Origin: Roseomonas gilardii
GTDB lineage: Bacteria > Pseudomonadota > Alphaproteobacteria > Acetobacterales > Acetobacteraceae
Direction: 5' to 3'
DNA length: 64,000 nucleotides
Assembly (NCBI RefSeq): GCF_001941945.1
Contig: NZ_CP015583.1
Location: 1,105,001-1,169,000, forward strand
This document shows, one piece after another, positions 1 through 64,000 of this stretch. The notes under the pieces are model-generated. The model did not search any database and was not told where the DNA came from. It saw nothing but the letters and a program-made list of their open reading frames with translations. Numbering within the stretch: the stretch's first letter is position 1; each line of letters opens with the position of its first letter. The translations under genes were made by a program, and so were the position numbers.

Positions 1-918
1 TCCGCCGCGCTGCTCAGCCACCTCAAGACGGGCGACCGCGTGGTGGCCTCCCGCGCCCTGTTCGGCTCCTGCCACTGGATCGTCTCCACCCTGCTGCCGC
101 GCTACGGCATCCGCACGGAATTCGTGGAGGGCAGCGACCTCGAAGCCTGGCGCGCGGCGCTGGCGACCCCGGCCGATCTCGTGCTGCTGGAGACCCCGTC
201 CAATCCGATGCTGGACGTGGTGGACCTGCGCGCCGTGGCCGACCTCGCCCATGCCGCGGGGGCGCTGGTGGTGGTGGACAACGTCTTCGCCACGCCGCTG
301 CTGCAGCGGCCGCTGGAATTCGGCGCCGACGTGGTCGTCTATTCCACCACCAAGCATTTCGACGGCCAGGGCCGCACCCTCGGCGGCGCGGTGCTGGGGC
401 GGCAGAAGTGGATCGAGGAGGTGCTGCAGCCCTTCACCCGCAACACCGGCCCAGCCCTGTCCCCCTTCAATGCCTGGGTGATCCTCAAGGGCCTGGAGAC
501 GCTGCACCTGCGCATGCCGGCGATGTGCCGCTCGGCCGAGGCGGTGGCGCGGTTCCTGGAAGGGCGCCCCGAGGTGTCGTGCACCCGCTATCCGACCCTG
601 GAATCGCATACGCAGCGGGAACTGGCGATGCGCCAGATGTCGGCAGGCGGCACGATGGTCACCTTCGACCTCGCCGGCGGGCGCGAGGCCGCCTTCGCCT
701 TCATGAACGCCCTGGGGGTCGTGGACATCTCCAACAACCTGGGCGACTCGAAGAGCCTGATCACCCATCCGGCCACGACCACCCATATGCGGATCGGCGC
801 CGAGGAGCGGGCCAAGCTCGGCATCGGCGACGGCACGGTGCGCCTGTCGGTCGGGCTGGAGGACGAGCAGGACCTGATCGAGGACCTGGAAACCGCCCTG
901 GGCGCCATCCGCCGCTGA
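1..918 (+). CDS. metZ: O-succinylhomoserine sulfhydrylase, C-terminal part (start lies before the window)
   Basis: PLP-dependent enzyme of the Cys/Met metabolism family that makes homocysteine from O-succinylhomoserine and sulfide in methionine synthesis. The reading frame is open from base 1, so the N-terminus is missing; 305 codons remain. The PLP lysine sits in the motif STTKHFDGQGRTLGGA (Lys codon at 352-354), and the HFDGQGR signature is typical of the MetZ branch rather than MetB or MetY. The family C-terminus (SLITHPATTTH, then VGLEDEQDLIEDL) is intact. hslO follows on the same strand, a neighbourhood I recall from other alphaproteobacteria. Cytoplasmic. Confidence 0.93.
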   Translation, partial: SAALLSHLKTGDRVVASRALFGSCHWIVSTLLPRYGIRTEFVEGSDLEAWRAALATPADLVLLETPSNPMLDVVDLRAVADLAHAAGALVVVDNVFATPLLQRPLEFGADVVVYSTTKHFDGQGRTLGGAVLGRQKWIEEVLQPFTRNTGPALSPFNAWVILKGLETLHLRMPAMCRSAEAVARFLEGRPEVSCTRYPTLESHTQRELAMRQMSAGGTMVTFDLAGGREAAFAFMNALGVVDISNNLGDSKSLITHPATTTHMRIGAEERAKLGIGDGTVRLSVGLEDEQDLIEDLETALGAIRR

Positions 919-922
919 GGCC

Positions 923-989
923 GCTGCCCCGCCAGGGGGTGGGGCAGCCATCCCGTGACCGCAGCGCCGCCCCTCGCAAAGAGGGGCGG
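923..989 (+). terminator. Two consecutive GC hairpins after metZ
   Basis: Stem 1 pairs 923-930 with 941-948 (GCTGCCCC/GGGGCAGC, 10-nt loop). Stem 2 pairs 967-975 with 981-989 (CCGCCCCTC/GAGGGGCGG, loop GCAAA). Both stems are perfect but no T-run follows, so this is a probable but atypical terminator, or a processing signal before hslO. Confidence 0.45.
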
Positions 990-1033
990 GGCCGCATCTC
1001 GCAGGCGGAACGGGCAGCGCCTATCTAGGCGCG

Positions 1034-1993
1034 GTGAAAGACGTCACCGATCCCTCCGCCACGCCCGACTTCCTGAACCACGACCGTCCCCCCGTGCCGG
1101 ACCTGGTCGTGCCGCGCGGCGTGCAGCCCTTCCACCTCGCCAACCGGCCCGTGCGCGGCCGGCTGGTGCGGCTCGGCCCGCTGGCCGAGGCGCTGATCTC
1201 CCGACATGGCTACGCGCCCGATGTCGCGCGGCTGCTCGGCCAGTCGCTGGCGCTCACCGCCGGCCTCGCCGCGGCGCTGAAGTTCCGGGGGTCCTTCTCG
1301 CTCCAGGCCAAGGGCGATGGGCCGATCGGCATGCTGCTGGCCGACTGCACCGATACCGGCAGCCTGCGCGGCTATGCCCGGATCAGGGACGGTGCCGAGG
1401 GCGTGCCCAGGGGCGAGGCCGCGGCGCTGCTGGGCAAGGGCTACCTGGCCTTCACCTGCGACCAGGGCCAGGACATGGACCGCTACCAGGGTATCGTCGC
1501 CATCGAGGGCGAGACGCTTTCGGCGATGACCGACCGCTATTTCGAGACCTCCGAGCAGCTCCGCGCCTGGGTGCGCCTCGCCGCCGCGAGGACCGCCTCC
1601 GGCTGGCGCGCCTCTGCCCTGATCATGGAGCGCGTGGCGGGGGAGGGCGGCATCGGCACGCTGGACGAGGAGGAGCAGGAGGAGGCCTGGCGCACCGCGA
1701 CCATCCTGGCCGGGACGCTGAAGGACGAGGAGCTCCTGGACGACACCCTGCCGCCGGAACGCCTGCTGCACCGTCTCTTCCACGAGGAGGAACTGGTGAC
1801 CGACCGCGCCCGTTCGCTGTCCTATGGCTGCCGCTGCTCGCGGGCGCGACTCGCTTCGGTGCTGCAGTCCTTTCCGGGCGACGATCTCGACCACATGGCC
1901 GAGGACGGGCAGATCACCATGACCTGCGAGTTCTGCAACGTCGAGTTCCGCTTCGACCGCGCGGATGTGCGCTCTGGTGCGGGACGGGCCTGA
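1034..1993 (+). CDS. hslO: Redox-regulated chaperone Hsp33
   Basis: Cytoplasmic holdase chaperone activated by oxidation of a zinc-bound cysteine cluster. The protein has 319 residues with a GTG start. It shows the Hsp33 N-terminal fold and a C-terminal redox switch of Cys266 and Cys268 (CRC) and Cys298 and Cys301 (CEFC), which is the family CxC...CxxC arrangement. Slightly longer than the E. coli protein (about 290 residues), mostly at the N-terminus. It lies just after metZ; apaG, often a partner of these genes in alphaproteobacteria, is 2.5 kb away on the other strand. Confidence 0.95.
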   Translation: MKDVTDPSATPDFLNHDRPPVPDLVVPRGVQPFHLANRPVRGRLVRLGPLAEALISRHGYAPDVARLLGQSLALTAGLAAALKFRGSFSLQAKGDGPIGMLLADCTDTGSLRGYARIRDGAEGVPRGEAAALLGKGYLAFTCDQGQDMDRYQGIVAIEGETLSAMTDRYFETSEQLRAWVRLAAARTASGWRASALIMERVAGEGGIGTLDEEEQEEAWRTATILAGTLKDEELLDDTLPPERLLHRLFHEEELVTDRARSLSYGCRCSRARLASVLQSFPGDDLDHMAEDGQITMTCEFCNVEFRFDRADVRSGAGRA

Positions 1994-2045
1994 TCGGCTA
2001 ACCCTCTCGCCCCACTTGCCTTTTCCTCCGGAGCCGCGAATCCGC

Positions 2046-2675
2046 ATGATCGGCCGACGCCAAGCCCTGCTGCTGCCGTTGCCACTCCTGGCGGCCGCCT
2101 GCTCCGGTGGGGAGGCACCGGTGACACGGCCACGCCGGCTCGAAGGCTATGCCTGGCTCACCGCGCTGCGCCTGAACGTGGCCGGGCTCGACTTCCCGCC
2201 GCCGCAGCCGGGCGCGGTGATCCGGGCCGACCCGCCGGCGCCGCTGGTGCCGGCCACGGAGGTCGAGCGCATGGGGCGCGACCGCCTGTCCGCCGCCGGC
2301 ACCAACGGCCGGGCCGTCTTCACCGTGGAGACCGCGGCCCTGACCCGCAGCCGCCAGTCGGGCGGCATGTTCACCGATGCCAGCGAGCGACTCGACTGCG
2401 TGCTGCGCTGCCGGCTCGCCATCCTCGGCGCGGACGGGCAGCAGCTCGCCTTCGCGGAGGCCGAGGCGCGGCGGGGCGCGGTGATGAACCTGGGCAGCGG
2501 CAACACCGCCGCCGGCAATGCGGAAGACGTGGTCGGCAAGGCGATGGACGACCTGAACGTGGAGTTCGAGGTCCAGGTGCGCCGGAACCTGCGCGACTGG
2601 GTGCAGGAGACGACGCCGGCCGTCCCCACCCCGGCGCCGGGCAGTATCGAGCGCGAAGAGCTTCCGCCCGGCTGA
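2046..2675 (+). CDS. Putative lipoprotein of unknown function, 209 aa
   Basis: I do not recognise a family. The chosen ATG gives a short basic N-terminus (MIGRRQ), a hydrophobic stretch and a lipobox-like LLAAAC with Cys at about residue 19, so the product is probably a periplasm-facing lipoprotein. An earlier in-frame start at 1965 would overlap hslO and put 27 residues before the signal peptide, so it is less likely. The mature part is mixed alpha/beta with a predicted amphipathic C-terminal helix (VGKAMDDLNVEFEVQVRRNLRDW) and a Pro-rich tail. It starts 52 bp after hslO on the same strand. Confidence 0.75.
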   Translation: MIGRRQALLLPLPLLAAACSGGEAPVTRPRRLEGYAWLTALRLNVAGLDFPPPQPGAVIRADPPAPLVPATEVERMGRDRLSAAGTNGRAVFTVETAALTRSRQSGGMFTDASERLDCVLRCRLAILGADGQQLAFAEAEARRGAVMNLGSGNTAAGNAEDVVGKAMDDLNVEFEVQVRRNLRDWVQETTPAVPTPAPGSIEREELPPG

Positions 2676-2785
2676 GAACAACCGCAGGATGGTGCTCCTG
2701 GAAAACCCGGAGCCGCTGCCCGGGGCGTGCGTGACGCCGCCATGAGGCATCCGGCCGCCGGGCCATCAGCCGGAGGAGTACCAGC

Positions 2786-3175
2786 ATGGGAATCATCACC
2801 ACCTCGAACCCCGAGGGCCTGCACGCGCCCCACGCGGCCTATTCCCATGCGGTCCTCATCCAGGGCGCCAGCAGGCGGCTCGTGGTCAGCGGCCAGGCGG
2901 GCGTCACGCCCGATGGCCGGATTGCCGCCCATGCGGACGAGCAGATCGACCAGGTCTTCCGCAACCTCGATACCGTCCTGAAGGCGCATGACATGACCCC
3001 GGCGAATGTCGTGCGGCTGACCGCCTATCTGGTGCAGCGCATCCATATCGGCCCCTGGCGCCGGCGGCGGGACCAATGGCTGAAGGGCCATCAGCCCGCC
3101 GCGACGCTGGTGCTGGTGAATGGCTTCGCCGACCCGCGCTTCGTGGCCGAGGTGGAGCTGGAGGCGGTAGCGTGA
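2786..3175 (+). CDS. RidA/YjgF/UK114 family protein
   Basis: Small (129 aa) cytoplasmic protein of the family whose RidA members hydrolyse reactive enamine/imine intermediates made by PLP enzymes. The family pattern is clear: an N-terminal SHAVLIQG strand, VVSGQAGVTPDG, QVFRNLDTVLKAHDM, and a late NGFADPRFVAEVELEAVA. The canonical RidA catalytic Arg region near the C-terminus is replaced by NGFADPRF, so it may belong to one of the Rid subfamilies with other activity. An RBS (GGAGGAG) precedes the ATG. Its stop overlaps a GTG and lies 2 bases before the ATG of the next small gene. Confidence 0.85.
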   Translation: MGIITTSNPEGLHAPHAAYSHAVLIQGASRRLVVSGQAGVTPDGRIAAHADEQIDQVFRNLDTVLKAHDMTPANVVRLTAYLVQRIHIGPWRRRRDQWLKGHQPAATLVLVNGFADPRFVAEVELEAVA

Positions 3176-3177
3176 GC

Positions 3178-3399
3178 ATGGCCTGGCCTGCCTCCCGGCC
3201 TGTTTCCCGAAGGGCTGCCTGGGGCGCCGGGCTGCTCCTGCTTGTCCTGGGCGGATGCGCGGCGGCCCCGGCGCCGGAGCCAGCCAACTCGGTGCCCCGG
3301 CCCCCGCCGATCGGCGACCGGCCGAACGCCCCTGCCGCCTCCGGTGGCCCCCGCGCGGAGACGGGGGCGCCGGTGGTGGCCGCATGGGGCCGCTCATGA
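3178..3399 (+). CDS. Small lipoprotein, 73 aa
   Basis: Unrecognised. The N-terminus is a lipoprotein signal: a twin basic region (RPVSRR), a hydrophobic core and the lipobox LGGC at about residues 20-23, followed by a Pro/Ala-rich disordered tail. An in-frame GTG at 3172 overlapping the stop of the RidA gene is an alternative start. Its TGA overlaps the ATG of the next lipoprotein gene by 4 bases, which suggests translational coupling of the two. Confidence 0.65.
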   Translation: MAWPASRPVSRRAAWGAGLLLLVLGGCAAAPAPEPANSVPRPPPIGDRPNAPAASGGPRAETGAPVVAAWGRS

Positions 3400-3623
3400 G
3401 CCGGGCCGTGCTGGGCGTGGTGTTGGCGGCCGCGGCCCTCCTGGCGGGCTGCGCGCCGCCCGCGGTCCAGCCCGCGCCGCAGGGCTACCGGACTCCCTAT
3501 CAGCCCCCGGAAACGCCGCAGCGGAACACCTGGGAACGGCCCTATGCGCCGCCCCCGGCCGTGCCGCAGCCGGACTACTACGCCAATCCCCAGGCGCCGG
3601 CCGTTTCCACCGGGCTGCGCTGA
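3396..3623 (+). CDS. Small Pro/Tyr-rich lipoprotein, 75 aa
   Basis: Unrecognised. The signal peptide ends in LLAGC (lipobox LAGC), then a tail rich in Pro, Gln and Tyr (for example PYQPPETPQ and PQPDYYANPQ) that looks disordered. Starts in an ATGA overlap with the preceding lipoprotein gene, so the pair is probably co-translated and membrane-anchored. A strong hairpin follows its stop codon. Confidence 0.65.
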   Translation: MSRAVLGVVLAAAALLAGCAPPAVQPAPQGYRTPYQPPETPQRNTWERPYAPPPAVPQPDYYANPQAPAVSTGLR

Positions 3624-3628
3624 GGAGG

Positions 3629-3656
3629 CCCCGGCCCGGATGAGTCCGGTCCGGGG
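3629..3656. terminator. Hairpin between convergent lipoprotein gene and folE
   Basis: 3629-3640 pairs with 3645-3656 (12 bp with one internal mismatch, loop TGAG). It lies in the 46-bp gap between two convergent genes, so it can serve both strands. No T-run. Confidence 0.5.
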
Positions 3657-3669
3657 GGCGGCTCCGGCC

Positions 3670-4320
3670 TCAGATGATCGGCGTGGCCCTCGGGGCGCCG
3701 ATCATGGCGAGGAATTCCTGCCGCGTGCTGCGCTGGTCGCGGAAGGCGCCAAGCATGCGGCTGGTGACCATGGTCACGCCCGGCTTGTGCGCGCCGCGCG
3801 TGGTCATGCACTGGTGCGCGGCCTCCACCACCACGGCGACGCCGTAGGGGTTCAGCACGTCCTGGATCGAGTTGGCGATCTGCGCCGTCAGCTTTTCCTG
3901 GATCTGCAGGCGCTTGCCATAGGCATCCACGACGCGCGCCAGCTTGGAGATGCCGACCACGCGGCCCCGCGGCAGGTAGCCGACATGGGCGCGGCCGATG
4001 ATCGGCGCCATGTGGTGCTCGCAGGTGCTTTCCAGCCGGATGTCGCGCAGGACGACCATCTCGTCATAGCCTTCCACCTCCTCGAAGGAGCGCTGGAGCA
4101 GCTCGACCGGGTCCTCCTCGTAGCCGGCGAACCATTCGCGATAGGCCTTGGCCACGCGCTTGGGCGTGTCAAGGAGCCCCTCGCGGCCGGGATTGTCGCC
4201 CGCCCAGCGCAGCAGCGTCCGGATGGCGTTCTCCGCGTCCTGCTGCGTCGGCAGGGGCTCGTCCGGCTCCTGGTACGGAGGGAAGGGTGTGCTGATCAAA
4301 TTCCGTTCCTCTGTTTCCAT
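3670..4320 (-). CDS. folE: GTP cyclohydrolase I
   Basis: Converts GTP to 7,8-dihydroneopterin triphosphate, the first step of tetrahydrofolate synthesis. The protein has 216 residues, normal for the FolE (type IA) family. Zinc ligands are visible as Cys100 and His103 in STCEHHM and Cys171 in HQCMTTRG. The GTP-binding/oligomer motifs [15 protein letters not shown] and QEKLTAQI are present. It lies 133 bp downstream of apaG on the same strand, so the two may be co-transcribed. Cytoplasmic. Confidence 0.96.
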
Positions 4321-4453
4321 CCCCGGCCGGGGGACGGGGTGCGGCCCGCGCGGCGTCCGCCGGCATCCGGCGGGGCTGGCCGTTGCAGCGCCCGCTTCCG
4401 TCCGGCAACCGGTTTTGGCAGGGGTGCGGGAGGTTCCGCAACCATGGCGCGTA

Positions 4454-4864
4454 TCAGTTCAGGATGACGCGCCCTTCGGGACTGTCCAGGCTGAAGGCGG
4501 GGATCTCGACATCGAAATTCTCGCCCGAGCCGGTGGCCACCATGTGATAGGCACCGCGCATGAAGCCCGAGGGCGTGGGCAGCGGTGTGCCGGAGGTGTA
4601 TTCGAAGCTCTCCCCCGGCTCCAGGATCGGTTGCTCGCCCACCACTCCGTCGCCATGCACGCGCTGGGTGCGGGCCATCGCGTCGGTGATCAGCCAGCTT
4701 CGCTTCAGGAGCTGCACGGTCTCCCGACCGCCATTCTCGATCTCGACGCGATAGGCCCAGACGTAGCGCCCTTCCTCCTCCGAGGACTGGTCGGCCAGGT
4801 AATAGGTCCGCACGCTGACGCGGATTCCACGCGTGACGGCGACATAGGCATCTTGGCCAGCCAT
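4454..4864 (-). CDS. apaG: ApaG/CorD family protein
   Basis: Small protein (136 aa) with a single immunoglobulin-like/fibronectin-III-type ApaG domain. Family members are linked with Co2+ resistance, magnesium efflux and Ap4A phenotypes, but the exact biochemistry is unsettled. Family motifs seen are [47 protein letters not shown] and MRGAYHMV. The frame is open far upstream, but the ATG at 4864 is preceded by GGGAGG at about 9 bases and gives the usual family length, so I chose it. folE follows on the same strand. Confidence 0.93.
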
Positions 4865-5118
4865 TCTGCTCAGCCTCCCGGAATCAGGTATGGCAACAGC
4901 CAGATAGGCGGAAACGGAAGCGGAATCGAGCTTCACGCAGAAGTTTCCCTGGATCGGGCGGCCCGGCCCGGCCCGGGGCTTGGCCCGGGCGCGGGGAGCG
5001 ACGAGGCTGCGGCGCCCAGGGTGATGCCTGGGGGCCGCCCAGGGTGCCACGCGCGCCCCGGGGCGGCGGAGCGGGGCCTGCCGCACCTGTTCCGGCCCCC
5101 TATCGGGAGACGCCCTTC

Positions 5119-5667
5119 TTGCTTCTGCTGACCCGCCGCGCCGGCCTGTCGCTCCTGCCGCTGCTTGCCCTGCCGCTGGCTGCCCTGCCTCTGCGGGCAG
5201 GGGCGCAGCAGGGGCCGCCGCCCAGCCTCCAGGCCGCCGGGCGCCGGCTCGTGCTGAACGGCACCGGCCGGCGGCGGGTCTTCCTGTTCGAGGCCTTCCG
5301 CGCGGCGCTCTACCTGGAGACGCCCAGCCACGACGCGGAGTCCATCCTCGCCTCGCGGCAGGTGAAGCTGCTGATCCTGCGCTATTCCCGCGACATCCCG
5401 CGCGACCGGCTGGTGTCGGGCTGGGAGGACGGGTTCCGCGAGCGCTGCGCCTGCGCCATGCCGGACGACTTCCGCGCCCGGCTGCGCGACCTGCGGGAAG
5501 GGGAGGAGGAGACCTGGCTCTTCCTGCCCGACTATGTGGAGATCGCCTATGCGGGCGAGCGCCCGGTGCGGATGAACAATCCCCTGGGCGCGCGCATGCT
5601 GTCCGCCTTCATCGGCCCCAAGGCCCAGAGCAGTGCCCTGAGCCAGGGGCTGCTGGGGCTGTCCTGA
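5119..5667 (+). CDS. Exported chalcone-isomerase-like domain protein
   Basis: The mature part resembles the bacterial chalcone-isomerase-like family (motifs LNGTGRRRVFLFEAFRAALYL, LRYSRDIPRDRLVSGWEDG, NPLGARMLSAFIGP), whose bacterial members are secreted proteins of unclear function and need not isomerise chalcones. The N-terminus is a signal peptide (TRRAGLSLLPLLALPLAALP, then AGA before QQG). The start is uncertain: I favour the TTG at 5119, preceded by GGGAGA at 8 bases. An in-frame GTG at 5044 would add 25 residues before the signal peptide and run into the apaG upstream region on the other strand. Confidence 0.7.
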   Translation: MLLLTRRAGLSLLPLLALPLAALPLRAGAQQGPPPSLQAAGRRLVLNGTGRRRVFLFEAFRAALYLETPSHDAESILASRQVKLLILRYSRDIPRDRLVSGWEDGFRERCACAMPDDFRARLRDLREGEEETWLFLPDYVEIAYAGERPVRMNNPLGARMLSAFIGPKAQSSALSQGLLGLS

Positions 5668-6030
5668 CCGCCCGCGACGCCGCCCGCCGGTGGCCGGGGG
5701 CCCATGCCGATGTGCCCCCTGGCCGATGGAGGTTCCGGCTTGGCTCCCTGGAGCCGGCCGGACGGCATGGCGCCGGAGGCATCTGTCCCTTCATCCTTGC
5801 CGCAGGGGCGTGCCACCATGTGCGTCACTTTAGGGTTTTAATCTTTTAGGATTTTAGGCCTTTATTTGACCGGGTGGGTAGTGGTCAACCTTCGGAGTGG
5901 TTGAAGCCTTGCCAGGATAGTTTAAGGATTAAATTCCTATACCCTGCGGCGGGTGGGAAGGCAAGGAAGGCTTGCGGAGCGATGGCCCTGCCCGTCCGCG
6001 CGGCGAGTCCGGCTGCGGCGCTCGTGGCCC

Positions 6031-6054
6031 GGGGGAAGGCTCCGCCTTGCCCCC
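6031..6054. repeat. Hairpin, first of a pair (GGGGGAAGGC ... GCCTTGCCCCC)
   Basis: Pairing of 6031-6040 with 6044-6053, with one G-G mismatch and loop TCC. The motif layout (G-rich stem with an AAGGCTCCGCCTT core, then an AACCCCC spacer and a second hairpin) looks like the dispersed intergenic palindromic repeats I recall from Acetobacteraceae and related genomes. That identification is from memory. Confidence 0.5.
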
Positions 6055-6069
6055 GATAACCCCCATCCG

Positions 6070-6090
6070 CCAGGAGCCGGTGGCTCCTGG
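6070..6090. repeat. Hairpin, second of the pair (CCAGGAGCC ... GGCTCCTGG)
   Basis: Perfect 9-bp stem 6070-6078 with 6082-6090, loop GGT. Sits 15 bp after the first hairpin; together they look like one composite palindromic repeat unit. Confidence 0.55.
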
Positions 6091-6379
6091 ACCTGCCTTT
6101 CATTGGCTCCGGCTGCGGCCGGATCGCGCTGGAGAGCTTCGCTCTTCGGTGACGGCCAGTTCCGGGAGCGCGGAGAGGGTGTCTTCAGCTTCTTGGTGCC
6201 TGCCGTGCCCGCCAGTCCTGTGGGATGAACCGGCGGGGCTGTGGCGGAAGTGGCGGGCGCCAGGGCATCGGGTGCAGGGCCCGCAGGGTCCTGCCGGTGA
6301 GGGGGGGCCGGGGCGAGAGGCGGCGCCTCTCCCCCGGGGCTGGCCAGGGGATGCCGCGCCGGACCCTCGCCGGCGCGTT

Positions 6380-6418
6380 CAGCCGGTGGTGTCAGCCGGT
6401 GGTGTCAGCCGGTCTGGC
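6380..6418. repeat. 13-bp tandem repeat, about 3 copies
   Basis: CAGCCGGTGGTGT at 6380-6392 and 6393-6405, then a partial copy from 6406. The repeat straddles the stop codon of the chorismate mutase gene (TGA complement at 6405-6407), so copy-number change would alter the 3' end of that gene. Confidence 0.75.
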
Positions 6419-6710
6419 GGGGGACGGCTTCGTGGTGGCGGATCACCTCCTTCACCACGAAGGCCAGGAACTTCTCGGCGAATTCCGGGTCCAGCTTCGC
6501 GTCGACGGCCAGGCGGCGCAGCCGCGCGACCTGCTCCGCCTCCCGCGACGGGTCGGCGGGCGGGAGGTGGTGCTCGGCCTTCAGATGGCCGACGCGCTGG
6601 GTGCAGCGGAAGCGTTCCGCCAGCATGTGGATGATCGCCGCATCGATGTTGTCGATGCTGTCGCGCAGGGATCTGAGTTCCGGCAGGATGGCCGGTGCCG
6701 CTTCTGTCAT
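6405..6710 (-). CDS. Chorismate mutase (AroQ type)
   Basis: Rearranges chorismate to prephenate for phenylalanine and tyrosine synthesis. A stand-alone 101-residue all-helical AroQ protein without signal peptide. Seen are LRSLRDSIDNIDAAIIHMLAERF, then R...VGHLKAEH and R...FLAFVVKEVIRHHEAV, matching the AroQ active-site Arg/Lys layout and three-helix pattern. The C-terminal codons run into a 13-bp tandem repeat. It is a single gene, not fused to prephenate dehydratase. Confidence 0.88.
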   Translation of the reverse strand: MTEAAPAILPELRSLRDSIDNIDAAIIHMLAERFRCTQRVGHLKAEHHLPPADPSREAEQVARLRRLAVDAKLDPEFAEKFLAFVVKEVIRHHEAVPRQTG

Positions 6711-6838
6711 CGGCGAAGCCTTCTTGATGAGATGTCGGGCGCCTCGCGCGGGCGCCTCCGCACCCCCCGATTAGACCAGGGGCGTTCCGGCGGGAACGCC
6801 GTGGCGCCCCGGCTTAAGCGGGGGGCAGGGCGCGCGCG

Positions 6839-7867
6839 TCAGGGTGCGAGCAGCGCCCGGACCGCCTCCATCTCCACCTCCTCGATCCGGGCGGGATGCC
6901 AGCGCGGCGACTGGTCCTTGTCCACCACCACGGCGCGCACCCCTTCCGCGAAGTCCGGCTGGCGGATCACCCGGCGCGCCAGGGCACGCTCGGTGCGGAG
7001 GCAGGTGGCGAGGTCGTGTCCGCCGCCGATGCGGAACAGTTCCCGCGTGACGCAGAGGCTCATCGGCGACATCCGGCGCAGCGTGGCGATCTGCTCCGCG
7101 GCCCAGCCGGTCCCCTCGGCCTCCAGCGCCTCCAGGATATGCGGCACGGTGCCGGCGGCGAAGCAGCGGTAGATGGCCTCCGCCTGCGTCGTCACCGCGC
7201 CATGCGGGGCCGGACGCGTATGGGCCGTGATGGCGGCCTCGGCGTCGCCTTGCAGGAGGGCCTGGCGCAGGGCCGGCAGTTCCTCCGCCGGGCAGAAATG
7301 CGTGGCCAGCCCGGCCTCCACCGCCTCGGCCCCGCGCAGCCGGGCGCCGGTCAGGCCCAGCCAGTTCCCGAGCGCGCCTTCCAGGCGTGGCAGGCAGTGG
7401 GAGGTGCCGACATCGGGGAAGAAGCCGATCGCGGTTTCCGGCATGGCGAGCAGCGCCTTTTCCGTCACCACGCGGTGGGAGCCGTGCAGCGAGACGCCGA
7501 TGCCGCCGCCCATGCAGATCCCGTCGATCAGGCTGACCCAGGGCTTGGGGAAGGCCGCGATGGCCCCGTTCAGCGCGTATTCGGTGGCGAAGAAGTGGTC
7601 GGCCGCCACGCCGTCCCCGTCCAGAACCGACTGCCGGATGAGGCGGATGTCGCCGCCCGCGCAGAAGGCGCGGCCGCCCAACCCTTCGAGGAGCACCAGC
7701 CGCACCGACGGGTCCTCGCCGAAGCGGCGCAGGGCCTCGGCCAGCGCGTCGATCATCGTCTGGTCCAGCGCGTTCAGCGCCTTCGGCCGGTCGAGCTGGA
7801 TCACCCCGGCGGCGCCCTCGATCCGCGTGGCGATTCCCGTGGCGTTCCCCATCTGGCCCTGGCTCAT
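6839..7867 (-). CDS. 3-hydroxyisobutyryl-CoA hydrolase / enoyl-CoA hydratase-isomerase family
   Basis: Crotonase-fold protein of 342 residues, most like 3-hydroxyisobutyryl-CoA hydrolase of valine breakdown. That family is longer than enoyl-CoA hydratases and carries the C-terminal extension seen here. Motifs are GRAFCAGGDIR (oxyanion hole), DGICMGGGIGVSLHGSHRVVTEK and AMPETAIGFFPDVG with the catalytic Glu and Asp. The start at 7867 (MSQGQ) is chosen because AGGAGG lies 8 bases upstream; in-frame starts further upstream are too close to or before that RBS. Divergent from the ABC ATPase gene to the right. Confidence 0.85.
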   Translation of the reverse strand: MSQGQMGNATGIATRIEGAAGVIQLDRPKALNALDQTMIDALAEALRRFGEDPSVRLVLLEGLGGRAFCAGGDIRLIRQSVLDGDGVAADHFFATEYALNGAIAAFPKPWVSLIDGICMGGGIGVSLHGSHRVVTEKALLAMPETAIGFFPDVGTSHCLPRLEGALGNWLGLTGARLRGAEAVEAGLATHFCPAEELPALRQALLQGDAEAAITAHTRPAPHGAVTTQAEAIYRCFAAGTVPHILEALEAEGTGWAAEQIATLRRMSPMSLCVTRELFRIGGGHDLATCLRTERALARRVIRQPDFAEGVRAVVVDKDQSPRWHPARIEEVEMEAVRALLAP

Positions 7868-7950
7868 CCGCATTTCCTCCTGTCCGTCGCGCATCATGGC
7901 ACCGGAGAGGCGGTTGACGGCAACCGGGGGGACCCGCAGTTTCCGCGGCC

Positions 7951-9063
7951 ATGACGACCCATCTGGTGCGCTTCGAGGATGTGGAGAAGCGCTACGACGC
8001 CGGCGCGCCGGCGGTGCGTGGCCTCAACCTCTCCATCCGGCGGGGGGAGCTGCTGACGCTGCTGGGTCCCTCCGGCTCGGGCAAGACCACGACGCTGATG
8101 ATGCTGGCGGGCTTCGAGCAGCCGAGCCAGGGGCGCATCCTGCTGGACGGCAAGGACATCGCCCATACCCCGCCGCACCGGCGCGGCATCGGCGTGGTGT
8201 TCCAGTCCTATGCTTTGTTTCCGCATATGACCGTGGCGGAGAACATCGCCTTTCCGCTGGAGGCGCGGGGCGTGGCGAGGGCGGAGCGCGAGGCCCGCGC
8301 GCGGCGGGCGCTGGAGACGGTGCGCCTGCCGGGCCTGGGCGACCGGCGGCCGGCGCAGCTTTCCGGCGGGCAGCAGCAGCGCGTCGCCCTGGCGCGTGCC
8401 CTGGTCTTCGAGCCGCCGATCGTGCTGCTGGACGAGCCGCTGGGCGCGCTGGACAAGTCGCTGCGCGAGGAGATGCAGTTCGAGATCCGCCGCCTGCACC
8501 GCGAGCTCGGCGTGACGATGATGTATGTCACCCACGACCAGGGGGAGGCGCTGGTGCTGTCCGACCGCGTGGCGGTGTTCCGGGGTGGCCGCATCCGGCA
8601 GCTTGCCCCGCCGCGCGACATCTACGACCGGCCGGCCGATGCCTTCGTGGCCGGCTTCGTCGGGGAGAACAACAGCCTGCCCGGCCATGTCCTGGCCATG
8701 GAGATGGAGGAGGCGCGCATCCGGCTGGATTGCGGCGTGGTGGTGCGGGCCACCGCCGCGGTGGGCGTGGGGCCCGGCAGCCGCTGCATCGTCGCGATCC
8801 GGCCGGAGCGTCTGGCGGTCGCGCCCATGCGGGCGGAGGAGATGGGCGAGGATGCGGTGCCGGCGCGGCTGGAGGAGATCGTCTTCGGTGGCGACCACCT
8901 GCGCCTGCGCCTCTCGATCGGCGCAACAGGGGGCGGCGAAGGGGAGGGGGCGCGGGCCGAGGTGATCGCCAAGCGGCCCGCGACCGGCGTGCTGCCCCAG
9001 CCCGGCGGCCCGGCGGCCCTGGCCTGGGATTTGTCGCAGGCCATCGCCTTTCCCGTGGAATGA
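7951..9063 (+). CDS. ABC transporter ATP-binding protein, spermidine/putrescine (PotA) type
   Basis: Energises an importer of the polyamine/iron/thiamine class. It has 370 residues with Walker A GPSGSGKTT at 39-47, Q-loop VVFQSYALFPH, signature LSGGQ at 137-141, Walker B IVLLDEP at 157-163 and H-loop VTHDQ. A C-terminal TOBE-type regulatory domain follows (from about residue 240). The matching binding protein and two permeases lie at 10351-13633, but an inverted epimerase gene separates them from this ATPase. The substrate cannot be fixed from sequence alone. Confidence 0.9.
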   Translation: MTTHLVRFEDVEKRYDAGAPAVRGLNLSIRRGELLTLLGPSGSGKTTTLMMLAGFEQPSQGRILLDGKDIAHTPPHRRGIGVVFQSYALFPHMTVAENIAFPLEARGVARAEREARARRALETVRLPGLGDRRPAQLSGGQQQRVALARALVFEPPIVLLDEPLGALDKSLREEMQFEIRRLHRELGVTMMYVTHDQGEALVLSDRVAVFRGGRIRQLAPPRDIYDRPADAFVAGFVGENNSLPGHVLAMEMEEARIRLDCGVVVRATAAVGVGPGSRCIVAIRPERLAVAPMRAEEMGEDAVPARLEEIVFGGDHLRLRLSIGATGGGEGEGARAEVIAKRPATGVLPQPGGPAALAWDLSQAIAFPVE

Positions 9064-9091
9064 CGGCGCCCTCTGTTGGGGGCGTGCCGGG

Positions 9092-10117
9092 TCAGCCCTG
9101 CAGGAGGTTCGGCGGCAGCAGCGCGGCGCGTGGCCCGATGGGCTGCCACTCCATCCGGCGCGGGTTCCGCCGCAGGAGGCCGTGGCCCAGCCGGGCCTCG
9201 ACCGTGCGCCGCAGGCCCGCATCGAGGGTGACGCGCGGCACCCAGTTCAGCAGGTTCCAGGCGGGCCGGGTGTCCACCGCCGTTTCCAGCTCGTGCGGGC
9301 GGGGCGGCAGGGCGCCGTAGACCGGCTCGACCGAGGGGTCGATCAGGTCCACCAGCTTCTGCACCACGTCGCGCACCGAATGGGCGACGCCGGTGCCGAC
9401 CTCGATGCTCCGGCCGAGCGCCGCCTTGCTGACGCCGGCATGCACCAGCGCGCCGACGATGTCGTCCACATAGGTCCAGTCGGCGAGGCGGGCACCGTTG
9501 CCCAGATGCGGCGCCCGGCCATGGCGCAGCTCCTCGATCACGTAGGGCACCAGCTTGCTGGCGTCGCGCTGGCCGGGGCCGTAGGTCATGGCGATCCGGA
9601 TATCGACGCAGCGCATGTCGTAGAGGCTGTCGAACAGCCGGGCATAGGCGGTGGCGGCGGCCTTCGAGGCGGCGTAGGGCGAGCGCGGCGCCTCGTCCGG
9701 CGCCGAATGCGCCTCGACCGAGCCGGCCAGCACCACGCGCTCGACGCCCCGCCCGGCGGCGGCCAGCAGGATGTTGACGGTGCTCACGAGGTTGTCGCGC
9801 AGCGTGGGCAGCACGGCTTCGGCGCTGCGCGAGCCGGTCACCGCGGCGCTCATGTGGAAGATGATCTCGGGCTGCGTCAGGCGGAGGAGCGACTCGATCT
9901 CGCCCGGCACCGCCGGGTCGCAGCGCCACCAGAGCGGCGCGGCCTCGCCGTCCTCGTCCTGCGGGATCTCGCCGCGGGTGGTGCCATGCACCTCGGCGCC
10001 GGCTTCCAGCAGGGCACGGCACAGGGCGCTGCCGATGAATCCGCGCGCACCCGTCACGAGAACGGAACGGCCCCGCAGGGCGGCCAGGATCGGATCATCG
10101 CTGCCGGGTCGGATCAT
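9092..10117 (-). CDS. NAD-dependent epimerase/dehydratase (extended SDR)
   Basis: Nucleotide-sugar epimerase/dehydratase family, 341 residues. It has the Rossmann motif VTGARGFIGSALC near the N-terminus, a Ser near LAGSVEAHS and the catalytic YxxxK as SPYAASKAAA. These are followed by TYGPGQRDASKLVPYVIEE and DWTYVDDIVGA, typical of UDP-sugar 4-epimerase/reductase relatives. The specific sugar is unknown. I chose the ATG at 10117; ATG 10138 and TTG 10180 are in-frame alternatives. The gene points against the ABC transporter genes on both sides and its upstream DNA is much richer in A/T, so it may have been inserted here. Confidence 0.85.
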   Translation of the reverse strand: MIRPGSDDPILAALRGRSVLVTGARGFIGSALCRALLEAGAEVHGTTRGEIPQDEDGEAAPLWWRCDPAVPGEIESLLRLTQPEIIFHMSAAVTGSRSAEAVLPTLRDNLVSTVNILLAAAGRGVERVVLAGSVEAHSAPDEAPRSPYAASKAAATAYARLFDSLYDMRCVDIRIAMTYGPGQRDASKLVPYVIEELRHGRAPHLGNGARLADWTYVDDIVGALVHAGVSKAALGRSIEVGTGVAHSVRDVVQKLVDLIDPSVEPVYGALPPRPHELETAVDTRPAWNLLNWVPRVTLDAGLRRTVEARLGHGLLRRNPRRMEWQPIGPRAALLPPNLLQG

Positions 10118-10350
10118 CTCACACCCATGATCAGTCATTCGGAGTGGATCAAAATTGATATGATTCGAGCCGTTTATCAAGAATTTCGTTTCTTTTTATG
10201 GATCATGCCGCGAAATCTTGCTGCGATGCAAAAGTTTTCCGTGCTTGCGCCGCGCGGCCGGCGCCGGACTCCCCGGCCGCCCATTCCGCCGCCGTTTCCG
10301 CTGGCGATGCTTTGCTCTAGCCTTCGCCGGCAGGGCAGGGAGGCAGAACC
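10118..10350. promoter_or_regulatory. A/T-rich divergent intergenic region with inverted repeat
   Basis: Lies between the epimerase (left) and the ABC binding protein (right). The patch 10140-10240 is clearly richer in A/T than its surroundings. TTGATA at 10155-10160 and TATCAA at 10175-10180 form an inverted repeat with a 14-bp spacer, a plausible operator or promoter element. No promoter hexamer pair stands out with certainty. Confidence 0.4.
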
Positions 10351-11469
10351 ATGATGCCGCGAAGCATGTTTCCGGTCGGGCACGGCGCCGGGAGGGCAGG
10401 CATCGCCCGAAGGCGCGTTTTCCGGGCGGCGTGGCTGGCGGCCTGCCTTCCCGTCCTGGTCCCCCTCCTGGCGGCCTCCCCGGCGCGGGCGCAGCAGCGC
10501 GACCTGACCGTGGTGTCCTGGGGCGGCGCCTATCAGGACGCGCAGCGGGAGGTCTATTTCCGCCCCTTCCAGACGAAGACGAACACGCGGCTGCTGGAGG
10601 AAAGCTGGGATGGCGGCGTCGGCGTGCTGCGCGCCAAGATCCAGTCCGGCGCCAACAACTGGGATGTCGTGCAGGTCGAGAGCGAGGAACTGCTGCTCGG
10701 CTGCGACGAGGGCCTGTTCGAGAAGATGGACTGGGCGGCCATCGGCGGTAAGGACCACTACATCCCGCAGGCGGTGGGCGAATGCGGCGTCGGCACGATC
10801 CTCTATTCCTTCGTGCTGGCCTATGACCGCAACCGGATGGCGAACGGCCCCGCGAACTGGGCCGATTTCTTCGACACGAAGAAATTCCCCGGCAAGCGCG
10901 GCCTGCGCCGCGGGCCGAAGACGACGCTGGAGATCGCGCTGCTCGCCGACGGGGCGAAGCCGGAGGAGGTGTACAGGCTGCTGGGCACGGAGGCCGGGGT
11001 GGACCGCGCCTTCCGCAAGCTCGACAGCATCCGCGACAGCCTGGTTTGGTGGGAACGCGGCGCGCAGCCGCCGCAGCTCCTGGCCTCGGGCGAGCTGGCC
11101 ATGGCCGTGGCCTATAACGGCCGCATCGACGCGGCCAACAGGCAGGATGGGCAGAACTTCGCCATCTCCTGGCCCGGCAACCTCTACACGCTGGATTCCT
11201 GGGTGATCATGAAGGGCACGCCGAACCGCGACCGGGCCCTGCAGTTCCTGAACTTCGCCGGCCAGCCCGAGATCCAGGCCGAGCTGCCGCCGAAGATCCC
11301 CTATGGCGTCACCGCGAAGGGCGCCAACGACCATATCGCGCCCGCCGTGCTGGCCAACCTGCCGACCACGCCGGAGCACATGGAAGGCGCGCTGCGGATC
11401 GACGACCAGTTCTGGCTCGACAACCTCGACCGGCTGAGCCAGCGGTTCAACAACTGGCTGTCGCGCTGA
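10351..11469 (+). CDS. ABC transporter substrate-binding protein, PotD/PotF-like
   Basis: Periplasmic binding protein of 372 residues of the spermidine/putrescine family. A long signal peptide with Arg-rich n-region (ARRRVFRAAWLAA) ends at ASPARAQQ. Mature motifs are LTVVSWGGAYQDAQREVYF, WDVVQVESEEL, NWADFFDTKKFPGKRGLRRGPK and YTLDSWVIMKGTPN, all typical of this family. First gene of a three-gene transport unit with the permeases at 11652 and 12851; the partner ATPase is probably the gene at 7951. The ligand is not determinable. Confidence 0.9.
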   Translation: MMPRSMFPVGHGAGRAGIARRRVFRAAWLAACLPVLVPLLAASPARAQQRDLTVVSWGGAYQDAQREVYFRPFQTKTNTRLLEESWDGGVGVLRAKIQSGANNWDVVQVESEELLLGCDEGLFEKMDWAAIGGKDHYIPQAVGECGVGTILYSFVLAYDRNRMANGPANWADFFDTKKFPGKRGLRRGPKTTLEIALLADGAKPEEVYRLLGTEAGVDRAFRKLDSIRDSLVWWERGAQPPQLLASGELAMAVAYNGRIDAANRQDGQNFAISWPGNLYTLDSWVIMKGTPNRDRALQFLNFAGQPEIQAELPPKIPYGVTAKGANDHIAPAVLANLPTTPEHMEGALRIDDQFWLDNLDRLSQRFNNWLSR

Positions 11470-11472
11470 TCG

Positions 11473-11540
11473 CGGGGGCGCCCCCGATATGGTCCATGCG
11501 ATGCTTCATGCGATGCCTCCCCGGCGGCTTTCCGCCGGGG
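11473..11540 (+). repeat. Palindromes and direct repeat between binding-protein and permease genes
   Basis: Three elements follow the stop codon. CGGGGGCGCCCCCG at 11473-11486 is a perfect palindrome. CATGCGATGC occurs twice, at 11495-11504 and 11507-11516. A strong hairpin pairs 11519-11527 with 11532-11540 (CCCCGGCGG/CCGCCGGGG, loop CTTT). This is where ABC operons often place an mRNA-stabilising or attenuating stem to raise binding-protein expression over permease expression. Confidence 0.5.
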
Positions 11541-11651
11541 GCGGAGGGTGGTAGCCGGGGCCGCCCCGCCACCACCGCCTTCCGCCGCCGGGGCGCCCCG
11601 GAGCCCGGATGAGGGCCGGGACGGCCGGCGGACCCTTTCCTCGGGAGATCC

Positions 11652-12854
11652 ATGCCGAACCGCCGCGAACGCCTCGCCGCCGCCCTGCTGGTCGCGCCGC
11701 TGCTGCTCTTCCTGCTGGGCGTCTTCCTGCTGCCGATCGGCGCCTTCCTCTGGCGCGCGGTGGCGGAAACGGATGTGGCGCCGGCCCTGCCGCGCACCCT
11801 GGTCGCGTTGCGGGACTGGGATGGGCGGGACCTGCCGGGCGAGGCCGCCTTCGAGGCGCTGGCGGCGGACCTGCGGGCGGCGCGCGCGGCCGATCAGGCA
11901 GCGGGCGGCGGCGGCCTGATCCCCCGCGCCGCGGCGCGGCTGAATGCCGAGATCCCCGGCTTCCGCTCCACCCTGCCGGCCACGGCGCGGCGGCTGGCCA
12001 GCCCGGAGGCGCCGGCCCGCGAGACCATCCTGGCCGCCAGCCCGGACTGGTCGAAGCCCGGGAGCTGGGCCGCCATACGGCGCACCGGAGGGCCGCTTTC
12101 CGACCTGAACCTGCTTGCCGCGCTCGATCTCCGGCGCGATGCGGCGGGGAGCGTCGCCGCGGTGCCGCCCGATCAGGCGGTGTTCCGGGGCGTGCTGCTG
12201 CGGACGCTCTGGATCTCCCTGCTGGCCACGCTGCTCAGCCTGCTGCTCGGCTATCCGCTGGCCTATCTGATCGCCACCGCGCCGCCGCGCCTCGCCCTGT
12301 GGATGCTGGGCGCGGTGACGCTGCCGCTCTGGATCAGCGACGTGCCGCGCATCGCCTCCTGGATCGTGCTGCTGCAACGGGACGGCGTGGTGAACACGCT
12401 GCTCACCGCCACCGGCCTGCTGCGGGAGCCCGCCTCCTTTCTCTTCACGCGCGGCACGGTGCTGCTGGCCACGGTGAACCTGCTGCTGCCCTTCGCGGTG
12501 CTGCCGATCTATGCCTCGCTGCGGGCGCTGGACTGGCGGCTGCCGCGGGCGGGGCTGTCGCTGGGGGCATCGCCGTGGCGGGTCTTCCGCCGCGTGACGC
12601 TGCCGCTCTCCATGCCGGGGGTGGGGGCCGGGGCGCTGCTGGTCTTCATCCAGGCGCTGGGATTCTATGTGACGCCGGCGCTGCTGGGCGGGCCGAACGA
12701 CCAGATGCTGCCCTATTTCATCGGCTTCTACGCCAACCGCACGGTGAACTGGGGGCTGGCGGCGGCGCTGTCGGTGGTGCTGCTGCTGGCGGTGGCGATC
12801 GTCGTGGCGCTCTATGCGCGGCTGGTCGGGTTCAACAAGGTTCGCATGGCATGA
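11652..12854 (+). CDS. ABC transporter permease, PotB-like, with large periplasmic insert
   Basis: Inner-membrane permease of a polyamine-type importer, 400 residues, clearly longer than the common 280-300. The first membrane segment (about 10-35) is followed by a roughly 140-residue hydrophilic stretch (about 38-178). The usual permease core follows, with segments starting near LWISLLATLLSLLLGYPLAYLI. The EAA loop is visible as GASPWRVFRRVTLPLSMPG. RBS GGGAGA lies just before the ATG. The gene ends in an ATGA overlap with the next permease. Confidence 0.9.
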   Translation: MPNRRERLAAALLVAPLLLFLLGVFLLPIGAFLWRAVAETDVAPALPRTLVALRDWDGRDLPGEAAFEALAADLRAARAADQAAGGGGLIPRAAARLNAEIPGFRSTLPATARRLASPEAPARETILAASPDWSKPGSWAAIRRTGGPLSDLNLLAALDLRRDAAGSVAAVPPDQAVFRGVLLRTLWISLLATLLSLLLGYPLAYLIATAPPRLALWMLGAVTLPLWISDVPRIASWIVLLQRDGVVNTLLTATGLLREPASFLFTRGTVLLATVNLLLPFAVLPIYASLRALDWRLPRAGLSLGASPWRVFRRVTLPLSMPGVGAGALLVFIQALGFYVTPALLGGPNDQMLPYFIGFYANRTVNWGLAAALSVVLLLAVAIVVALYARLVGFNKVRMA

Positions 12855-13633
12855 CCCGGCTGCCTGCCTCCCGCCTGCTGCTCTGGCTCTTCGGCCTGCT
12901 GGTGATGCTGTTCCTGCTGGGGCCGCTGCTGGCGATCGTGCCGCTCTCCTTCTCCGCCGGCTCCTTTCTCACCTATCCGCTGCCGGGGCTGTCGCTGCGC
13001 TGGTATGCCGACTTCCTCACCTCCGACTTCTGGATGCCGGCGCTGCGCAACAGCCTGGTGATCGGGCTGGGTGCCTCCGCCATCGCCACGGTGCTGGGCA
13101 CGGCCGCGGGTTTCGGCCTGTGGCGCGCGCGCTTTCCGGGGCAGATGCTGGTGCTCGGCGTGCTGATGACGCCGCTGGTGATGCCCTCGATCATCGTGGC
13201 GGTGGCGCTGCTCCTGGCCTTCGGGCCGCTGGGGCTGACCAGCAGCTTCACCGGCATGATCCTGGCCCATGCGGCGCTGGGCGCGCCCTTCGTGGTCACC
13301 ACCGTCTCCACCGCCCTGGCGCAGTTCGACCCGGTGCTGCTGCGCGCCGCCTCGGCCTGCGGCGCGGGGCCGGGGCTGGCCTTCCGCCGCGTGGTGCTGC
13401 CGCGCATCGCGCCGGGCGTGGCGGCGGGGGCGCTCTTCGCCTTCGCCACCTCGCTGGACGAGGTGGTGGTGGCGCTGTTCATCTCCGGCCCGGCGCAGCG
13501 CACCCTGCCGCGCCAGATGTTCTCCGGCCTGAACGACCAGATCAGCCTGACCATCACCGCCGCCGCCACGATCATGGTGGCGCTGGCGCTGGTTCTCCTG
13601 CTGGCGCTCGGCTGGCTGCGCCGGGGGCGCTGA
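12851..13633 (+). CDS. ABC transporter permease, PotC-like
   Basis: Second inner-membrane permease of the same importer, 260 residues with about six membrane segments. EAA-loop equivalent ASACGAGPGLAFRRVVLPRIAPG. The ATG overlaps the TGA of the preceding permease gene by 4 bases, so the pair is translationally coupled. The start codon begins MTRLPASRLLLWLFG; longer upstream frames belong to shadow reading of the previous gene. Confidence 0.9.
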   Translation: MTRLPASRLLLWLFGLLVMLFLLGPLLAIVPLSFSAGSFLTYPLPGLSLRWYADFLTSDFWMPALRNSLVIGLGASAIATVLGTAAGFGLWRARFPGQMLVLGVLMTPLVMPSIIVAVALLLAFGPLGLTSSFTGMILAHAALGAPFVVTTVSTALAQFDPVLLRAASACGAGPGLAFRRVVLPRIAPGVAAGALFAFATSLDEVVVALFISGPAQRTLPRQMFSGLNDQISLTITAAATIMVALALVLLLALGWLRRGR

Positions 13634-13653
13634 CGCGCGGCGCGGCGGGCCGC

Positions 13654-16125
13654 TCAGGGGGCGGCCAGCAGGTCGCCGATCCGGGCCGCCAGGGCCTCGC
13701 TGGCGAAGGGCTTGGTCATGATGTGCATGCCCGGCGCCAGGTTGCCGTCGCCCACCACGGCCGCCTCGGCATAGCCGGTGATGAACAGCACCTTCAGATC
13801 CGGCCGCACGATCCGCGCGGCATCGGCCATCTGCCGGCCGTTCATCCCGCCGGGCAGGCCGACATCGGTGACCAGCAGGTCGATCCGCCGGCCGGATTGC
13901 AGGAGGTTGAGGCCGACGGAGCCCTCCGCCGCCTGGAGCACCTCGTAGCCCCGGTCCTCCAGCAGTTCCGCCAGCAGCATCCGCACGCTGGGCTCGTCGT
14001 CCACCACCAGGATCACCTCGCCGGCGCCCTCGCGCGGCGCCGCCACGGGCTCCCGCGGCTCCGCCGCCGCCGCCGGGCGCGCATGACGCGGCAGGAAGAG
14101 GCAGACCGAGGTGCCGCGACCAGGTGCCGACCGGATATGCGCCTGGCCGCCCGATTGCCGGGTGAAGCCGTAGATCATGGACAGGCCCAGACCCGTGCCC
14201 ATGCCCAGCGGCTTGGTGGTGAAGAAGGGGTCGAAGGCCTTCGCCACCACCTCCGGCGGCATGCCCGCGCCGTCGTCGGAGACACACAGGCGGATATAGG
14301 GGCCGGGGGACAGGTCGCGTTCCCGCGCCGCCTCCTCGCCGAGGGCGACGTTCTTCGTCGCGATGCGCAGCGTCCCGCCCTCCGGCATCGCGTCGCGCGC
14401 GTTGATGCAGAGGTTGAGCAGCGCGTTCTCAAGCTGCGGCGGGTCCACGAGCGTCATCCAGAGCCCGGGCTCCGGCGTGACTTCGATGGCGATGTCGGGG
14501 CCCATGGTGCGGCGGATCAGCTCCTCCATCCCGGCCACGAGGCGGTTCACGTCGGTGGGCCGGGGATCGAGCGTCTGGCGGCGGGAGAAGGCCAGCAGCC
14601 GGTGGGTGAGCGCCGCCGCGCGCCGGGCCGCGTCCAGCGCCGCCTCCGTGTAGCGGCCGACCTCGGCGGGGCGGCCCTGGGCGATGCGGGTGTTCGTCAG
14701 CTCCAGGCCGCCGATGATGCCGGTGAGCAGGTTGTTGAAGTCGTGCGCCAGCCCGCCGGTGAGCTGGCCCACCGCCTCCATCTTCTGCGCCTGCCGCAAC
14801 TGCTCCTCGGCCCGTTTCAGGGCTTCCGCCTGTTCCCGCTCGGCGGTCACGTCGCGGCCGATGAAGACCACCACGTCATCTCCCGCCGTGGCCGACCAGG
14901 AGATCCAGCGGTGGCCGCCGTCCCGGTGCCGGCAGCGGCTGTTGCCGAAGAGCAGTCGCTCCGGGGCCCGGAGGCGCGCGATGTCGCCCGCCGTGGCGGC
15001 GGCATCCTCCGGCCGCAGCAGGTCGGGCAGGCGCCGCCCGATCAGCTCCGCCTCGGTCCAGCCCAGGCAGGCCGTCCAGGCGGGGTTCACCGCCTCGATG
15101 ACCGCGTCGGGCCGCATCACCGCCATGAGGTCGCTGGAAAGCTGCCAGAGGTGGTTCCGCTCGCGCGTCCGCTCCTCCACCCGCTGCTCCAGCGTGGCGT
15201 TCAGCTCCTTCAGGCGCGCCTCGCTCTCGCGGAGCGCCAGGTCGGCCCGGGCGCGGGCGGTGACGTCGGCGCCCTCCACGAAGATGCCGTTCACCTGGCC
15301 GGAATCGTCCCGGATCGGCTGATAGACGAAATCGACGTAGCGCTCGTCCACGGGCCCGCCCGGCACCGGTTCGGCCGCGAAGCGGGAGCCGGTCGCCACA
15401 AAGGGCTCGCCGCTCCGGTACACCTTGTCCAGCAGGGCCAGATAGCCCTGGGCGACCGCATCCGGCAGGGCCTCGGCCACCGTCCTGCCGAGGATCTCGC
15501 GCCGCCCGACCAGGGCGCGGTAGCTGGGATTGGCGAGCACGAAGCGGTGCTCCGGCCCTTGCAGCAGGGCCATGAAGGTCGGCGCCTGCTCGAAGAGGCG
15601 CGACATCCGTTCCTGCTCCTCCGCGACGCGGCGCTCGGCCAGGACCCGCTCGGTGATCTCGATCCCCTGGTTCAGCAGCCCGGCGATGCCTCCGTCCTCG
15701 CCACGGATCGGGGTCGCGGTGAAGAACCAGTGGGTGATCTCGGGCCGGCCCCGCCGGATCATGGGGAGCTCGACATTCTCCTGCGCGAAGCCGCGCCCGG
15801 TCGCCATGGCCTGGAGGAAGGGCGAGGCGATCTGATCCCAGGTGCTGCCCCAGACCTCGGCCACGGGGCGCCCCAGGGCGGCGGGATGGCGGTCCGCCAT
15901 CGAGGGGATGTAGCTGTCGTTGTAGAGCATCCGCAGCTCCGGGCCCCAGAGGATGGTGCCGAGCAGCGGGGAGTTCAGGCAGGCCGACAGGGTGGAGCGG
16001 AGCGACTGCGGCCAGGTGTCCGGCGACCCGAAGGGCGTGGCCTCCCAGTCATGGGCGCGCATCCGGGCCCCCATCTCGCCACCGCCCGCCAGGAAGGGCC
16101 AGCGGCCCGCCCGATCCTCAGCCAC
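13654..16125 (-). CDS. Hybrid sensor histidine kinase with PAS domains and C-terminal receiver
   Basis: Cytoplasmic-type sensor of 823 residues without membrane segments. Order: PAS-like region about 20-160, PAS about 175-290, coiled segment about 295-325, PAS about 330-430, HisKA with phospho-accepting His461 (LAHDFNN), HATPase about 560-680 ([33 protein letters not shown]), and a receiver domain about 703-823 with Asp754 and Lys805. The H-box resembles the HWE/PAS hybrid kinases common in Rhizobiales and Rhodospirillales. I chose the GTG at 16125 because homologous N-termini begin close to the [14 protein letters not shown] block; the frame is open further upstream. No dedicated response regulator lies nearby. 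The signal is unknown. Confidence 0.88.
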
Positions 16126-16461
16126 GCAATGCTTCCCGTCTCCCTCGCCGGTCCGGTCGGTGCCCCCCCGCCCGGTGCTGATGTTCAAGGCCGAAGCCCA
16201 TCCGGGCCGGGGGTCCGGCGGGTACGGCCCGCGGATACCGGCGGATATAGGGGGAAAGCACGGCGGGCGACAGGCTGACCCCGGACGGCGCCGGCCTGGA
16301 CGGGGGGCAGACCGGGCTCCAGGCCGGTTCCACGCGCCCCTTTCCCACGCGCCCCTTTCCCACGCGCTTGGGATCGGCCGCCATCTTCCGCGTCCCGCGC
16401 TCTCCCCGCAGGATGACGGAGGCCGGGCATCCCTCGGCCGGGCGGTGCGGGGGAGAGCGGG
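16126..16461. other. 336-bp divergent intergenic region
   Basis: Separates the sensor kinase (left) from the SMR gene (right). It holds a 15-bp tandem repeat at 16330-16369 and a small inverted repeat GGCCG/CGGCC near 16422-16440. I looked for guanidine-riboswitch-like structures ahead of the SMR gene and did not recognise one. Confidence 0.5.
16330..16369. repeat. 15-bp tandem repeat, 2.7 copies
   Basis: CCACGCGCCCCTTTC at 16330-16344 and 16345-16359, then a partial copy to 16369. Lies in the promoter region shared by the kinase and SMR genes, about 200 bp upstream of the kinase start. Confidence 0.8.
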
Positions 16462-16782
16462 ATGGCCTGGGCCATGGTGGTCGTGGCGGGGTTGCTGGAG
16501 ATGGTCTGGTCCTATGCGGCCAAGCAGTCGCAGGGCTTCACCCAGTGGGGCTGGGGGGCTTTGACGATCCTGGCCTCGCTCGTCAGCTTCCTGCTGCTGA
16601 CCTTCGGCATGCGCGGCCTGCCGCTCGGCACGGCCTATGCGGTCTGGACGGGCATCGGGGCGATCGGCACCTTCATCGTCGGCATCCTGCTGCTGGGCGA
16701 GTCCACCAGCATCTGGCGGATCGCCAGCGGGCTGCTGATCGTCGCGGGGGTGATCGGCCTGCGCCTGACGAGTTCCGAATAG
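16462..16782 (+). CDS. Small multidrug resistance (SMR) family transporter
   Basis: Inner-membrane protein of 106 residues with four hydrophobic segments. The conserved membrane-embedded Glu is in [19 protein letters not shown], and the family motif [26 protein letters not shown] is intact. The pattern GLLEMVW...SQGFTQ is closer to the SugE/Gdx (guanidinium exporter) branch than to EmrE, but this is a judgement by eye. Single gene rather than the paired form. The upstream region has no guanidine riboswitch that I can recognise. Confidence 0.88.
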
Positions 16783-16966
16783 CGGCGTCCGGCGCCTCCG
16801 GCGGCGCTCTCCAGCCTGTGTTTCAGTTCCGCCGAAACCCGCATCCGCCTGCCGCGAGGCGCGTTCAGCCGGTACGGGCCCGGCCCGCTTCCCCGGAGGA
16901 GCCATGCCGGCGGCGGGAGGGCCGGGGCCCACCAGAGTGCCCGCCAGCAGGAAGGAACGGAGCGTC

Positions 16967-17701
<735 letters not shown>

Positions 17702-17799
17702 CGGGGGGCGCCGGGCGCCCCGAGGGCAGGCTCTGGGGGCAGGTTCTGGGGGCAGGGGGCGGGAGCCGGTTTGCATCCGGCTGCGCCTCGCCATTCCGG

Positions 17800-17824
17800 T
17801 GTGATGTCTTATATGATTATCGCA
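17800..17824. promoter_or_regulatory. Inverted repeat upstream of glcD, candidate operator
   Basis: TGTGAT (17800-17805) and ATCGCA (17819-17824) flank an A/T-rich core (TCTTATATGATT). The half-sites match in 5 of 6 positions as an inverted repeat. It ends 14 bp before the glcD ATG, with GGAGG in between, so it may overlap the promoter. Confidence 0.4.
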
Positions 17825-17838
17825 CCGGAGGTTCCGTC

Positions 17839-19293
17839 ATGCTCGCCCAGCTCCCGCCCAAGCCCGAGATCCTCGCACGGCAGGAAGAGATCGTGGCGGC
17901 CCTGCGCGCCATCATCCCCGCCGGCCCGCGTGGCGAGGGGGTGATCGGCGAGCCGTTGCGCCTGCGCGCCTATGAGACGGACGGGCTGTCCGCCTATCGC
18001 CAGCCGCCGCTGGCCGTGGTGCTGCCGGAAAGCACGGAGCAGGTGGCGGCGGTGCTGCGGTATTGCCACCGGAACGGCATCCGGGTGGTGCCGCGCGGCG
18101 CGGGGACCAGCCTGTCGGGCGGGGCGCTGCCCATGGCCGATTCCGTGGTGATCGGCATGATGCGGATGAACCGGGTGCTGGAGGTGGATTTCGAGGACCG
18201 GCTGGCCGTGGTGGAGGCCGGGGTGACCAATATCGGCATCACCAAGGCGGTGGAGGGGGAGGGGTTCTTCTATGCCCCGGACCCGTCCTCGCAGCTCGCC
18301 TGCATGATCGGCGGCAACGTGATGATGAATTCCGGCGGGGCGCACTGTCTGAAATACGGTGTCACCGCCAACAACCTGCTGGGCGTCACCTTCGTCACCA
18401 TCGAGGGCGAGGTGATCCGCATCGGGGGCGGGCACCTGGATGCGGCGGGCTATGACTGGCTTGGCCTGATCACCGGCTCCGAGGGGCAGCTCGGCCTCGT
18501 CACCGAGGTCACGGTGCGCATCCTGCGCGGGCCGGAGGGGGCGCGGGCCATGCTGGCGGCCTTTCGCGGCGTCGAGGTCGCGGGCCAGGCGGTGGATGCC
18601 ATCATCGCCAGCGGCGTGATCCCCGTCGCGCTGGAGTTCATGGACAAGCCCTGCATCCATGCCTGCGAGGCCTTCGCCCATGCGGGCTATCCGCTGGAGG
18701 CCGAGGCGATGCTGATCATCGAGGTCGAGGGCAGCCCGGAGGAGCAGGACATGCTGCTGGGCCGCATCAAGGACATCTGCGCCCGCTTCGACCCGATCAG
18801 CATGAAGGTCTCGCAATCGGCCGAGGAGAGCATGGCGATCTGGAAGGGCCGCAAGGGCGCCTTCGGGGCCGTCGGGCGCATCTCGCCGGATTATCTCTGC
18901 ATGGACGGCACCATCCCGACCGGGGAGCTGCCGCATGTGCTGCGCCGGATGGAGGAGATGTCGGAGGCCTGCGGGCTGAAGGTCGCCAATGTCTTCCATG
19001 CGGGCGACGGCAACCTGCACCCGCTGATCATGTTCGACGCCAACGACCCGGAGAGCTTCCGCAAGGCCGAGGCCTTCGGCGCCGATATCCTGAAGCTCTG
19101 CGTCGAGGTCGGCGGTTGCCTGACCGGCGAGCATGGCGTCGGCGTCGAGAAGCGGGACCTGATGAGCGTGCAGTTCACGCCGAGGGAGCTGGCGCAGCAA
19201 CGCCGCATCAAATCGGCCTTCGACCCGGACTGGCTGCTGAACCCGTCCAAGGTCTTCCCGCTGGAGCCGGCGCCCGGGATCGCCGCGGAGTGA
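17839..19293 (+). CDS. glcD: FAD-linked glycolate/2-hydroxyacid oxidase subunit GlcD
   Basis: FAD-binding catalytic subunit of the glycolate oxidase complex that oxidises glycolate (or D-lactate-like 2-hydroxyacids) to the 2-oxoacid. It has 484 residues. PCMH-type FAD domain: VVLPESTEQVAAVLRYC, PRGAGTSLSGGALP, DPSSQLACMIGGNVMMNSGGAHCLKYG. The C-terminal cap carries NVFHAGDGNLHPL and GGCLTGEHGVGVEKRD. The ATG at 17839 is preceded by GGAGG at about 8 bases. glcE starts 2 bases after the stop. Membrane-associated through the GlcF electron path. Confidence 0.93.
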   Translation: MLAQLPPKPEILARQEEIVAALRAIIPAGPRGEGVIGEPLRLRAYETDGLSAYRQPPLAVVLPESTEQVAAVLRYCHRNGIRVVPRGAGTSLSGGALPMADSVVIGMMRMNRVLEVDFEDRLAVVEAGVTNIGITKAVEGEGFFYAPDPSSQLACMIGGNVMMNSGGAHCLKYGVTANNLLGVTFVTIEGEVIRIGGGHLDAAGYDWLGLITGSEGQLGLVTEVTVRILRGPEGARAMLAAFRGVEVAGQAVDAIIASGVIPVALEFMDKPCIHACEAFAHAGYPLEAEAMLIIEVEGSPEEQDMLLGRIKDICARFDPISMKVSQSAEESMAIWKGRKGAFGAVGRISPDYLCMDGTIPTGELPHVLRRMEEMSEACGLKVANVFHAGDGNLHPLIMFDANDPESFRKAEAFGADILKLCVEVGGCLTGEHGVGVEKRDLMSVQFTPRELAQQRRIKSAFDPDWLLNPSKVFPLEPAPGIAAE

Positions 19294-19295
19294 CG

Positions 19296-20519
19296 ATGAG
19301 CGACATCCCGGTAGGCAATATCCCGGTGGGTGACATCCTGGCGCCGGCGGAGGAAGCCAGCGTGGCGCGCGTGGTGGCCGAGGCCCATGCGGCCGGCGAG
19401 CCGCTGCTGGTCGAGGGTGGCGGCACGAAGCGCGCCGCGCTGCGCCCGGTGCAGGCGGCGCGCAGCCTGTCGCTGCGGAACCTGTCCGGCATCACCTTCT
19501 ACCGGCCACAGGAGATGGTGATCTCCGCCCTGGCCGGCACGCCGATCCCGGAGATCGAGGCCGCGCTGGCCGAGCGGGGGCAGCAGCTCATCGCCGAGCC
19601 ACCCGACCCGCGCCCGATCTTCGGCGGCGAGGCCGCGGCGACGCTGGGCGGCACGGTGGCGGCCAACCTGTCCGGCCCGCGCCGGATCAATGGCGGCGCG
19701 ATGCGCGACCATGTGCTGGGGGTGCGCTTCGTGAACGGGGAGGGGGAGGTGCTGCGCTCCGGCGGGCGGGTGCTGAAGAACGTCACCGGGCTCGACCTGT
19801 GCAAGCTGCTCTCCGGCTCCCACGGCACGCTGGGGGTGATGACCGAGATCACGCTCAAGGTCCTGCCCGCTTCCGAGGCCACGGCGACGCTGGCGGTGCG
19901 GGTGCCGGACCTGAAGCATGGCGTGGGTGCGCTCGCCGCGGCGCTGGGCAGTCCCTTCGGCGTTTCCGCCGCCGCGATCCTGCCCGAGGGCCATGCGGCG
20001 CTGGGGCTGGACGGGGTGCTGGCGGTGGCGCGGCTGGAGGATTTCTCCGAGTCCGTGCGCTACCGTGCCGAAAGGCTGCGCGAGGCGCTGGGCCTCTACG
20101 GTGCGCTGACGCTGATCGAGGGCGAGGATTCCCGCGCCCTGTGGCGCGCGGTGCGTGATGCCGTGCCGCTCGGGGCCGCGCCGGAGGAGGCGGTCTGGCG
20201 CGTTTCCCTCCGCCCCTCCGCCGCGCCGGGCGTGGCCGAGGCGCTGCGGCGGGAGTTCGGCGCGAGGCTGCTGCTCGACTGGGGCGGCGGGCTGGTCTGG
20301 GTGGCGGGGCCGGCGAGCGAGGCCGCCCATGCGGCGGTGATGCGGGCCGCGCTGTCGGCGGGGGGCACCTTCCTGCTCTTCCGTGGGCCGGAGCCGCTGC
20401 GTGCCGCGGTGCCCGTGATCCCCGAGGAGGTGCCGGCGCTCGCCGCCCTCTCGCAACGCGTCAAGGCCGCGCTCGATCCGCGCGGCATCCTCAATCCGGG
20501 CCGCCTGCGGGCGGCCTGA
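19296..20519 (+). CDS. glcE: Glycolate oxidase FAD-binding subunit GlcE
   Basis: Second FAD-binding subunit, 407 residues, shorter than GlcD and lacking much of the cap. Motifs are LLVEGGGTKR, SGITFYRPQEMVISALAGTPI, GGEAAATLGGTVAANLSGPRR and GGRVLKNVTGLDLCKLLSGSHGTLGVMTEITLKV. The first codons encode a short repeated block (IPVGNIPVGDI). Starts 2 bases after glcD and ends 13 bases before glcF, so the three form one operon. Confidence 0.93.
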   Translation: MSDIPVGNIPVGDILAPAEEASVARVVAEAHAAGEPLLVEGGGTKRAALRPVQAARSLSLRNLSGITFYRPQEMVISALAGTPIPEIEAALAERGQQLIAEPPDPRPIFGGEAAATLGGTVAANLSGPRRINGGAMRDHVLGVRFVNGEGEVLRSGGRVLKNVTGLDLCKLLSGSHGTLGVMTEITLKVLPASEATATLAVRVPDLKHGVGALAAALGSPFGVSAAAILPEGHAALGLDGVLAVARLEDFSESVRYRAERLREALGLYGALTLIEGEDSRALWRAVRDAVPLGAAPEEAVWRVSLRPSAAPGVAEALRREFGARLLLDWGGGLVWVAGPASEAAHAAVMRAALSAGGTFLLFRGPEPLRAAVPVIPEEVPALAALSQRVKAALDPRGILNPGRLRAA

Positions 20520-20532
20520 GCACGAGACGGAC

Positions 20533-21855
20533 ATGCAGACCAGCTTCACCGCCGAGCAGCTCGAAGATCCCGACACGCGGGACTCGAACACGATCCTGCG
20601 CACCTGCGTGCATTGCGGCTTCTGCACCGCGACCTGCCCGACCTTCGTGCTGCTGGGTGACGAGCTCGACAGTCCGCGCGGCAGAATCTATCTGATCAAG
20701 GACATGCTGGAGAGCGGCAAGCCCGCCACGGAGGAGGTGGTGCGGCATGTGGACCGCTGCCTCTCCTGCCTGTCCTGCATGACCACCTGCCCCTCGGGCG
20801 TCCACTACATGCATCTGGTGGACCATGCCCGGCACTATATCGAGGAGACCTATACCCGCCCGCTGCCGGAGCGCCTGCTGCGCCGCGTGCTGGGCTGGGT
20901 GCTGCCGAGCCCGGCGCGCTTCCGGCTGGCGCTGACGGGCGCGCGGCTGGCCCGGCCCCTGCGCGGGCTGATCCCCGGGCGTTCCGTCACGTCGCAGCGG
21001 CTGCGCGCCATGCTCGACCTGGCGCCGGCCAGCCTGCCTGCCGCCAGCCCGATGCAGGCGCCGCAGGTCCACCGGGCGGAGGGCGCGCGGCGCGGGCGGG
21101 TGGCGCTGCTCACCGGCTGCGCGCAGCAGGTGATCGGACCTTCGATCAACGAGGCGACGATCCGCCTGCTGACCCGCATGGGGCTTGATGTGGTGGTGAC
21201 GAAGGAGCAGGGCTGCTGCGGCGCGCTGAACCACCACATGGGCCACCACGATCCCGCGATGGCGCAGGCACGGGCGAATATCCTGGCCTGGAGCCGCGAG
21301 ATCGAGGGGGAGGGGCTGGACGCCATCGTCATCAACACCTCCGGCTGCGGCACCACGGTCAAGGATTATGGCCACATGTTCCGCGAGGAGCGGGAAAGCG
21401 AGCGCGCCGGCAAGGTGGCCGCGCTGGCGATGGATGTCTCGGAGGTGCTGACGCGCTTCGGCTACAAGCCTTCCCGGTCCGCGCCGGGGCTGAGCGTCGC
21501 CTATCACGCCGCCTGTTCCCTGCAGCACGGGCAGAAGATCACCGCCCTGCCGAAGGACCTGCTGAAGCGCGCCGGCTTCACCGTGAAGGAGGCCGCGGAG
21601 GGGCATCTCTGCTGCGGTTCCGCCGGCACCTACAACCTGATGCAGCCGGAGATCGCGGGGCAGTTGCGGGAGCGCAAGCTGGGCAACATCGACCGCACCG
21701 GGGCGGACCTGATCGCGGCGGGCAATATCGGCTGCCTGACCCAGCTCGCGGGCGGTGCGCGCCCGACGGTGCACACGGTGGAGCTGCTGGACTGGATGGC
21801 GGGCGGGCCGGAGCCGGCAGCGGTGACGGGGCTCGCGGCGCGCCGGGCTGCCTGA
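20533..21855 (+). CDS. glcF: Glycolate oxidase iron-sulfur subunit GlcF
   Basis: Fe-S electron-transfer subunit of 440 residues. Two 4Fe-4S motifs: Cys25, 28, 31 and 35 (CVHCGFCTATCP) and Cys76, 79, 82 and 86 (CLSCLSCMTTCP). The C-terminal half has two CCG-type domains (LLTGCAQQV...GCCGALNHH and YHAACSLQH...LCCGSAGTYNL), as in heterodisulfide-reductase-like proteins. Passes electrons from GlcD/E to the membrane quinone pool. Followed 112 bp later by a TRAP transporter on the same strand. Confidence 0.95.
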   Translation: MQTSFTAEQLEDPDTRDSNTILRTCVHCGFCTATCPTFVLLGDELDSPRGRIYLIKDMLESGKPATEEVVRHVDRCLSCLSCMTTCPSGVHYMHLVDHARHYIEETYTRPLPERLLRRVLGWVLPSPARFRLALTGARLARPLRGLIPGRSVTSQRLRAMLDLAPASLPAASPMQAPQVHRAEGARRGRVALLTGCAQQVIGPSINEATIRLLTRMGLDVVVTKEQGCCGALNHHMGHHDPAMAQARANILAWSREIEGEGLDAIVINTSGCGTTVKDYGHMFREERESERAGKVAALAMDVSEVLTRFGYKPSRSAPGLSVAYHAACSLQHGQKITALPKDLLKRAGFTVKEAAEGHLCCGSAGTYNLMQPEIAGQLRERKLGNIDRTGADLIAAGNIGCLTQLAGGARPTVHTVELLDWMAGGPEPAAVTGLAARRAA

Positions 21856-21877
21856 GGGGCTGCCTGGGGGTGGGGCC

Positions 21878-21893
21878 GGAAAGGCATCTTTCC
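21878..21893 (+). terminator. Short hairpin between glcF and the TRAP genes
   Basis: GGAAAG/CTTTCC, 6-bp stem with loop GCAT. Weak; could be a partial terminator or simply chance. Transcription may read through to the TRAP genes. Confidence 0.25.
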
Positions 21894-21967
21894 AGCGTGG
21901 AAACGGCAAGCTAAAGATTCCGTAAGGCCGGCACATCCGAGATGCCGCCGATGGAAACGGGACAAGA

Positions 21968-23083
21968 ATGAATCGTCGCAAGTTTCTCGCGGGTGCCGGG
22001 CCCGCGCTGGCCCTGCCCGCCGCCGTCGCGGCCACAGGCCTGGCGAAACCGGCGATCGCGCAGACCGCCCCGGAGATCCGCTGGCGCTGCGCTTCCTCCT
22101 TCCCCAAGTCGCTGGACACCATCTACGGCGCCGCGGATTTCATGTCGAAGCGCGTGGCGGCGCTGACGGACGGGAAGTTCCGCATCACCGTCTTCGCCGC
22201 GGGCGAGATCGTCCCCGGGCTGGCGGTGGCGGATGCGGTGCAGAACAGCACCGTGGAATGCGCCCATACCGCCTCCTACTACTTCGTCGGCAAGGACCCG
22301 ACCTTCGCGCTGGATGCCACCATCCCCTTCGGCATGAACACGCGCCAGACCAATGCCTGGCTGCATGCCGGGGGCGGGCGGGAGGTGCTGCGCGAGTTCT
22401 TCGACGGCTACAACATGGTCTCCATCCCCACCGGCTCCACCGGGGCGCAGATGGGTGGCTGGTTCCGCAAGGAGATCAAGACCGTCGCGGACCTCAACGG
22501 GCTCAAGATGCGCATCGCCGGCATCGCCGGGAACATGCTGCAGAAGCTGGGCGTGGTGCCGCAGCAGATCGCGGGCGGCGACATCTATCCGGCGCTGGAG
22601 CGCGGCACGATCGACGCCGCGGAGTGGATCGGCCCCTATGACGACGAGAAGCTCGGCTTCAACCGCGTCGCGCCCTTCTACTACTATCCGGGCTTCTGGG
22701 AGGGCGGGCTGAACCTGTCCCTTTATGTCGGCAAGGCGCGCTACGAGGAACTGCCGCAGGCCTACAAGGACGCGCTGGAATCCGCCTGCCGCGACGCGAC
22801 CATGGAGACCATGGCGAAGTACGACATGCAGAACCCGCAGGCGCTGCGGCGGCTGGTGGCGGGCGGCGCGCAGCTCCGGCCCTTCCCGCGCGAGGTGATG
22901 CAGGCGGCCTACAAGTCGGCCTTCGAGCTCTATGACGAGATCTCGGCGTCCAACCCGCGCTTCAAGAAGGTCTATGATCACTTCAAGGGATTCCGCGACA
23001 CGCAGCTCCAGTGGTTCCGCGTCGCCGAGAACACCTACGACAACTTCGTCTATTCCATGCAGGCACAGGAACAGCGCCGCTGA
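21968..23083 (+). CDS. TRAP transporter substrate-binding protein (DctP family)
   Basis: Periplasmic solute-binding protein of 371 residues. Tat-like signal (MNRRKFLAGAG, cleavage near AIAQT). Mature start IRWRCASSFPKSLDTIYGAA, then GEIVPGLAVADAV, the conserved Arg-bearing LNGLKMRIAGIAGNMLQKLG and AAEWIGPYDDEKLGF. This pattern resembles the 2-oxoacid/lactate-binding branch (TakP type) rather than C4-dicarboxylate DctP. The position directly after glcDEF supports a hydroxy- or oxo-acid ligand. The ligand itself is inference. Confidence 0.9.
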   Translation: MNRRKFLAGAGPALALPAAVAATGLAKPAIAQTAPEIRWRCASSFPKSLDTIYGAADFMSKRVAALTDGKFRITVFAAGEIVPGLAVADAVQNSTVECAHTASYYFVGKDPTFALDATIPFGMNTRQTNAWLHAGGGREVLREFFDGYNMVSIPTGSTGAQMGGWFRKEIKTVADLNGLKMRIAGIAGNMLQKLGVVPQQIAGGDIYPALERGTIDAAEWIGPYDDEKLGFNRVAPFYYYPGFWEGGLNLSLYVGKARYEELPQAYKDALESACRDATMETMAKYDMQNPQALRRLVAGGAQLRPFPREVMQAAYKSAFELYDEISASNPRFKKVYDHFKGFRDTQLQWFRVAENTYDNFVYSMQAQEQRR

Positions 23084-23111
23084 TGCCGCGTGCCGCCACC
23101 CGGAGGACCGG

Positions 23112-23660
23112 ATGAAACCCCTTCTCGCCTTCTCCCGGGTGGTGGACGGCATCAGCACGTTCTGCGGCCGTGTCGCGGAGTGGCTGGTGCTGCTGGCGGC
23201 GGTGATCAGCGCCGGCAATGCGGTGGTGCGCTATCTCTTCTCCTGGTCCTCGAACGGCTGGCTGGAGGTGCAGTGGTATCTCTTCGCCGGCGTGGTGATG
23301 CTGGGCGGCGCCTATACGCTGCTGCGCAACGGCCATGTCCGCGTGGACCTGATCTACGGCAACATGTCGGAACGCGGCCGGCTGTGGACCGACGTGCTCG
23401 GCATCCTGTTCTTCCTCTTCCCGGCCATGCTGCTCCTGGTCTGGATGACCTGGCCCTTCTTCCTGGACTCGCTGAACCGCTGGGAGGGCAGCTCGAATGC
23501 GGGCGGGCTGCTGCGCTGGCCGGCGAAGCTGCTGTTGCCGGTGGGATTCCTGCTGGTCTTCCTCCAGGGGGCCTCCGAGCTGATCAAGCGCATCGCCCTG
23601 CTGCGCGGCCTCCGGCCGGAGGGCGAGGTCGCCCTGGCCTACGAGAAGCCCATGCAATGA
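23112..23660 (+). CDS. TRAP transporter small permease (DctQ family)
   Basis: Inner-membrane subunit of 182 residues with four hydrophobic segments. The conserved region SNGWLEVQWYLFAGVVMLGGAYTLLRNGHVRVDL is typical of DctQ. Start ATG at 23112 is preceded by GGAGGACCGG. It lies 28 bp after the binding protein and 31 bp before the large permease. Confidence 0.9.
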   Translation: MKPLLAFSRVVDGISTFCGRVAEWLVLLAAVISAGNAVVRYLFSWSSNGWLEVQWYLFAGVVMLGGAYTLLRNGHVRVDLIYGNMSERGRLWTDVLGILFFLFPAMLLLVWMTWPFFLDSLNRWEGSSNAGGLLRWPAKLLLPVGFLLVFLQGASELIKRIALLRGLRPEGEVALAYEKPMQ

Positions 23661-23691
23661 GCCGCCGCCCAAGGAACGGATCCCCCATCGC

Positions 23692-25104
23692 ATGAATGTC
23701 GAGCTCATGCCGCCCCTGATGTTCGGCGGCCTCGTGATCTTCCTGCTCTTCGGCTTCCCGGTGGCCTTCAGCCTGGCGGCGGTCGGCCTGTTCTTCGGCT
23801 TCCTGTCGGTGGAACTGGGCTATTTCGCCTTCGGCTTCCTGGCCAACCTGCCGCTGCGCGTCTTCGGCGTGCTGTCGAACGAGCTGCTGCTGGCCATTCC
23901 CTTCTTCACCCTGATGGGCGCGATCCTGGAGCGCTGCGGGCTGGCCGAGGACCTGCTGGAAGGCACCGGACAGCTCTTCGGCAAGGTGCCGGGCGGCCTC
24001 GCCATCGCGGTGGTGCTGGTGGGCGCGGTGCTGGGCGCCATCACCGGCACGGTCGCCGCCTCGGTGATCGCGATGGGCATGATCTCGCTGCCGATCATGC
24101 TGCGCTACGGGTACGACCAGAAGATCGCGACCGGCGTCATCGCCGCCTCGGGCACCATCGCGCAACTCATCCCGCCCTCGCTGGTGCTGATCATCCTGGG
24201 CGACCAGCTCGGCCGCTCGGTGGGCGACATGTATGCCGGGGCCATCGGCCCCTCCATGCTGCAGGTGCTGCTGTTCCTGCTCTTCATCGGGGCGGTGGCG
24301 ATCTTCGCCCCGCACAAGGTGCCGCCGCTGCCGCCCGAGGCCCGGCAGCGCCACGGCTGGGCCCTGTACTGGAAGGTGCTGCGGGGGATGCTGCCCTCCC
24401 TGGTGCTGATGTTCCTGGTGCTGGGCACGATCTTCCTGGGCCTCGCGACGCCGACCGAGGCGGGGGCGATGGGCGCGATGGGCGCCATCTTCCTGGCGGT
24501 GATCAACGGCCGCTTCACCTATGCGCTGCTGCGGGAGGCCATGGCCAACACCGCGCGCATCACCGCCATGGTGGTCTTCCTGCTGCTCGGCGCCACCGTC
24601 TTCTCGCTGGTCTTCCAGGGCGTCGATGGCGGCCTCTGGATCGAGCACCTGCTGTCCCACCTGCCGGGCGGGCAGACGGGCTTCCTGCTCTTCACCAATG
24701 TCTTCATCTTCTTCCTGGCCTTCTTCCTCGATTTCTTCGAGATCGCCTTCATCGTCGTGCCGCTGCTGGCGCCGGTGGCGGCCAAGCTGAACATCGACCT
24801 CGTCTGGTTCGGCGTGCTGCTCTGCGTGAACCTGCAGACCAGCTTCATGCACCCGCCCTTCGGCTTCGCGCTCTTCTACCTGCGCTCCGTCGCGCCGCCG
24901 GAGGTGCGGACCAGCCAGATCTACTGGGGGGCCATCCCCTGGGTCTGCCTCCAGATCATCCTGGTGGGCATCGTGATCTTCTGGCCGGAGAGCGTGACCT
25001 ACTGGCTGGATTCCGGCACCAAGGTGAACCCGGCCTCGGTCGTCATCGACGTGCCGACCCCGGGCATGGGGGAGGACGAGCCGCCGCCGGTGATCTTCAA
25101 GTAG
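23692..25104 (+). CDS. TRAP transporter large permease (DctM family)
   Basis: Main membrane subunit of a sodium-driven TRAP importer, 470 residues, about 12 or more hydrophobic segments. Family motifs are FALVIFLLFGFPVAFSLA-like N-terminus (GGLVIFLLFGFPVAFSL), VAVVLVGAVLGAITGTVAAS, ASGTIAQLIPPSLVLIILGD and a late QTSFMHPPFGFALFYLRSVAP. Longer than the common 425-430 residues; members of this longer subset are often paired with the TakP-like binding proteins. Last gene of the TRAP unit. Confidence 0.92.
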   Translation: MNVELMPPLMFGGLVIFLLFGFPVAFSLAAVGLFFGFLSVELGYFAFGFLANLPLRVFGVLSNELLLAIPFFTLMGAILERCGLAEDLLEGTGQLFGKVPGGLAIAVVLVGAVLGAITGTVAASVIAMGMISLPIMLRYGYDQKIATGVIAASGTIAQLIPPSLVLIILGDQLGRSVGDMYAGAIGPSMLQVLLFLLFIGAVAIFAPHKVPPLPPEARQRHGWALYWKVLRGMLPSLVLMFLVLGTIFLGLATPTEAGAMGAMGAIFLAVINGRFTYALLREAMANTARITAMVVFLLLGATVFSLVFQGVDGGLWIEHLLSHLPGGQTGFLLFTNVFIFFLAFFLDFFEIAFIVVPLLAPVAAKLNIDLVWFGVLLCVNLQTSFMHPPFGFALFYLRSVAPPEVRTSQIYWGAIPWVCLQIILVGIVIFWPESVTYWLDSGTKVNPASVVIDVPTPGMGEDEPPPVIFK

Positions 25105-25146
25105 GCGTCCGGCGCGTCCGGGCATCGCACTCGGGAAAGGGGGGGG

Positions 25147-25284
25147 GCGGCGTTCACCGGGCGCCGTCCGGGTGCGCCGCCTTGGCGTGACCGGCCGCGC
25201 CGGACGTCCCAGCCATCCCGTGCGGGAAGGGCGGATGCGTGGAAATCCGGCCTCAACCTCTCGCGAGGCGCGGCGTTCACCGGG
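25147..25284. repeat. 15-bp direct repeat upstream of the SDR fusion gene
   Basis: GCGGCGTTCACCGGG occurs at 25147-25161 and again at 25270-25284 (123-bp period), with unrelated sequence between. The second copy is 32 bp before the gene start. Could be paired regulatory sites or a chance duplication. Confidence 0.5.
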
Positions 25285-25316
25285 GGAGATACCCAGACAA
25301 GGGAGTAACCCCGACC

Positions 25317-27338
25317 ATGGCCAAGCCCCATCGCAAGCCGTTGCGCCAGCAGGTGATCGTGCTCACCGGCGCCACCTCCGGCATCGGCCTCGCCACCGCG
25401 CGGCTGGCGGCGGAGCGGGGTGCCTCGCTGGTCCTGGCCGCCCGCAACGAGGATGCCCTGCGTTCCCTGCGGGACGAGCTGCGCGCCCGGGGCGGGCGCA
25501 CGGAATACGTGGTGGCCGATGTCGCCGATGCGGAGGCGGTGGAGAAGGTCGCGCAGAAGGCCATCGACAGCTTCGGCGGCTTCGACAGCTGGGTGAACAA
25601 TGCCGGCGCGGCCATCTATGGCCGGATCGAGGACACGCCGCTGGAGGACCAGAGGCGCCTGTTCGACGTCAACTACTGGGGCGTCGTGAACGGCACCCAG
25701 GTGGCAGCGAAGCACCTGAAGCAGCGCGGCGGCACCATCGTCAATGTCGGCTCCGTCCTGTCCGACCGGGCGATGGAGCTGCAGGGCGTCTATTCCGCCT
25801 CCAAGCACGCGGTGAAGGGCATCACCGATGCCTTCCGCATGGAGTTCGAGGAGGCCGGCTACCCGATCTCCGTCACGCTGGTGAAGCCCAGCTCGGTGGA
25901 CACGCTGTTCCCGGAGCATGCGCGCAACGTGACGGACAGCGCCGGGCTGAAGCTGCCGGCGCCCGTCTATCATCCGCGTCTGGTGGCCAAGGCGATCCTG
26001 CATGCCTGCGAACACGCGCCCCGGACCCTGGTGGTGGGCATGGGCGGCTATGCCATCGCCCTGCTGGGCAACCACGCCCCGCGCCTGACCGACCGCTTCA
26101 TGGAAGCCTTTGGGCGCCGCAGCCAGACGCGCCAGAGCCCGGGCCGCAAGGACCGCCACGACAACCTCTACGAGCCGCGGGCCGACCTCGCCGAGACGGG
26201 TGCGATCAAGGACCAGCCGGCCCCGCGCCGGAGTTCGGTGCTGCTGGAGGCGCAGATGAACCCGCTCGGCACCACCGGGGTGCTGATCGGCCTGGGCGTG
26301 CTGGCGGCCGGCGTTGCGGTGGGCGTCCATTACAGCCGCAAGTCCCGCGACCGCGCCCTGCTGCGTGAGGCCGAGGAGGCGATGCGCCGGGGCCGCTGGA
26401 GCTTGTCCCGCCTGGGAAGCGGGAAGGGTGACGAATGGGCCGGCCTGTCCCGCAAGGCGCGCCGCCGGGCGGAGCAACTGGCACGCGAGGCGGAGAGCAG
26501 GGCCTCCCGCGGCGGCAGCCTGCTGGGCGGGCTGTTCGGGCGGGCACGGCACGATGCCCGCGATCTGGCGGAGGACACCTCCTCCCGTGCCCATTCCCTG
26601 TGGGGGCGCTGGCGCGGCCAGGCGGACGATTTCGCCGAGGAGTCGCAGGATCGGGTGCAGTCCTGGCGCGGCAGCGCGATGGGGCTGATCGGACAGGCGC
26701 GTGGCCGGGCCGGGGATCTGGCCGAGGACGCGCAGGATCGGGCCGACCGCTACCGCGATGAGGCACGGTCCTTCCTGGGGCGGGTCCGGGGCCGCGCGGA
26801 GGATGCGGCGGAGACGGCCTATGACACCGCCGGGGAGTATCGGGACAGCGCCCGTTCCTTCCTGGGCCGGGCGCGTGGCCGGGCGGAGGACGTGGCCGAT
26901 ACGGCGCAGGATCGCGCCAGCGCCCTGAGGGGTGGCGCCATGTCCCTGCTGGGCCGGGGACAGGACCGGGTGGAGGGCTTCGCCGGGGATGTCCGGGAGC
27001 GCGTGGAGCACATGCGTGACGAGGCCCAGGGGAAGGCCCAGGGCCTGTTGCGTGGTGGGCGCCGCAAGGCCCGGCGTCGGGCGCGGCGTGGCGAAAGCGT
27101 CCTGGTCTCCTTTCTCTGCTCGCTGCGACAGGGCCTGGACGGGGTGGTGGACCGGCTCTCGGGCCGTCCTTCGCGCCGTTCCGCGGGCTGGATGGATCGG
27201 GCCTCGGAGCTTGGGGAGACGCTGCGCGACACCGCCTCCCATGCCGGGCATGACGCGGCCGAGCTCGCGGGGCGTGCCCGCAAGCGCGGCGATGCCCTGG
27301 TGCGCGACCTGCGGCGCGAGATCCGGCGCTGGGCCTGA
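25317..27338 (+). CDS. Short-chain dehydrogenase fused to membrane segment and helical repeat tail
   Basis: 673 residues in three parts. Residues 10-260 are a classical SDR with cofactor motif TGATSGIG (17-24), NNAG (94-97), Ser147 and YSASK (159-163); it is probably a dehydrogenase of unknown substrate. Residues about 318-338 form one hydrophobic segment (TTGVLIGLGVLAAGVAVGVHY). Residues about 405-580 hold about six copies of a 25-31 residue repeat of the form G(R/Q)ARGRAEDxAEDAQDRxxxYRDxARSFLG, strongly charged, amphipathic and helical, like LEA, apolipoprotein or YtxH-type stress proteins. Further Arg-rich helices finish the protein. The frame is continuous with no stop between parts. Start ATG 25317 follows a GGGAG-type RBS. 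The tail is the unusual feature; the SDR call is firm. Confidence 0.85.
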   Translation: MAKPHRKPLRQQVIVLTGATSGIGLATARLAAERGASLVLAARNEDALRSLRDELRARGGRTEYVVADVADAEAVEKVAQKAIDSFGGFDSWVNNAGAAIYGRIEDTPLEDQRRLFDVNYWGVVNGTQVAAKHLKQRGGTIVNVGSVLSDRAMELQGVYSASKHAVKGITDAFRMEFEEAGYPISVTLVKPSSVDTLFPEHARNVTDSAGLKLPAPVYHPRLVAKAILHACEHAPRTLVVGMGGYAIALLGNHAPRLTDRFMEAFGRRSQTRQSPGRKDRHDNLYEPRADLAETGAIKDQPAPRRSSVLLEAQMNPLGTTGVLIGLGVLAAGVAVGVHYSRKSRDRALLREAEEAMRRGRWSLSRLGSGKGDEWAGLSRKARRRAEQLAREAESRASRGGSLLGGLFGRARHDARDLAEDTSSRAHSLWGRWRGQADDFAEESQDRVQSWRGSAMGLIGQARGRAGDLAEDAQDRADRYRDEARSFLGRVRGRAEDAAETAYDTAGEYRDSARSFLGRARGRAEDVADTAQDRASALRGGAMSLLGRGQDRVEGFAGDVRERVEHMRDEAQGKAQGLLRGGRRKARRRARRGESVLVSFLCSLRQGLDGVVDRLSGRPSRRSAGWMDRASELGETLRDTASHAGHDAAELAGRARKRGDALVRDLRREIRRWA

Positions 27339-27363
27339 GGCCCTGCCGCCTGGAAGCCAGCCT

Positions 27364-27434
27364 GCGGGGCCGGGGGACATCCTTCCGGCCCCGCCGCATG
27401 CACCGGAAACCGGCAGGGCTGGGGCGCCGGTTTT
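27364..27434 (+). terminator. Two hairpins after the SDR fusion, second with T-run
   Basis: Stem 1 pairs 27364-27373 with 27385-27394 (10 bp). Stem 2 pairs AAACCGGC (27407-27414) with GCCGGTTT (27426-27433) and runs into TTTT (27431-27434). The second resembles a Rho-independent terminator for the preceding gene. Confidence 0.6.
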
Positions 27435-27473
27435 CGCCTTGTACTCCCCGCATCGGATGGTCAGCTTGGCGGA

Positions 27474-27986
27474 ATGCTTCCTGACCTGCCTTTCTGGAAG
27501 GCGAAATCCCTCTCCGAGATGACGCGGAGCGAATGGGAGAGCCTTTGCGACGGCTGCGGCCGCTGCTGCCTGCACAAGCTGCGCGACGACGACACGGACG
27601 AGATCCATTGGACCGAGGTGGCCTGCCGGCTGCTCGACACCTCCACGGCCCTCTGCTCCGACTATGCCAATCGCCGGAGCAAGGTGCCCGACTGTGTGAA
27701 GCTCACCCCGGCGCGGCTGAAGCGCATCGACTGGCTGCCGCCGAGCTGCGGCTATCGCCTCGTCGCGGAGGGCCGGGACCTGCCCGAATGGCATCCGCTG
27801 GTGTCCGGCGACCGGGCCACTGTCCAGGGTGCCGGGGTTTCCGTGGCCGGGCGCGTGGTCAGCGAGCGCCGCGCCGGGGCGCTGGAGGACCATGTGGTGG
27901 ACTGGCCCGGACGCTGGCCCCGCGCTGCCTCGGCGGTGGGCGAGGCGGGCCGCGTCCGCTGGCGCCGCCGCCCCTTGCCAGCCTGA
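27474..27986 (+). CDS. YcgN/UPF0260 family cysteine-cluster protein
   Basis: Cytoplasmic protein of 170 residues of unknown biochemical role; the family has a conserved Cys cluster thought to bind metal or Fe-S. Cysteines seen are 25, 28, 31 and 32 (CDGCGRCC), 51, 61, 74 and 92. Family motifs are [27 protein letters not shown] and [10 protein letters not shown]. The length fits the family. Stand-alone gene after a likely terminator. Confidence 0.9.
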
Positions 27987-28085
27987 ACCCTCGGGGGGAG
28001 GCTGGGACAAGCGCTCTCGCGCCCTTCCCACCCTCGCCGCGTTGCCGTGGCCCGCGCCGCCGCACGCCAGCCCAGGAGTCCAGGC

Positions 28086-28412
28086 ATGAGCCAGTCCGCC
28101 CGCGAAGCCCTCCGCTGCCGCGTCCCCGCCGTTTCCACCCTTCAGTCGGACAATGAGCGCGTGCGCGTCACCCGCTGGGACTTCGCCCCCGGTGCCGAGA
28201 CGGGCGCCCACCGCCATGGCTGGGCCTATGTCGTCGTGCCGGTGACGGACGGGACCCTGCTGGTGGAGATGGCGGACGGCACCAGCGTCACGAGCCAGCT
28301 CCAGGCCGGGCTGGCCTATGACCGCCTGGCGGGGGCAGAGCACAACGTGATCAATGCCGGCGAGGCGCCGCTCTCCTTTGTCGAGATCGAGATGAAGGGC
28401 CTGCCCGGCTGA
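28086..28412 (+). CDS. Cupin-domain protein
   Basis: Single small cupin, 108 residues. Cupin motif 1 is GAETGAHRHGWAYVVVPVTDG (His-x-His) and motif 2 is GAEHNVINAGEAPLSFVEIEMKG. Such one-domain cupins may be metal-binding enzymes or binding proteins; function not assignable. ATG 28086 follows an AGGAG-type RBS; an upstream start at 28047 was rejected as it lies before it. Confidence 0.8.
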   Translation: MSQSAREALRCRVPAVSTLQSDNERVRVTRWDFAPGAETGAHRHGWAYVVVPVTDGTLLVEMADGTSVTSQLQAGLAYDRLAGAEHNVINAGEAPLSFVEIEMKGLPG

Positions 28413-28500
28413 GGCAGACCGTGCCGGGTATCCCATGTCCGGCGTCAGGACAGGATGCCGGGCGTTGTCCCCGGCCCCCCGTCCGGGCATTCTGCCCGGC

Positions 28501-29220
28501 ATGGAGCCGAGCACCACCGAGAGCGTCCCCCTGCGGACCGGGCCGCTCACCCGGCCGATCCCCTGTCCGGTGCGCTGGCAGCGTTCGAGCCGGGCCCGCC
28601 GTGTCTCGCTGCGCATCGACCCCTGTGCCGCCGAGGTGATCGTCACCCTGCCGCCGCGCGCCAGCCGGCAGCAGGGCATGGCGCTGCTCACCGCCCATGC
28701 GGCCTGGGTGATGGAGCGCCTTTCCGCCCTGGCGCCGCCGCAGCTCTTCCAGGACGGGGCGGAGATCCCCCTTGGCGGGGTGTCGCACCCGATCCGCCAC
28801 GAGCCGCAGGCACGGGGGGGCGCCTTTCTCCAGGACGGGTGCATCCTCGTTGCCGGCGCGCCGGAATTCCTCGCGCGCCGGGTCGGGGACTTCCTGCGGG
28901 CCGAGGCGCGGCGGCGGATCGCGCCGCTGGTGGCGGATCATGCCCAGGCGCTGGGGGTTCGCCCGCGCGCGATCCGGCTGAAGGACACCCGTTCGCGCTG
29001 GGGGTCCTGCGCGCCGGACGGCACGCTGGCCTTCTCCTGGCGCCTCGTCATGGCGCCGGGCTGGGTGCTGGACTACGTGGTGGCGCATGAGGTCGCGCAT
29101 CTGCGGGAACTCAACCATTCCAGCCGTTTCTGGGCGCTGGTGGAAACGCGCACCCCGCATCGCGAGGCGGCGCAGGACTGGCTGCGGCTCAACGGCTCGG
29201 CGCTGCTGCGGATCGGCTGA
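28501..29220 (+). CDS. YgjP-like metal-dependent hydrolase (DUF45)
   Basis: About 239 residues. The zincin motif HEVAH with third ligand in ELNHSSRFW sits near the C-terminus, and KDTRSRWGSCAPDGTLAFSWRLVMAP is the hallmark of the YgjP/UTP-pyrophosphatase-type M48-like family. N-terminal RARRVSLRIDP is the family beta-strand start. Two in-frame ATGs (28435 and 28501); the later one matches the usual length better. Cytoplasmic, substrate uncertain. Confidence 0.85.
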   Translation: MEPSTTESVPLRTGPLTRPIPCPVRWQRSSRARRVSLRIDPCAAEVIVTLPPRASRQQGMALLTAHAAWVMERLSALAPPQLFQDGAEIPLGGVSHPIRHEPQARGGAFLQDGCILVAGAPEFLARRVGDFLRAEARRRIAPLVADHAQALGVRPRAIRLKDTRSRWGSCAPDGTLAFSWRLVMAPGWVLDYVVAHEVAHLRELNHSSRFWALVETRTPHREAAQDWLRLNGSALLRIG

Positions 29221-29288
29221 AGGCGCGTCGCGGACCGGGCGTCCGGACGGGTGGGATGGGGCTGGCGGCACGGCCGGGAAAGCCCTTA

Positions 29289-29303
29289 TGCTGCATTGCA
29301 GCA
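29289..29303. promoter_or_regulatory. 15-bp palindrome upstream of the FUSC gene
   Basis: TGCTGCA-T-TGCAGCA, perfect 7-bp arms around one base. It is about 130 bp upstream of the FUSC gene start, in a 215-bp gap, so it could be an operator or a small hairpin. Confidence 0.35.
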
Positions 29304-29435
29304 ATCGTGGATCGCCCCTCATGAATCAACCTGTGGCGAAGGTGGTCCCGGGATGATGCCTCCCGCGATGCCGGGGGCCGCCCCGCCCGGTGCGGGAGGC
29401 CGGGAACCCGCGCCTCGCGCGGGGCGAGGGCCTTC

Positions 29436-31535
29436 GTGACCCCGGCCCGTCCCATGGTGCCCCGGGGCGGCACCGGCCCCGCCTGGCCGGAGCGCCTCGC
29501 GGCCCGGCTGGGGCGCTGGTCGATCTCACTCTCTCCCCGCGCCGTCAGCCTGGGCGAAGGGCTCCGTGCCGCCGCCGCCTGCGCCCTGGTGGTGCTGGCG
29601 ATGGAGCTTCTCCACTGGCCCGCCTTGTCCTGGGCGGCGATCGCGGCGCTCTGGACCTGCCTCGCCGATCCCGGCGGCCCCGGGCGGGAGCGGGCAAGGC
29701 TCCTGGTGGGCTATGCGGCCGTCTCCACTTTCTGTGCCCTGGCGGGGGCGATCAGTGGCGGGCTGGGCTGGCCGGTGGCGTCGGTGCTGCTGTTCCTCTG
29801 TTCCTTTCTCGGCGGGCTGGGCCGCCTCTATGGGGCCGCCATCACCCAGGCCGGCGCCCTGGCGGTGGTGGCCTTCGCGGTGGCGGCCGACCAGCCGGTC
29901 CATTCCGCCGGGGCGGCGCTGGAATTCGGGCTGATCTTCGCGGGAGGGTGCCTCTGGGCTCTGCTACTCAGCCTGACCCTCTGGCGCATCCATCCCTTCC
30001 GACCCTCGCGCCTCGCCCTGGCGGGGGCCTTCCGCGAGCTTTCGGCCCTGTGCGCCGACCTGGACCGGCTGCTCGCGGAGGGAGCACCGGAGAATGCCTG
30101 GGGCGAACATGTCGGGCGTCACCGCCGCGCCGTGCGCCTGTCGATCGAGAATGCCCGTGCCGCCCTGGAGCAGCTTCTGCGCGCCCGCGGGTTGCGCGAC
30201 GCGGTGGGGCGGCTGCTGATCGGGCTGGAAACGGCGGAACGGCTCTTCGCCTTGCTGATCGTGCTGGAGGACCGGCTGGAGGAACAGGGCCAGCGGTTCC
30301 GGGCGCCGGACCGGGCGGCCGCCCGGCGGCGCCTCCGGCAACTGGCGGTCGTGCTGCTGCGTCAGTCCCGCCTGCTGGAAGCGGGGCGTCCGCCCGATGC
30401 CCGGTTGCGCGCCGCCCTGGCCCGGCTGGAGGCCATGCCTGCCCCGGCGGATGGGGGGGACAGCGAGAGCCTGCGCGCCATGATGGCCGCCCTGCGCGGG
30501 CTGATCGACAATGCGCCGGCCGGCCCGCCCGTGCCGCAGCCGCGCCAGGCCCACAGGGGCTGGGTGCTGCTGCTGGCCAACCTGCGCTGGGAATCGCTGG
30601 TCTTCCGCCATGCCCTGCGTTCCGCCGTGCTGGTGACGGGGGTGATGGTGCTGGCCCATCTCCTGCGGCTGCCGCAGGCCTATTGGGCGACCATGGCGGT
30701 GATCCTGGTACAGCAGCCGGAGATCGCCACGACCTGGCCCCGGGCGCTGGAGCGCGCGGTCGGCAGCGTGCTGGGCGGGCTGCTGGCCGCCCTGCTCGGC
30801 TGGGTGCTGGACGGCCCCGTGGCGCTGACCCTGGCGATCTTCCCGCTGGCCATGGCGACCATGGCGGTGCGGGGGGTGAGCTATGCGCTCTTCGTCCTCT
30901 TCCTCACGCCGCTCTTCGTGCTGCTGGTGGACCTGACCGCGCCCGGGGCGAGCCATGCGGGGCTGGCCGGGTTGCGCGCCTTCAACAACGTGCTGGGCAG
31001 TGTCGTCGCGCTGGCCGGGGCCATGCTGCTCTGGCCGGAGCGGGCGCCGCAGCGGCTGCGGCTGGCCCTGGCCGGGGCCGTTTCGGCGCATGCGCGCTAT
31101 GCCGCCCTGGCCTTCGGGCCCAGCCCCGATCAGGCCGCGACCGAGGCGGCGCGCCGCGCGGCCGGTCTGGCCAGCGTCAATGCGGAGGCCCTTCGCGAGC
31201 GTGCCGCGCATGAGCCCTGGGGGCGGCTGGGCGCGCGGGAGGGGGAGGCGCGGCAGGAGGCGGCCGGGGCCGCCCTGCTGCTGTTGCGCCGGCTGGCCGG
31301 TGCCAGCACCGCCGCCTGGCTGCGGCCTGCTCCCCGGAACGGGGCGGCGGATTTCGGCGCGGATCTGGCCGCAGGGCTGGAGAGCGTGGCGGAGGCCCTG
31401 CGCGCGGGGCGGGCTCCGCCGGAGTCCGCATGGCCGCCGGAGGATGCTTCGGAGGAAGGGCTGGCGCCGGAACAGCGCCGCGCCCTGCGCCAGGCCCGGC
31501 TGCTGCGGCAGGCCGGGGCGCGCTACCTGGGCTGA
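29436..31535 (+). CDS. FUSC family inner-membrane protein (YccS/AaeB-like)
   Basis: Putative efflux-related membrane protein of 699 residues. Layout: an N-terminal bundle of about six membrane segments (about 40-180), a roughly 200-residue soluble helical region, a second bundle of about six segments (about 390-535, HALRSAVLVTGVMVLAHLLRLP to NVLGSVVALAGAMLLWP), and a soluble C-terminal region. This duplicated topology is that of the FUSC/YccS family. The start is GTG at 29436 or ATG at 29454. Unlike the other FUSC gene in this window (41910), it has no HlyD or DUF1656 partner, so its function is open. Confidence 0.85.
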   Translation: MTPARPMVPRGGTGPAWPERLAARLGRWSISLSPRAVSLGEGLRAAAACALVVLAMELLHWPALSWAAIAALWTCLADPGGPGRERARLLVGYAAVSTFCALAGAISGGLGWPVASVLLFLCSFLGGLGRLYGAAITQAGALAVVAFAVAADQPVHSAGAALEFGLIFAGGCLWALLLSLTLWRIHPFRPSRLALAGAFRELSALCADLDRLLAEGAPENAWGEHVGRHRRAVRLSIENARAALEQLLRARGLRDAVGRLLIGLETAERLFALLIVLEDRLEEQGQRFRAPDRAAARRRLRQLAVVLLRQSRLLEAGRPPDARLRAALARLEAMPAPADGGDSESLRAMMAALRGLIDNAPAGPPVPQPRQAHRGWVLLLANLRWESLVFRHALRSAVLVTGVMVLAHLLRLPQAYWATMAVILVQQPEIATTWPRALERAVGSVLGGLLAALLGWVLDGPVALTLAIFPLAMATMAVRGVSYALFVLFLTPLFVLLVDLTAPGASHAGLAGLRAFNNVLGSVVALAGAMLLWPERAPQRLRLALAGAVSAHARYAALAFGPSPDQAATEAARRAAGLASVNAEALRERAAHEPWGRLGAREGEARQEAAGAALLLLRRLAGASTAAWLRPAPRNGAADFGADLAAGLESVAEALRAGRAPPESAWPPEDASEEGLAPEQRRALRQARLLRQAGARYLG

Positions 31536-31575
31536 AGAGGCTGCGCGGGCGGTCGCCCCGGGATCGTCCCCTCGA

Positions 31576-32421
31576 TCAGGGGCGGAAGGCGCGCAGTGCC
31601 GCGAGGGGCGAGACCTTCTCCGCGGCGGCGATGGTGTCGAGCTGGTCCGGCGCCAGCGCGGCGGAAAGGCCGTTCAGCACCCAGACGCAATCCAGCCCGG
31701 CGGCCTTGGCCCCGGCGAGGTCGGTGCGCGGCCCGTCGCCCACGGCCAGGACCTTCTCCTTCGGCACGGCCAGCCGCCGCAGCACCGGGCCATAGACGGT
31801 CGGGTCCGGCTTGCCGACCTCGAAGATGTCGGTGACGCCCAGCAGGCGGTAACGGTCGGCGAAGGCGCCGGCGCAGAGCAGGGTGCGGCCGCCCACCACC
31901 ACCTCGCGGTCCGGGTTCACGCAGACCATCGGCAGGCGCTTCCCGGCGCAGGCCTGGAGCACCGCGTCATAGGGCTCCAGCGCATGCGGGCCGAGCTGCG
32001 GGTCGGGGCCGGTGTTGAGCAGGAAATCCGCGCCCTCCGGCCGGTCCGCGAGGGTCAGGTCCAGCGTCTCGATCACGCTGAGATCGGTGGCCGGGCCGAG
32101 GTGGTAGGCGCGGCGGCCGAGCCGCGCGAACCAGGGATCGGTGCGGTCGCGCAGCATCTCCCAGGCGACCTCGCCCGAGGTCACGGCGTCCACGTAGAGC
32201 GAGCGCGGCACGCCGAGCCGGGCCAGCAGATCCTCCACCACCCAGGAACGGCGGGGGGCGTTGCTCAGGAAGACCACGCGCTTGCCCGCGGCCTGGAGCT
32301 GCGCCAGCGCGTCGGTGACGCCGGGATAGGCCTGCACCCCGTCATGCACCACGCCCCAGAGATCCACCACGAAGCCGTCATAGCGCTCCGCCAGCGGGGT
32401 GATGCCCTCGAAGACCTTCAT
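31576..32421 (-). CDS. HAD-superfamily hydrolase, subfamily IIA (TIGR01459-like)
   Basis: Cytoplasmic phosphatase-like protein of 281 residues. Seen are the variant HAD motif I DLWGVVHDG (DxWGxxxDG), motif II LSNAPR, and the late KPDPTVYG and VGDGPRTDLAGAKAAGL. Subfamily IIA members include NagD and 4-nitrophenylphosphatase-like enzymes; the substrate is unknown. Its ATG overlaps the TGA of pyrD by 4 bases, so it is translated after pyrD from one mRNA. Confidence 0.88.
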   Translation of the reverse strand: MKVFEGITPLAERYDGFVVDLWGVVHDGVQAYPGVTDALAQLQAAGKRVVFLSNAPRRSWVVEDLLARLGVPRSLYVDAVTSGEVAWEMLRDRTDPWFARLGRRAYHLGPATDLSVIETLDLTLADRPEGADFLLNTGPDPQLGPHALEPYDAVLQACAGKRLPMVCVNPDREVVVGGRTLLCAGAFADRYRLLGVTDIFEVGKPDPTVYGPVLRRLAVPKEKVLAVGDGPRTDLAGAKAAGLDCVWVLNGLSAALAPDQLDTIAAAEKVSPLAALRAFRP

Positions 32422-33479
32422 GCCGCGTCCACTCCCACCGCGTCCGAGATATGCGCGAAGCCGTCGCGCCGCAGCAGCGCGGCGAGGCCGCGCCTGATGT
32501 CCGGGATCAGCGCCGGCCCCTCATAGGCCAGCGCCGCGTAGATCTGCACCAGCGAGGCCCCGGCCCGGATCTTGGCATAGGCCTGTTCCGCGCTGCCGAC
32601 GCCGCCCGCGCCCACCAGCACCAGCCGCCCGCGCGCCAGCCGGTGCACCGCGGCCAGCATGGCAGTGGAGGGGGCGAAGAGCGGCGGGCCGGACAGCCCG
32701 CCCGCCTCGCTCCGGCGCGGCGAGCGCAGCGTCGCGGGGCGGGCGATGGTGGTGTTGGAGACGATGATCCCGGCCACGCCCTGGGCGATGCAGGCCTCCA
32801 CGATGGCGGGCAGGGCATCCCCGGCGAGGTCGGGGGCGATCTTCACCAGCAGCGGCGGCTGCTCCGCCAGCCCGGCGCGGCGCGCCGCCACCGCGGACAG
32901 GATGGCGGCCAGCCGCTCCTCTCCCTGAAGGTCCCGCAGCCCTGGCGTGTTGGGGGAGGAGACGTTCAGCGTCACGTAGTCCGCGTGCGGCGCCACGGCG
33001 GCATAGAGCGCCGGGTAGTCGCGCTCCGGATCGGCGCCTTCCTTGTTGATGCCGATATTGGCGCCCAGCACGGCGGGCAGGGGGCGGGGCAGGGCGGCCA
33101 GCCGCGCCACATAGGCGGCGAGGCCACCATTGTTGAACCCCATGCGGTTGATCACCGCCCGGTCCTCCTCCAGCCGGAAGAGGCGCGGCTTGGGGTTGCC
33201 CGCCTGGGGGCGCGGCGTGATGGTCCCGGCCTCGACGAGTCCGAAGCCCAGCCGCATCAGCGGCAGCACCGCCACCGCGTCCTTGTCGAATCCGGCGGCG
33301 AGGCCGACCGGGTTGCGGAAGCGCAGCCCCAGCGCCCCGGTGGCCAGGATGGGATCGTCCGGCGTGCGGTCCTGGCCGGCGAGGCCGAGGCGCAGGGCCC
33401 GGAGCGCGGCGCCATGCGCACGCTCGGGGTCCATGCCGCGCATCAGCGGCATGAGGGCGGAGGCGAGGGCAGGGGTCAT
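32418..33479 (-). CDS. pyrD: Dihydroorotate dehydrogenase (quinone), class 2
   Basis: Oxidises dihydroorotate to orotate in pyrimidine synthesis, passing electrons to quinone at the inner membrane. It has 353 residues and the extended N-terminal helix region of class 2 enzymes. FMN/substrate motifs are NPVGLAAGFDKDA, GFGLVEAGTITPRPQ, RMGFNNGG, NVSSPNTPGLRDLQ, LLVKIAPDL, SNTT and GAGGVGS; the NxSSPNT Ser is the catalytic base. The ATG at 33479 gives the normal length; longer frames upstream are shadow. Followed by the HAD gene in an overlap. Confidence 0.95.
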   Translation of the reverse strand: MTPALASALMPLMRGMDPERAHGAALRALRLGLAGQDRTPDDPILATGALGLRFRNPVGLAAGFDKDAVAVLPLMRLGFGLVEAGTITPRPQAGNPKPRLFRLEEDRAVINRMGFNNGGLAAYVARLAALPRPLPAVLGANIGINKEGADPERDYPALYAAVAPHADYVTLNVSSPNTPGLRDLQGEERLAAILSAVAARRAGLAEQPPLLVKIAPDLAGDALPAIVEACIAQGVAGIIVSNTTIARPATLRSPRRSEAGGLSGPPLFAPSTAMLAAVHRLARGRLVLVGAGGVGSAEQAYAKIRAGASLVQIYAALAYEGPALIPDIRRGLAALLRRDGFAHISDAVGVDAA

Positions 33480-33632
33480 GTCGGCGCCCCCTATGGACCG
33501 AAGCCGGGCATGGGGGAAGCGCATGTTGCGCGGGTTGACCGCGCGTCCGGCGGCGGGGAGAAGCCGCGGCAAGGACATGCGGCCGGCGCGCGACGCGCCC
33601 GGCATGCGCGGGGGACGGGGAGGCGGAACGGG

Positions 33633-34481
33633 GTGCGCGGACCTCTGCTGCTGCTGGCGGCGCTGGGCCTCTTCGCCCTGCTGGACACGAATTCCAAGCT
33701 GCTGTCGGGGCACTATCCGCCGCAGCAGGTGGTGGGGATCCGCTATGCCACCATGCTGGCCCTGCTGCTGCTGGCGCGTTTGCTGCGGCCCGGCCTGGGC
33801 GGGGGGCTGGGGACGCGGCACCCCTGGCTGCACCTGCTGCGCGCCGCCGGGATGCTGGGCTCGGCCTTCGGCTTCTTCCTGGCGCTGCGCGGCCTCGCGC
33901 TGGCCGAAGGGTATCTGGTGTATTTCACCGCGCCCTTCTTCACCCTGGCCCTGGCCGCGCTTTTCCTGCGGGAGCCGGTGCCCGCCTCGGCCTGGGGCTG
34001 GTGCGCGCTGGGCTTCGGCGGGGTGCTGATGTCGCTGCTGCCCGGGCTGACCGGCGGCGCGCCGGTGGCCTCCTATCTCTGGGCCCTGATGGGCACCGTC
34101 TGCTACTCCATCGTCATGACGATCAACCGCTGGCTGCGGCACGAGGCCGGGATGGCGCGGCTGATCCTCTGGACCTCGGCACCGGGCCTGCTGGTGCTCC
34201 TGCCCTTCCTGCTGGAAAGCTGGGTGCCGCCCGGGGCGCGGGATTCCGCGGCGCTGATGGCCAATGGCGTCTTCTCCGGCGTGGCGTCGCTCTGCCTGGC
34301 CGGTGCCTTCCGCCATGCCTCGGCCTCCCGCCTCGCGCCGCTGGAATTCAGCGCGCTCGCCTATGCGGTGGTGTTCGACCTCGCGATCTGGGGCGTGGTG
34401 CCGGGGCCCTGGGCCATGGCGGGGGCGGCGGTGGTGATGCTGGCGGGGGTGATGAGCCAGCGCTCGGCGCGCGCGGCCTGA
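33633..34481 (+). CDS. DMT superfamily (EamA-type) transporter
   Basis: Inner-membrane metabolite exporter or importer of 282 residues with about ten hydrophobic segments in two EamA repeats. Start GTG at 33633 follows GGGAGG; it begins VRGPLLLLAALGLFALLDTNSKLL. Motifs ALAEGYLVYFTAPFFTLALAALFLREPV and APLEFSALAYAVVFDLAIWG are typical. Substrate not predictable. Divergent from pyrD with a 153-bp gap. Confidence 0.85.
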   Translation: MRGPLLLLAALGLFALLDTNSKLLSGHYPPQQVVGIRYATMLALLLLARLLRPGLGGGLGTRHPWLHLLRAAGMLGSAFGFFLALRGLALAEGYLVYFTAPFFTLALAALFLREPVPASAWGWCALGFGGVLMSLLPGLTGGAPVASYLWALMGTVCYSIVMTINRWLRHEAGMARLILWTSAPGLLVLLPFLLESWVPPGARDSAALMANGVFSGVASLCLAGAFRHASASRLAPLEFSALAYAVVFDLAIWGVVPGPWAMAGAAVVMLAGVMSQRSARAA

Positions 34482-34569
34482 ACCGCCGCCGGCTCGTGCC
34501 GCCACGGCACGGGAGGGGCGCCGTCAAAGGGGGCTCACACCGGCACGCGCCTCGGCCATAAGCAGGGCC

Positions 34570-35205
34570 ATGATCCTGACGCGTCTCTTCCTGATCCGGC
34601 ACGCCATCGTCGAGCCCTCGGCCCGGCTGACCATGTACGGGGACATGGACGTGCCGCTCTGCACCGTGGCGCTGGCGGCGGAGCAGGTGGCCCATGCCTG
34701 GCTGGCCGAGCGCCTGCCGCGCCCGGCCCGCTGGTTCTGCACGCCGCTGGCGCGGACCCGCTCCACCGCGGCGGCCATCTTCGCCGGCGGCTATCCCGAG
34801 CAGCGGTTGACCGAGCTGCCGGACATGCGGGAGCAGAATCTGGGCCGCTGGCAGGGGCTGACGCATGAGGAGTTCACCGCCCTGCTGCGCGACCCGCCGC
34901 ACCCGTTCTGGCCGCATTCGGCCGAGGAGCGGCCGCCCGGTGGGGAAAGCGTGAGCGATGTGGTGAAGCGCGTCGGCCCGGTGCTGGAGGATCTGGTGGA
35001 CAAGTATCCGGGCGAATCGCTGGTGATCGTGGCGCATGGCGGCTCGATCCGCGCCGCGCTGGCCCATGCCTGCGGCTTCACCCCCTATCAGGCGTTGCAG
35101 TTCTCCGTCCGCAACCTGTCCCTGACGCGGCTGGAGAATCTCAGTGGCCAGTGGCGCGTCGGCGCGGTGAACGAGGAGCCGCCCGGGCTCAGCGTGCTGC
35201 ACTGA
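34570..35205 (+). CDS. Histidine phosphatase family protein
   Basis: Phosphoglycerate-mutase-like phosphatase of 211 residues. The RHG-type motif is LIRHAIVEPS with catalytic His; a later TPLARTRSTA supplies Arg, with Glu in MREQNLGRWQG and the second His in VAHGGSIRA. Could act in cofactor or small-molecule dephosphorylation (CobC/GpmB-like), not resolvable. Cytoplasmic. A hairpin follows the stop. Confidence 0.9.
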   Translation: MILTRLFLIRHAIVEPSARLTMYGDMDVPLCTVALAAEQVAHAWLAERLPRPARWFCTPLARTRSTAAAIFAGGYPEQRLTELPDMREQNLGRWQGLTHEEFTALLRDPPHPFWPHSAEERPPGGESVSDVVKRVGPVLEDLVDKYPGESLVIVAHGGSIRAALAHACGFTPYQALQFSVRNLSLTRLENLSGQWRVGAVNEEPPGLSVLH

Positions 35206-35207
35206 GG

Positions 35208-35229
35208 CCGGTGGAAATCCGTCCACCGG
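35208..35229 (+). terminator. Hairpin after the histidine phosphatase gene
   Basis: CCGGTGGA (35208-35215) pairs with TCCACCGG (35222-35229), loop AATCCG. No T-run. Probable terminator. Confidence 0.5.
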
Positions 35230-35305
35230 GGCTCCGACTCTTGGTCACGGCCGCCCTTTGCGTTTAGAACAGGGATCGGGACCAAGGGGTTAGGGGGAGA
35301 ATTTG

Positions 35306-36145
35306 ATGCGCCGTGCGATGTGCCTTGTGCTTCTCATGGCGCTGGCGGCCTGTGGCGGGGGCTCGATCCCGCCGGCCGCCGAGCAGCAGACGCTGGTGGA
35401 CCGCGCGACGCTGACGGCACAGGAGATGCTGGGCCAGGGCGACACGGGCGTCCGGCAGGACATCCAGGGCTCGCTCCGCCGTTCCCGCGCGGTGATGATC
35501 TGCCCGCGCGTGCTGAAGGCAGGTTTCATCCTGGGCGCCCAGGGCGGGAGCTGCGTGCTGACGGCGCGTGACGGGGCCGGTTCCTGGTCCTCGCCCGCCT
35601 TCTACAGCTTCGGTTCCGGCTCGCTCGGCCTGCAGATCGGGTTGCAGGACGCGCAGCTCATGTTCTTCATCCTGACGGACAAGGGGCTGAACGCCGTGCT
35701 GGACAACCAGGTCAAGCTCGGCGGCGACATCTCCATCGCCCTGGTGACGGTGGGCGGCGGCATGGGGGGGGCGACCACCACGGCGGCGGGGGCGGATGTC
35801 GTGGCCTATGCCAGGACCCGCGGCCTTTATGCCGGGATCACCCTCGATGGCGCGGTGATGAGCCCCTATCACGAGGGCAATCAGGCCTATTACGGCCGGC
35901 CCGTCGCGGTGCGGGACATCGTGCTCAGCATGACCGCCTATAACCAGGGGGCCGATCCGCTGCGCGCGGTGCTGATGCAGTACGGCGCCGGCCAGGCCGT
36001 CGTGCCTCCGCCCTCCCAGCCCTATGCGGCGCCGGCCCAAGGGGGTGCGGGTGTACCGGGTGGGGCTCCCTATGGGCAGGCTGCGCCCCCCGCCTACAGC
36101 GCGCCGGTGACCGGCGGCGGGATCACGCGCGAGACGTTGCACTGA
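35306..36145 (+). CDS. SYLF/Ysc84-domain lipoprotein
   Basis: Likely outer-membrane or periplasmic lipoprotein of 279 residues. The signal peptide ends in lipobox LAAC (MALAACGGG). The mature part matches the bacterial SYLF (lipid-binding Ysc84-like) domain: AVMICPRVLKAGFILGAQGGSCVL, FYSFGSGSLGLQIGLQDAQLMFFILT, GGDISIALVTVGGGMGGATT and YARTRGLYAGITLDGAVM. A Pro/Ala/Gly-rich tail follows residue about 230. ATG 35306 is preceded by TAGGGGGAG; a TTG one codon upstream was not chosen. Function of bacterial SYLF proteins is poorly known. Confidence 0.87.
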   Translation: MRRAMCLVLLMALAACGGGSIPPAAEQQTLVDRATLTAQEMLGQGDTGVRQDIQGSLRRSRAVMICPRVLKAGFILGAQGGSCVLTARDGAGSWSSPAFYSFGSGSLGLQIGLQDAQLMFFILTDKGLNAVLDNQVKLGGDISIALVTVGGGMGGATTTAAGADVVAYARTRGLYAGITLDGAVMSPYHEGNQAYYGRPVAVRDIVLSMTAYNQGADPLRAVLMQYGAGQAVVPPPSQPYAAPAQGGAGVPGGAPYGQAAPPAYSAPVTGGGITRETLH

Positions 36146-36179
36146 CCGTTCCGGAACGGCGACCGGCCGTGGCGGCCGG
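36146..36179 (+). terminator. Palindrome plus hairpin after the SYLF gene
   Basis: CCGTTCCGGAACGG (36146-36159) is a perfect 14-bp palindrome at the stop codon. Next is a CCGGCC/GGCCGG stem (36163-36168 with 36174-36179). Likely transcript end; no T-run. Confidence 0.4.
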
Positions 36180-36286
36180 GGCGCCGCTTCTCCCGGAAGA
36201 CTGCCCTGGACGGGTGTGAGACACGGCCGTCCATTCCCTCCACGGACCCGGCGCGAAGCCCGGTCCCTGCTCCGGATCACCGCCCG

Positions 36287-37180
36287 ATGCGCCTGTCCGC
36301 GCCCTCCGCTTCCGCCGGGAGGCGGGTCCGCGCCCTGCTGCTGGCGCTCTGCCCCGCCGCCATGCTCGCCGCCTGCGCCGCGCCGCCGCAGACCACGGCC
36401 CGGGCCTTCCGCGAGCCGCCGCTGCCCTATCCGCCTTCGACCCGGGAGCGGATCGTCCGCTTCGCGCTGACGGAATGGCAGGACTGGGGCGGCTACGTCA
36501 CCACGCCCGGGGAGAAGCATCCGCCCAGCAAGGCGCCGGGGCCGGAATCGGCGCTCGCCAACTTTCCACGCGTCCTCGCCTATTGGCGCGCGGTGGAGGA
36601 GGACCGGCCGGTGATCGACCGGAACCGGGACCGCTACGCCACGGCCTTGCAGGGCGCGGCGACGGCGCCCTGGCGTGAGCCCGCCTGGTCGGCGGCCTTC
36701 ATCTCCTGGGTGATGCGCTCCGCCGGGGTGGACCAGCGCGAGTTCGCCGGGAATGCGGCGCATTCCTTCTACCTCGATGCCATCATCGCCGATGCGCGGG
36801 ATTTCCCGGCCCAGGCGCCCTTCGTCCCGCACAGCGTCGGGGATTATGCCCCCGCGCCGGGCGACCTGGTCTGCGGCGACCGGTCCCGCCGCCCGCTCGC
36901 CGACTGGCGCGACCGCCTCGCCGAGATCGGGCAGTTCCGTGCCATGCATTGCGACATCGTCGTGCGGGTCGGGCCTTTCGTGGTGGAAGCGGTTGGCGGC
37001 AATGTGGAGGATGCCGTCACCATGACGCGCTTCCCCACCGATGCCTCGGGGCGCCTGCTGCCGCGCCCGGCGGGGGAGCCCGTCCTGTTCGGCGTGATCG
37101 AGGACCGGATCGGCAGGCTGCCGCCCTTCGGCGCGGCCATGCCCGTCCCCGCCACCAGCATCGGAGCACCTGTCTCTTGA
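36287..37180 (+). CDS. DUF2272 lipoprotein
   Basis: 297 residues with a lipoprotein signal (AMLAACAAPP, lipobox LAAC). The mature part fits DUF2272: ERIVRFALTEWQDWGG, EPAWSAAFISWVMRSAGV, FAGNAAHSFYLDAII, YAPAPGDLVCGDR, HCDIVV and GGNVEDAVTMTRFP. The arrangement of a WSAAFISW Cys/Ser-type helix and HCDIV His resembles NlpC/P60-like (CHAP-like) folds, so a cell-wall role is possible but not shown. Its TGA overlaps the TTG start of the next gene. Confidence 0.82.
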   Translation: MRLSAPSASAGRRVRALLLALCPAAMLAACAAPPQTTARAFREPPLPYPPSTRERIVRFALTEWQDWGGYVTTPGEKHPPSKAPGPESALANFPRVLAYWRAVEEDRPVIDRNRDRYATALQGAATAPWREPAWSAAFISWVMRSAGVDQREFAGNAAHSFYLDAIIADARDFPAQAPFVPHSVGDYAPAPGDLVCGDRSRRPLADWRDRLAEIGQFRAMHCDIVVRVGPFVVEAVGGNVEDAVTMTRFPTDASGRLLPRPAGEPVLFGVIEDRIGRLPPFGAAMPVPATSIGAPVS

Positions 37181-38298
37181 GCGACCAGCCCGCCACCTCG
37201 CTCTTCGCGCCGCTGACCCTGCGCGGCGTGACCCTGCCGAACCGGATCGGCGTTTCGCCCATGTGCCAGTACTGCTGCGCGCCCGATGGGAAGCCCACGG
37301 AATGGCATCTGCAGCACCTCTTCTCCCGCGCCCTGGGCGGGGCGGGGCTGGTGATGACCGAGGCCGCCGCCGTGCTGCCGGAGGGGCGGATCACCCCCTG
37401 GGACCTGGGGATCTGGGAGGAGGCGCAGGTGCCGGGCCATGCCCGCCTCGCCGCCGCCATCGCGCGCGCCGGCGCGGTGCCGGCGATCCAGCTCGCCCAT
37501 GCCGGGCGCAAGGGCAGCCGGAACCCGCCCTGGATGCATGGCCCGGCCTCGGAGCATGGCTGGGAGCCGGTCGGGCCGAGTGCCGTGCCCTTCGAGGGCT
37601 ATGCCACGCCGCATGCGATGAGCGGGGCGGAGATCGATGCCACGATCGCCGCTTTCGTGGAGGCCGCGCGGCGGGCGGTGCGGGCGGGCTACCGGGTGGT
37701 CGAGCTCCATGCGGCGCATGGCTATCTGCTGCACCAGTTCCTCTCGCCCCTGGCGAACCGCCGCGACGACGGCTGGGGCGGCGATTTCGCCGGGCGGACG
37801 CGGCTGGCGCGGGACACGGTGGCCGCGCTGCGGGGGGCTCTGCCGCAGGACGTGCCGCTCTGGGTGCGGATCAGCCACACCGACTGGGTGGAAGGCGGCT
37901 GGACCACGGAGGAGAGCGTGGAGCTGGCGCGCCGGCTGCGGGATCTCGGGGTGGACCTGGTGGATGTCTCCTCCGGCGGCAATGCGGCGCATGCGGAGAT
38001 CCCGGTCGGCCCGGGCTATCAGGTGCCGGGCGCTGCGGCGGTGCGCCGGGGCGCGGGCATTCCGGTGGCGGCCGTGGGCATGATCACGGAGCCGCAGCAG
38101 GCCCAGGCGATCCTGGCCGAGGGCAAGGCCGATCTGGTGCTGCTGGCCCGGGCGATCCTGAAGGACCCCTACTGGCCCGTCCGTGCCGCCGAGGCGCTGG
38201 GCCGCACGGACGCGCTGTCCATCCCGCCGCAATACGAGCGTGGCTGGGGCAAGTATCCGCTGCGGGACGAGGTGGCGGCGCCGATGCCGACGCTGTAG
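37177..38298 (+). CDS. NADH:flavin oxidoreductase, Old Yellow Enzyme family (YqjM-like)
   Basis: FMN enzyme of 373 residues that reduces activated alkenes. N-terminal PLTLRGVTLPNRIGVSPMCQY is the YqjM-class signature with its Cys; LAHAGRKGS, HAAHGYLLHQFLSPLANRRDDGWGG and a late VGMITEPQQAQAIL are present. TTG start at 37177 in a TTGA overlap with the DUF2272 gene; no other start gives the conserved N-terminus without cutting it. The RBS would lie within the upstream gene, suggesting translational coupling. Confidence 0.9.
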   Translation: MSDQPATSLFAPLTLRGVTLPNRIGVSPMCQYCCAPDGKPTEWHLQHLFSRALGGAGLVMTEAAAVLPEGRITPWDLGIWEEAQVPGHARLAAAIARAGAVPAIQLAHAGRKGSRNPPWMHGPASEHGWEPVGPSAVPFEGYATPHAMSGAEIDATIAAFVEAARRAVRAGYRVVELHAAHGYLLHQFLSPLANRRDDGWGGDFAGRTRLARDTVAALRGALPQDVPLWVRISHTDWVEGGWTTEESVELARRLRDLGVDLVDVSSGGNAAHAEIPVGPGYQVPGAAAVRRGAGIPVAAVGMITEPQQAQAILAEGKADLVLLARAILKDPYWPVRAAEALGRTDALSIPPQYERGWGKYPLRDEVAAPMPTL

Positions 38299-38371
38299 CC
38301 GGAACGGCGCTGTCCCGGACCGGTGCCATCGCGCCGGCCCGGAAGATCCGGTCTTGACCGGAAGCCTGGGC

Positions 38372-38743
38372 TCAGCCGAGGCCGAGCAGTTCCACGTCGA
38401 AGATCAGCGTGGCGTTGGGCGGGATCACGCCGCCGGCGCCGCGCGCGCCATAGCCGTGCTCCGGCGGCAGGACGAGGGTGCGGCGGCCGCCCACCTTCAT
38501 GGTGGAAACGCCGATATCCCAGCCGGAGATCACCTGCCCCATGCCGATCATGAACTGGAACGGGTCGCCGCGGTCGCGAGAGCTGTCGAACTTGCGGCCC
38601 GGCTTGCCCTGGTCGTCGAGCCAGCCGGTGTAGTGGACGGTGACCCACTGGCCGGGGCGGGGGGATTCCCCTTCGCCCACCACCTCGTCATGGTAGCGGA
38701 TGCCCGAGGGCAGGGTGGTGTACTGGTCGGCGCTGGCGGTCAT
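38372..38743 (-). CDS. FKBP-type peptidyl-prolyl isomerase
   Basis: Cytoplasmic single-domain FKBP of 123 residues, no signal peptide. Core motifs are VTVHYTGWLDDQG, KFDSSRDRGDPFQFMIGMGQVISGWDIGVSTMKVGGRRTLVLPPEHGYG and IPPNATLIFDVELL. The ATG at 38743 gives the full FKBP fold; the frame is open further upstream but lacks domain similarity. Convergent with the OYE gene. Confidence 0.93.
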   Translation of the reverse strand: MTASADQYTTLPSGIRYHDEVVGEGESPRPGQWVTVHYTGWLDDQGKPGRKFDSSRDRGDPFQFMIGMGQVISGWDIGVSTMKVGGRRTLVLPPEHGYGARGAGGVIPPNATLIFDVELLGLG

Positions 38744-38863
38744 GCCGGAACTCCATGAACTGGGGCCTTCCGCGCTTGTAGGGCAGGGTGGCGCCCGAGC
38801 CAAACCGGAGCCATCCCGGGGCGCCGGTTTTCCCCGGGGCGCCATCTGCTCTAGGAAGCCGCG

Positions 38864-40036
38864 ATGGAATCCTTCGATGCGGTGATCCTCGGTGCCGGCG
38901 CGGCGGGGCTGATGTGCGCCATGGCGGCGGGCCGGCGCGGACGGCGCGTGCTGCTGCTCGACCATGCGGAGCAGGCCGGGGCCAAGATCCTGATCTCCGG
39001 CGGCGGGCGCTGCAACTTCACCAATCTGGGCGTGGTGCCGGAGCGCTTCTTCTCCGCCAACCCGCATTTCGCGAAATCCGCCCTGCGCCGCTACACGCAG
39101 CACGACTTCCTGGCGCTGGTGGAGAAGCACCGCATCGCCTGGCACGAGAAGACGCTGGGGCAGCTTTTCTGCGACGGTTCGGCGCGGGCGATCCTCGCCA
39201 TGCTGCTGGCGGAATGCGGGGCGGCGGGGGTGGAGCTGCGGCTGCGGCACCGGATCACCGGGATCGGCCATGACGGCGGCGGCTTCCGGGTGGAGACCGA
39301 CCGGGGCGCCTTCGCCGCGCCCGCCTTGGTGCTGGCGACGGGCGGCCCCTCCATCCCGAAGATGGGTGCCACCGGCTTCGCCTACGACGTCGCGCGCCGG
39401 TTCGGCCTGCCGCTGGTGGAGCCGCGTCCGGCCCTGGTGCCGCTGACCTTCGCCGGGGAGGCGCTGGAGATGATGCGCCCGCTGAGCGGCGTGTCGCTGG
39501 AGGCGGTGGCGCGCTGTGGCCGTCATGCCTTCCGGGAGGCGGTGCTCTTCACCCATCGCGGCCTGTCCGGCCCGGCCATCCTGCAGGTCTCCTCGCCCTG
39601 GCGGGAGGGGGAGGCGGTCATCCTGGACCTGTTGCCGGACCGCGATGCCGCCGGTTTCCTGATCGAGCGCAAGAACAGCCGCCCGCGTGCCGAGCTGCGG
39701 ACCGTGCTGGGGGAGGTGCTGCCGCAGCGCTTGGCGGTCGCCCTGGCGGAAGGCGTGGCGCGGCCCATGGGGGAGTTGCCGGACCGGGAGCTGCGCCGGG
39801 TGGCGGAGGGGCTGAAGAACCGGCGCCTGACCCCCAGCGGCACGGAGGGCTATGCCAAGGCCGAGGTCACGCTGGGTGGCATCGACACGCGGGCGCTTTC
39901 CTCCCAGACCATGGAGGCGCGAGACGTGCCCGGCCTCTACGCGATCGGGGAGGCGGTGGACGTCACCGGCTGGCTCGGCGGCTACAACTTCCAGTGGGCC
40001 TGGTCGAGCGGCTGGTGCGCCGGGCAGGCGCTCTGA
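38864..40036 (+). CDS. NAD(P)/FAD-dependent oxidoreductase, HI0933/BaiN family
   Basis: Flavoprotein of 390 residues. The N-terminal dinucleotide motif VILGAGAAGLMCA is followed by LDHAEQAGAKILISGGGRCNFTNLG, the HI0933-family signature. Other conserved blocks are LATGGPSIPKMGATGFAYDVARRFG, FTHRGLSGPAILQVS and the C-terminal GLYAIGEAVDVTGWLGGYNFQWAWSSG. Substrate unknown; some family members act on steroid or RNA-modification-linked substrates, so no role is assigned. Cytoplasmic. Confidence 0.9.
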   Translation: MESFDAVILGAGAAGLMCAMAAGRRGRRVLLLDHAEQAGAKILISGGGRCNFTNLGVVPERFFSANPHFAKSALRRYTQHDFLALVEKHRIAWHEKTLGQLFCDGSARAILAMLLAECGAAGVELRLRHRITGIGHDGGGFRVETDRGAFAAPALVLATGGPSIPKMGATGFAYDVARRFGLPLVEPRPALVPLTFAGEALEMMRPLSGVSLEAVARCGRHAFREAVLFTHRGLSGPAILQVSSPWREGEAVILDLLPDRDAAGFLIERKNSRPRAELRTVLGEVLPQRLAVALAEGVARPMGELPDRELRRVAEGLKNRRLTPSGTEGYAKAEVTLGGIDTRALSSQTMEARDVPGLYAIGEAVDVTGWLGGYNFQWAWSSGWCAGQAL

Positions 40037-40162
40037 CAGGCCCCAAGGGAAGGAGCGAGGGGCGAGCGGGCAGTTCTTTTTCCGTTCCGAGGTGGCCCTG
40101 GACGGAAATCAGGTTTTTCAAGGGTTTGTATTCGGCGCAGGCTTGCGGTCTATGAGGGGGCC

Positions 40163-40459
40163 ATGTTCAAGCTCCGCGCCTTTCTCCGGAACCTTGCCGT
40201 CGTTGCCGTGACCGTGCTGATCGGAACGGGGGTCGTCGCCTTGACGGGCTTTCCCTGGTGGGTCAGTGGGCCGCTCTATGTCGCCGTGGTCGCCGGGCTG
40301 CTGACCTGGGCCGAGGGCCTGCCGCCGCCGAAGCCGGCGAGGAAGCGCGTGCGGAAGGCACCCTCCGCCCGCCGTCCTGGCAGCGCGGCGAAGCCACGCC
40401 GCGCCAAGGCCGATGCGGCGCCCCAGGCCCTGCTGCCGGCGCCGGACAAGAAGGGCTAA
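40163..40459 (+). CDS. Small membrane protein with basic tail, 98 aa
   Basis: Unrecognised. Two hydrophobic segments (about 10-28 and 32-50) followed by a strongly basic, Ala/Pro/Lys/Arg-rich cytoplasmic-type tail (KPARKRVRKAPSARR). Such tails may contact nucleic acid or lipid head groups, but nothing more can be said. The upstream DNA (40075-40130) is relatively T-rich and may hold its promoter. Confidence 0.65.
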   Translation: MFKLRAFLRNLAVVAVTVLIGTGVVALTGFPWWVSGPLYVAVVAGLLTWAEGLPPPKPARKRVRKAPSARRPGSAAKPRRAKADAAPQALLPAPDKKG

Positions 40460-40482
40460 GGGCAGGCTCGTCGCCCGCGCGC

Positions 40483-41232
40483 TCAGGTGCGGATCGAGTT
40501 GCCCCCGTCCACGGTCAGCGTGGCGCCGGTGACATAGGCAGCCTTCGCGGAGCAGAGATAGAGCACCGCCGCGGCGGCATCGTCGGGGCCGCTGGTGCGG
40601 CCCAGCGGGATGCGGGTCAGCATGTTGGAAACGTATTCGTCGCTCAGCGGGCTGACCTCGCTGCCCGGGGCGAAGCCGGGCTCCACCGCGTTCACCCGGA
40701 TGTGGCGGGGCGCGAAGTCCAGGGCGAGGCCCTTGGTCAGCCGGTCCAGCGTCGTCTTGGAGGTGCAGTAGGCGACGCGGGCCGGGTTCATCTTGCGCGA
40801 GGCGCCGGAGGAGATGTTGACGATGCTGCCCCGCACGCCCTCCGCCACCATCAGATGCGCCACCTCCCGCGACAGGATGAAGACGGCGCGGACATTGATG
40901 CCGAAGACCCGGTCCCATTCGCTGGTCGGCAGGTCGAAGAGGTCGCCACCCGGATAGATGCCGGCATTGTTCACGAGGATGTCCACCCCGCCCCAGCCCG
41001 CCTTCACATGCGCGGCGAGGTCGCGGATCGAGGCTTCCTCCATCAGTTCCGTCCGGTGGAGCATGATGCGCTCCTCCGGCAGGGCCAGTTCCTCGGCCAC
41101 CGCCTCCAGCGCGTCCTGCCGGTTGTCGGAAAGGCAGAGGCGCGCGCCCTCGCGGGCGAAGGCCTGGGCGATCCAGCGCCCGTAGATGCCCCCGGCGCCG
41201 GTGATGATGACGCGCTTGTCCTGGAATTCCAT
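40483..41232 (-). CDS. Short-chain dehydrogenase/reductase
   Basis: Classical SDR of 249 residues. Cofactor motif TGAGGIYG (10-17), with NNAG at VNNAGIYPGG, Ser in NISSGAS and catalytic YCTSK (YxxxK). C-terminal GATLTVDGG is typical of FabG-like enzymes. The acidic residue after strand 2 (SDNRQD) hints at NAD preference. Substrate unknown. ATG 41232 chosen; it is divergent from the marR efflux operon with a 147-bp shared promoter region. Confidence 0.88.
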   Translation of the reverse strand: MEFQDKRVIITGAGGIYGRWIAQAFAREGARLCLSDNRQDALEAVAEELALPEERIMLHRTELMEEASIRDLAAHVKAGWGGVDILVNNAGIYPGGDLFDLPTSEWDRVFGINVRAVFILSREVAHLMVAEGVRGSIVNISSGASRKMNPARVAYCTSKTTLDRLTKGLALDFAPRHIRVNAVEPGFAPGSEVSPLSDEYVSNMLTRIPLGRTSGPDDAAAAVLYLCSAKAAYVTGATLTVDGGNSIRT

Positions 41233-41354
41233 CGTGCCGAGTCCGGTCGGGAGAGAGGGGGCGCAGCATGGTCCCGGCGCGCCGGTCTGGCCAGGGGTTG
41301 CCATCCCTGCAAAGCCAGCGGGGCAGGGGCGCATGCAATTAGATTGCTACCTAT

Positions 41355-41372
41355 TAGCTGCGTCCCTAGCTA
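41355..41372. promoter_or_regulatory. Candidate MarR operator
   Basis: TAGCT (41355-41359) and AGCTA (41368-41372) form an inverted repeat with an 8-bp spacer, 8 bp before the marR ATG, inside an A/T-rich patch (41334-41372). The spacing and size suit a MarR-family dimer acting on its own divergent promoter. Confidence 0.5.
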
Positions 41373-41379
41373 CCTGCCC

Positions 41380-41913
41380 ATGTGCAGCGAGCGATCCCAT
41401 CTGGCCGCCGAATTCGGGCGAGACCTCTTCCGCGCCGGCCAGGTCTGGCGGCGGGAGATGGATCTCGGCATGCGCCGGCTCGGCCTGTCGGACGGGACCT
41501 GGCGGCCCTTGCTCTATCTCGGCCGCATGGGCGGCGGTATCCGCCAAACGGATCTGGCCGGCGCCCTGGGGATCGAGGGGGCCTCGCTGGTGCGGCTGCT
41601 GGATGCGCTGGAGCGCGGCGGGCTGCTGCGGCGGCATCCCGATCCCGAGGATCGGCGTTCCAAGATCCTGCAACTGACCGAGGCAGGGCAGGAAACGGTG
41701 GAGCAGATCGAGAGCGCCTATGAGGGCGTCAGCCAGCGCCTGCTCGCCCGGATCAGCGAGTCCGAGCTGGCGCAGTGCCTGCACGTGTTCCGCAAGGTCG
41801 AGCTTTCCCTGCGCGGACCCGATGAGGCCATGAGCGGCAACCTCGCCGATCATTCCGCCAGCCGGCCCGTTGGCAATCCCGTTGGCAATCCCTCGGGGGG
41901 CAGGGGAGCATGA
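41380..41913 (+). CDS. MarR-family transcriptional regulator
   Basis: Winged-helix regulator of 177 residues. The wHTH spans QTDLAGALGIEGASLVRLLDALERGGLLRRHPDPEDRRSKILQLTEAG, with the DRR wing typical of MarR. First gene of an efflux operon and probably its ligand-responsive repressor, in the manner of other MarR-FUSC-HlyD loci. The C-terminal codons contain a 12-bp tandem repeat (41868-41891, CGTTGGCAATCC twice), giving VGNPVGNP. Its TGA overlaps the next gene start by 4 bases. ATG 41380 chosen. Confidence 0.92.
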   Translation: MCSERSHLAAEFGRDLFRAGQVWRREMDLGMRRLGLSDGTWRPLLYLGRMGGGIRQTDLAGALGIEGASLVRLLDALERGGLLRRHPDPEDRRSKILQLTEAGQETVEQIESAYEGVSQRLLARISESELAQCLHVFRKVELSLRGPDEAMSGNLADHSASRPVGNPVGNPSGGRGA

Positions 41914-44081
41914 GCGCCGCGGAAGGCAGCGCCGGCACGGCGCGCAGCAACGCCACCGGGGCGGACAGCACGGCGGGCGGCATCCTGACCACCATGGGCC
42001 GCCGCTTCCGGCCGCGCCTGCCCACGTGGCTCGCAGGCTGGAGCCATGTGTTCCGCACCCTGCTGGCCTTTACCATCGCGCTCTATGCCGCTTATGCGCT
42101 GGAACTCGACAGTCCTTCCTCCGCTGGCATGACGGTGTTGATCGTGGCCAGCGCCTCGCGCGGCGCGGTGCTCTCCAAGAGCCTCTACCGCGCCGGCGGC
42201 ACGGTGGTCGGCGCCCTGGCCTCGATCACGCTCGTCGCCTGGTTCGCCCAGGCCCCCTGGCTCTTCATCCTGGGCTTCGCCCTCTGGCTGGGCCTCTGCA
42301 CCTTTGCCGCCTCGCTGCTGCGCTACTTCCGCAGCTATGGCGCGGTGCTGGCCGGCTACACCATCGCCCTGATCGCCCTGTCCGCGGTGCAGGACCCGGG
42401 CAATGTCTTCCACCTCGCCACCGCGCGCATCGCCGTGGTCAGCCTCGGCGTCTTCGTCACGGCGGTGGTCTTCCTGGTGACGGATCTCGGGCCGCGGCGC
42501 GGCCAGATCCGGGCCGGGGTCATCCGGCTGGTGGCGGCGGTGGCGGCGGTGACGCGCCAGGCCATGGCGGGGGTGGACGCCACCACCGTCCGGGCCGCCC
42601 GCAGCAAGGTCGCCGGGGAACTGAGCGCCCTGGACCAGACGGTGGAGTTCGTCTCGGTCGAGGATACCGGCTTCGGCCGCCATGCCGATGGCGTGCGCCT
42701 CGCCGTGGCGGAGCTCTTCGCCGTGCTGACGGCCAGCCAGCGCACCGCGCGGCTGCTGGCCGACCCGGCGCTGGCCCGCGATCCCGAGGTCCCGGCCACG
42801 CGGCAGCGGCTGACCGGCCTGCTGGATCGGCTGGCCGCGCTGGCGCCCGACACCCCCCTCGATGCGCTGCGGGACGATATCCGCGCCGCCCAGGCGGAGA
42901 CGGGCCGGGCCACGACCGCGTGCCGCGACCTGCCGGTGCTGGTGGCGCTGGAGCGCGCCGATGCGATGCTGCGGCAGCTCACGCGGATCGTCGAAACCCT
43001 GACCGACCTGCGCGACGACACCCCCCGTGCTCCGGCCCTGCGCCTGCGGATCTATGCCAATCCGGTGACGGCGGCGCGCAACGGGACGCGAGCGGCGCTG
43101 GCCGTCTTTCTCGGTGGCGCCTTCTGGCTGGTGAGCGGCTGGTCTTCGGGCGCCAACATCCTGCTCATGCTGGGTCCGATGTGCGCGCTGTTGAGCACCA
43201 CGGACAGCGCGGCGGCGGCCAGCATCGGCTTCTTCAAGGGGCTGGCCATCGCCATCCCGACGGGGCTGGTCGTGGGCTATGCGGTCCTGCCGATGATGAA
43301 CAGCTTCCCGCTGCTGCTGGTGAGCACGCTGCCCTTCATCGCGCTCGGCGTCTGGTTCGCCCAGCGGCCGAAGACGGCGGGCCCCGGCACGGCCTTCCAG
43401 ATCTTCTTCATGGCGACGGTCGCGCCCGGCAATCCGATGAACTACCAGCTTTCCAGCGCCCTCGACGGCGCCTTCGCCAACCTGATCGGCGGCTTTTGCG
43501 GCGTGCTGGCCTTCCGCGTTCTGCTGCCGCCCGACCCGGTGGCCGAGGCGCGGGTGCTGCAGCGCTCGCTCGTGCGGGCGGTGCGGCGGCTGGCCAAGGG
43601 CCCGCTGCCGCCCTGGCTGGTCTGGGAGCACCTGCAGCACCAGAAGCTTGTCCGCCTGTCGCGGCGGCTGGTGGCGGTGGCGCCGGCGCGGCGCGGCGAT
43701 GCCATCAGCGATGGCGGCAGCGCGGTGCTGATCGGGCGGGCGCTGATCCGCGCCCGGCTGGTCGCCGGCCATCCGGATATGCCGCCCGCCGGGGCCGCCA
43801 TCGTGGCGCGGGCGGTGCGGGATTTCGGGCGCATCGCCTCCGCGCCGGCCGAGGTGGCCGCCGAGGCACGGCGCGCGTCCCTGGAACTGGCGGCGCTGGA
43901 GGGGGCGAATGCGGCGGTCTTCCATGCCGCCGCCATGCTCAGCGAGGCTGCCTCGATCCTGGAGGAACGCGCGCGTTTCTTCCTGGTCGGGGCGGACTGG
44001 CTGGCGGAGTGTCCGCGCCCGGAGGGGGGTGACGGCGGGGGGACGGGCACCCCGGCCGCCCTGGCGGGAGGGGCGGCCTGA
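41910..44081 (+). CDS. FUSC-family efflux transporter (AaeB/fusaric acid resistance type)
   Basis: Inner-membrane efflux protein of 723 residues with two bundles of membrane segments (about 45-195 and 385-530) around a soluble middle and a soluble C-terminus, as in AaeB. Works with DUF1656 and HlyD partners to export aromatic carboxylates or related toxic acids; the exact substrate is inference. ATG in a 4-base overlap with marR; the stop overlaps the next ATG by one base. Confidence 0.92.
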   Translation: MSAAEGSAGTARSNATGADSTAGGILTTMGRRFRPRLPTWLAGWSHVFRTLLAFTIALYAAYALELDSPSSAGMTVLIVASASRGAVLSKSLYRAGGTVVGALASITLVAWFAQAPWLFILGFALWLGLCTFAASLLRYFRSYGAVLAGYTIALIALSAVQDPGNVFHLATARIAVVSLGVFVTAVVFLVTDLGPRRGQIRAGVIRLVAAVAAVTRQAMAGVDATTVRAARSKVAGELSALDQTVEFVSVEDTGFGRHADGVRLAVAELFAVLTASQRTARLLADPALARDPEVPATRQRLTGLLDRLAALAPDTPLDALRDDIRAAQAETGRATTACRDLPVLVALERADAMLRQLTRIVETLTDLRDDTPRAPALRLRIYANPVTAARNGTRAALAVFLGGAFWLVSGWSSGANILLMLGPMCALLSTTDSAAAASIGFFKGLAIAIPTGLVVGYAVLPMMNSFPLLLVSTLPFIALGVWFAQRPKTAGPGTAFQIFFMATVAPGNPMNYQLSSALDGAFANLIGGFCGVLAFRVLLPPDPVAEARVLQRSLVRAVRRLAKGPLPPWLVWEHLQHQKLVRLSRRLVAVAPARRGDAISDGGSAVLIGRALIRARLVAGHPDMPPAGAAIVARAVRDFGRIASAPAEVAAEARRASLELAALEGANAAVFHAAAMLSEAASILEERARFFLVGADWLAECPRPEGGDGGGTGTPAALAGGAA

Positions 44082-44275
44082 TGCTGTCGGAGATCAACAT
44101 CGGCGGCGTCTATCTGGCGCCCATCGTGATCGAGGGGCTGCTCGGTCTGGTGATCTTCGCTCTTTGCCGCTTCGTGCTGGGCCGCCTGGGCGTGCTGAGC
44201 CGCATCTGGCACCCGGCGCTCTTCGAGGTCTGTCTGTTCCTGTCCATCGTCTCCCTGCTCGTGCTCCTCCGGTAG
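44081..44275 (+). CDS. DUF1656 small membrane protein (AaeX-like)
   Basis: 64 residues with two hydrophobic segments (about 14-30 and 48-63) and the DUF1656 pattern EINIGGVYLAPIVIEGLLGL...WHPALFEVCLF. In related loci this protein sits between the FUSC transporter and its HlyD partner, as here. Starts with a 1-base overlap and ends 5 bases before the HlyD gene. Confidence 0.9.
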   Translation: MLSEINIGGVYLAPIVIEGLLGLVIFALCRFVLGRLGVLSRIWHPALFEVCLFLSIVSLLVLLR

Positions 44276-44280
44276 AGAAA

Positions 44281-45201
44281 ATGAGATTCCTTCAATCCGT
44301 CTTCCGAGTCCTCATCACCCTTGTGGCGGTGGGCATCGCCGGGGTCCTCGTGGTGATGCTGTGGCAGTCCTATATGCTCTCGCCCTGGACCCGGGACGGG
44401 CGCGTCCAGGTCCAGGTCGTGAACGTCGCCTCGGAAGTGGCCGGCACGGTCGTGGATGTCCCGGTGCAGGACAACCAGTTCGTCCACAAGAACGACGTGC
44501 TGTTCCAGGTCGATCCCACCCGTTTCCGCCTCGCCGTGGCGCAGGCCCAGGCGGCGCTGGAAAGCGCGCAGAACCAGTTGAGCTTCGCCCAGTCCGAATC
44601 CCGGCGGCAGCAGCGGCTGACGGTCTATGCCTCGGAGGAGGCGCGGGAGAAGGCCGAGAACACCATGCGGGTGGCGCAGGCCACGCTGGACCAGGCGCAG
44701 ACGGCGCTGGACGTGGCCAAGCTGAACCTCGCGCGCTCGACCGTGGTCTCCCCGGTGAACGGCTATGTCACCCATCTGCGGCTGCGGGCGGGGGCCTATG
44801 TCAACGCGGGCACCGCGCAGATGGCCGTGGTGGATTCGGATTCCTTCTGGATCGAGGGGTATTTCGAGGAGACCAAGCTGCATGCGATCCGGCCCGGCGA
44901 CCCGGCCCGGATCCGGCTGATGGGCTATGACACGCCCTTCGCGGGGCAGGTGGAGAGCATCGGGCGCGGCATCGCGGATGCCAACGACACCACCAACAGC
45001 CGCGGCCTGCCAGCGGTGAACCCGGTCTTCACCTGGGTCCGGCTGGCGCAGCGCATTCCGGTCCGGGTTTCGTTCAAGGACCTGCCGCCGGAGGTGGTCC
45101 TCGTGGCAGGCATGACGGCCTCGATCGATATCGGGCCGGAAAGCGAGCAGCGTTCCGGCCTGGGCGGCCGGCTGCTGGAATGGGTGCGCGACAATATGTG
45201 A
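44281..45201 (+). CDS. HlyD/AaeA-family membrane fusion protein
   Basis: Periplasmic adaptor of 306 residues anchored by one N-terminal membrane segment (about 8-28). Order: biotinyl-lipoyl half (VNVASEVAGTVVDVPVQDNQFVHKNDVLFQVD), a coiled-coil hairpin (about 75-150), second lipoyl half (STVVSPVNGYVTHLRLRAGAYV) and a beta-barrel. Links the FUSC transporter to an outer-membrane channel, which is not encoded here. A near-perfect terminator follows 30 bp later. Confidence 0.92.
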   Translation: MRFLQSVFRVLITLVAVGIAGVLVVMLWQSYMLSPWTRDGRVQVQVVNVASEVAGTVVDVPVQDNQFVHKNDVLFQVDPTRFRLAVAQAQAALESAQNQLSFAQSESRRQQRLTVYASEEAREKAENTMRVAQATLDQAQTALDVAKLNLARSTVVSPVNGYVTHLRLRAGAYVNAGTAQMAVVDSDSFWIEGYFEETKLHAIRPGDPARIRLMGYDTPFAGQVESIGRGIADANDTTNSRGLPAVNPVFTWVRLAQRIPVRVSFKDLPPEVVLVAGMTASIDIGPESEQRSGLGGRLLEWVRDNM

Positions 45202-45230
45202 CGCCAGGCCACCGGAATGGCCGGAGCGCA

Positions 45231-45271
45231 TGAAAAAGGGCTGTCCCCCACTGAGGGACAGCCCTTTTTCA
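45231..45271. terminator. Bidirectional Rho-independent terminator
   Basis: Perfect 17-bp stem (45231-45247 with 45255-45271) and loop CCACTGA, with A5 on one side and T5 on the other. It lies between the convergent HlyD and nitronate-monooxygenase-like genes and fits both strands. Confidence 0.93.
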
Positions 45272-45288
45272 TGTCCTGCGGGCGCTGG

Positions 45289-46689
45289 TCAGCGGCCGGT
45301 GAGGATCCGCTCCACCAACTGCCGCACCGTCGGGATGAAGCCGTTGGAATAGAAGGGGTCCTGCCCGAAGCGATAGGCGTTGTGCCCGGAGAACATGAGG
45401 TTCTGCTCCGGGTCGCCGCCGTGGGCGATGTCCTGCAGCGTCTTCTGGATGCAGAAGCTGCGCGGATCGGCCTTCTTGCCGTTGGTGTAGTCCGGCTCGT
45501 GCTGCGACCAGTTGGAGAACCGGCACTGCGACAGGCAGCCCATGCAGGCCACCTGGTCGGCCAGGATCTGGCGGGATTCGTCGGGCGACACGAAGATCAG
45601 CGTGTCGTCCGGGGTGCGCAGGGCCTCGGTGAAGCCCTCGCTCTCCCATTGCTGCACGTGCTCCAGGTCGCCCGGCACCAGATAGACCGGCCGCTTGCGC
45701 GGGCCGACGCCGTAGCGGGCGGAATGCTCTCCGATCGCCTCGGAGGTATAGGCCACCTGGCGGTGCGAGCGCCCCTCCAGGTCGCGCAGGAAGTCGTTGC
45801 GCACGGCGGAGGAATAGAAGCCGGTCGGCGAGAAGTTCTGCAGCGACACGTCGCCGGGCTTCAGCGTCAGCAGGCGCTGCTTCCAGGCATCGGGGATCGG
45901 GCTTTCCTGCGTCACCAGCGGGCGGGTGCCGAACTGGAAGGCGATCGGGCCGAGCTCCGGATTGTCGATCCAGTCCTCCCACTCCTCCAGCCACCAGACG
46001 CCGCCGGCCATGATGATCGGCACGTCGCCCAGGCCGAACTGCCGCATCTGCTCGCGCAGCTTCAGCACGCGGGGATAGGGGTTCTCCGGCTTGCGCGGGT
46101 CCTCGCTGTTGGAGAGGCCGTTATGGCCGCCCGCCAGCCAGGGGTCCTCGTAGACCACGCCGCCCAGCCAGTCCTGGGCCTTGTGGTAGGCGCGCTTCCA
46201 CAGGGCGCTGAAGGCGCGGGCGGAGGAGACGATCGGATAGTAGTGGACGCGGTATTCCCGCGCGATCTCGCTGAGCTTGTAGGGCATGCCCGCGCCGCAG
46301 GTGACGCCATGGACGAGGCCCTTGGCCCCCTCCAGCACGCCGCGCAGCACGCGCTCCGCGCCGCCCATCTCCCACAGCACGTTGACATGGACGCGGCCCT
46401 GCCCGTTGGAGCGCTCATGCGCCTCCCGGGCCTGGGCGATGCCGCCGGCGATGCCGTACTGCACCAGTTCCTCGTGCCGCTCGCGACGGGTGGAGCCGTG
46501 GTAGACCTGCGGGACGACATGGCCCTCGGCGTCATAGCTGTCGGCATTGACGCCGGAGAAGGTGCCCACGCCACCGGCCTCGGCCCAGCCACCGCAGGAC
46601 GCACCATTGGTGGCGGAAACGCCCTTTCCACCCTCGACGAGGGGGAGGACATCCACGCCTCCCATGCGTATTGCGTTGATCGCCTTCAC
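45289..46689 (-). CDS. Nitronate monooxygenase / 2-nitropropane dioxygenase-like protein with Cys-rich C-terminal part
   Basis: FMN TIM-barrel protein of 466 residues, longer than usual nitronate monooxygenases (about 320-370). The barrel pattern is NAIRMGGVDVLPLVEGGKGVSATNGASCGGWAEAGGVGTFSG, with GLVHGVTCGAGMPYKLSE and VPIIMAGGVW; FGTRPLVTQESP lies late in the barrel. After about residue 345 an extra segment follows with Cys382, Cys385, Cys389 and Cys413 (CMGCLSQC...SFCIQ), a possible metal or Fe-S site not normal for the family. The catalytic activity is therefore uncertain. Stand-alone gene downstream of pnp on the same strand. Confidence 0.78.
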   Translation of the reverse strand: MKAINAIRMGGVDVLPLVEGGKGVSATNGASCGGWAEAGGVGTFSGVNADSYDAEGHVVPQVYHGSTRRERHEELVQYGIAGGIAQAREAHERSNGQGRVHVNVLWEMGGAERVLRGVLEGAKGLVHGVTCGAGMPYKLSEIAREYRVHYYPIVSSARAFSALWKRAYHKAQDWLGGVVYEDPWLAGGHNGLSNSEDPRKPENPYPRVLKLREQMRQFGLGDVPIIMAGGVWWLEEWEDWIDNPELGPIAFQFGTRPLVTQESPIPDAWKQRLLTLKPGDVSLQNFSPTGFYSSAVRNDFLRDLEGRSHRQVAYTSEAIGEHSARYGVGPRKRPVYLVPGDLEHVQQWESEGFTEALRTPDDTLIFVSPDESRQILADQVACMGCLSQCRFSNWSQHEPDYTNGKKADPRSFCIQKTLQDIAHGGDPEQNLMFSGHNAYRFGQDPFYSNGFIPTVRQLVERILTGR

Positions 46690-46822
46690 GGCACGCTATC
46701 CTGAAATTCCTGGAACGGGTCTCGATATGGACCGGCCGCCCTCCCGAATCGAGAGGAAATGCAGCCCGCCTTCACCGATTTGTAAGATTGCCCGGAAGGG
46801 CACCGGGGAAAACGCCGGCCCC

Positions 46823-46851
46823 GGACCCGGGGAGGAGATCCCCCCGGGTCC
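46823..46851 (-). terminator. Hairpin downstream of pnp
   Basis: GGACCCGGGG (46823-46832) pairs with CCCCGGGTCC (46842-46851), perfect 10-bp stem, 9-nt loop. About 65 bp after the pnp stop on its strand. Rho-independent type without T-run. Confidence 0.5.
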
Positions 46852-46916
46852 AGGGCGGCGATGGCTGGCCAGGGTCCGCGCCGGCCGGTTCCGGCCGGAC
46901 GCGGGCCCCGACGGCC

Positions 46917-49145
46917 TCAGTCGCGGAAGTCGCCGCGGTCGCGGCGCGGGCCACGGCCACGGTCGCCCCGGTCCCCACGGTCGCGGCGGCCCTCGCCGCC
47001 TTCCTCGCCCTCGGCGCGGGGGCGGCGGGCGCCGACCTGCTCGGTGATGTCCGCGCCGGTCGCCTGATCGACCACCCGCATGGACAGCTTCACCTTGCCG
47101 CGGTCATCGAAGCCGATGACCTTGACCTTCACCTTGTCGCCCACGTTGACGATGTCGGTGGTCTTGTTGACCCGGTCCTGCGCCAGCTCGGAGATGTGGA
47201 CGAGGCCGTCCTTGGCGCCGAGGAAGTTCACGAAGGCGCCGAAATCGGCGGTCTTCACCACGGTGCCGTTGTAGATCGCGCCGATCTCGGCCTCGGCGGT
47301 GATGCCCTTGATGCGGTCGATCGCGGCCTGGGTCGCCTCGGGGGAGGAGGAGGCGATCTTGATCGTCCCGTCATCCTCGATGTCGATCTTGGTGCCGGTC
47401 TGCTCGACGATCTCGCGGATCACCTTGCCGCCCGTGCCGATGACTTCGCGGATCTTGTCCTTGGGCACGTTGATGATCGTGACCTTGGGGGCATTGGCCG
47501 AAACGTCGGTGCGGGCGCCGGAGAGGCCCTTCGCCATCTCGCCCAGGATGTGGATGCGGCCGTCCCTGGCCTGCTCCAGAGCGGTCTTCATGATGTCGAA
47601 GGTGATGGACGTGATCTTGATGTCCATCTGCAGCGCGGTCACGCCCTGCTCCGTGCCGGCCACCTTGAAGTCCATGTCGCCGAGGTGGTCCTCGTCGCCC
47701 AGGATGTCGGAGAGCACGGCGAAGCCGCGATCCTCCTTGATCAGGCCCATGGCGATGCCGGCGCAGGGGCGCTTCAGCGGCACGCCGGCATCCATCAGCG
47801 ACAGGGAGGTGCCGCAGACGGTGGCCATGGAGGAGGAGCCGTTCGATTCCGTGATCTCGGAGACCACGCGCATCGTGTACGGGAACTTCTCCTTCTCCGG
47901 CAGCAGCGGGTGGATGGCGCGCCAGGCGAGCTTGCCATGGCCGACCTCGCGCCGCCCCGGCGAGCCCATGCGGCCCGTCTCGTTCACCGAGTAGGGAGGG
48001 AAGTTGTAGTGCAGCAGGAAGTTCTCGCGGTACTCGCCCGCGAGCTGGTCGATGATCTGCTCGTCCTGCCCGGTGCCCAGCGTCGCCACGGCGAGCGCCT
48101 GGGTCTCGCCACGGGTGAAGAGGGCGGAGCCATGGGCGCGCGGCAGAACGCCGACCTCGGCCATGATCGGACGGACGGTGCGGGTGTCGCGGCCGTCGAT
48201 GCGGATGCCCGTGTCGAGGATGGCGTTGCGGACCACGTCCGCCTCCAGCTCCTTGAGCAGCCCCTTGGCGGCGGCCGCGTCCAGGCCCTCGGCCTCCAGC
48301 GCCGCCAGGACCTCCTTCTTGACGTCGCCGACCTTGCCCTGGCGGAGCAGCTTCTGCGTCTCCTTGTAGGCCTCGGCCATCTTGTCGCGGCCGAGATCGG
48401 CGATGCGGGCCTTGAGCGCCGTCAGGCTCTCATCCGCCTCGGCCAGCGGCCAGGGCTCCTTGGCGGCGCGCTCGGCGAGATCGATGATGCCCTGGATCAC
48501 AGGCTGGAAGCCCCGGTGGCCGAATTCCACGGCGCCGAGCATCACTTCCTCGGAGAGCTCCTGCGCCTCGGACTCCACCATCAGCACGCCCTCGGCGGTG
48601 CCGGCGACCACGAGGTCGAGCTGCGAGCGCTTGCGCTCCTCCAGCGTCGGGTTCAGCACGTACTGGCCGTCGATATAGCCGACGCGCGCCGAGGCGACCG
48701 GGCCGAAGAAGGGGATGCCGGACAGCGTCAGGGCGGCGGAGCAGCCGACCATCGCCACCATGTCCGGGTCGTTCTCCATGTCATGCGACAGCACCGTCGC
48801 GATGACCTGGACCTCGTTGCGGAAGCCCTCGGGGAAGAGCGGGCGGATCGGGCGGTCGATGAGGCGCGAGATCAGGGTCTCGCTCTCCGAGGGACGGCCC
48901 TCGCGCTTGAAGAAGCCGCCGGGGATCTTGCCCGCGGCGAAGGCCTTCTCCTGGTAGTTCACGGTCAGCGGGAAGAAGTCCTGCCCCGGCTTGACCGAAC
49001 GGCTACCGACCGCCGTGCAGAGCACGATGGTATCGCCCAGGCGGGCCATCACGGCGCCATCGGCCTGGCGGGCGACCTTGCCCGTCTCCAGCGTCAGGGT
49101 CTTGCCGCCCCAGGCGATGTCCTTGCGGTAGTAGTGGTCGAACAT
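46917..49145 (-). CDS. pnp: Polyribonucleotide nucleotidyltransferase (PNPase)
   Basis: 3'-to-5' phosphorolytic exoribonuclease and degradosome component, 742 residues. Two RNase PH domains (about 10-140 and 310-540, [30 protein letters not shown] and [20 protein letters not shown]), then a KH domain (about 555-610, [17 protein letters not shown]) and an S1 domain (about 625-695). The tail beyond 700 is Arg/Asp/Gly-rich (repeated RGD steps), as in many alphaproteobacteria. Commonly sits after rpsO; here a 393-bp gap and unrelated genes lie upstream instead. Confidence 0.97.
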
Positions 49146-49538
49146 GCGGTCGTCCTAATGCGCCCCGCTGCCGGACCGGATGGCCGGCGGGCAGGGCTGT
49201 GGATGCGACGCGGGAGGGTGCGGCTGGAGCGGTCGGCAGCCCGGGGATTCGGGTGCCCGGCGTCTCGGGCGGCATGGAAGGCCGCGATAGTGGGGCGGCA
49301 GGGAACCATGTGGCCGGAAACGCCGCGGCGCGGCTCGTCCATATGCACCACCGCGTGCGCGGAAGTGGGGAGCGGCCGGAAGCCGCACCCTTGAGCCGGG
49401 CTATATGCCTCCGTCCGGCGCGGATTGCCAGTCCCAATGTCCGGTCCAAGGTCCGGCGGGACTTGTGCCAGGGCGCAGCGGGTCCGGGTCGGGAGCCGGC
49501 GGCGGGGCCGCCGGGCCCACTGGGGGGCTGTTGGGGGT
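49146..49538. other. 393-bp intergenic region upstream of pnp
   Basis: Holds no plausible gene. A CTATATG element at about 49401-49407 is the only A/T-rich spot and may belong to the pnp promoter (minus strand). Much of the rest is GC-rich without clear repeats. PNPase genes are often autoregulated through their 5' leader, so a structured leader is possible; I see no decisive stem. Confidence 0.5.
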
Positions 49539-49691
49539 CTACTGCCTGACGCGGTCGGCGCCGCGGGTGACCGCATTACCGACGGCCGAGACATCCTGGC
49601 CGGCGCCCGAAACGGTGTTGCAGGCCCCGAGCAAGGTAGCGGAGCCCAGCAGCAGGCAGGCGGTCACGGCCGCCGCGAGGGTTCTGGACAT
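49539..49691 (-). CDS. Entericidin A/B-family lipoprotein, 50 aa
   Basis: Tiny lipoprotein typical of the entericidin family. Signal segment LAAAVTACLLLGSATLLGAC with lipobox LGAC, then the hallmark NTVSGAGQDVSAVGNAVTRGA. Entericidin A and B act as a bacteriolytic toxin and antidote pair in E. coli; here only one member is present and the role is open. ATG 49691 is preceded by an RBS-like GGAG on its strand. Confidence 0.88.
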   Translation of the reverse strand: MSRTLAAAVTACLLLGSATLLGACNTVSGAGQDVSAVGNAVTRGADRVRQ

Positions 49692-49995
49692 GGTGCGAAA
49701 CTCCACGGAACGACGGGATCGGGACAACGGGCCGCGGGGGGTCGAGCCCCGTGGCCCAGGCTTGAGCTTGAGCCATCTGACACGATTTGCAACACCCCGG
49801 GGCGCCTCCGGGGCTGGCACCGTTTCCCGGCGCCGGCCCATGCGCCTCGCGGGTCGCTCGCCGCCCCGCCGCAATGGTGGAGGACGCCATCCCGGGGCGC
49901 CACGCATCAGGCGGGACGGGTTCCCGGCGGGGGGCAGCTTTCCCGAATCGGTTCCGGGGGCCTTGCCAGAGCAGGCGGGTGCCGCCGCCGGTGTC
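49692..49995. other. 304-bp intergenic region
   Basis: Between the entericidin and SixA genes, both on the minus strand. I see no gene or strong repeat in it. It probably carries the entericidin promoter. Confidence 0.4.
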
Positions 49996-50520
49996 TCAAT
50001 CCGCCAGATCGGCGGGGGTCACGAATCGCACGAGGCGACCGCCACCGGCGGAAAGCCGGTTCCAGGGCCCCTCCACCGTGAACTCGGCCAGGGCTGCGGT
50101 GGGATAACCCTCGGCGATCCGGCGCGCGTCCTGCTGCGGGTCATCCAGCGCGTGGCGGCCGAGGAGCTTCAGGACGAGTTCGTGCATCCCAGGATTGTGC
50201 CCGATCATCAGCAGGCAGCGTGTCTCCTCCGGGACGAGCTGGATGGCCTCCAGCATCGTATCGGGCGTGGCGAGATAGAGGCTGTCCGTGGCCTCCACCC
50301 TGGGCTGGCCGGGGAGGGGGGAGAGCGCCTCCAGGGTCTGGAGCGTGCGGCGGGCGGAGGAGACCAGCACCAGATCGGGCGCCAGTTGCAGCCGGTGGAA
50401 GAGCTGCGCGACGGCGGCGGCGGCCTTCCGGCCGCGGCTGTTCAGCGGCCGGGCATGGTCGGAAAGCGCCGGGTCGTCCCAGGAGGACTTCGCATGGCGG
50501 AGCAGCAGAAGCCGTCGCAT
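49996..50520 (-). CDS. SixA-like phosphohistidine phosphatase
   Basis: Histidine-phosphatase family protein of 174 residues. Begins MRRLLLLRHAKSSWDDPALSDHARPLNSRG, the SixA signature, with second active-site His in MIGHNPGMHEL. SixA removes phosphate from His of phosphotransferase/Hpt proteins; other members have different substrates. No phosphorelay gene is adjacent. Cytoplasmic. Confidence 0.88.
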   Translation of the reverse strand: MRRLLLLRHAKSSWDDPALSDHARPLNSRGRKAAAAVAQLFHRLQLAPDLVLVSSARRTLQTLEALSPLPGQPRVEATDSLYLATPDTMLEAIQLVPEETRCLLMIGHNPGMHELVLKLLGRHALDDPQQDARRIAEGYPTAALAEFTVEGPWNRLSAGGGRLVRFVTPADLAD

Positions 50521-50851
50521 GGATGTGAGGATGCCATGTCCCGGATGCGATGTCGCCCCCCTGCCGGCGCTTCTCTTTCCACTCCCCTATCCTTCCCCGC
50601 GGCCTTGTCCGACATCGCTCCTGGTGCGGCGACCGGGCTTCTTTTGCAGTGCGGTGGCAGTTTTTGTGGCCATCGGGAGGAGGTGGCGCAGTAACAGGCA
50701 CCCAATCCGTGAATGCCGGGCCGGACGAGCCTTCCGTGCGGGCTGCGCCGCAACTTGACGGGAAATGGGGGAAGTGGGACGAATTCTGCCACGCCAGGGC
50801 ATCGTTCTTGGACGTCCATGAACAGCACAAGAAAATGTGAGGATGAGACCG
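50521..50851. promoter_or_regulatory. 331-bp region upstream of the polyol ABC operon
   Basis: No real gene; a 96-codon open frame here lacks family features and an RBS. A possible -35 TTGACG lies at 50755-50760 but no good -10 follows at standard spacing. The smoE RBS TGAGGA at 50838-50843 is clear. An operator, if any, was not identified. Confidence 0.4.
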
Positions 50852-52201
50852 ATGGCCTCCATGCGTCCAAGCGGCAGGATCACGTTGCTGGCCGCCAGCG
50901 TCTCGCTGGCCTCGCTCGCGGGCCTGTCCCTCGGTGGTGGGGCCGCCCTGGCCCAGACCACGCTCACCATCGCCACGGTGAACAACGGCGACATGGTGGT
51001 GATGCAGCGGCTGTCCGCGAGGTTCGAGCAACAGCACCCCGACATCAAGCTGCGCTGGGTGGTGCTGGAGGAGAACGTGTTGCGCCAGCGCGTGACCACC
51101 GACATCGCGACCAGGGCCGGCCAGTTCGACATCATGACCATCGGCAACTACGAGGTGCCGATCTGGGCCAAGCAGGGCTGGCTGGAGCCGATGGAGAACC
51201 TGCCGGCCAGCTATGACGTCGATGACCTGCTGAAGCCGGTGCGCGAGGGCCTTACCTACGAGAACAAGCTCTACGCCCTGCCTTTCTATGGCGAGAGCGC
51301 CATGACCTATTACCGCAAGGACCTGTTCCAGAAGGCCGGCATCACCATGCCGGAGCAGCCGAACTATGACCAGGTGAAGGAGGCGGCGGCCAAGATCACC
51401 GACAAGCCCGGCCAGGTCTTCGGCATCTGCCTGCGCGGCAAACCCGGCTGGGGCGAGAACATGGCCTATGTCACCTCGCTGGTGACGACCTTCGGCGGGC
51501 AGTGGTTCGACAAGAGCTGGAAGACCACGATCGACACGCCGGAATGGCACAAGGCGCTCACCTACTACAACGACGTGCTGAAGAACTATGGCCCGCCGGG
51601 CGCCACCTCGAACGGGTTCAACGAGAACCTCGCCCTGACGGCGGGCGGGCGCTGCGGCATGTGGATCGATTCCACGGTTGCCGCCGGGCTGCTCTACGAC
51701 ACCAAGCAGTCGCAGGTGGCCGACAAGATCGCCTTCGCACCGATCCCGGTGGGCGATTTCAAGGGCGGGCCGACCTGGCTCTGGAGCTGGAACCTGGGCA
51801 TCCCGGCCTCCTCCAAGCAGAAGGAGGCGGCGAAGACCTTCACCACCTGGGCGACCTCGAAGGAGTACATCCAGCTCGTCGCGCAGGAGAATGGCTGGGT
51901 CGCCGTGCCGCCGGGCACGCGCCGCTCGACCTATGAGAGTGCGGAGTACCAGAAGGCCGCGCCCTTCGCCTCCTTCGTGCTCAAGGCGATCGAGACGGCG
52001 AACCCGAATGGCGAGACGAAGAACCCGCGCCCCTATACCGGCGCGCAGTTCGTGGCGATCCCGGAATTCCAGGGGATCGGCACCCAGGTCGGCCAGACCG
52101 TCGCCGGCACGCTGACCGGGCAGACGAGCATCGATGCGGCGCTGAAGGCGGCGCAGTCGGCCACCGACCGCACCATGCGGCAGGCCGGCTACGGCCGCTG
52201 A
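50852..52201 (+). CDS. smoE: Sugar-alcohol ABC transporter substrate-binding protein (SmoE/MtlE type)
   Basis: Periplasmic binding protein of 449 residues for sorbitol/mannitol-type polyols. Signal peptide ends at GAALAQ. Mature motifs are LTIATVNNGDMVVMQRLSARFEQQHPDIKLRWVVLEENVLRQRVTTDI, GQFDIMTIGNYEVPIWAKQGWL and GPTWLWSWNLGIPASSKQKEAA, matching the SmoE/MtlE branch. Chosen ATG 50852 has TGAGGA 8 bases upstream; in-frame starts at 50843 and GTG 50837 are alternatives. First gene of a six-gene operon. Confidence 0.88.
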   Translation: MASMRPSGRITLLAASVSLASLAGLSLGGGAALAQTTLTIATVNNGDMVVMQRLSARFEQQHPDIKLRWVVLEENVLRQRVTTDIATRAGQFDIMTIGNYEVPIWAKQGWLEPMENLPASYDVDDLLKPVREGLTYENKLYALPFYGESAMTYYRKDLFQKAGITMPEQPNYDQVKEAAAKITDKPGQVFGICLRGKPGWGENMAYVTSLVTTFGGQWFDKSWKTTIDTPEWHKALTYYNDVLKNYGPPGATSNGFNENLALTAGGRCGMWIDSTVAAGLLYDTKQSQVADKIAFAPIPVGDFKGGPTWLWSWNLGIPASSKQKEAAKTFTTWATSKEYIQLVAQENGWVAVPPGTRRSTYESAEYQKAAPFASFVLKAIETANPNGETKNPRPYTGAQFVAIPEFQGIGTQVGQTVAGTLTGQTSIDAALKAAQSATDRTMRQAGYGR

Positions 52202-52273
52202 CGCGCTGATCCCGCCGCCGCGCCGGGGCCACCGGCGCGGCACCCGCATGCCGGGAGGTTTCCGGGAGGTCCC

Positions 52274-53182
52274 ATGTCCGCCATCTCCGCCCAGCACGCC
52301 GCGGCCAGGGAGCCGGCCAGGCCGAAGCGTTCCGGCACGCTGCCCCTGATCGCTCCATCGGTCGGCGTCCTGTTGCTCTGGATGATCGTGCCGCTGGTGA
52401 TGACGGTGTGGTTCTCCTTCCAGCGCTACAACCTGCTGAACCCGATGGTGACGGGCTTCGCGGGGCTGGAGAATTACGAGTTCCTGGTCACCGATCCGGA
52501 TTTCTGGGCCTCGCTGGTCAACACGCTGGTGCTGGTGGGCTCGGTGCTGGCGATCACCGTGGTGCTCGGCACGCTGCTGGCGGTGCTGTTCGACCAGAAC
52601 TTCCCCGGCCGGAACGTGGCGCGGCTGCTGGCCATCGCCCCCTTCTTCGTCATGCCGACGGTCAGCGCGCTGATCTGGAAGAACCTGATGATGCACCCGA
52701 TCTACGGCGTGCTGGCCGCCCTCTGGCGCGGCGTCGGGCTGACGCCGGTGGACTGGTTCGCCCAGTTCCCCATGCTCTCGATCATCGTCATCGTCTCCTG
52801 GCAGTGGCTGCCCTTCGCGCTGCTGATCCTGCTCACCGCCATCCAGTCCCTGGACCACGAGCAGAAGGAGGCGGCGCGGATGGACGGCGCGGGGCCGGTC
52901 GCGCAGTTCCTCCACATCACCCTGCCGCATCTCGGCCGCGCCATCAGCGTGGTGATCATGATCGAGACGATCTTCCTGCTGACCGTCTTCGCGGAGATCT
53001 TCGTCACCACCTCGGGCGGGCCGGGCAATGCCACCACCAACCTCGCCTTCCTGATCTATGCCCGCGCGCTGCTGCAGTTCGATGTCGGCGGCGGTTCGGC
53101 GGGCGGCATGGTGGCGATCCTGCTGGCCAATATCGTGGCCTTCTTCCTGGTGCGCAGCATCGCGCGCCGGCTGGAGATCTGA
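52274..53182 (+). CDS. smoF: Sugar-alcohol ABC transporter permease 1 (SmoF type)
   Basis: Inner-membrane permease of 302 residues with about six segments (FRGTLPLIAPSVGVLLLWMIVPLVM region onward). EAA loop: EAARMDGAGPVAQFLHITLPHLG. 72 bp after smoE and 4 bp before smoG. Pairs with SmoG. Confidence 0.9.
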   Translation: MSAISAQHAAAREPARPKRSGTLPLIAPSVGVLLLWMIVPLVMTVWFSFQRYNLLNPMVTGFAGLENYEFLVTDPDFWASLVNTLVLVGSVLAITVVLGTLLAVLFDQNFPGRNVARLLAIAPFFVMPTVSALIWKNLMMHPIYGVLAALWRGVGLTPVDWFAQFPMLSIIVIVSWQWLPFALLILLTAIQSLDHEQKEAARMDGAGPVAQFLHITLPHLGRAISVVIMIETIFLLTVFAEIFVTTSGGPGNATTNLAFLIYARALLQFDVGGGSAGGMVAILLANIVAFFLVRSIARRLEI

Positions 53183-53186
53183 CGCC

Positions 53187-54008
53187 ATGCGCGAGAGCAC
53201 GACGCAGCGCATCCTGGTCGCCATCCTGGGCTGGGCCGTGGCGCTGGCCCTGTTCTTCCCCATCCTCTGGATGGTCCTGACCGGCTTCAAGACCGAGGTG
53301 GCGGCCATCGCCACCCCGCCGCAGCTCATCTTCCAGCCGACGCTCGAAAGCTATGCCGAGGTGCGGGACCGGGCGGACTATCTCCACTTCGCGCTGAACA
53401 GCGTCGTCATCTCCTTCGGCGGCACCATCCTGGCGCTCGCCTTCGCGATCCCCGCCGCCTATGCCATGGCCTTCCACCCGACGAAGCGCACGCGCGGCAC
53501 GCTGCTCTGGATGCTGTCCACCAAGATGCTGCCGCCGGTCGGCGTGCTGGTGCCGATCTACCTGATCTTCCGCACGCTGGGGCTGCTCGACAGCCGCACG
53601 GGGCTCATCATCATCTACGCGCTGATGAACCTGCCCATCGTGGTCTGGATGCTCTTCACCTTCTTCAAGGAGGTGCCGCACGAGATCCTGGAGGCGGGGC
53701 GGATGGACGGGGCGAAGACCTGGGCGGAGTTCCGCCACCTGCTGCTGCCGCTCAGCCTGCCGGGCATCGCCTCCACCGGGCTGCTCTCGCTGATCCTGTG
53801 CTGGAACGAGGCCTTCTGGAGCCTGAACCTCACCACCTCGGAGGCGGCGCCGCTCACCACCTTCATCGCCTCCTTCTCCTCGCCGCAGGGGTTGTTCTTC
53901 GCCAAGCTCTCGGCCGCCTCCACCATCGCCGTGGCGCCGATCCTCATCTTCGGCTGGCTCAGCCAGCGCCAGCTCGTCCGCGGCCTGACCTTCGGCGCGG
54001 TGAAATAG
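53187..54008 (+). CDS. smoG: Sugar-alcohol ABC transporter permease 2 (SmoG type)
   Basis: Second inner-membrane permease, 273 residues, about six segments. EAA loop: EAGRMDGAKTWAEFRHLLLPLSLPG. ATG 53187 begins MRESTTQRILVAILGWAVALALFF. It lies 4 bp after smoF and 10 bp before smoK. Confidence 0.9.
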   Translation: MRESTTQRILVAILGWAVALALFFPILWMVLTGFKTEVAAIATPPQLIFQPTLESYAEVRDRADYLHFALNSVVISFGGTILALAFAIPAAYAMAFHPTKRTRGTLLWMLSTKMLPPVGVLVPIYLIFRTLGLLDSRTGLIIIYALMNLPIVVWMLFTFFKEVPHEILEAGRMDGAKTWAEFRHLLLPLSLPGIASTGLLSLILCWNEAFWSLNLTTSEAAPLTTFIASFSSPQGLFFAKLSAASTIAVAPILIFGWLSQRQLVRGLTFGAVK

Positions 54009-54018
54009 GAGAACCCGC

Positions 54019-55122
<1,104 letters not shown>

Positions 55123-55133
55123 GGAGGGCCGGC

Positions 55134-56588
55134 ATGTATCTCGGCCTGGATTTCGGCACCTCCTCGGTCAAGGCCCTGCTGGTGGACGAGGCGCAGCGCG
55201 TGCTGGCCAGCGCCAGCAGCCCGCTCGCCGTCTCCCGCCCCGCGCCCGGGCACAGCGAGCAGGACCCGCGGGACTGGTGGCAGGCCATGCTCGATGCCGT
55301 GGCCGCCCTGCGCGCGCGGGAGCCCGCCGCCTTCGCCGCGCTGCGCGGCATCGGCCTGTCGGGGCAGATGCATGGCGCCGTGCTGCTGGATGCGGCGGGC
55401 GAGGTGCTGCGGCCCGCCATCCTGTGGAACGACACACGCGCCATTGCCGAATGCCGCGAGATGGAGGCGGCCTTCCCGGCGCTGCACACGGTGGCGGGCA
55501 ACCTCGCCATGCCGGGCTTCACCGCGCCGAAGCTGCTCTGGGTGCGGAAGCACGAGCCCGGGGTCTTCGCCCGCACGGCCCGGGTGCTGCTGCCCAAGGC
55601 CTGGGTGCGCTACCGCCTGACCGGCGAGTTCATCGAGGACATGTCGGACGCTTCCGGCACGCTCTGGCTGGATGTCGGGCGGCGCGACTGGTCCGATGCC
55701 GCGCTGGCCGTCACGGGGCTGTCGCGCGACCACATGCCGCGCCTGGTGGAAGGCAGCGCGCCGGGCGGGATGCTGCGGCCGGAACTGCGGCGCGAATGGG
55801 GGCTGTCCGGCCCGGTCGTGGTGGCGGGCAGCGCCGGCGACAACGCGGCGGGCGCGGTCGGGCTGGGGGCGATCCATCCGGGCGATGCCTTCGTCTCGCT
55901 GGGCACCTCCGGCGTGCTCTGGGCGACGACGGACCGCTACGCGCCCTATCCGAAGGCGGCGGTGCATGCCTTCTGTCATGCCCTGCCGGGGCTCTGGCAC
56001 CAGATGGGGGTGACGCTCTCGGCGGCCTCCTGCCTCGGCTGGTGGGCGCAGGTGGCGGGGCAGGGGGAGGCGGCGCTGCTGGCCGAGCTGCCCGCGATCC
56101 GCAGGCCATCGGATGCGGTCTTCCTGCCCTACCTCTCCGGGGAACGCACGCCGCACAATGACGGCGCGATCCGTGGCGCCTTCGCCGGCCTGTCGATGGA
56201 CACGGACCGCGCGGCGCTGACCCAGGCGGTGCTGGAGGGCGTGGCCTTCTCCTTCCGCGACGGGCTCGACGCGCTGGCCGCCTCCGGCACGGTGATCCGC
56301 GAGGCGGACGTGATCGGCGGCGGTTCCCGCTCCCGCGCCTGGATCGGCATCATCGCGGCGGTGCTGGGCATTCCCCTGCACGTGCTGGCGGAGGGCGAGT
56401 ATGGCGGCGCCTTCGGGGGGGCGCGCCTCGCCCGGCTGGCCGTGACGGGCGAGGACCCGACGGCCGTCTGCATCCCGCCGAGGCGGCTGGAAACGGTGAT
56501 GCCCGACCCGGAACTCGCCGGGTCCTATGCCGCCCCACTGCGCCGCTACCGCGCCCTCTATCCGGCCATCGCCGGTTCCTTTTCCTGA
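55134..56588 (+). CDS. xylB: Xylulokinase / FGGY-family carbohydrate kinase
   Basis: Sugar kinase of 484 residues. FGGY-family motifs: LGLDFGTSSVKALLVDE at the N-terminus, GLSGQMHGAVLLD, LWNDTRA, GSAGDNAAGAVGLG and the C-terminal GGGSRSRAWIGIIAAVLG. The GQMHG motif is typical of xylulokinases. Sits between a polyol importer and a polyol dehydrogenase, so phosphorylation of D-xylulose (from D-arabitol or xylitol) is likely; D-fructose or D-ribulose are other options. Confidence 0.9.
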   Translation: MYLGLDFGTSSVKALLVDEAQRVLASASSPLAVSRPAPGHSEQDPRDWWQAMLDAVAALRAREPAAFAALRGIGLSGQMHGAVLLDAAGEVLRPAILWNDTRAIAECREMEAAFPALHTVAGNLAMPGFTAPKLLWVRKHEPGVFARTARVLLPKAWVRYRLTGEFIEDMSDASGTLWLDVGRRDWSDAALAVTGLSRDHMPRLVEGSAPGGMLRPELRREWGLSGPVVVAGSAGDNAAGAVGLGAIHPGDAFVSLGTSGVLWATTDRYAPYPKAAVHAFCHALPGLWHQMGVTLSAASCLGWWAQVAGQGEAALLAELPAIRRPSDAVFLPYLSGERTPHNDGAIRGAFAGLSMDTDRAALTQAVLEGVAFSFRDGLDALAASGTVIREADVIGGGSRSRAWIGIIAAVLGIPLHVLAEGEYGGAFGGARLARLAVTGEDPTAVCIPPRRLETVMPDPELAGSYAAPLRRYRALYPAIAGSFS

Positions 56589-56602
56589 GCCGAGGTCTTC
56601 CC

Positions 56603-58084
56603 ATGAGCGCCATTCCGCTCAACCGCGCCAATCTGGCGATGCTGCGCCCGCCCATCCAGGTCCCAGCCTATGATCCCGTGACGGTGACGCCGGGCATCGT
56701 GCATCTCGGCCTGGGCGGCTTCCACCGCGCGCACATGGCCCGCTACACGCACGAGCTGATGGAGCGCGATCCCGGGGCGCGGGAATGGGGCATCGCGGGG
56801 GCCGGCATCCAGCCCGCCGACAAGCGGATGCGCGAGAGCCTGGGGCCGCAGGACTGGCTCTACACGCTGGTGGAGCGCGAGGGCGAACAGGAGAAGGTCG
56901 CGGTCATCGGCGCGCTGACCGAGATGATCTATGCGGGCGAGGATTCCACGGAGGTGCTGGCCCGCATCGCCGATCCGCGCATCCGCATCGTCAGCCTGTC
57001 GGTGACGGAGAACGGCTACTGCCTGAACCGCGCCACCAAGCGGCTGGACACGGAGCACCGGCTGATCCGGCAGGACCTCGCCACGCCGGAACGCCCCGCC
57101 AGCGCCATCGGCATCATCGTGGAAGGCTTCCGCTGCCGGAAGGAAGCCGGGCTGCCCGCCTTCACCGCGCTGAGCTGCGACAACATCCAGCACAATGGCG
57201 AGGTGCTGCGCGATGCCGTGCTGACCCTGGCGGGGCTGCGCGACAAGGCATTGGCGGCGTGGATCGAGGCCGAGGCGAGCTTCCCCAGCACCATGGTGGA
57301 CCGCATCACCCCCGTCACCACCGAGGCGCAGATCCGCGAGCTGGCGGAGAAGCATGGCATCGCCGACAACTGGCCGGTCTTCGCCGAGCCCTTCTCGCAA
57401 TGGGTGATCGAGGACCGCTTCCCGCTGGGCCGCCCGGCCTGGGAGGCGGTGGGGGCGCAGTTCGTCGGGGATGTCGCGCCCTATGAGTTCATGAAGCTGC
57501 GGCTGCTGAACGCCAGCCATCTCGCCATGTCGGGGCCGGGGCGGCTCGCGGGCTATACCTATATCGACGAGACCATGGCGAACCCGCTTTTCCGCCGCTA
57601 CATGGCCGCGCTGATGGACCGGGAAACGGAACCGACCCTGGCGCCGGTGCTGGGGATTGACCTCGCGGACTACAAGGCCACGCTGATCCGCCGCTTCGCC
57701 AACACCGCGATCAAGGACACGGTGGAACGGGTCAACACCGATGCGCCGCTGAACGTGCTGGTCGATCCGATCCGCGACCGGCTGAAGTCGGGCGGCGGGG
57801 TGGATCTGCTGGCCATCGCGCTGGCCGCCTGGATGCGGCGCGTGCGCGGGGAGGACGAGCAGGGGCGGGAGATCGAGGTGAAGCACCCGCTGGCCGGGTT
57901 GCTGCGCGAGAAGGCCATCGAGGGCGGGCCGGACCCGGTGCCGCTGCTCTCGATCGGACAGCTCTTCGGGGAGCTGGGGCAGGACGAGCGCCTCGTCGCG
58001 GCGCTGCGGAAGTGGCTCGGCTCCTTCTACGGGGTGGGGAGCCTGAAGACGCTGGAGCGGGCGGCGGCCGAGCTGGAATTCTGA
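56603..58084 (+). CDS. mtlK: Mannitol/D-arabitol 2-dehydrogenase (polyol-specific long-chain dehydrogenase)
   Basis: NAD-dependent enzyme of 493 residues oxidising D-mannitol to D-fructose or D-arabitol to D-xylulose. Characteristic motifs are VHLGLGGFHRAHMA (cofactor), SLSVTENGY, DNIQHNGEVL, NWPVFAEPFSQWVIED and the catalytic KxxxxNxxH as KLRLLNASH. Last gene of the operon; the pairing with a xylulokinase points to D-arabitol or to several polyols. A strong hairpin follows. Confidence 0.92.
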   Translation: MSAIPLNRANLAMLRPPIQVPAYDPVTVTPGIVHLGLGGFHRAHMARYTHELMERDPGAREWGIAGAGIQPADKRMRESLGPQDWLYTLVEREGEQEKVAVIGALTEMIYAGEDSTEVLARIADPRIRIVSLSVTENGYCLNRATKRLDTEHRLIRQDLATPERPASAIGIIVEGFRCRKEAGLPAFTALSCDNIQHNGEVLRDAVLTLAGLRDKALAAWIEAEASFPSTMVDRITPVTTEAQIRELAEKHGIADNWPVFAEPFSQWVIEDRFPLGRPAWEAVGAQFVGDVAPYEFMKLRLLNASHLAMSGPGRLAGYTYIDETMANPLFRRYMAALMDRETEPTLAPVLGIDLADYKATLIRRFANTAIKDTVERVNTDAPLNVLVDPIRDRLKSGGGVDLLAIALAAWMRRVRGEDEQGREIEVKHPLAGLLREKAIEGGPDPVPLLSIGQLFGELGQDERLVAALRKWLGSFYGVGSLKTLERAAAELEF

Positions 58085-58089
58085 CCGAG

Positions 58090-58121
58090 GCTCCCGGGAA
58101 AGGCGGACCTTTCCCGGGAGC
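58090..58121. terminator. Perfect hairpin between mtlK and MFS gene
   Basis: GCTCCCGGGAAAGG (58090-58103) pairs with CCTTTCCCGGGAGC (58108-58121), loop CGGA. Between convergent genes, so it can work on both strands. No T-run. Confidence 0.75.
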
Positions 58122-58127
58122 GGACGC

Positions 58128-59414
58128 TCAGCCCAGCGTGGCCCGGCGCTGCGTCACCGCGGCCGTCTCGCGCGGGGCGCGCACCAGCACCGTCACCGCG
58201 ATCACGCCCAGCACGGCGATGGAGCCGGCCAGCACGAAGGCGCTGGTGAAGGAGCCGGTGGACTGCACGATGAAGCCGGTGACCGCCGGGCCGATGATGC
58301 CCGCGATGTTCGCCAGCCCGTGCACGAAGCCGCCGGTGGCGCCAACATATTCGCGCGGCACGGCATCCTGCACGATGGTCCAGTAGGTGCTGCCGGTCAG
58401 ATAGAGGGCGCAGATGGTGATCGCGGTCAGCGCCACCGCGCCGGTCACCGTCGTCATCATGCCCGCCACCATGATCGCCACGGCGGCGATGCCCAGGCAG
58501 ACCACCAGCACGATCTTGCGGGAGAAGAGCGCGTTGCCCGTGCGGCGGTAGATCACGTCGGTCAGGAAGCCGCCGCCGATCAGTCCCATGCAGCCCAGGA
58601 TCCAGGGGATCACCGTGACCAGGCTCATGTCGTGCAGGCTGAGCCCGCGCGCCATGGTCAGGTAGCTGGGGAACCAGGTCAGGAAGAAGTACAGGATGTA
58701 GTTGTAGCCGAAGAAGGCGAAGGCCGTGGCCAGCACCGCCGGCTTGCGCAGCTGCGAACCCAGCCCGGGCGGCGAGACATGCGAGGGCAGGGCGTCCGGC
58801 TGGTCCCCGGCGATCTCGCGCCGCTCCTCCTCGCTGACGCGCGGGTCGCCTTCCGGCGAGTTGCTCATCAGGGTCAGCCAGAAGACCAGCCAGACCAGGC
58901 CGATCGCCGCCACCACGAAGAAGGAGACGCGCCAGCCGAAATGCAGAACGGTGAAGCCCACCAGCGGCCCGGCGATGGCGCCGCCCAGCGGCGTTCCGCC
59001 ATTGGCGATGCCGATCGCGGTGCCGGCCTCCCGCCGGGGGAACCAGTTGCTGACCATCTTGTTGGCGCTGGCGGAGAAGGGGCCCTCGCCGATGCCGAAG
59101 CCGATGCGGATCAGCAGCATGGAGACGAAGCCGCCGGCCAGCCCGGTCAGGCCGCAGAAGACCGACCAGACGCCCATGGAGAGGGAGAAGACCCGGTAGG
59201 GCCCCGCCTTGTCCGAGATCAGCCCGCCGATGAAGTTGAAGATGGCGTAGCCGAAGAAGAAGCTGCTGAAGACCAGGCCCATTTCCGAAGGGCTGAGGCC
59301 CAGATCGCCCGAAACCGCGGGGGCCGCGATCGAGAGGGCGCTGCGGTCCATGTAATTGATGATGCCTGCCAGAAAGAGCAGGAAGACAGCCAGGTGGCGG
59401 CGCTTCTTCCACAT
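58128..59414 (-). CDS. MFS transporter, anion:cation symporter family (hexonate/hexuronate type)
   Basis: Inner-membrane symporter of 428 residues with about 12 segments. N-terminal LAVFLLFLAGIINYMDRSALSIAAPAV is the mark of the ACS family (GudP, GarP, ExuT, DgoT). RIGFGIGEGPFSASANKMVSNWFPRREAGTAIGIANGGTPLG is its loop and helix signature. Likely brings in a sugar acid used by the neighbouring dehydrogenase and uxu genes. ATG 59414 (MWKKRRHLA) chosen; upstream frames are outside the family. Divergent from the zinc dehydrogenase across a palindromic operator. Confidence 0.9.
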   Translation of the reverse strand: MWKKRRHLAVFLLFLAGIINYMDRSALSIAAPAVSGDLGLSPSEMGLVFSSFFFGYAIFNFIGGLISDKAGPYRVFSLSMGVWSVFCGLTGLAGGFVSMLLIRIGFGIGEGPFSASANKMVSNWFPRREAGTAIGIANGGTPLGGAIAGPLVGFTVLHFGWRVSFFVVAAIGLVWLVFWLTLMSNSPEGDPRVSEEERREIAGDQPDALPSHVSPPGLGSQLRKPAVLATAFAFFGYNYILYFFLTWFPSYLTMARGLSLHDMSLVTVIPWILGCMGLIGGGFLTDVIYRRTGNALFSRKIVLVVCLGIAAVAIMVAGMMTTVTGAVALTAITICALYLTGSTYWTIVQDAVPREYVGATGGFVHGLANIAGIIGPAVTGFIVQSTGSFTSAFVLAGSIAVLGVIAVTVLVRAPRETAAVTQRRATLG

Positions 59415-59544
59415 GGGTGGAGGGTCCCTCTTCGCGTTCCTCTCGGAGGCGGGGCACGGGGAGGGGAAGGCACGCCCCGGGGCGGGGCGGCGGCGTTTCC
59501 TCGTCCGGGCGCGCCCTTGCCGGGCTCCAGCCTCGTCATTACCG

Positions 59545-59577
59545 ATGACATTGCATTCTACCATGGTAGAATGTCAA
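59545..59577. promoter_or_regulatory. Overlapping divergent promoters on a perfect 20-bp palindrome
   Basis: CATTCTACCATGGTAGAATG at 59554-59573 is an exact palindrome. On the + strand, -35 ATGACA (59545-59550), 16 bp, -10 TAGAAT (59567-59572) reads towards the zinc dehydrogenase. On the - strand, -35 TTGACA (59577-59572), 16 bp, -10 TGCAAT (59555-59550) reads towards the MFS gene. A dimer bound to the palindrome would block both. The likely binder is the GntR-family protein at the window end; this is inference. Confidence 0.75.
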
Positions 59578-59596
59578 CGAAGATAGGGAGGTTGCC

Positions 59597-60634
59597 ATGC
59601 GAAGTTGCGTGCTGCATGCGGCGGAGGACCTGCGGATCGAGGAACGGCCCCTGGCCGGGCTGGGCCCGAACGAGGTGCGGCTGCGGGTCCGGGCCGGCGG
59701 GATCTGCGGGTCCGACCTGCACTACTTCTTCCACGGACGGGTCGGCGATTTCGTGATCCGGGAGCCGTTAGTGCCCGGGCACGAGTTCGCGGGCGAGGTG
59801 GCCGAGACCGGCCCTGCCGTCACACGGGTGAAGGCGGGCGACCGGGTCTGCGTGAACCCGTCGCGCACCTGCGGCCGCTGTCCGCGCTGCCGCGAGGGCC
59901 GGCCCAACCTGTGCGAGAACGTCTTCTTCATGGGCAGCGCCAGCAAGTTCCCGCACATGCATGGCGGCTTCACCGAATATGTCTCGGTGGAGGAGGGGCA
60001 GTGCTTCCCGGTCTCGGGCGACCTGCCCTTCGCCGAGATGGCCTTCGCGGAGCCGCTCTCGGTCGCGCTCCATGCCGCGCTGCGCGGCGGCAACCTGATG
60101 GGGCGCAAGGTGCTGGTGACCGGCGCCGGGCCGATCGGCCAGCTCGTGCTGCTGGCGGCGAAGCGAGGCGGGGCGGCGCATCTGGCCATCACCGACATGA
60201 TCGACGAGCCGCTGGCGGTGGCCCGCCGGATCGGCGCGGACGAGGCCTTCAACGTTGCCGCCGGCACGGGTGAGCTGGACGAGGCCGCGAAGCGCCTCGG
60301 CGGCTATGACGTGGTCTTCGAGGCCTCCGGCGCCTCCCCGGCGCTCAATGCCGGGCTGATGGCGGTGCGGGCGGGCGGTATCGTGGTGCAGGTCGGCTCC
60401 CTTCCGGGCGGCCAGACGCCGGTGATGGCCAACCGCATCATGGCGCGGGAGATCGACCTGCGCGGTGCCTTCCGCTTCGGCGATGTCTTCGGCGACGCGG
60501 TGACCTGCCTGGAGAAGCGGCAGATCGACATCCGCCCGATCCTGACGGCGAAGATGCCGATGGAACGGGCGGGCGAGGCTTTCCACGCGGCGCGCGACCG
60601 GGCGAGGAACCTGAAGGTCGTGATCGAGTTCTGA
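59597..60634 (+). CDS. Zinc-dependent L-idonate/L-gulonate 5-dehydrogenase-type enzyme
   Basis: Medium-chain alcohol dehydrogenase of 345 residues. Catalytic zinc Cys in GGICGSDLHYFFHGRVGDF, His-Glu in PGHEFAGEV, structural zinc cysteines in CGRCPRCREGRPNLC and the Rossmann segment VLVTGAGPIGQLVLLAA. The N-terminus matches L-idonate 5-dehydrogenases. Here its partners are uxuA and uxuB rather than idnO or idnK, so oxidation of L-gulonate to D-fructuronate is an attractive alternative. ATG 59597 follows AGGGAGG. Ends in a terminator shared with uxuA. Confidence 0.87.
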   Translation: MRSCVLHAAEDLRIEERPLAGLGPNEVRLRVRAGGICGSDLHYFFHGRVGDFVIREPLVPGHEFAGEVAETGPAVTRVKAGDRVCVNPSRTCGRCPRCREGRPNLCENVFFMGSASKFPHMHGGFTEYVSVEEGQCFPVSGDLPFAEMAFAEPLSVALHAALRGGNLMGRKVLVTGAGPIGQLVLLAAKRGGAAHLAITDMIDEPLAVARRIGADEAFNVAAGTGELDEAAKRLGGYDVVFEASGASPALNAGLMAVRAGGIVVQVGSLPGGQTPVMANRIMAREIDLRGAFRFGDVFGDAVTCLEKRQIDIRPILTAKMPMERAGEAFHAARDRARNLKVVIEF

Positions 60635-60640
60635 GCCGGT

Positions 60641-60676
60641 TCCCGGGGGGGAGGGGCGGGCCGCTCCCCCCCGGGA
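60641..60676. terminator. Bidirectional hairpin between the zinc dehydrogenase gene and uxuA
   Basis: TCCCGGGGGGGAG (60641-60653) pairs perfectly with CTCCCCCCCGGGA (60664-60676), 10-nt loop. Serves two convergent genes. No T-run. Confidence 0.75.
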
Positions 60677-60682
60677 CGGGCT

Positions 60683-61873
60683 TCAGTGCAGCCCGCCCTT
60701 GCGGAAGGCCTCGACGGTCCGCATCACGCCGCGGATCTCGGCCAGGCCCTTGAGGCGGCCGATGCAGGAATAGCCGGGGTTCACCCGCTTGCCGATATCG
60801 TCCACCAGCAGGTGGCCGTGATCGGGGCGCATCGGGATCACCGCATCGGCGCGGCCCTCCGCGGCGCGGCGGTCCTCCTCCTTCATCAGCGCGGCCACGA
60901 CGCGCACCATGTCGGTGTTCCCGTCGAGGTGGTCGGCCTCGTAGAAAGAGCCGTCCGGCTCGATCGTCACGTTGCGCAGATGCGCGAAGTGCACGCGCGG
61001 CCCGAACTCCTCGGCCATCGCGACCATGTCGTTGTCGCGGTTGCTGCCGAAGGCGCCGGTGCAGAGCGTCAGCCCGTTGGCCTGTTCCGGCACGGCGTCG
61101 AGCAGGGTGCGCGCGTCGCCGGCGGTGGACATCACGCGCGGCATGCCGAAGATCGGGAAGGACGGATCGTCCGGATGGATGCAGAGCCGGGCGCCTTCCT
61201 CGGCCGCGATCGGGGCGATCTCGCGCACGAACTCGATCAGGTGCCGCTGGACGCCCTCGCGCCCGATATCCTTGTAGGTGTCGAGCATCTTCTGGAAGCC
61301 GGCGCGGTCATAGACGAATTCGCGGGCCGGCAGCCAGTCGATCATCAGCTTCTCCAGCTTGTCGATCTCGCCTTCCGACATCGCCTTGAAGCGGGTCTCG
61401 GCGGCCTTGCGCCGGGCTTCCGGGTGGTCGGCCTCGGCGCCCGGGCGCTTCAGCACGAACAGGTCATAGACGGCGATGTCCGTCCAGTCGAAGCGCAGCG
61501 CGTAGCCGCCATTCGGCAGGCGCCATTCCAGGTCGGTGCGCGTCCAGTCGGTGATGGCCATGAAGTTGTAGCAGATGGTCTTCACCCCGGCCCGGGCCAC
61601 GGCGCGGATGGAATCCTTGTACTGGCCGATGCGGGTGCGGAAATCGCCCGTGCGGGTCTTGATGTCCTCGTGCACCGCGATGCTCTCGACCACCTCCCAG
61701 GTGAGGCCGGCCTTCTCGATCATCGCCTTGCGCTTCAGCACCTCCTCCTCGGGCCAGGCGCGGCCCTGGTTGATGTGGTGAAGCGCGCTGACCACGCCGG
61801 TCGCGCCGGCCTGCCGCACATGCTCCAGGGTCACGCCGTCATCGGGGCCGAACCAGCGCCAGGTTTGCAGCAT
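60683..61873 (-). CDS. uxuA: D-mannonate dehydratase
   Basis: Dehydrates D-mannonate to 2-keto-3-deoxygluconate, 396 residues, metal-dependent TIM barrel of the UxuA family. Motifs are [68 protein letters not shown] and [12 protein letters not shown] 61873 chosen with an RBS-like GGAG upstream; a GTG at 61882 is the alternative. Downstream of uxuB on the same strand with a 117-bp gap. Confidence 0.95.
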
Positions 61874-61990
61874 CTCTCGCACTCCTGCTTGAAAAAGGGG
61901 TCAGGCCCGCCCGGTGCGGCGCACCGCGGTTTCGGGCAGGGCGGCCGTGCAGGCCAGGGTGATGGGCTCCGCGAAGCCGGCGGGGAGCCG

Positions 61991-63457
61991 CTAGGCGGCG
62001 AGCGTCTTCCGCACGCCCTGCGCCAGCAGCCGCCCGAGTGCCTCCCGGACCGCGACGCGGAAGCCTTCGTGCTCCGCCAGCTCGGCCGGGAAGATCTCGT
62101 CGATCGCGAAGAGCGCCTGCGACAGCGCGGCGGCGTCGCGGCCCGCCGCCCTCGCCGTGGCGGACAGGCGCTCGCCCATCGGGTCGTCGATGCCGTGCGT
62201 GCCGCCGCGCTCGTCGGTGCCGAGGAGGAAGGCCATCCAGCCCGCGACCGCCATGGCGATGGCATGAGGCATGGCGCCCGCCCGCAGCCGCGCGAGGGCC
62301 GGGCCGAGCAGGCGCTGGGGCAGCTTCTGCGAGCCGTCCATGGCGATCTGCAGCAGCCGGTGCCGGATCGCCGGATTGCGGAAGCGTTCCGCGAGCTGGG
62401 CGGTGTAGGTGGGCAGATCGACCCCCGGCACGGGTGCCAGGGTCGGGATCACGTCTTCCCGCCAGAGGCGCGGCAGGAACCCCGCCAGCGCGGGCTCGGC
62501 CATGGCGTCGGAGACGGTCTCCAGCCCCGCGAGCGCACCGAGATAGGCGAGGCTGGAATGCGCGCCGTTCAGGCAGCGCAGCTTCATCAGCTCATAGGCA
62601 TGGACATCGCCGACCAGCAGCGCCCCGGCCTCCTCCCAGCGTGGGCGCGGGCCGGCGAAGCGGTCCTCGATCACCCACTGGGTGAAGGGCTCGGCGACCA
62701 CGGGCCAGGCATCCTCGTAGCCCAGCGCGGCGACGGCGGCGCGGTCCTCGTCGCGCGTGGCCGGCACGATGCGGTCCACCATGGTCGAGGGGAAGGTGAC
62801 ATTCTCCCCGATCCAGGCGGTGAGGCCGGGATCGCGGCGCGCGGCGAATTCCGCCACGATGCGCGACACCGTCTCGCCGTTCCGGGGCAGGTTGTCGCAG
62901 CAGAGGATGGTGCAGGCGGGCGCCCCGGCGGCGCGGCGCTGCCGCAACGCCTCCACCAGCAGGCCGGGCGCGCTGCGCGGGAAGGCCTCGCCGGCGAGGT
63001 CGTGGCGGATGTCCGGATGCGCCGCATCCAGCCCGCCATCCCGGGCGCGGCAATAGGCCTTCTCCGTGACGGTGAGGCTGATGATGCGCGTGGCCGGATC
63101 GGTCAGCCGCGCCATGGCCCGTTCCGGCGTCTCCGGCACGGTCAGAACCTCGGCGATGCTGCCGACGATCCGCGCGGCGTCGCCGTCGGGGCCGCGCTCC
63201 AGCACGGTGTAGAGCCCGTCCTGCGGCGCCAGCGCCTCGCGCACCGTGGGGGAGCGCAGGCTCATGCCGGAAATGCCCCAGCCCGTCTCGCCCGCCGCCA
63301 GACGGTCGTCCGTGTACACGGCCTGGTGCGCCCGGTGAAAGGCGCCGAGGCCGAGATGGGCGATGCCGATGCGGATGTTGGCTGGGTCGTAGGCCGGGCG
63401 GCGGATGCCGGCAGGGAGTTGCGGCAGGCTGTGACGCGAAAGCCGGGGCGGGCTCAT
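61991..63457 (-). CDS. uxuB: Fructuronate reductase / mannitol dehydrogenase family
   Basis: NAD-dependent long-chain polyol dehydrogenase of 488 residues that interconverts D-fructuronate and D-mannonate. Signature features: HLGLGAFHRAHQAVY, SLTVTEKAY, DNLPRNGETV, WPVVAEPFTQWVIEDRF and catalytic KLRCLNGAH. Chosen as UxuB because uxuA follows directly. Related to the mtlK gene at 56603, so two paralogues of this family lie within 7 kb. Its ATG overlaps the GntR stop codon by 4 bases. Confidence 0.88.
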   Translation of the reverse strand: MSPPRLSRHSLPQLPAGIRRPAYDPANIRIGIAHLGLGAFHRAHQAVYTDDRLAAGETGWGISGMSLRSPTVREALAPQDGLYTVLERGPDGDAARIVGSIAEVLTVPETPERAMARLTDPATRIISLTVTEKAYCRARDGGLDAAHPDIRHDLAGEAFPRSAPGLLVEALRQRRAAGAPACTILCCDNLPRNGETVSRIVAEFAARRDPGLTAWIGENVTFPSTMVDRIVPATRDEDRAAVAALGYEDAWPVVAEPFTQWVIEDRFAGPRPRWEEAGALLVGDVHAYELMKLRCLNGAHSSLAYLGALAGLETVSDAMAEPALAGFLPRLWREDVIPTLAPVPGVDLPTYTAQLAERFRNPAIRHRLLQIAMDGSQKLPQRLLGPALARLRAGAMPHAIAMAVAGWMAFLLGTDERGGTHGIDDPMGERLSATARAAGRDAAALSQALFAIDEIFPAELAEHEGFRVAVREALGRLLAQGVRKTLAA

Positions 63458-64000
63458 GGCTGCTCCACCGTCTCGAAATAGTCGGGCATGCGCTGCACGA
63501 TGCGGGGCAGGGAGGAGAGGATCTCGGAGAGGTGCAGCCGGATCGCCTCCTCCGCCGCATCCGGGTCGTGCCGTGCGATGGCGGCCACGATGGCGCGGTG
63601 CTGGGTGATCAGCACGCGGGCGGGCGTGGCGTCGGTCGGGATGCTGAGATAGCGGACCCTGTCCATCTGCAGCTTGACTTCGGCCAGGGTGGTCCAGGCA
63701 CTCTGCTGCCCCATCGCCTCGGCGAAGCTCAGATGCAGCGCGTCGTCGAACTGCAGGAAGGCACGGTGGTCCTCGGCGCGGATCGCCGCCTCCTGCTCGT
63801 CGATCAGCCGGTGCATGGCGGTGATGGCGGCCTCGTCGGCCTCCAACGCGGCCTGTCGCACCACGGCACGTTCCACCGCGTCGCGCACGAAGCGGCCGCC
63901 GGCGACACGGGACAGGGAGATGCGGGACACGGTGGTGCCGCGCTGCGGCAGGATGCGCACGAGGCCGCCTTCGGCCAGGCGGATCAGTGCTTCCCGCACC
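63454..64000 (-). CDS. GntR-family regulator (FadR/FCD type), 5' end outside the window
   Basis: Transcriptional regulator; only about 182 codons are present, including the last part of the winged helix (REALIRLAEGGLVRILPQRGTTVSRIS). The C-terminal FCD ligand domain is complete; its metal/ligand residues are seen in FDDALHLSF, ITQHRAIV and AIRLHLSE (Asp, His, His, His pattern). First known gene of the uxuB-uxuA transcript and probably its regulator, responding to a sugar-acid intermediate. The N-terminus and promoter lie beyond base 64000. Confidence 0.9.
   Translation of the reverse strand, partial: VREALIRLAEGGLVRILPQRGTTVSRISLSRVAGGRFVRDAVERAVVRQAALEADEAAITAMHRLIDEQEAAIRAEDHRAFLQFDDALHLSFAEAMGQQSAWTTLAEVKLQMDRVRYLSIPTDATPARVLITQHRAIVAAIARHDPDAAEEAIRLHLSEILSSLPRIVQRMPDYFETVEQP

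Follow-up and report, generated by a model that had tools for sequence, protein, structure and literature searches.

A putatively membrane-bound SDR of Roseomonas gilardii with a repeat-built amphipathic tail that may lie along the membrane

What use can an SDR enzyme make of a 330-residue, charged and repetitive tail placed behind a hydrophobic segment? The question is raised by a gene of Roseomonas gilardii found in the 64,000-nucleotide stretch of DNA analysed here (contig NZ_CP015583.1, positions 1,105,001 to 1,169,000 of the forward strand), which we call the window and from whose first letter coordinates are counted. In line with the initial annotation, which proved largely right and was confirmed in part, the gene is a single coding sequence (25317..27338, + strand) running uninterrupted from the ATG at 25317 to the stop at 27338, over 673 codons plus the stop, and it encodes an SDR, a hydrophobic segment and a repeat tail. 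It belongs to the PRK07109 subfamily: residues 6-331 (25332..26309, +) match NF005495 with 359.6 bits, over the curated cut-off of 264, the match reaching into the hydrophobic segment, and Pfam adh_short matches residues 12-197 (E 1.6e-46). The catalytic motifs already recognised, TGATSGIG (residues 17-24) and YSASK (residues 159-163), are present, and T17, G18, G22, G24, Y159 and K163 are invariant in an alignment of 16 sequences. The Gly/Ala-rich hydrophobic segment, residues 319-337 (26271..26327, +), has a mean Kyte-Doolittle hydropathy of 2.05 and is, as announced, single: scanning after residue 250 with a 19-residue hydropathy window and a cut of 1.3, no other stretch passes. The tail itself, residues 344-673 (26346..27335, +), was characterised through periodicity, charge layout, AF2 models and dN/dS; its 330 residues are 38% charged (net +17), with 66 Arg and 1 Pro.

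Fusions of this kind may be artefacts. The fused frame was found, however, in all 15 genomes of the genus analysed, encoding proteins of 520 to 741 residues, and a frameshift, two separate genes or an assembly error are therefore ruled out; the two separate genes in relatives that would have spoken for such an error did not appear. Homologues lacking the tail, the other observation named beforehand as adverse, are indeed common, but the tail matches no unrelated known domain in Pfam. We also considered an internal start at Met314, which would give a stand-alone YtxH-like product. The GGAGG ahead of this codon belongs to the codons for L-E-A, and some relatives have GGAAG in its place; the idea was dropped for these reasons. 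Rfam gave no match at gathering score anywhere in the window.

The window tail repeats with a unit of 29 residues. Its self-identity at lag 29 is 0.29, compared with at most 0.19 in shuffles at any tested lag (n = 500), and its helical-period power reaches 41.2, against a maximum of 9.8 in 500 shuffles. Units were scored from residues 409, 460, 489 and 518, the last three being those initially placed at 459, 488 and 517. When compared with one another, the three clean 29-mers, residues 460-488 (26694..26780), 489-517 (26781..26867) and 518-546 (26868..26954, all +), are 59-66% identical in amino acids and 61-68% in DNA, and a degenerate unit, residues 409-437 (26541..26627, +), has 28-38% amino acid identity to them. 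A 29-residue repeat beyond chance is thus present, but the six copies first counted come down to three clean units and one degenerate unit among those scored. Nor does the window gene bear marks of the recent DNA expansion that had been suggested, given this level of DNA identity and the fact that Tandem Repeats Finder reports no array in the gene at score 30. Tandem DNA arrays do exist in relatives, where the G012 and G002 rows reach scores of 237 and 488. Two further loci (L020 and L021, in G010 and G001) carry five near-identical hendecads of EARRGIGSLG type following the membrane segment, and the array found in L020 has a period of 33, 5.1 copies and 75% match. Searches of 60 relatives with two tail queries revealed no stand-alone copy of the repeat at E<=1e-4, every match falling inside an SDR-tail gene.

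In the majority of orthologues, the tail is built on another unit. Eleven of the 15 have an 11-residue repeat (lag-11 identity 0.26-0.37) and a hydrophobicity spectrum whose peak, 3.665-3.670 residues per turn, corresponds to 11/3, the period of a 3-11 helix; the window gene and its orthologues in G011 and G003, hereafter the window trio, have the 29-residue unit and peak at 3.630-3.645. The peak lies above all 500 own-composition shuffles in 15 of 15 orthologues, with a scan step (0.02 for shuffles, 0.005 for real tails) that slightly favours the real tails. The remaining tail, that of G013, has a period of 3.615, near 29/8, and although a 29-mer tail, it matches the hendecad tail of G012 with an E value of 3e-16, versus 7e-5 for the window tail; by this likeness, G013 links the two tail forms. 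Both tail length and repeat number differ between relatives, a variation that the initial annotation had brought up. Counted from a fixed start, eight of the 11 hendecad tails have lengths that are multiples of 11 (209, 220, 231, 231, 242, 253, 286 and 330), and the other three, which come from one subclade, measure 178, 201 and 201. Such multiples are consistent with a phase constraint without proving it, because slippage of 33-base units could produce them without selection. When the tails of the window trio are aligned in their three pairs, all eight gaps are of 4 residues. A profile of the 11 hendecad tails, in which one of two phases was taken for the ambiguous G010 and G001, gives an apolar strip k, d, h, a composed of Leu/Ala, Ala, Gly/Ala and Tyr/Ala/Phe (d is Ala in 71%, h Gly/Ala in 74%), with Arg at e (61%) and g (46%) and Asp-rich positions b and f.

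In class A amphipathic helices, a pattern known from apolipoproteins, positive residues stand beside the apolar face and negative ones opposite. The window tail has this layout: its apolar face is flanked by Arg, with Asp/Glu on the far side, and the charge of the flanks minus that of the far side is 0.41, against 0.02 +/- 0.09 in shuffles (maximum 0.23, n = 100). Values for the window trio are 0.41, 0.47 and 0.42, with shuffle maxima of 0.23, 0.21 and 0.26. Over the genus the layout exceeds all 100 shuffles in eight of 15 orthologues, G005 and G004 only just, and stays within them in the other seven, G010 and G001 having nothing of it (0.07 and 0.05). The apolipoprotein or YtxH character first attributed to the tail is supported by profile searches. 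Residues 314-673 match Pfam Apolipoprotein (PF01442) with E 1.7e-8 (34.9 bits, below the cut-off of 90) and YtxH (PF12732) with E 7.4e-6 (26.7 bits, below the cut-off of 37.5). An artefact of composition can be set aside for these two sub-threshold matches, since neither was obtained with any of eight composition shuffles (of 10 made), which covered residues 335-673. The same residues 314-673 gave no perilipin family match in Pfam, and a search of PDB sequences with residues 335-673 gave apolipoprotein A-IV as the top match, which is not significant (E 0.13). Among the orthologues, tails have a mean hydrophobic moment of 0.30-0.35, a hydrophobic fraction of 0.32-0.36, aromatic and charged fractions of 0.05-0.12 and 0.36-0.45, and 10-17% Gly. 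These values, computed with our own script and not with Heliquest, are near those of ApoA-I and CTP:phosphocholine cytidylyltransferase (CCT-alpha) in Table 1 of PMC5889406, the moment being lower than the 0.39 (ApoA-I) and 0.48 (CCT-alpha) given there.

Structure prediction, an AlphaFold check having been proposed at the outset, returned a tail that is helical for the most part, with low confidence. In the AF2 model of the window protein (16 sequences), pLDDT is low over the tail, with block means of 27-60; for G012 (11 sequences), helices cover residues 373-534 and 538-671, with block means of 50-76 over residues 421-670 and lower values ahead of these. Shallow alignments leave the SDR part poorly modelled, and what the models show is helix propensity and nothing beyond. 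As to topology, the N terminus of the window protein leads straight into the Rossmann motif. In 15 of 15 orthologues, the 15 residues after the segment have a higher net charge than the 15 before it, which argues for a tail on the cytoplasmic side; a segment that fully spans the membrane would place the tail in the periplasm.

The explanation that we place ahead of its rivals, and to which we give about an even chance, is that of a membrane-bound SDR of PRK07109 type whose tail is an amphipathic helix lying on the membrane. The C-terminal hydrophobic segment (319-337) would hold the SDR at the inner membrane, and the tail would fold upon meeting lipid into a helix of 3-11 type, extending along the membrane surface as a multivalent tether and possibly sensing lipid packing, as does the 11-mer helix of CCT-alpha. 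The reductase so tethered would stay close to substrates within the membrane, either hydrophobic ones or carbonyls generated by stress, with the number of repeats tuning the strength of binding. In favour of this explanation are the helical period, the changes of length by whole repeats, the class A layout of the window tail, the tail composition close to that of ApoA-I and CCT-alpha, the Apolipoprotein match, the purifying selection described below and the PLD-VTT/EEP neighbours of eight genus members; the seven orthologues and the g54 tails without that layout, the low AF2 confidence and the lack of the PLD-VTT/EEP pair near the window gene weigh against it.

The chief rival, which we regard as possible though rather unlikely, takes the tail for a hendecad coiled-coil rod that makes the SDR oligomerise or spaces it from the membrane. 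Apolar a, d and h (and k) positions, with small residues at d and h, match the hendecad core rule as set out in the part of PMC9858780 relied on here (hydrophobic a, d and h, plus a small-core requirement); the profile that shows this core covers the 11 hendecad orthologues. The same consensus (a Tyr/Ala/Phe, d Ala, h Gly/Ala) counts against the lipid-lying helix inasmuch as it suits a coiled coil too, and the Gly content of 10-17% also tells against it by lowering helix stability. The coiled coil has in addition the long unbroken helices of the AF2 models and weak NCBIfam matches to Wag31 (E 0.0054) and Scy (E 0.014). However, Arg flanks the apolar strip on both sides, at e and at g, so that a parallel homodimer would tend to repel, and the window tail, with its class A arrangement of charges, suits a lipid surface better.

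Alternatively, the tail may be disordered, an LEA-like or spacer element that shields proteins or membranes in drying or solvent stress and is uncoupled from catalysis. A charged 11-mer repeat, a low mean hydrophobicity and the Gly content would fit this scheme, and so would a stress connection of the subfamily. B. subtilis has a member over the NF005495 cut-off, which we take to be YxnA. The yxnA gene is placed among the SigB-regulon genes in PMC7824861, and PMC3882111, citing another paper, says that YxnA is required under severe ethanol stress; through B. subtilis YxnA, an indirect link to a stress role may thus be drawn for the subfamily. Against this, no LEA family was matched at E<=10 by the window or the G012 tail (HMMER filters drop many weak matches), which leaves the LEA membership entertained at first without backing, and the apolar strip stays in period along as many as 30 hendecads. 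We consider the LEA-like scheme improbable.

We think it very improbable that the tail, either DUF883/YqjD-like or simply Arg-rich, serves to bind nucleic acid or ribosomes next to the membrane. YqjD-type proteins bind ribosomes, the window tail contains 66 Arg, and the segment plus tail of G012 scores 31.9 bits with DUF883 (PF05957), over the cut-off of 25.4. The window tail, however, stays under this cut-off with 16.6 bits, its Arg residues are balanced by Asp/Glu in a pattern, and the match to the DUF883 model is spread over nine stretches of a repetitive sequence.

A tail that changes rapidly could also be under little constraint. Six pairs, half of them inside the window trio and half between hendecad relatives, gave a dN/dS of 0.13-0.27 for the tail versus 0.06-0.12 for the SDR, and over residues 346-673 the three window-trio pairs gave 0.18-0.25. 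Compared with the SDR, the tail also has higher synonymous differences, so that misalignment of repeats may colour the tail values. The tail evolves faster than the SDR, yet it is constrained as a protein in this frame, by purifying selection. A drifting repeat without a role, compatible with the fast changes of tail length and with the absence of the tail from most relatives fetched, is accordingly disfavoured by the low dN/dS and by the presence of the tail in all 15 genomes of the genus, and seems to us hardly credible.

Beyond the genus, tail-less members are the rule in this subfamily: in most of those fetched, the protein stops no more than a few dozen residues past the segment. No hendecad tail was seen by eye at 59 loci (60 frames), namely those passing the score filter out of at least 80; one, L142, ends at a contig end. 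In another reading of 50 loci, also by eye, two carry hendecad tails and two others a C-terminal domain of a different kind, this being a set in which long open frames partly guided the choice of 20, and not a survey. At L082 and L092 (G112 and G163), a domain of about 90 residues follows the membrane segment and has the look of an ABM-type monooxygenase by eye. Basic, helix-like tails of about 55 residues follow the membrane segment at L117, L138 and L243 (Phenylobacterium and one genome of family f63) and were left out of the hendecad-tail counts. The window genome itself encodes a tail-less SDR of the subfamily (L068, G000:C1:2495223-2496185), which scores 451 bits where the tailed protein scores 362 in the same search. 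The SDR part finds 48 matching plasmid records, none of the best 15 of these 48 covering 80% of the query, and the G012 tail has no match among plasmid records.

Other charged tails of helix-like appearance occur on SDRs of two more lineages. In genus g54, three of 21 genomes have a subfamily SDR with a tail of different sequence, composed by eye of three or four 11-mers; its charge layout is opposite in direction, none of the three being class A. In genera g137 and g298 of f63, the SDR and its segment are followed by a charged stretch and a second hydrophobic segment, and one of three g137 tails tested has a charge layout beyond shuffles, barely. The second segment was computed in L216, L217, L228, L230 and L234 and seen by eye in L238 and L245; L229 is cut off by the contig end. 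Because this segment closes the tail, the f63 tail may be held by the membrane at both ends. We built a tree from 118 of 171 SDR cores, after dropping those with a score below 560, those with fewer than 255 aligned residues and duplicates (90 short, 15 from g1, the genus of the window, 6 g137, 3 g54, 2 g298 and 2 ABM-like, L229 being entered as tailed though its contig ends within the tail). It requires four changes between tailed and untailed states, and g1, g54 and g137 plus g298 stand in three places. A constraint that unites g1 with g54 is rejected (p 6e-37), but one that makes g1 a single clade is accepted (p 0.48). The plain reading of the tree would be that tails were gained repeatedly on this subfamily, with repeated loss as a possible alternative.

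The neighbourhood of the gene offers little help in the window. A TRAP transporter lies on one side and CxxCxxCC, cupin, YgjP and FUSC genes on the other, an order common only to G011 and G003 among 15 genomes compared; no operon partner was found, the neighbours being shared by the two nearest relatives only. Since the homologue of the window gene 16904-17701 adjoins the SDR gene in G013 and G034, the window genes 17629-25104 may have been inserted in the window lineage. In eight of the 15 genus members, a PLD-VTT gene and a gene of the endonuclease/exonuclease/phosphatase family (EEP) precede the SDR-tail gene on the same strand, with a gap between EEP and SDR of 85-158 bases in the four genomes where the end of the EEP gene was read, and, from coordinates, of about 60 in G005 and 315 in G012. 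At L041:4758-7682 and its equivalents in seven relatives, the PLD-VTT fusion adjoins the EEP gene upstream of the SDR-tail gene. The pair resembles clsB-ybhP of cardiolipin synthesis in E. coli, and by that analogy the neighbours might tie the SDR-tail gene to phospholipid metabolism, a lead only. In the window genome, the pair is about 407 kb from the SDR-tail gene; it was not found within about 8 kb of the gene in this genome, G011, G003, G013, G001, G009 and G010, and also at the scanned g54 (flanks of about 6-8 kb) and f63 (about 1.5 kb) loci. As to a setting of TAG droplets, a search for WS/DGAT, in which no control matched, gave no match in the window genome.

How does the protein compare with known systems? 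PRK07109/NF005495 SDRs have the same core and catalytic motifs and, in most members fetched, the C-terminal hydrophobic segment, but they end soon after it, whereas the window protein runs 330 residues further. Apolipoproteins A-I, A-IV and E (PF01442) resemble the tail in their class A layout and helical repeat, at a profile match that is sub-threshold. They are punctuated by Pro into 22-mers, however, and this kinked arrangement is not that of the window tail, with its 1 Pro in 330 residues and a best lag of 29; moreover, an enzyme part and a membrane segment are joined to the window tail. YtxH and DUF883 proteins, to which the likeness is a sub-threshold YtxH match in the window and a DUF883 match over cut-off in G012, are small and stand alone, in contrast to a 330-residue tail on an enzyme. 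In the open-licence literature we recognised no paper describing the SDR-tail fusion; the authors of the core-rule paper are said to have surveyed hendecad families, and that work may include it.

Long lipid-binding 11-mer helices are, according to the part of PMC5889406 used here, best known in eukaryotic perilipins, synucleins and apolipoproteins. Eleven of the 15 orthologues have the 11-residue repeat and 3-11 geometry of perilipin 4, alpha-synuclein and CCT-alpha, the last being, like the SDR-tail protein, an enzyme with an 11-mer helix (PMC5889406). The orthologue tails are more charged and more aromatic than Plin4 in the same source, and the window differs from all these proteins in its 29-residue unit and in the membrane segment preceding the tail. 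A bacterial protein called apolipoprotein-like does exist, MLDS of Rhodococcus lipid droplets (PMC5676593), though it is a lipid-droplet protein and is not described as an SDR in the portion of that paper drawn on here. A bolder form of the lipid-lying helix would make the SDR-tail protein a bacterial counterpart of CCT-alpha or perilipin, with a length-tunable 3-11 helix that reads or coats lipid, so that the state of the membrane controls or positions the reductase, and with tails gained separately in three lineages of one class (g1; g54; g137/g298 of f63). We hold this bolder form to be doubtful.

With tails that range from about 16 hendecads up to 30, and with the 29-mer form besides, on one enzyme in one bacterial genus, nature provides a series graded in length, in which one could measure how repeat number relates to lipid affinity and to the placement of the enzyme. 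If the separate gains hold, the repeated fusion of a helical tail to one subfamily of membrane SDRs would point to a job that tail and enzyme share.
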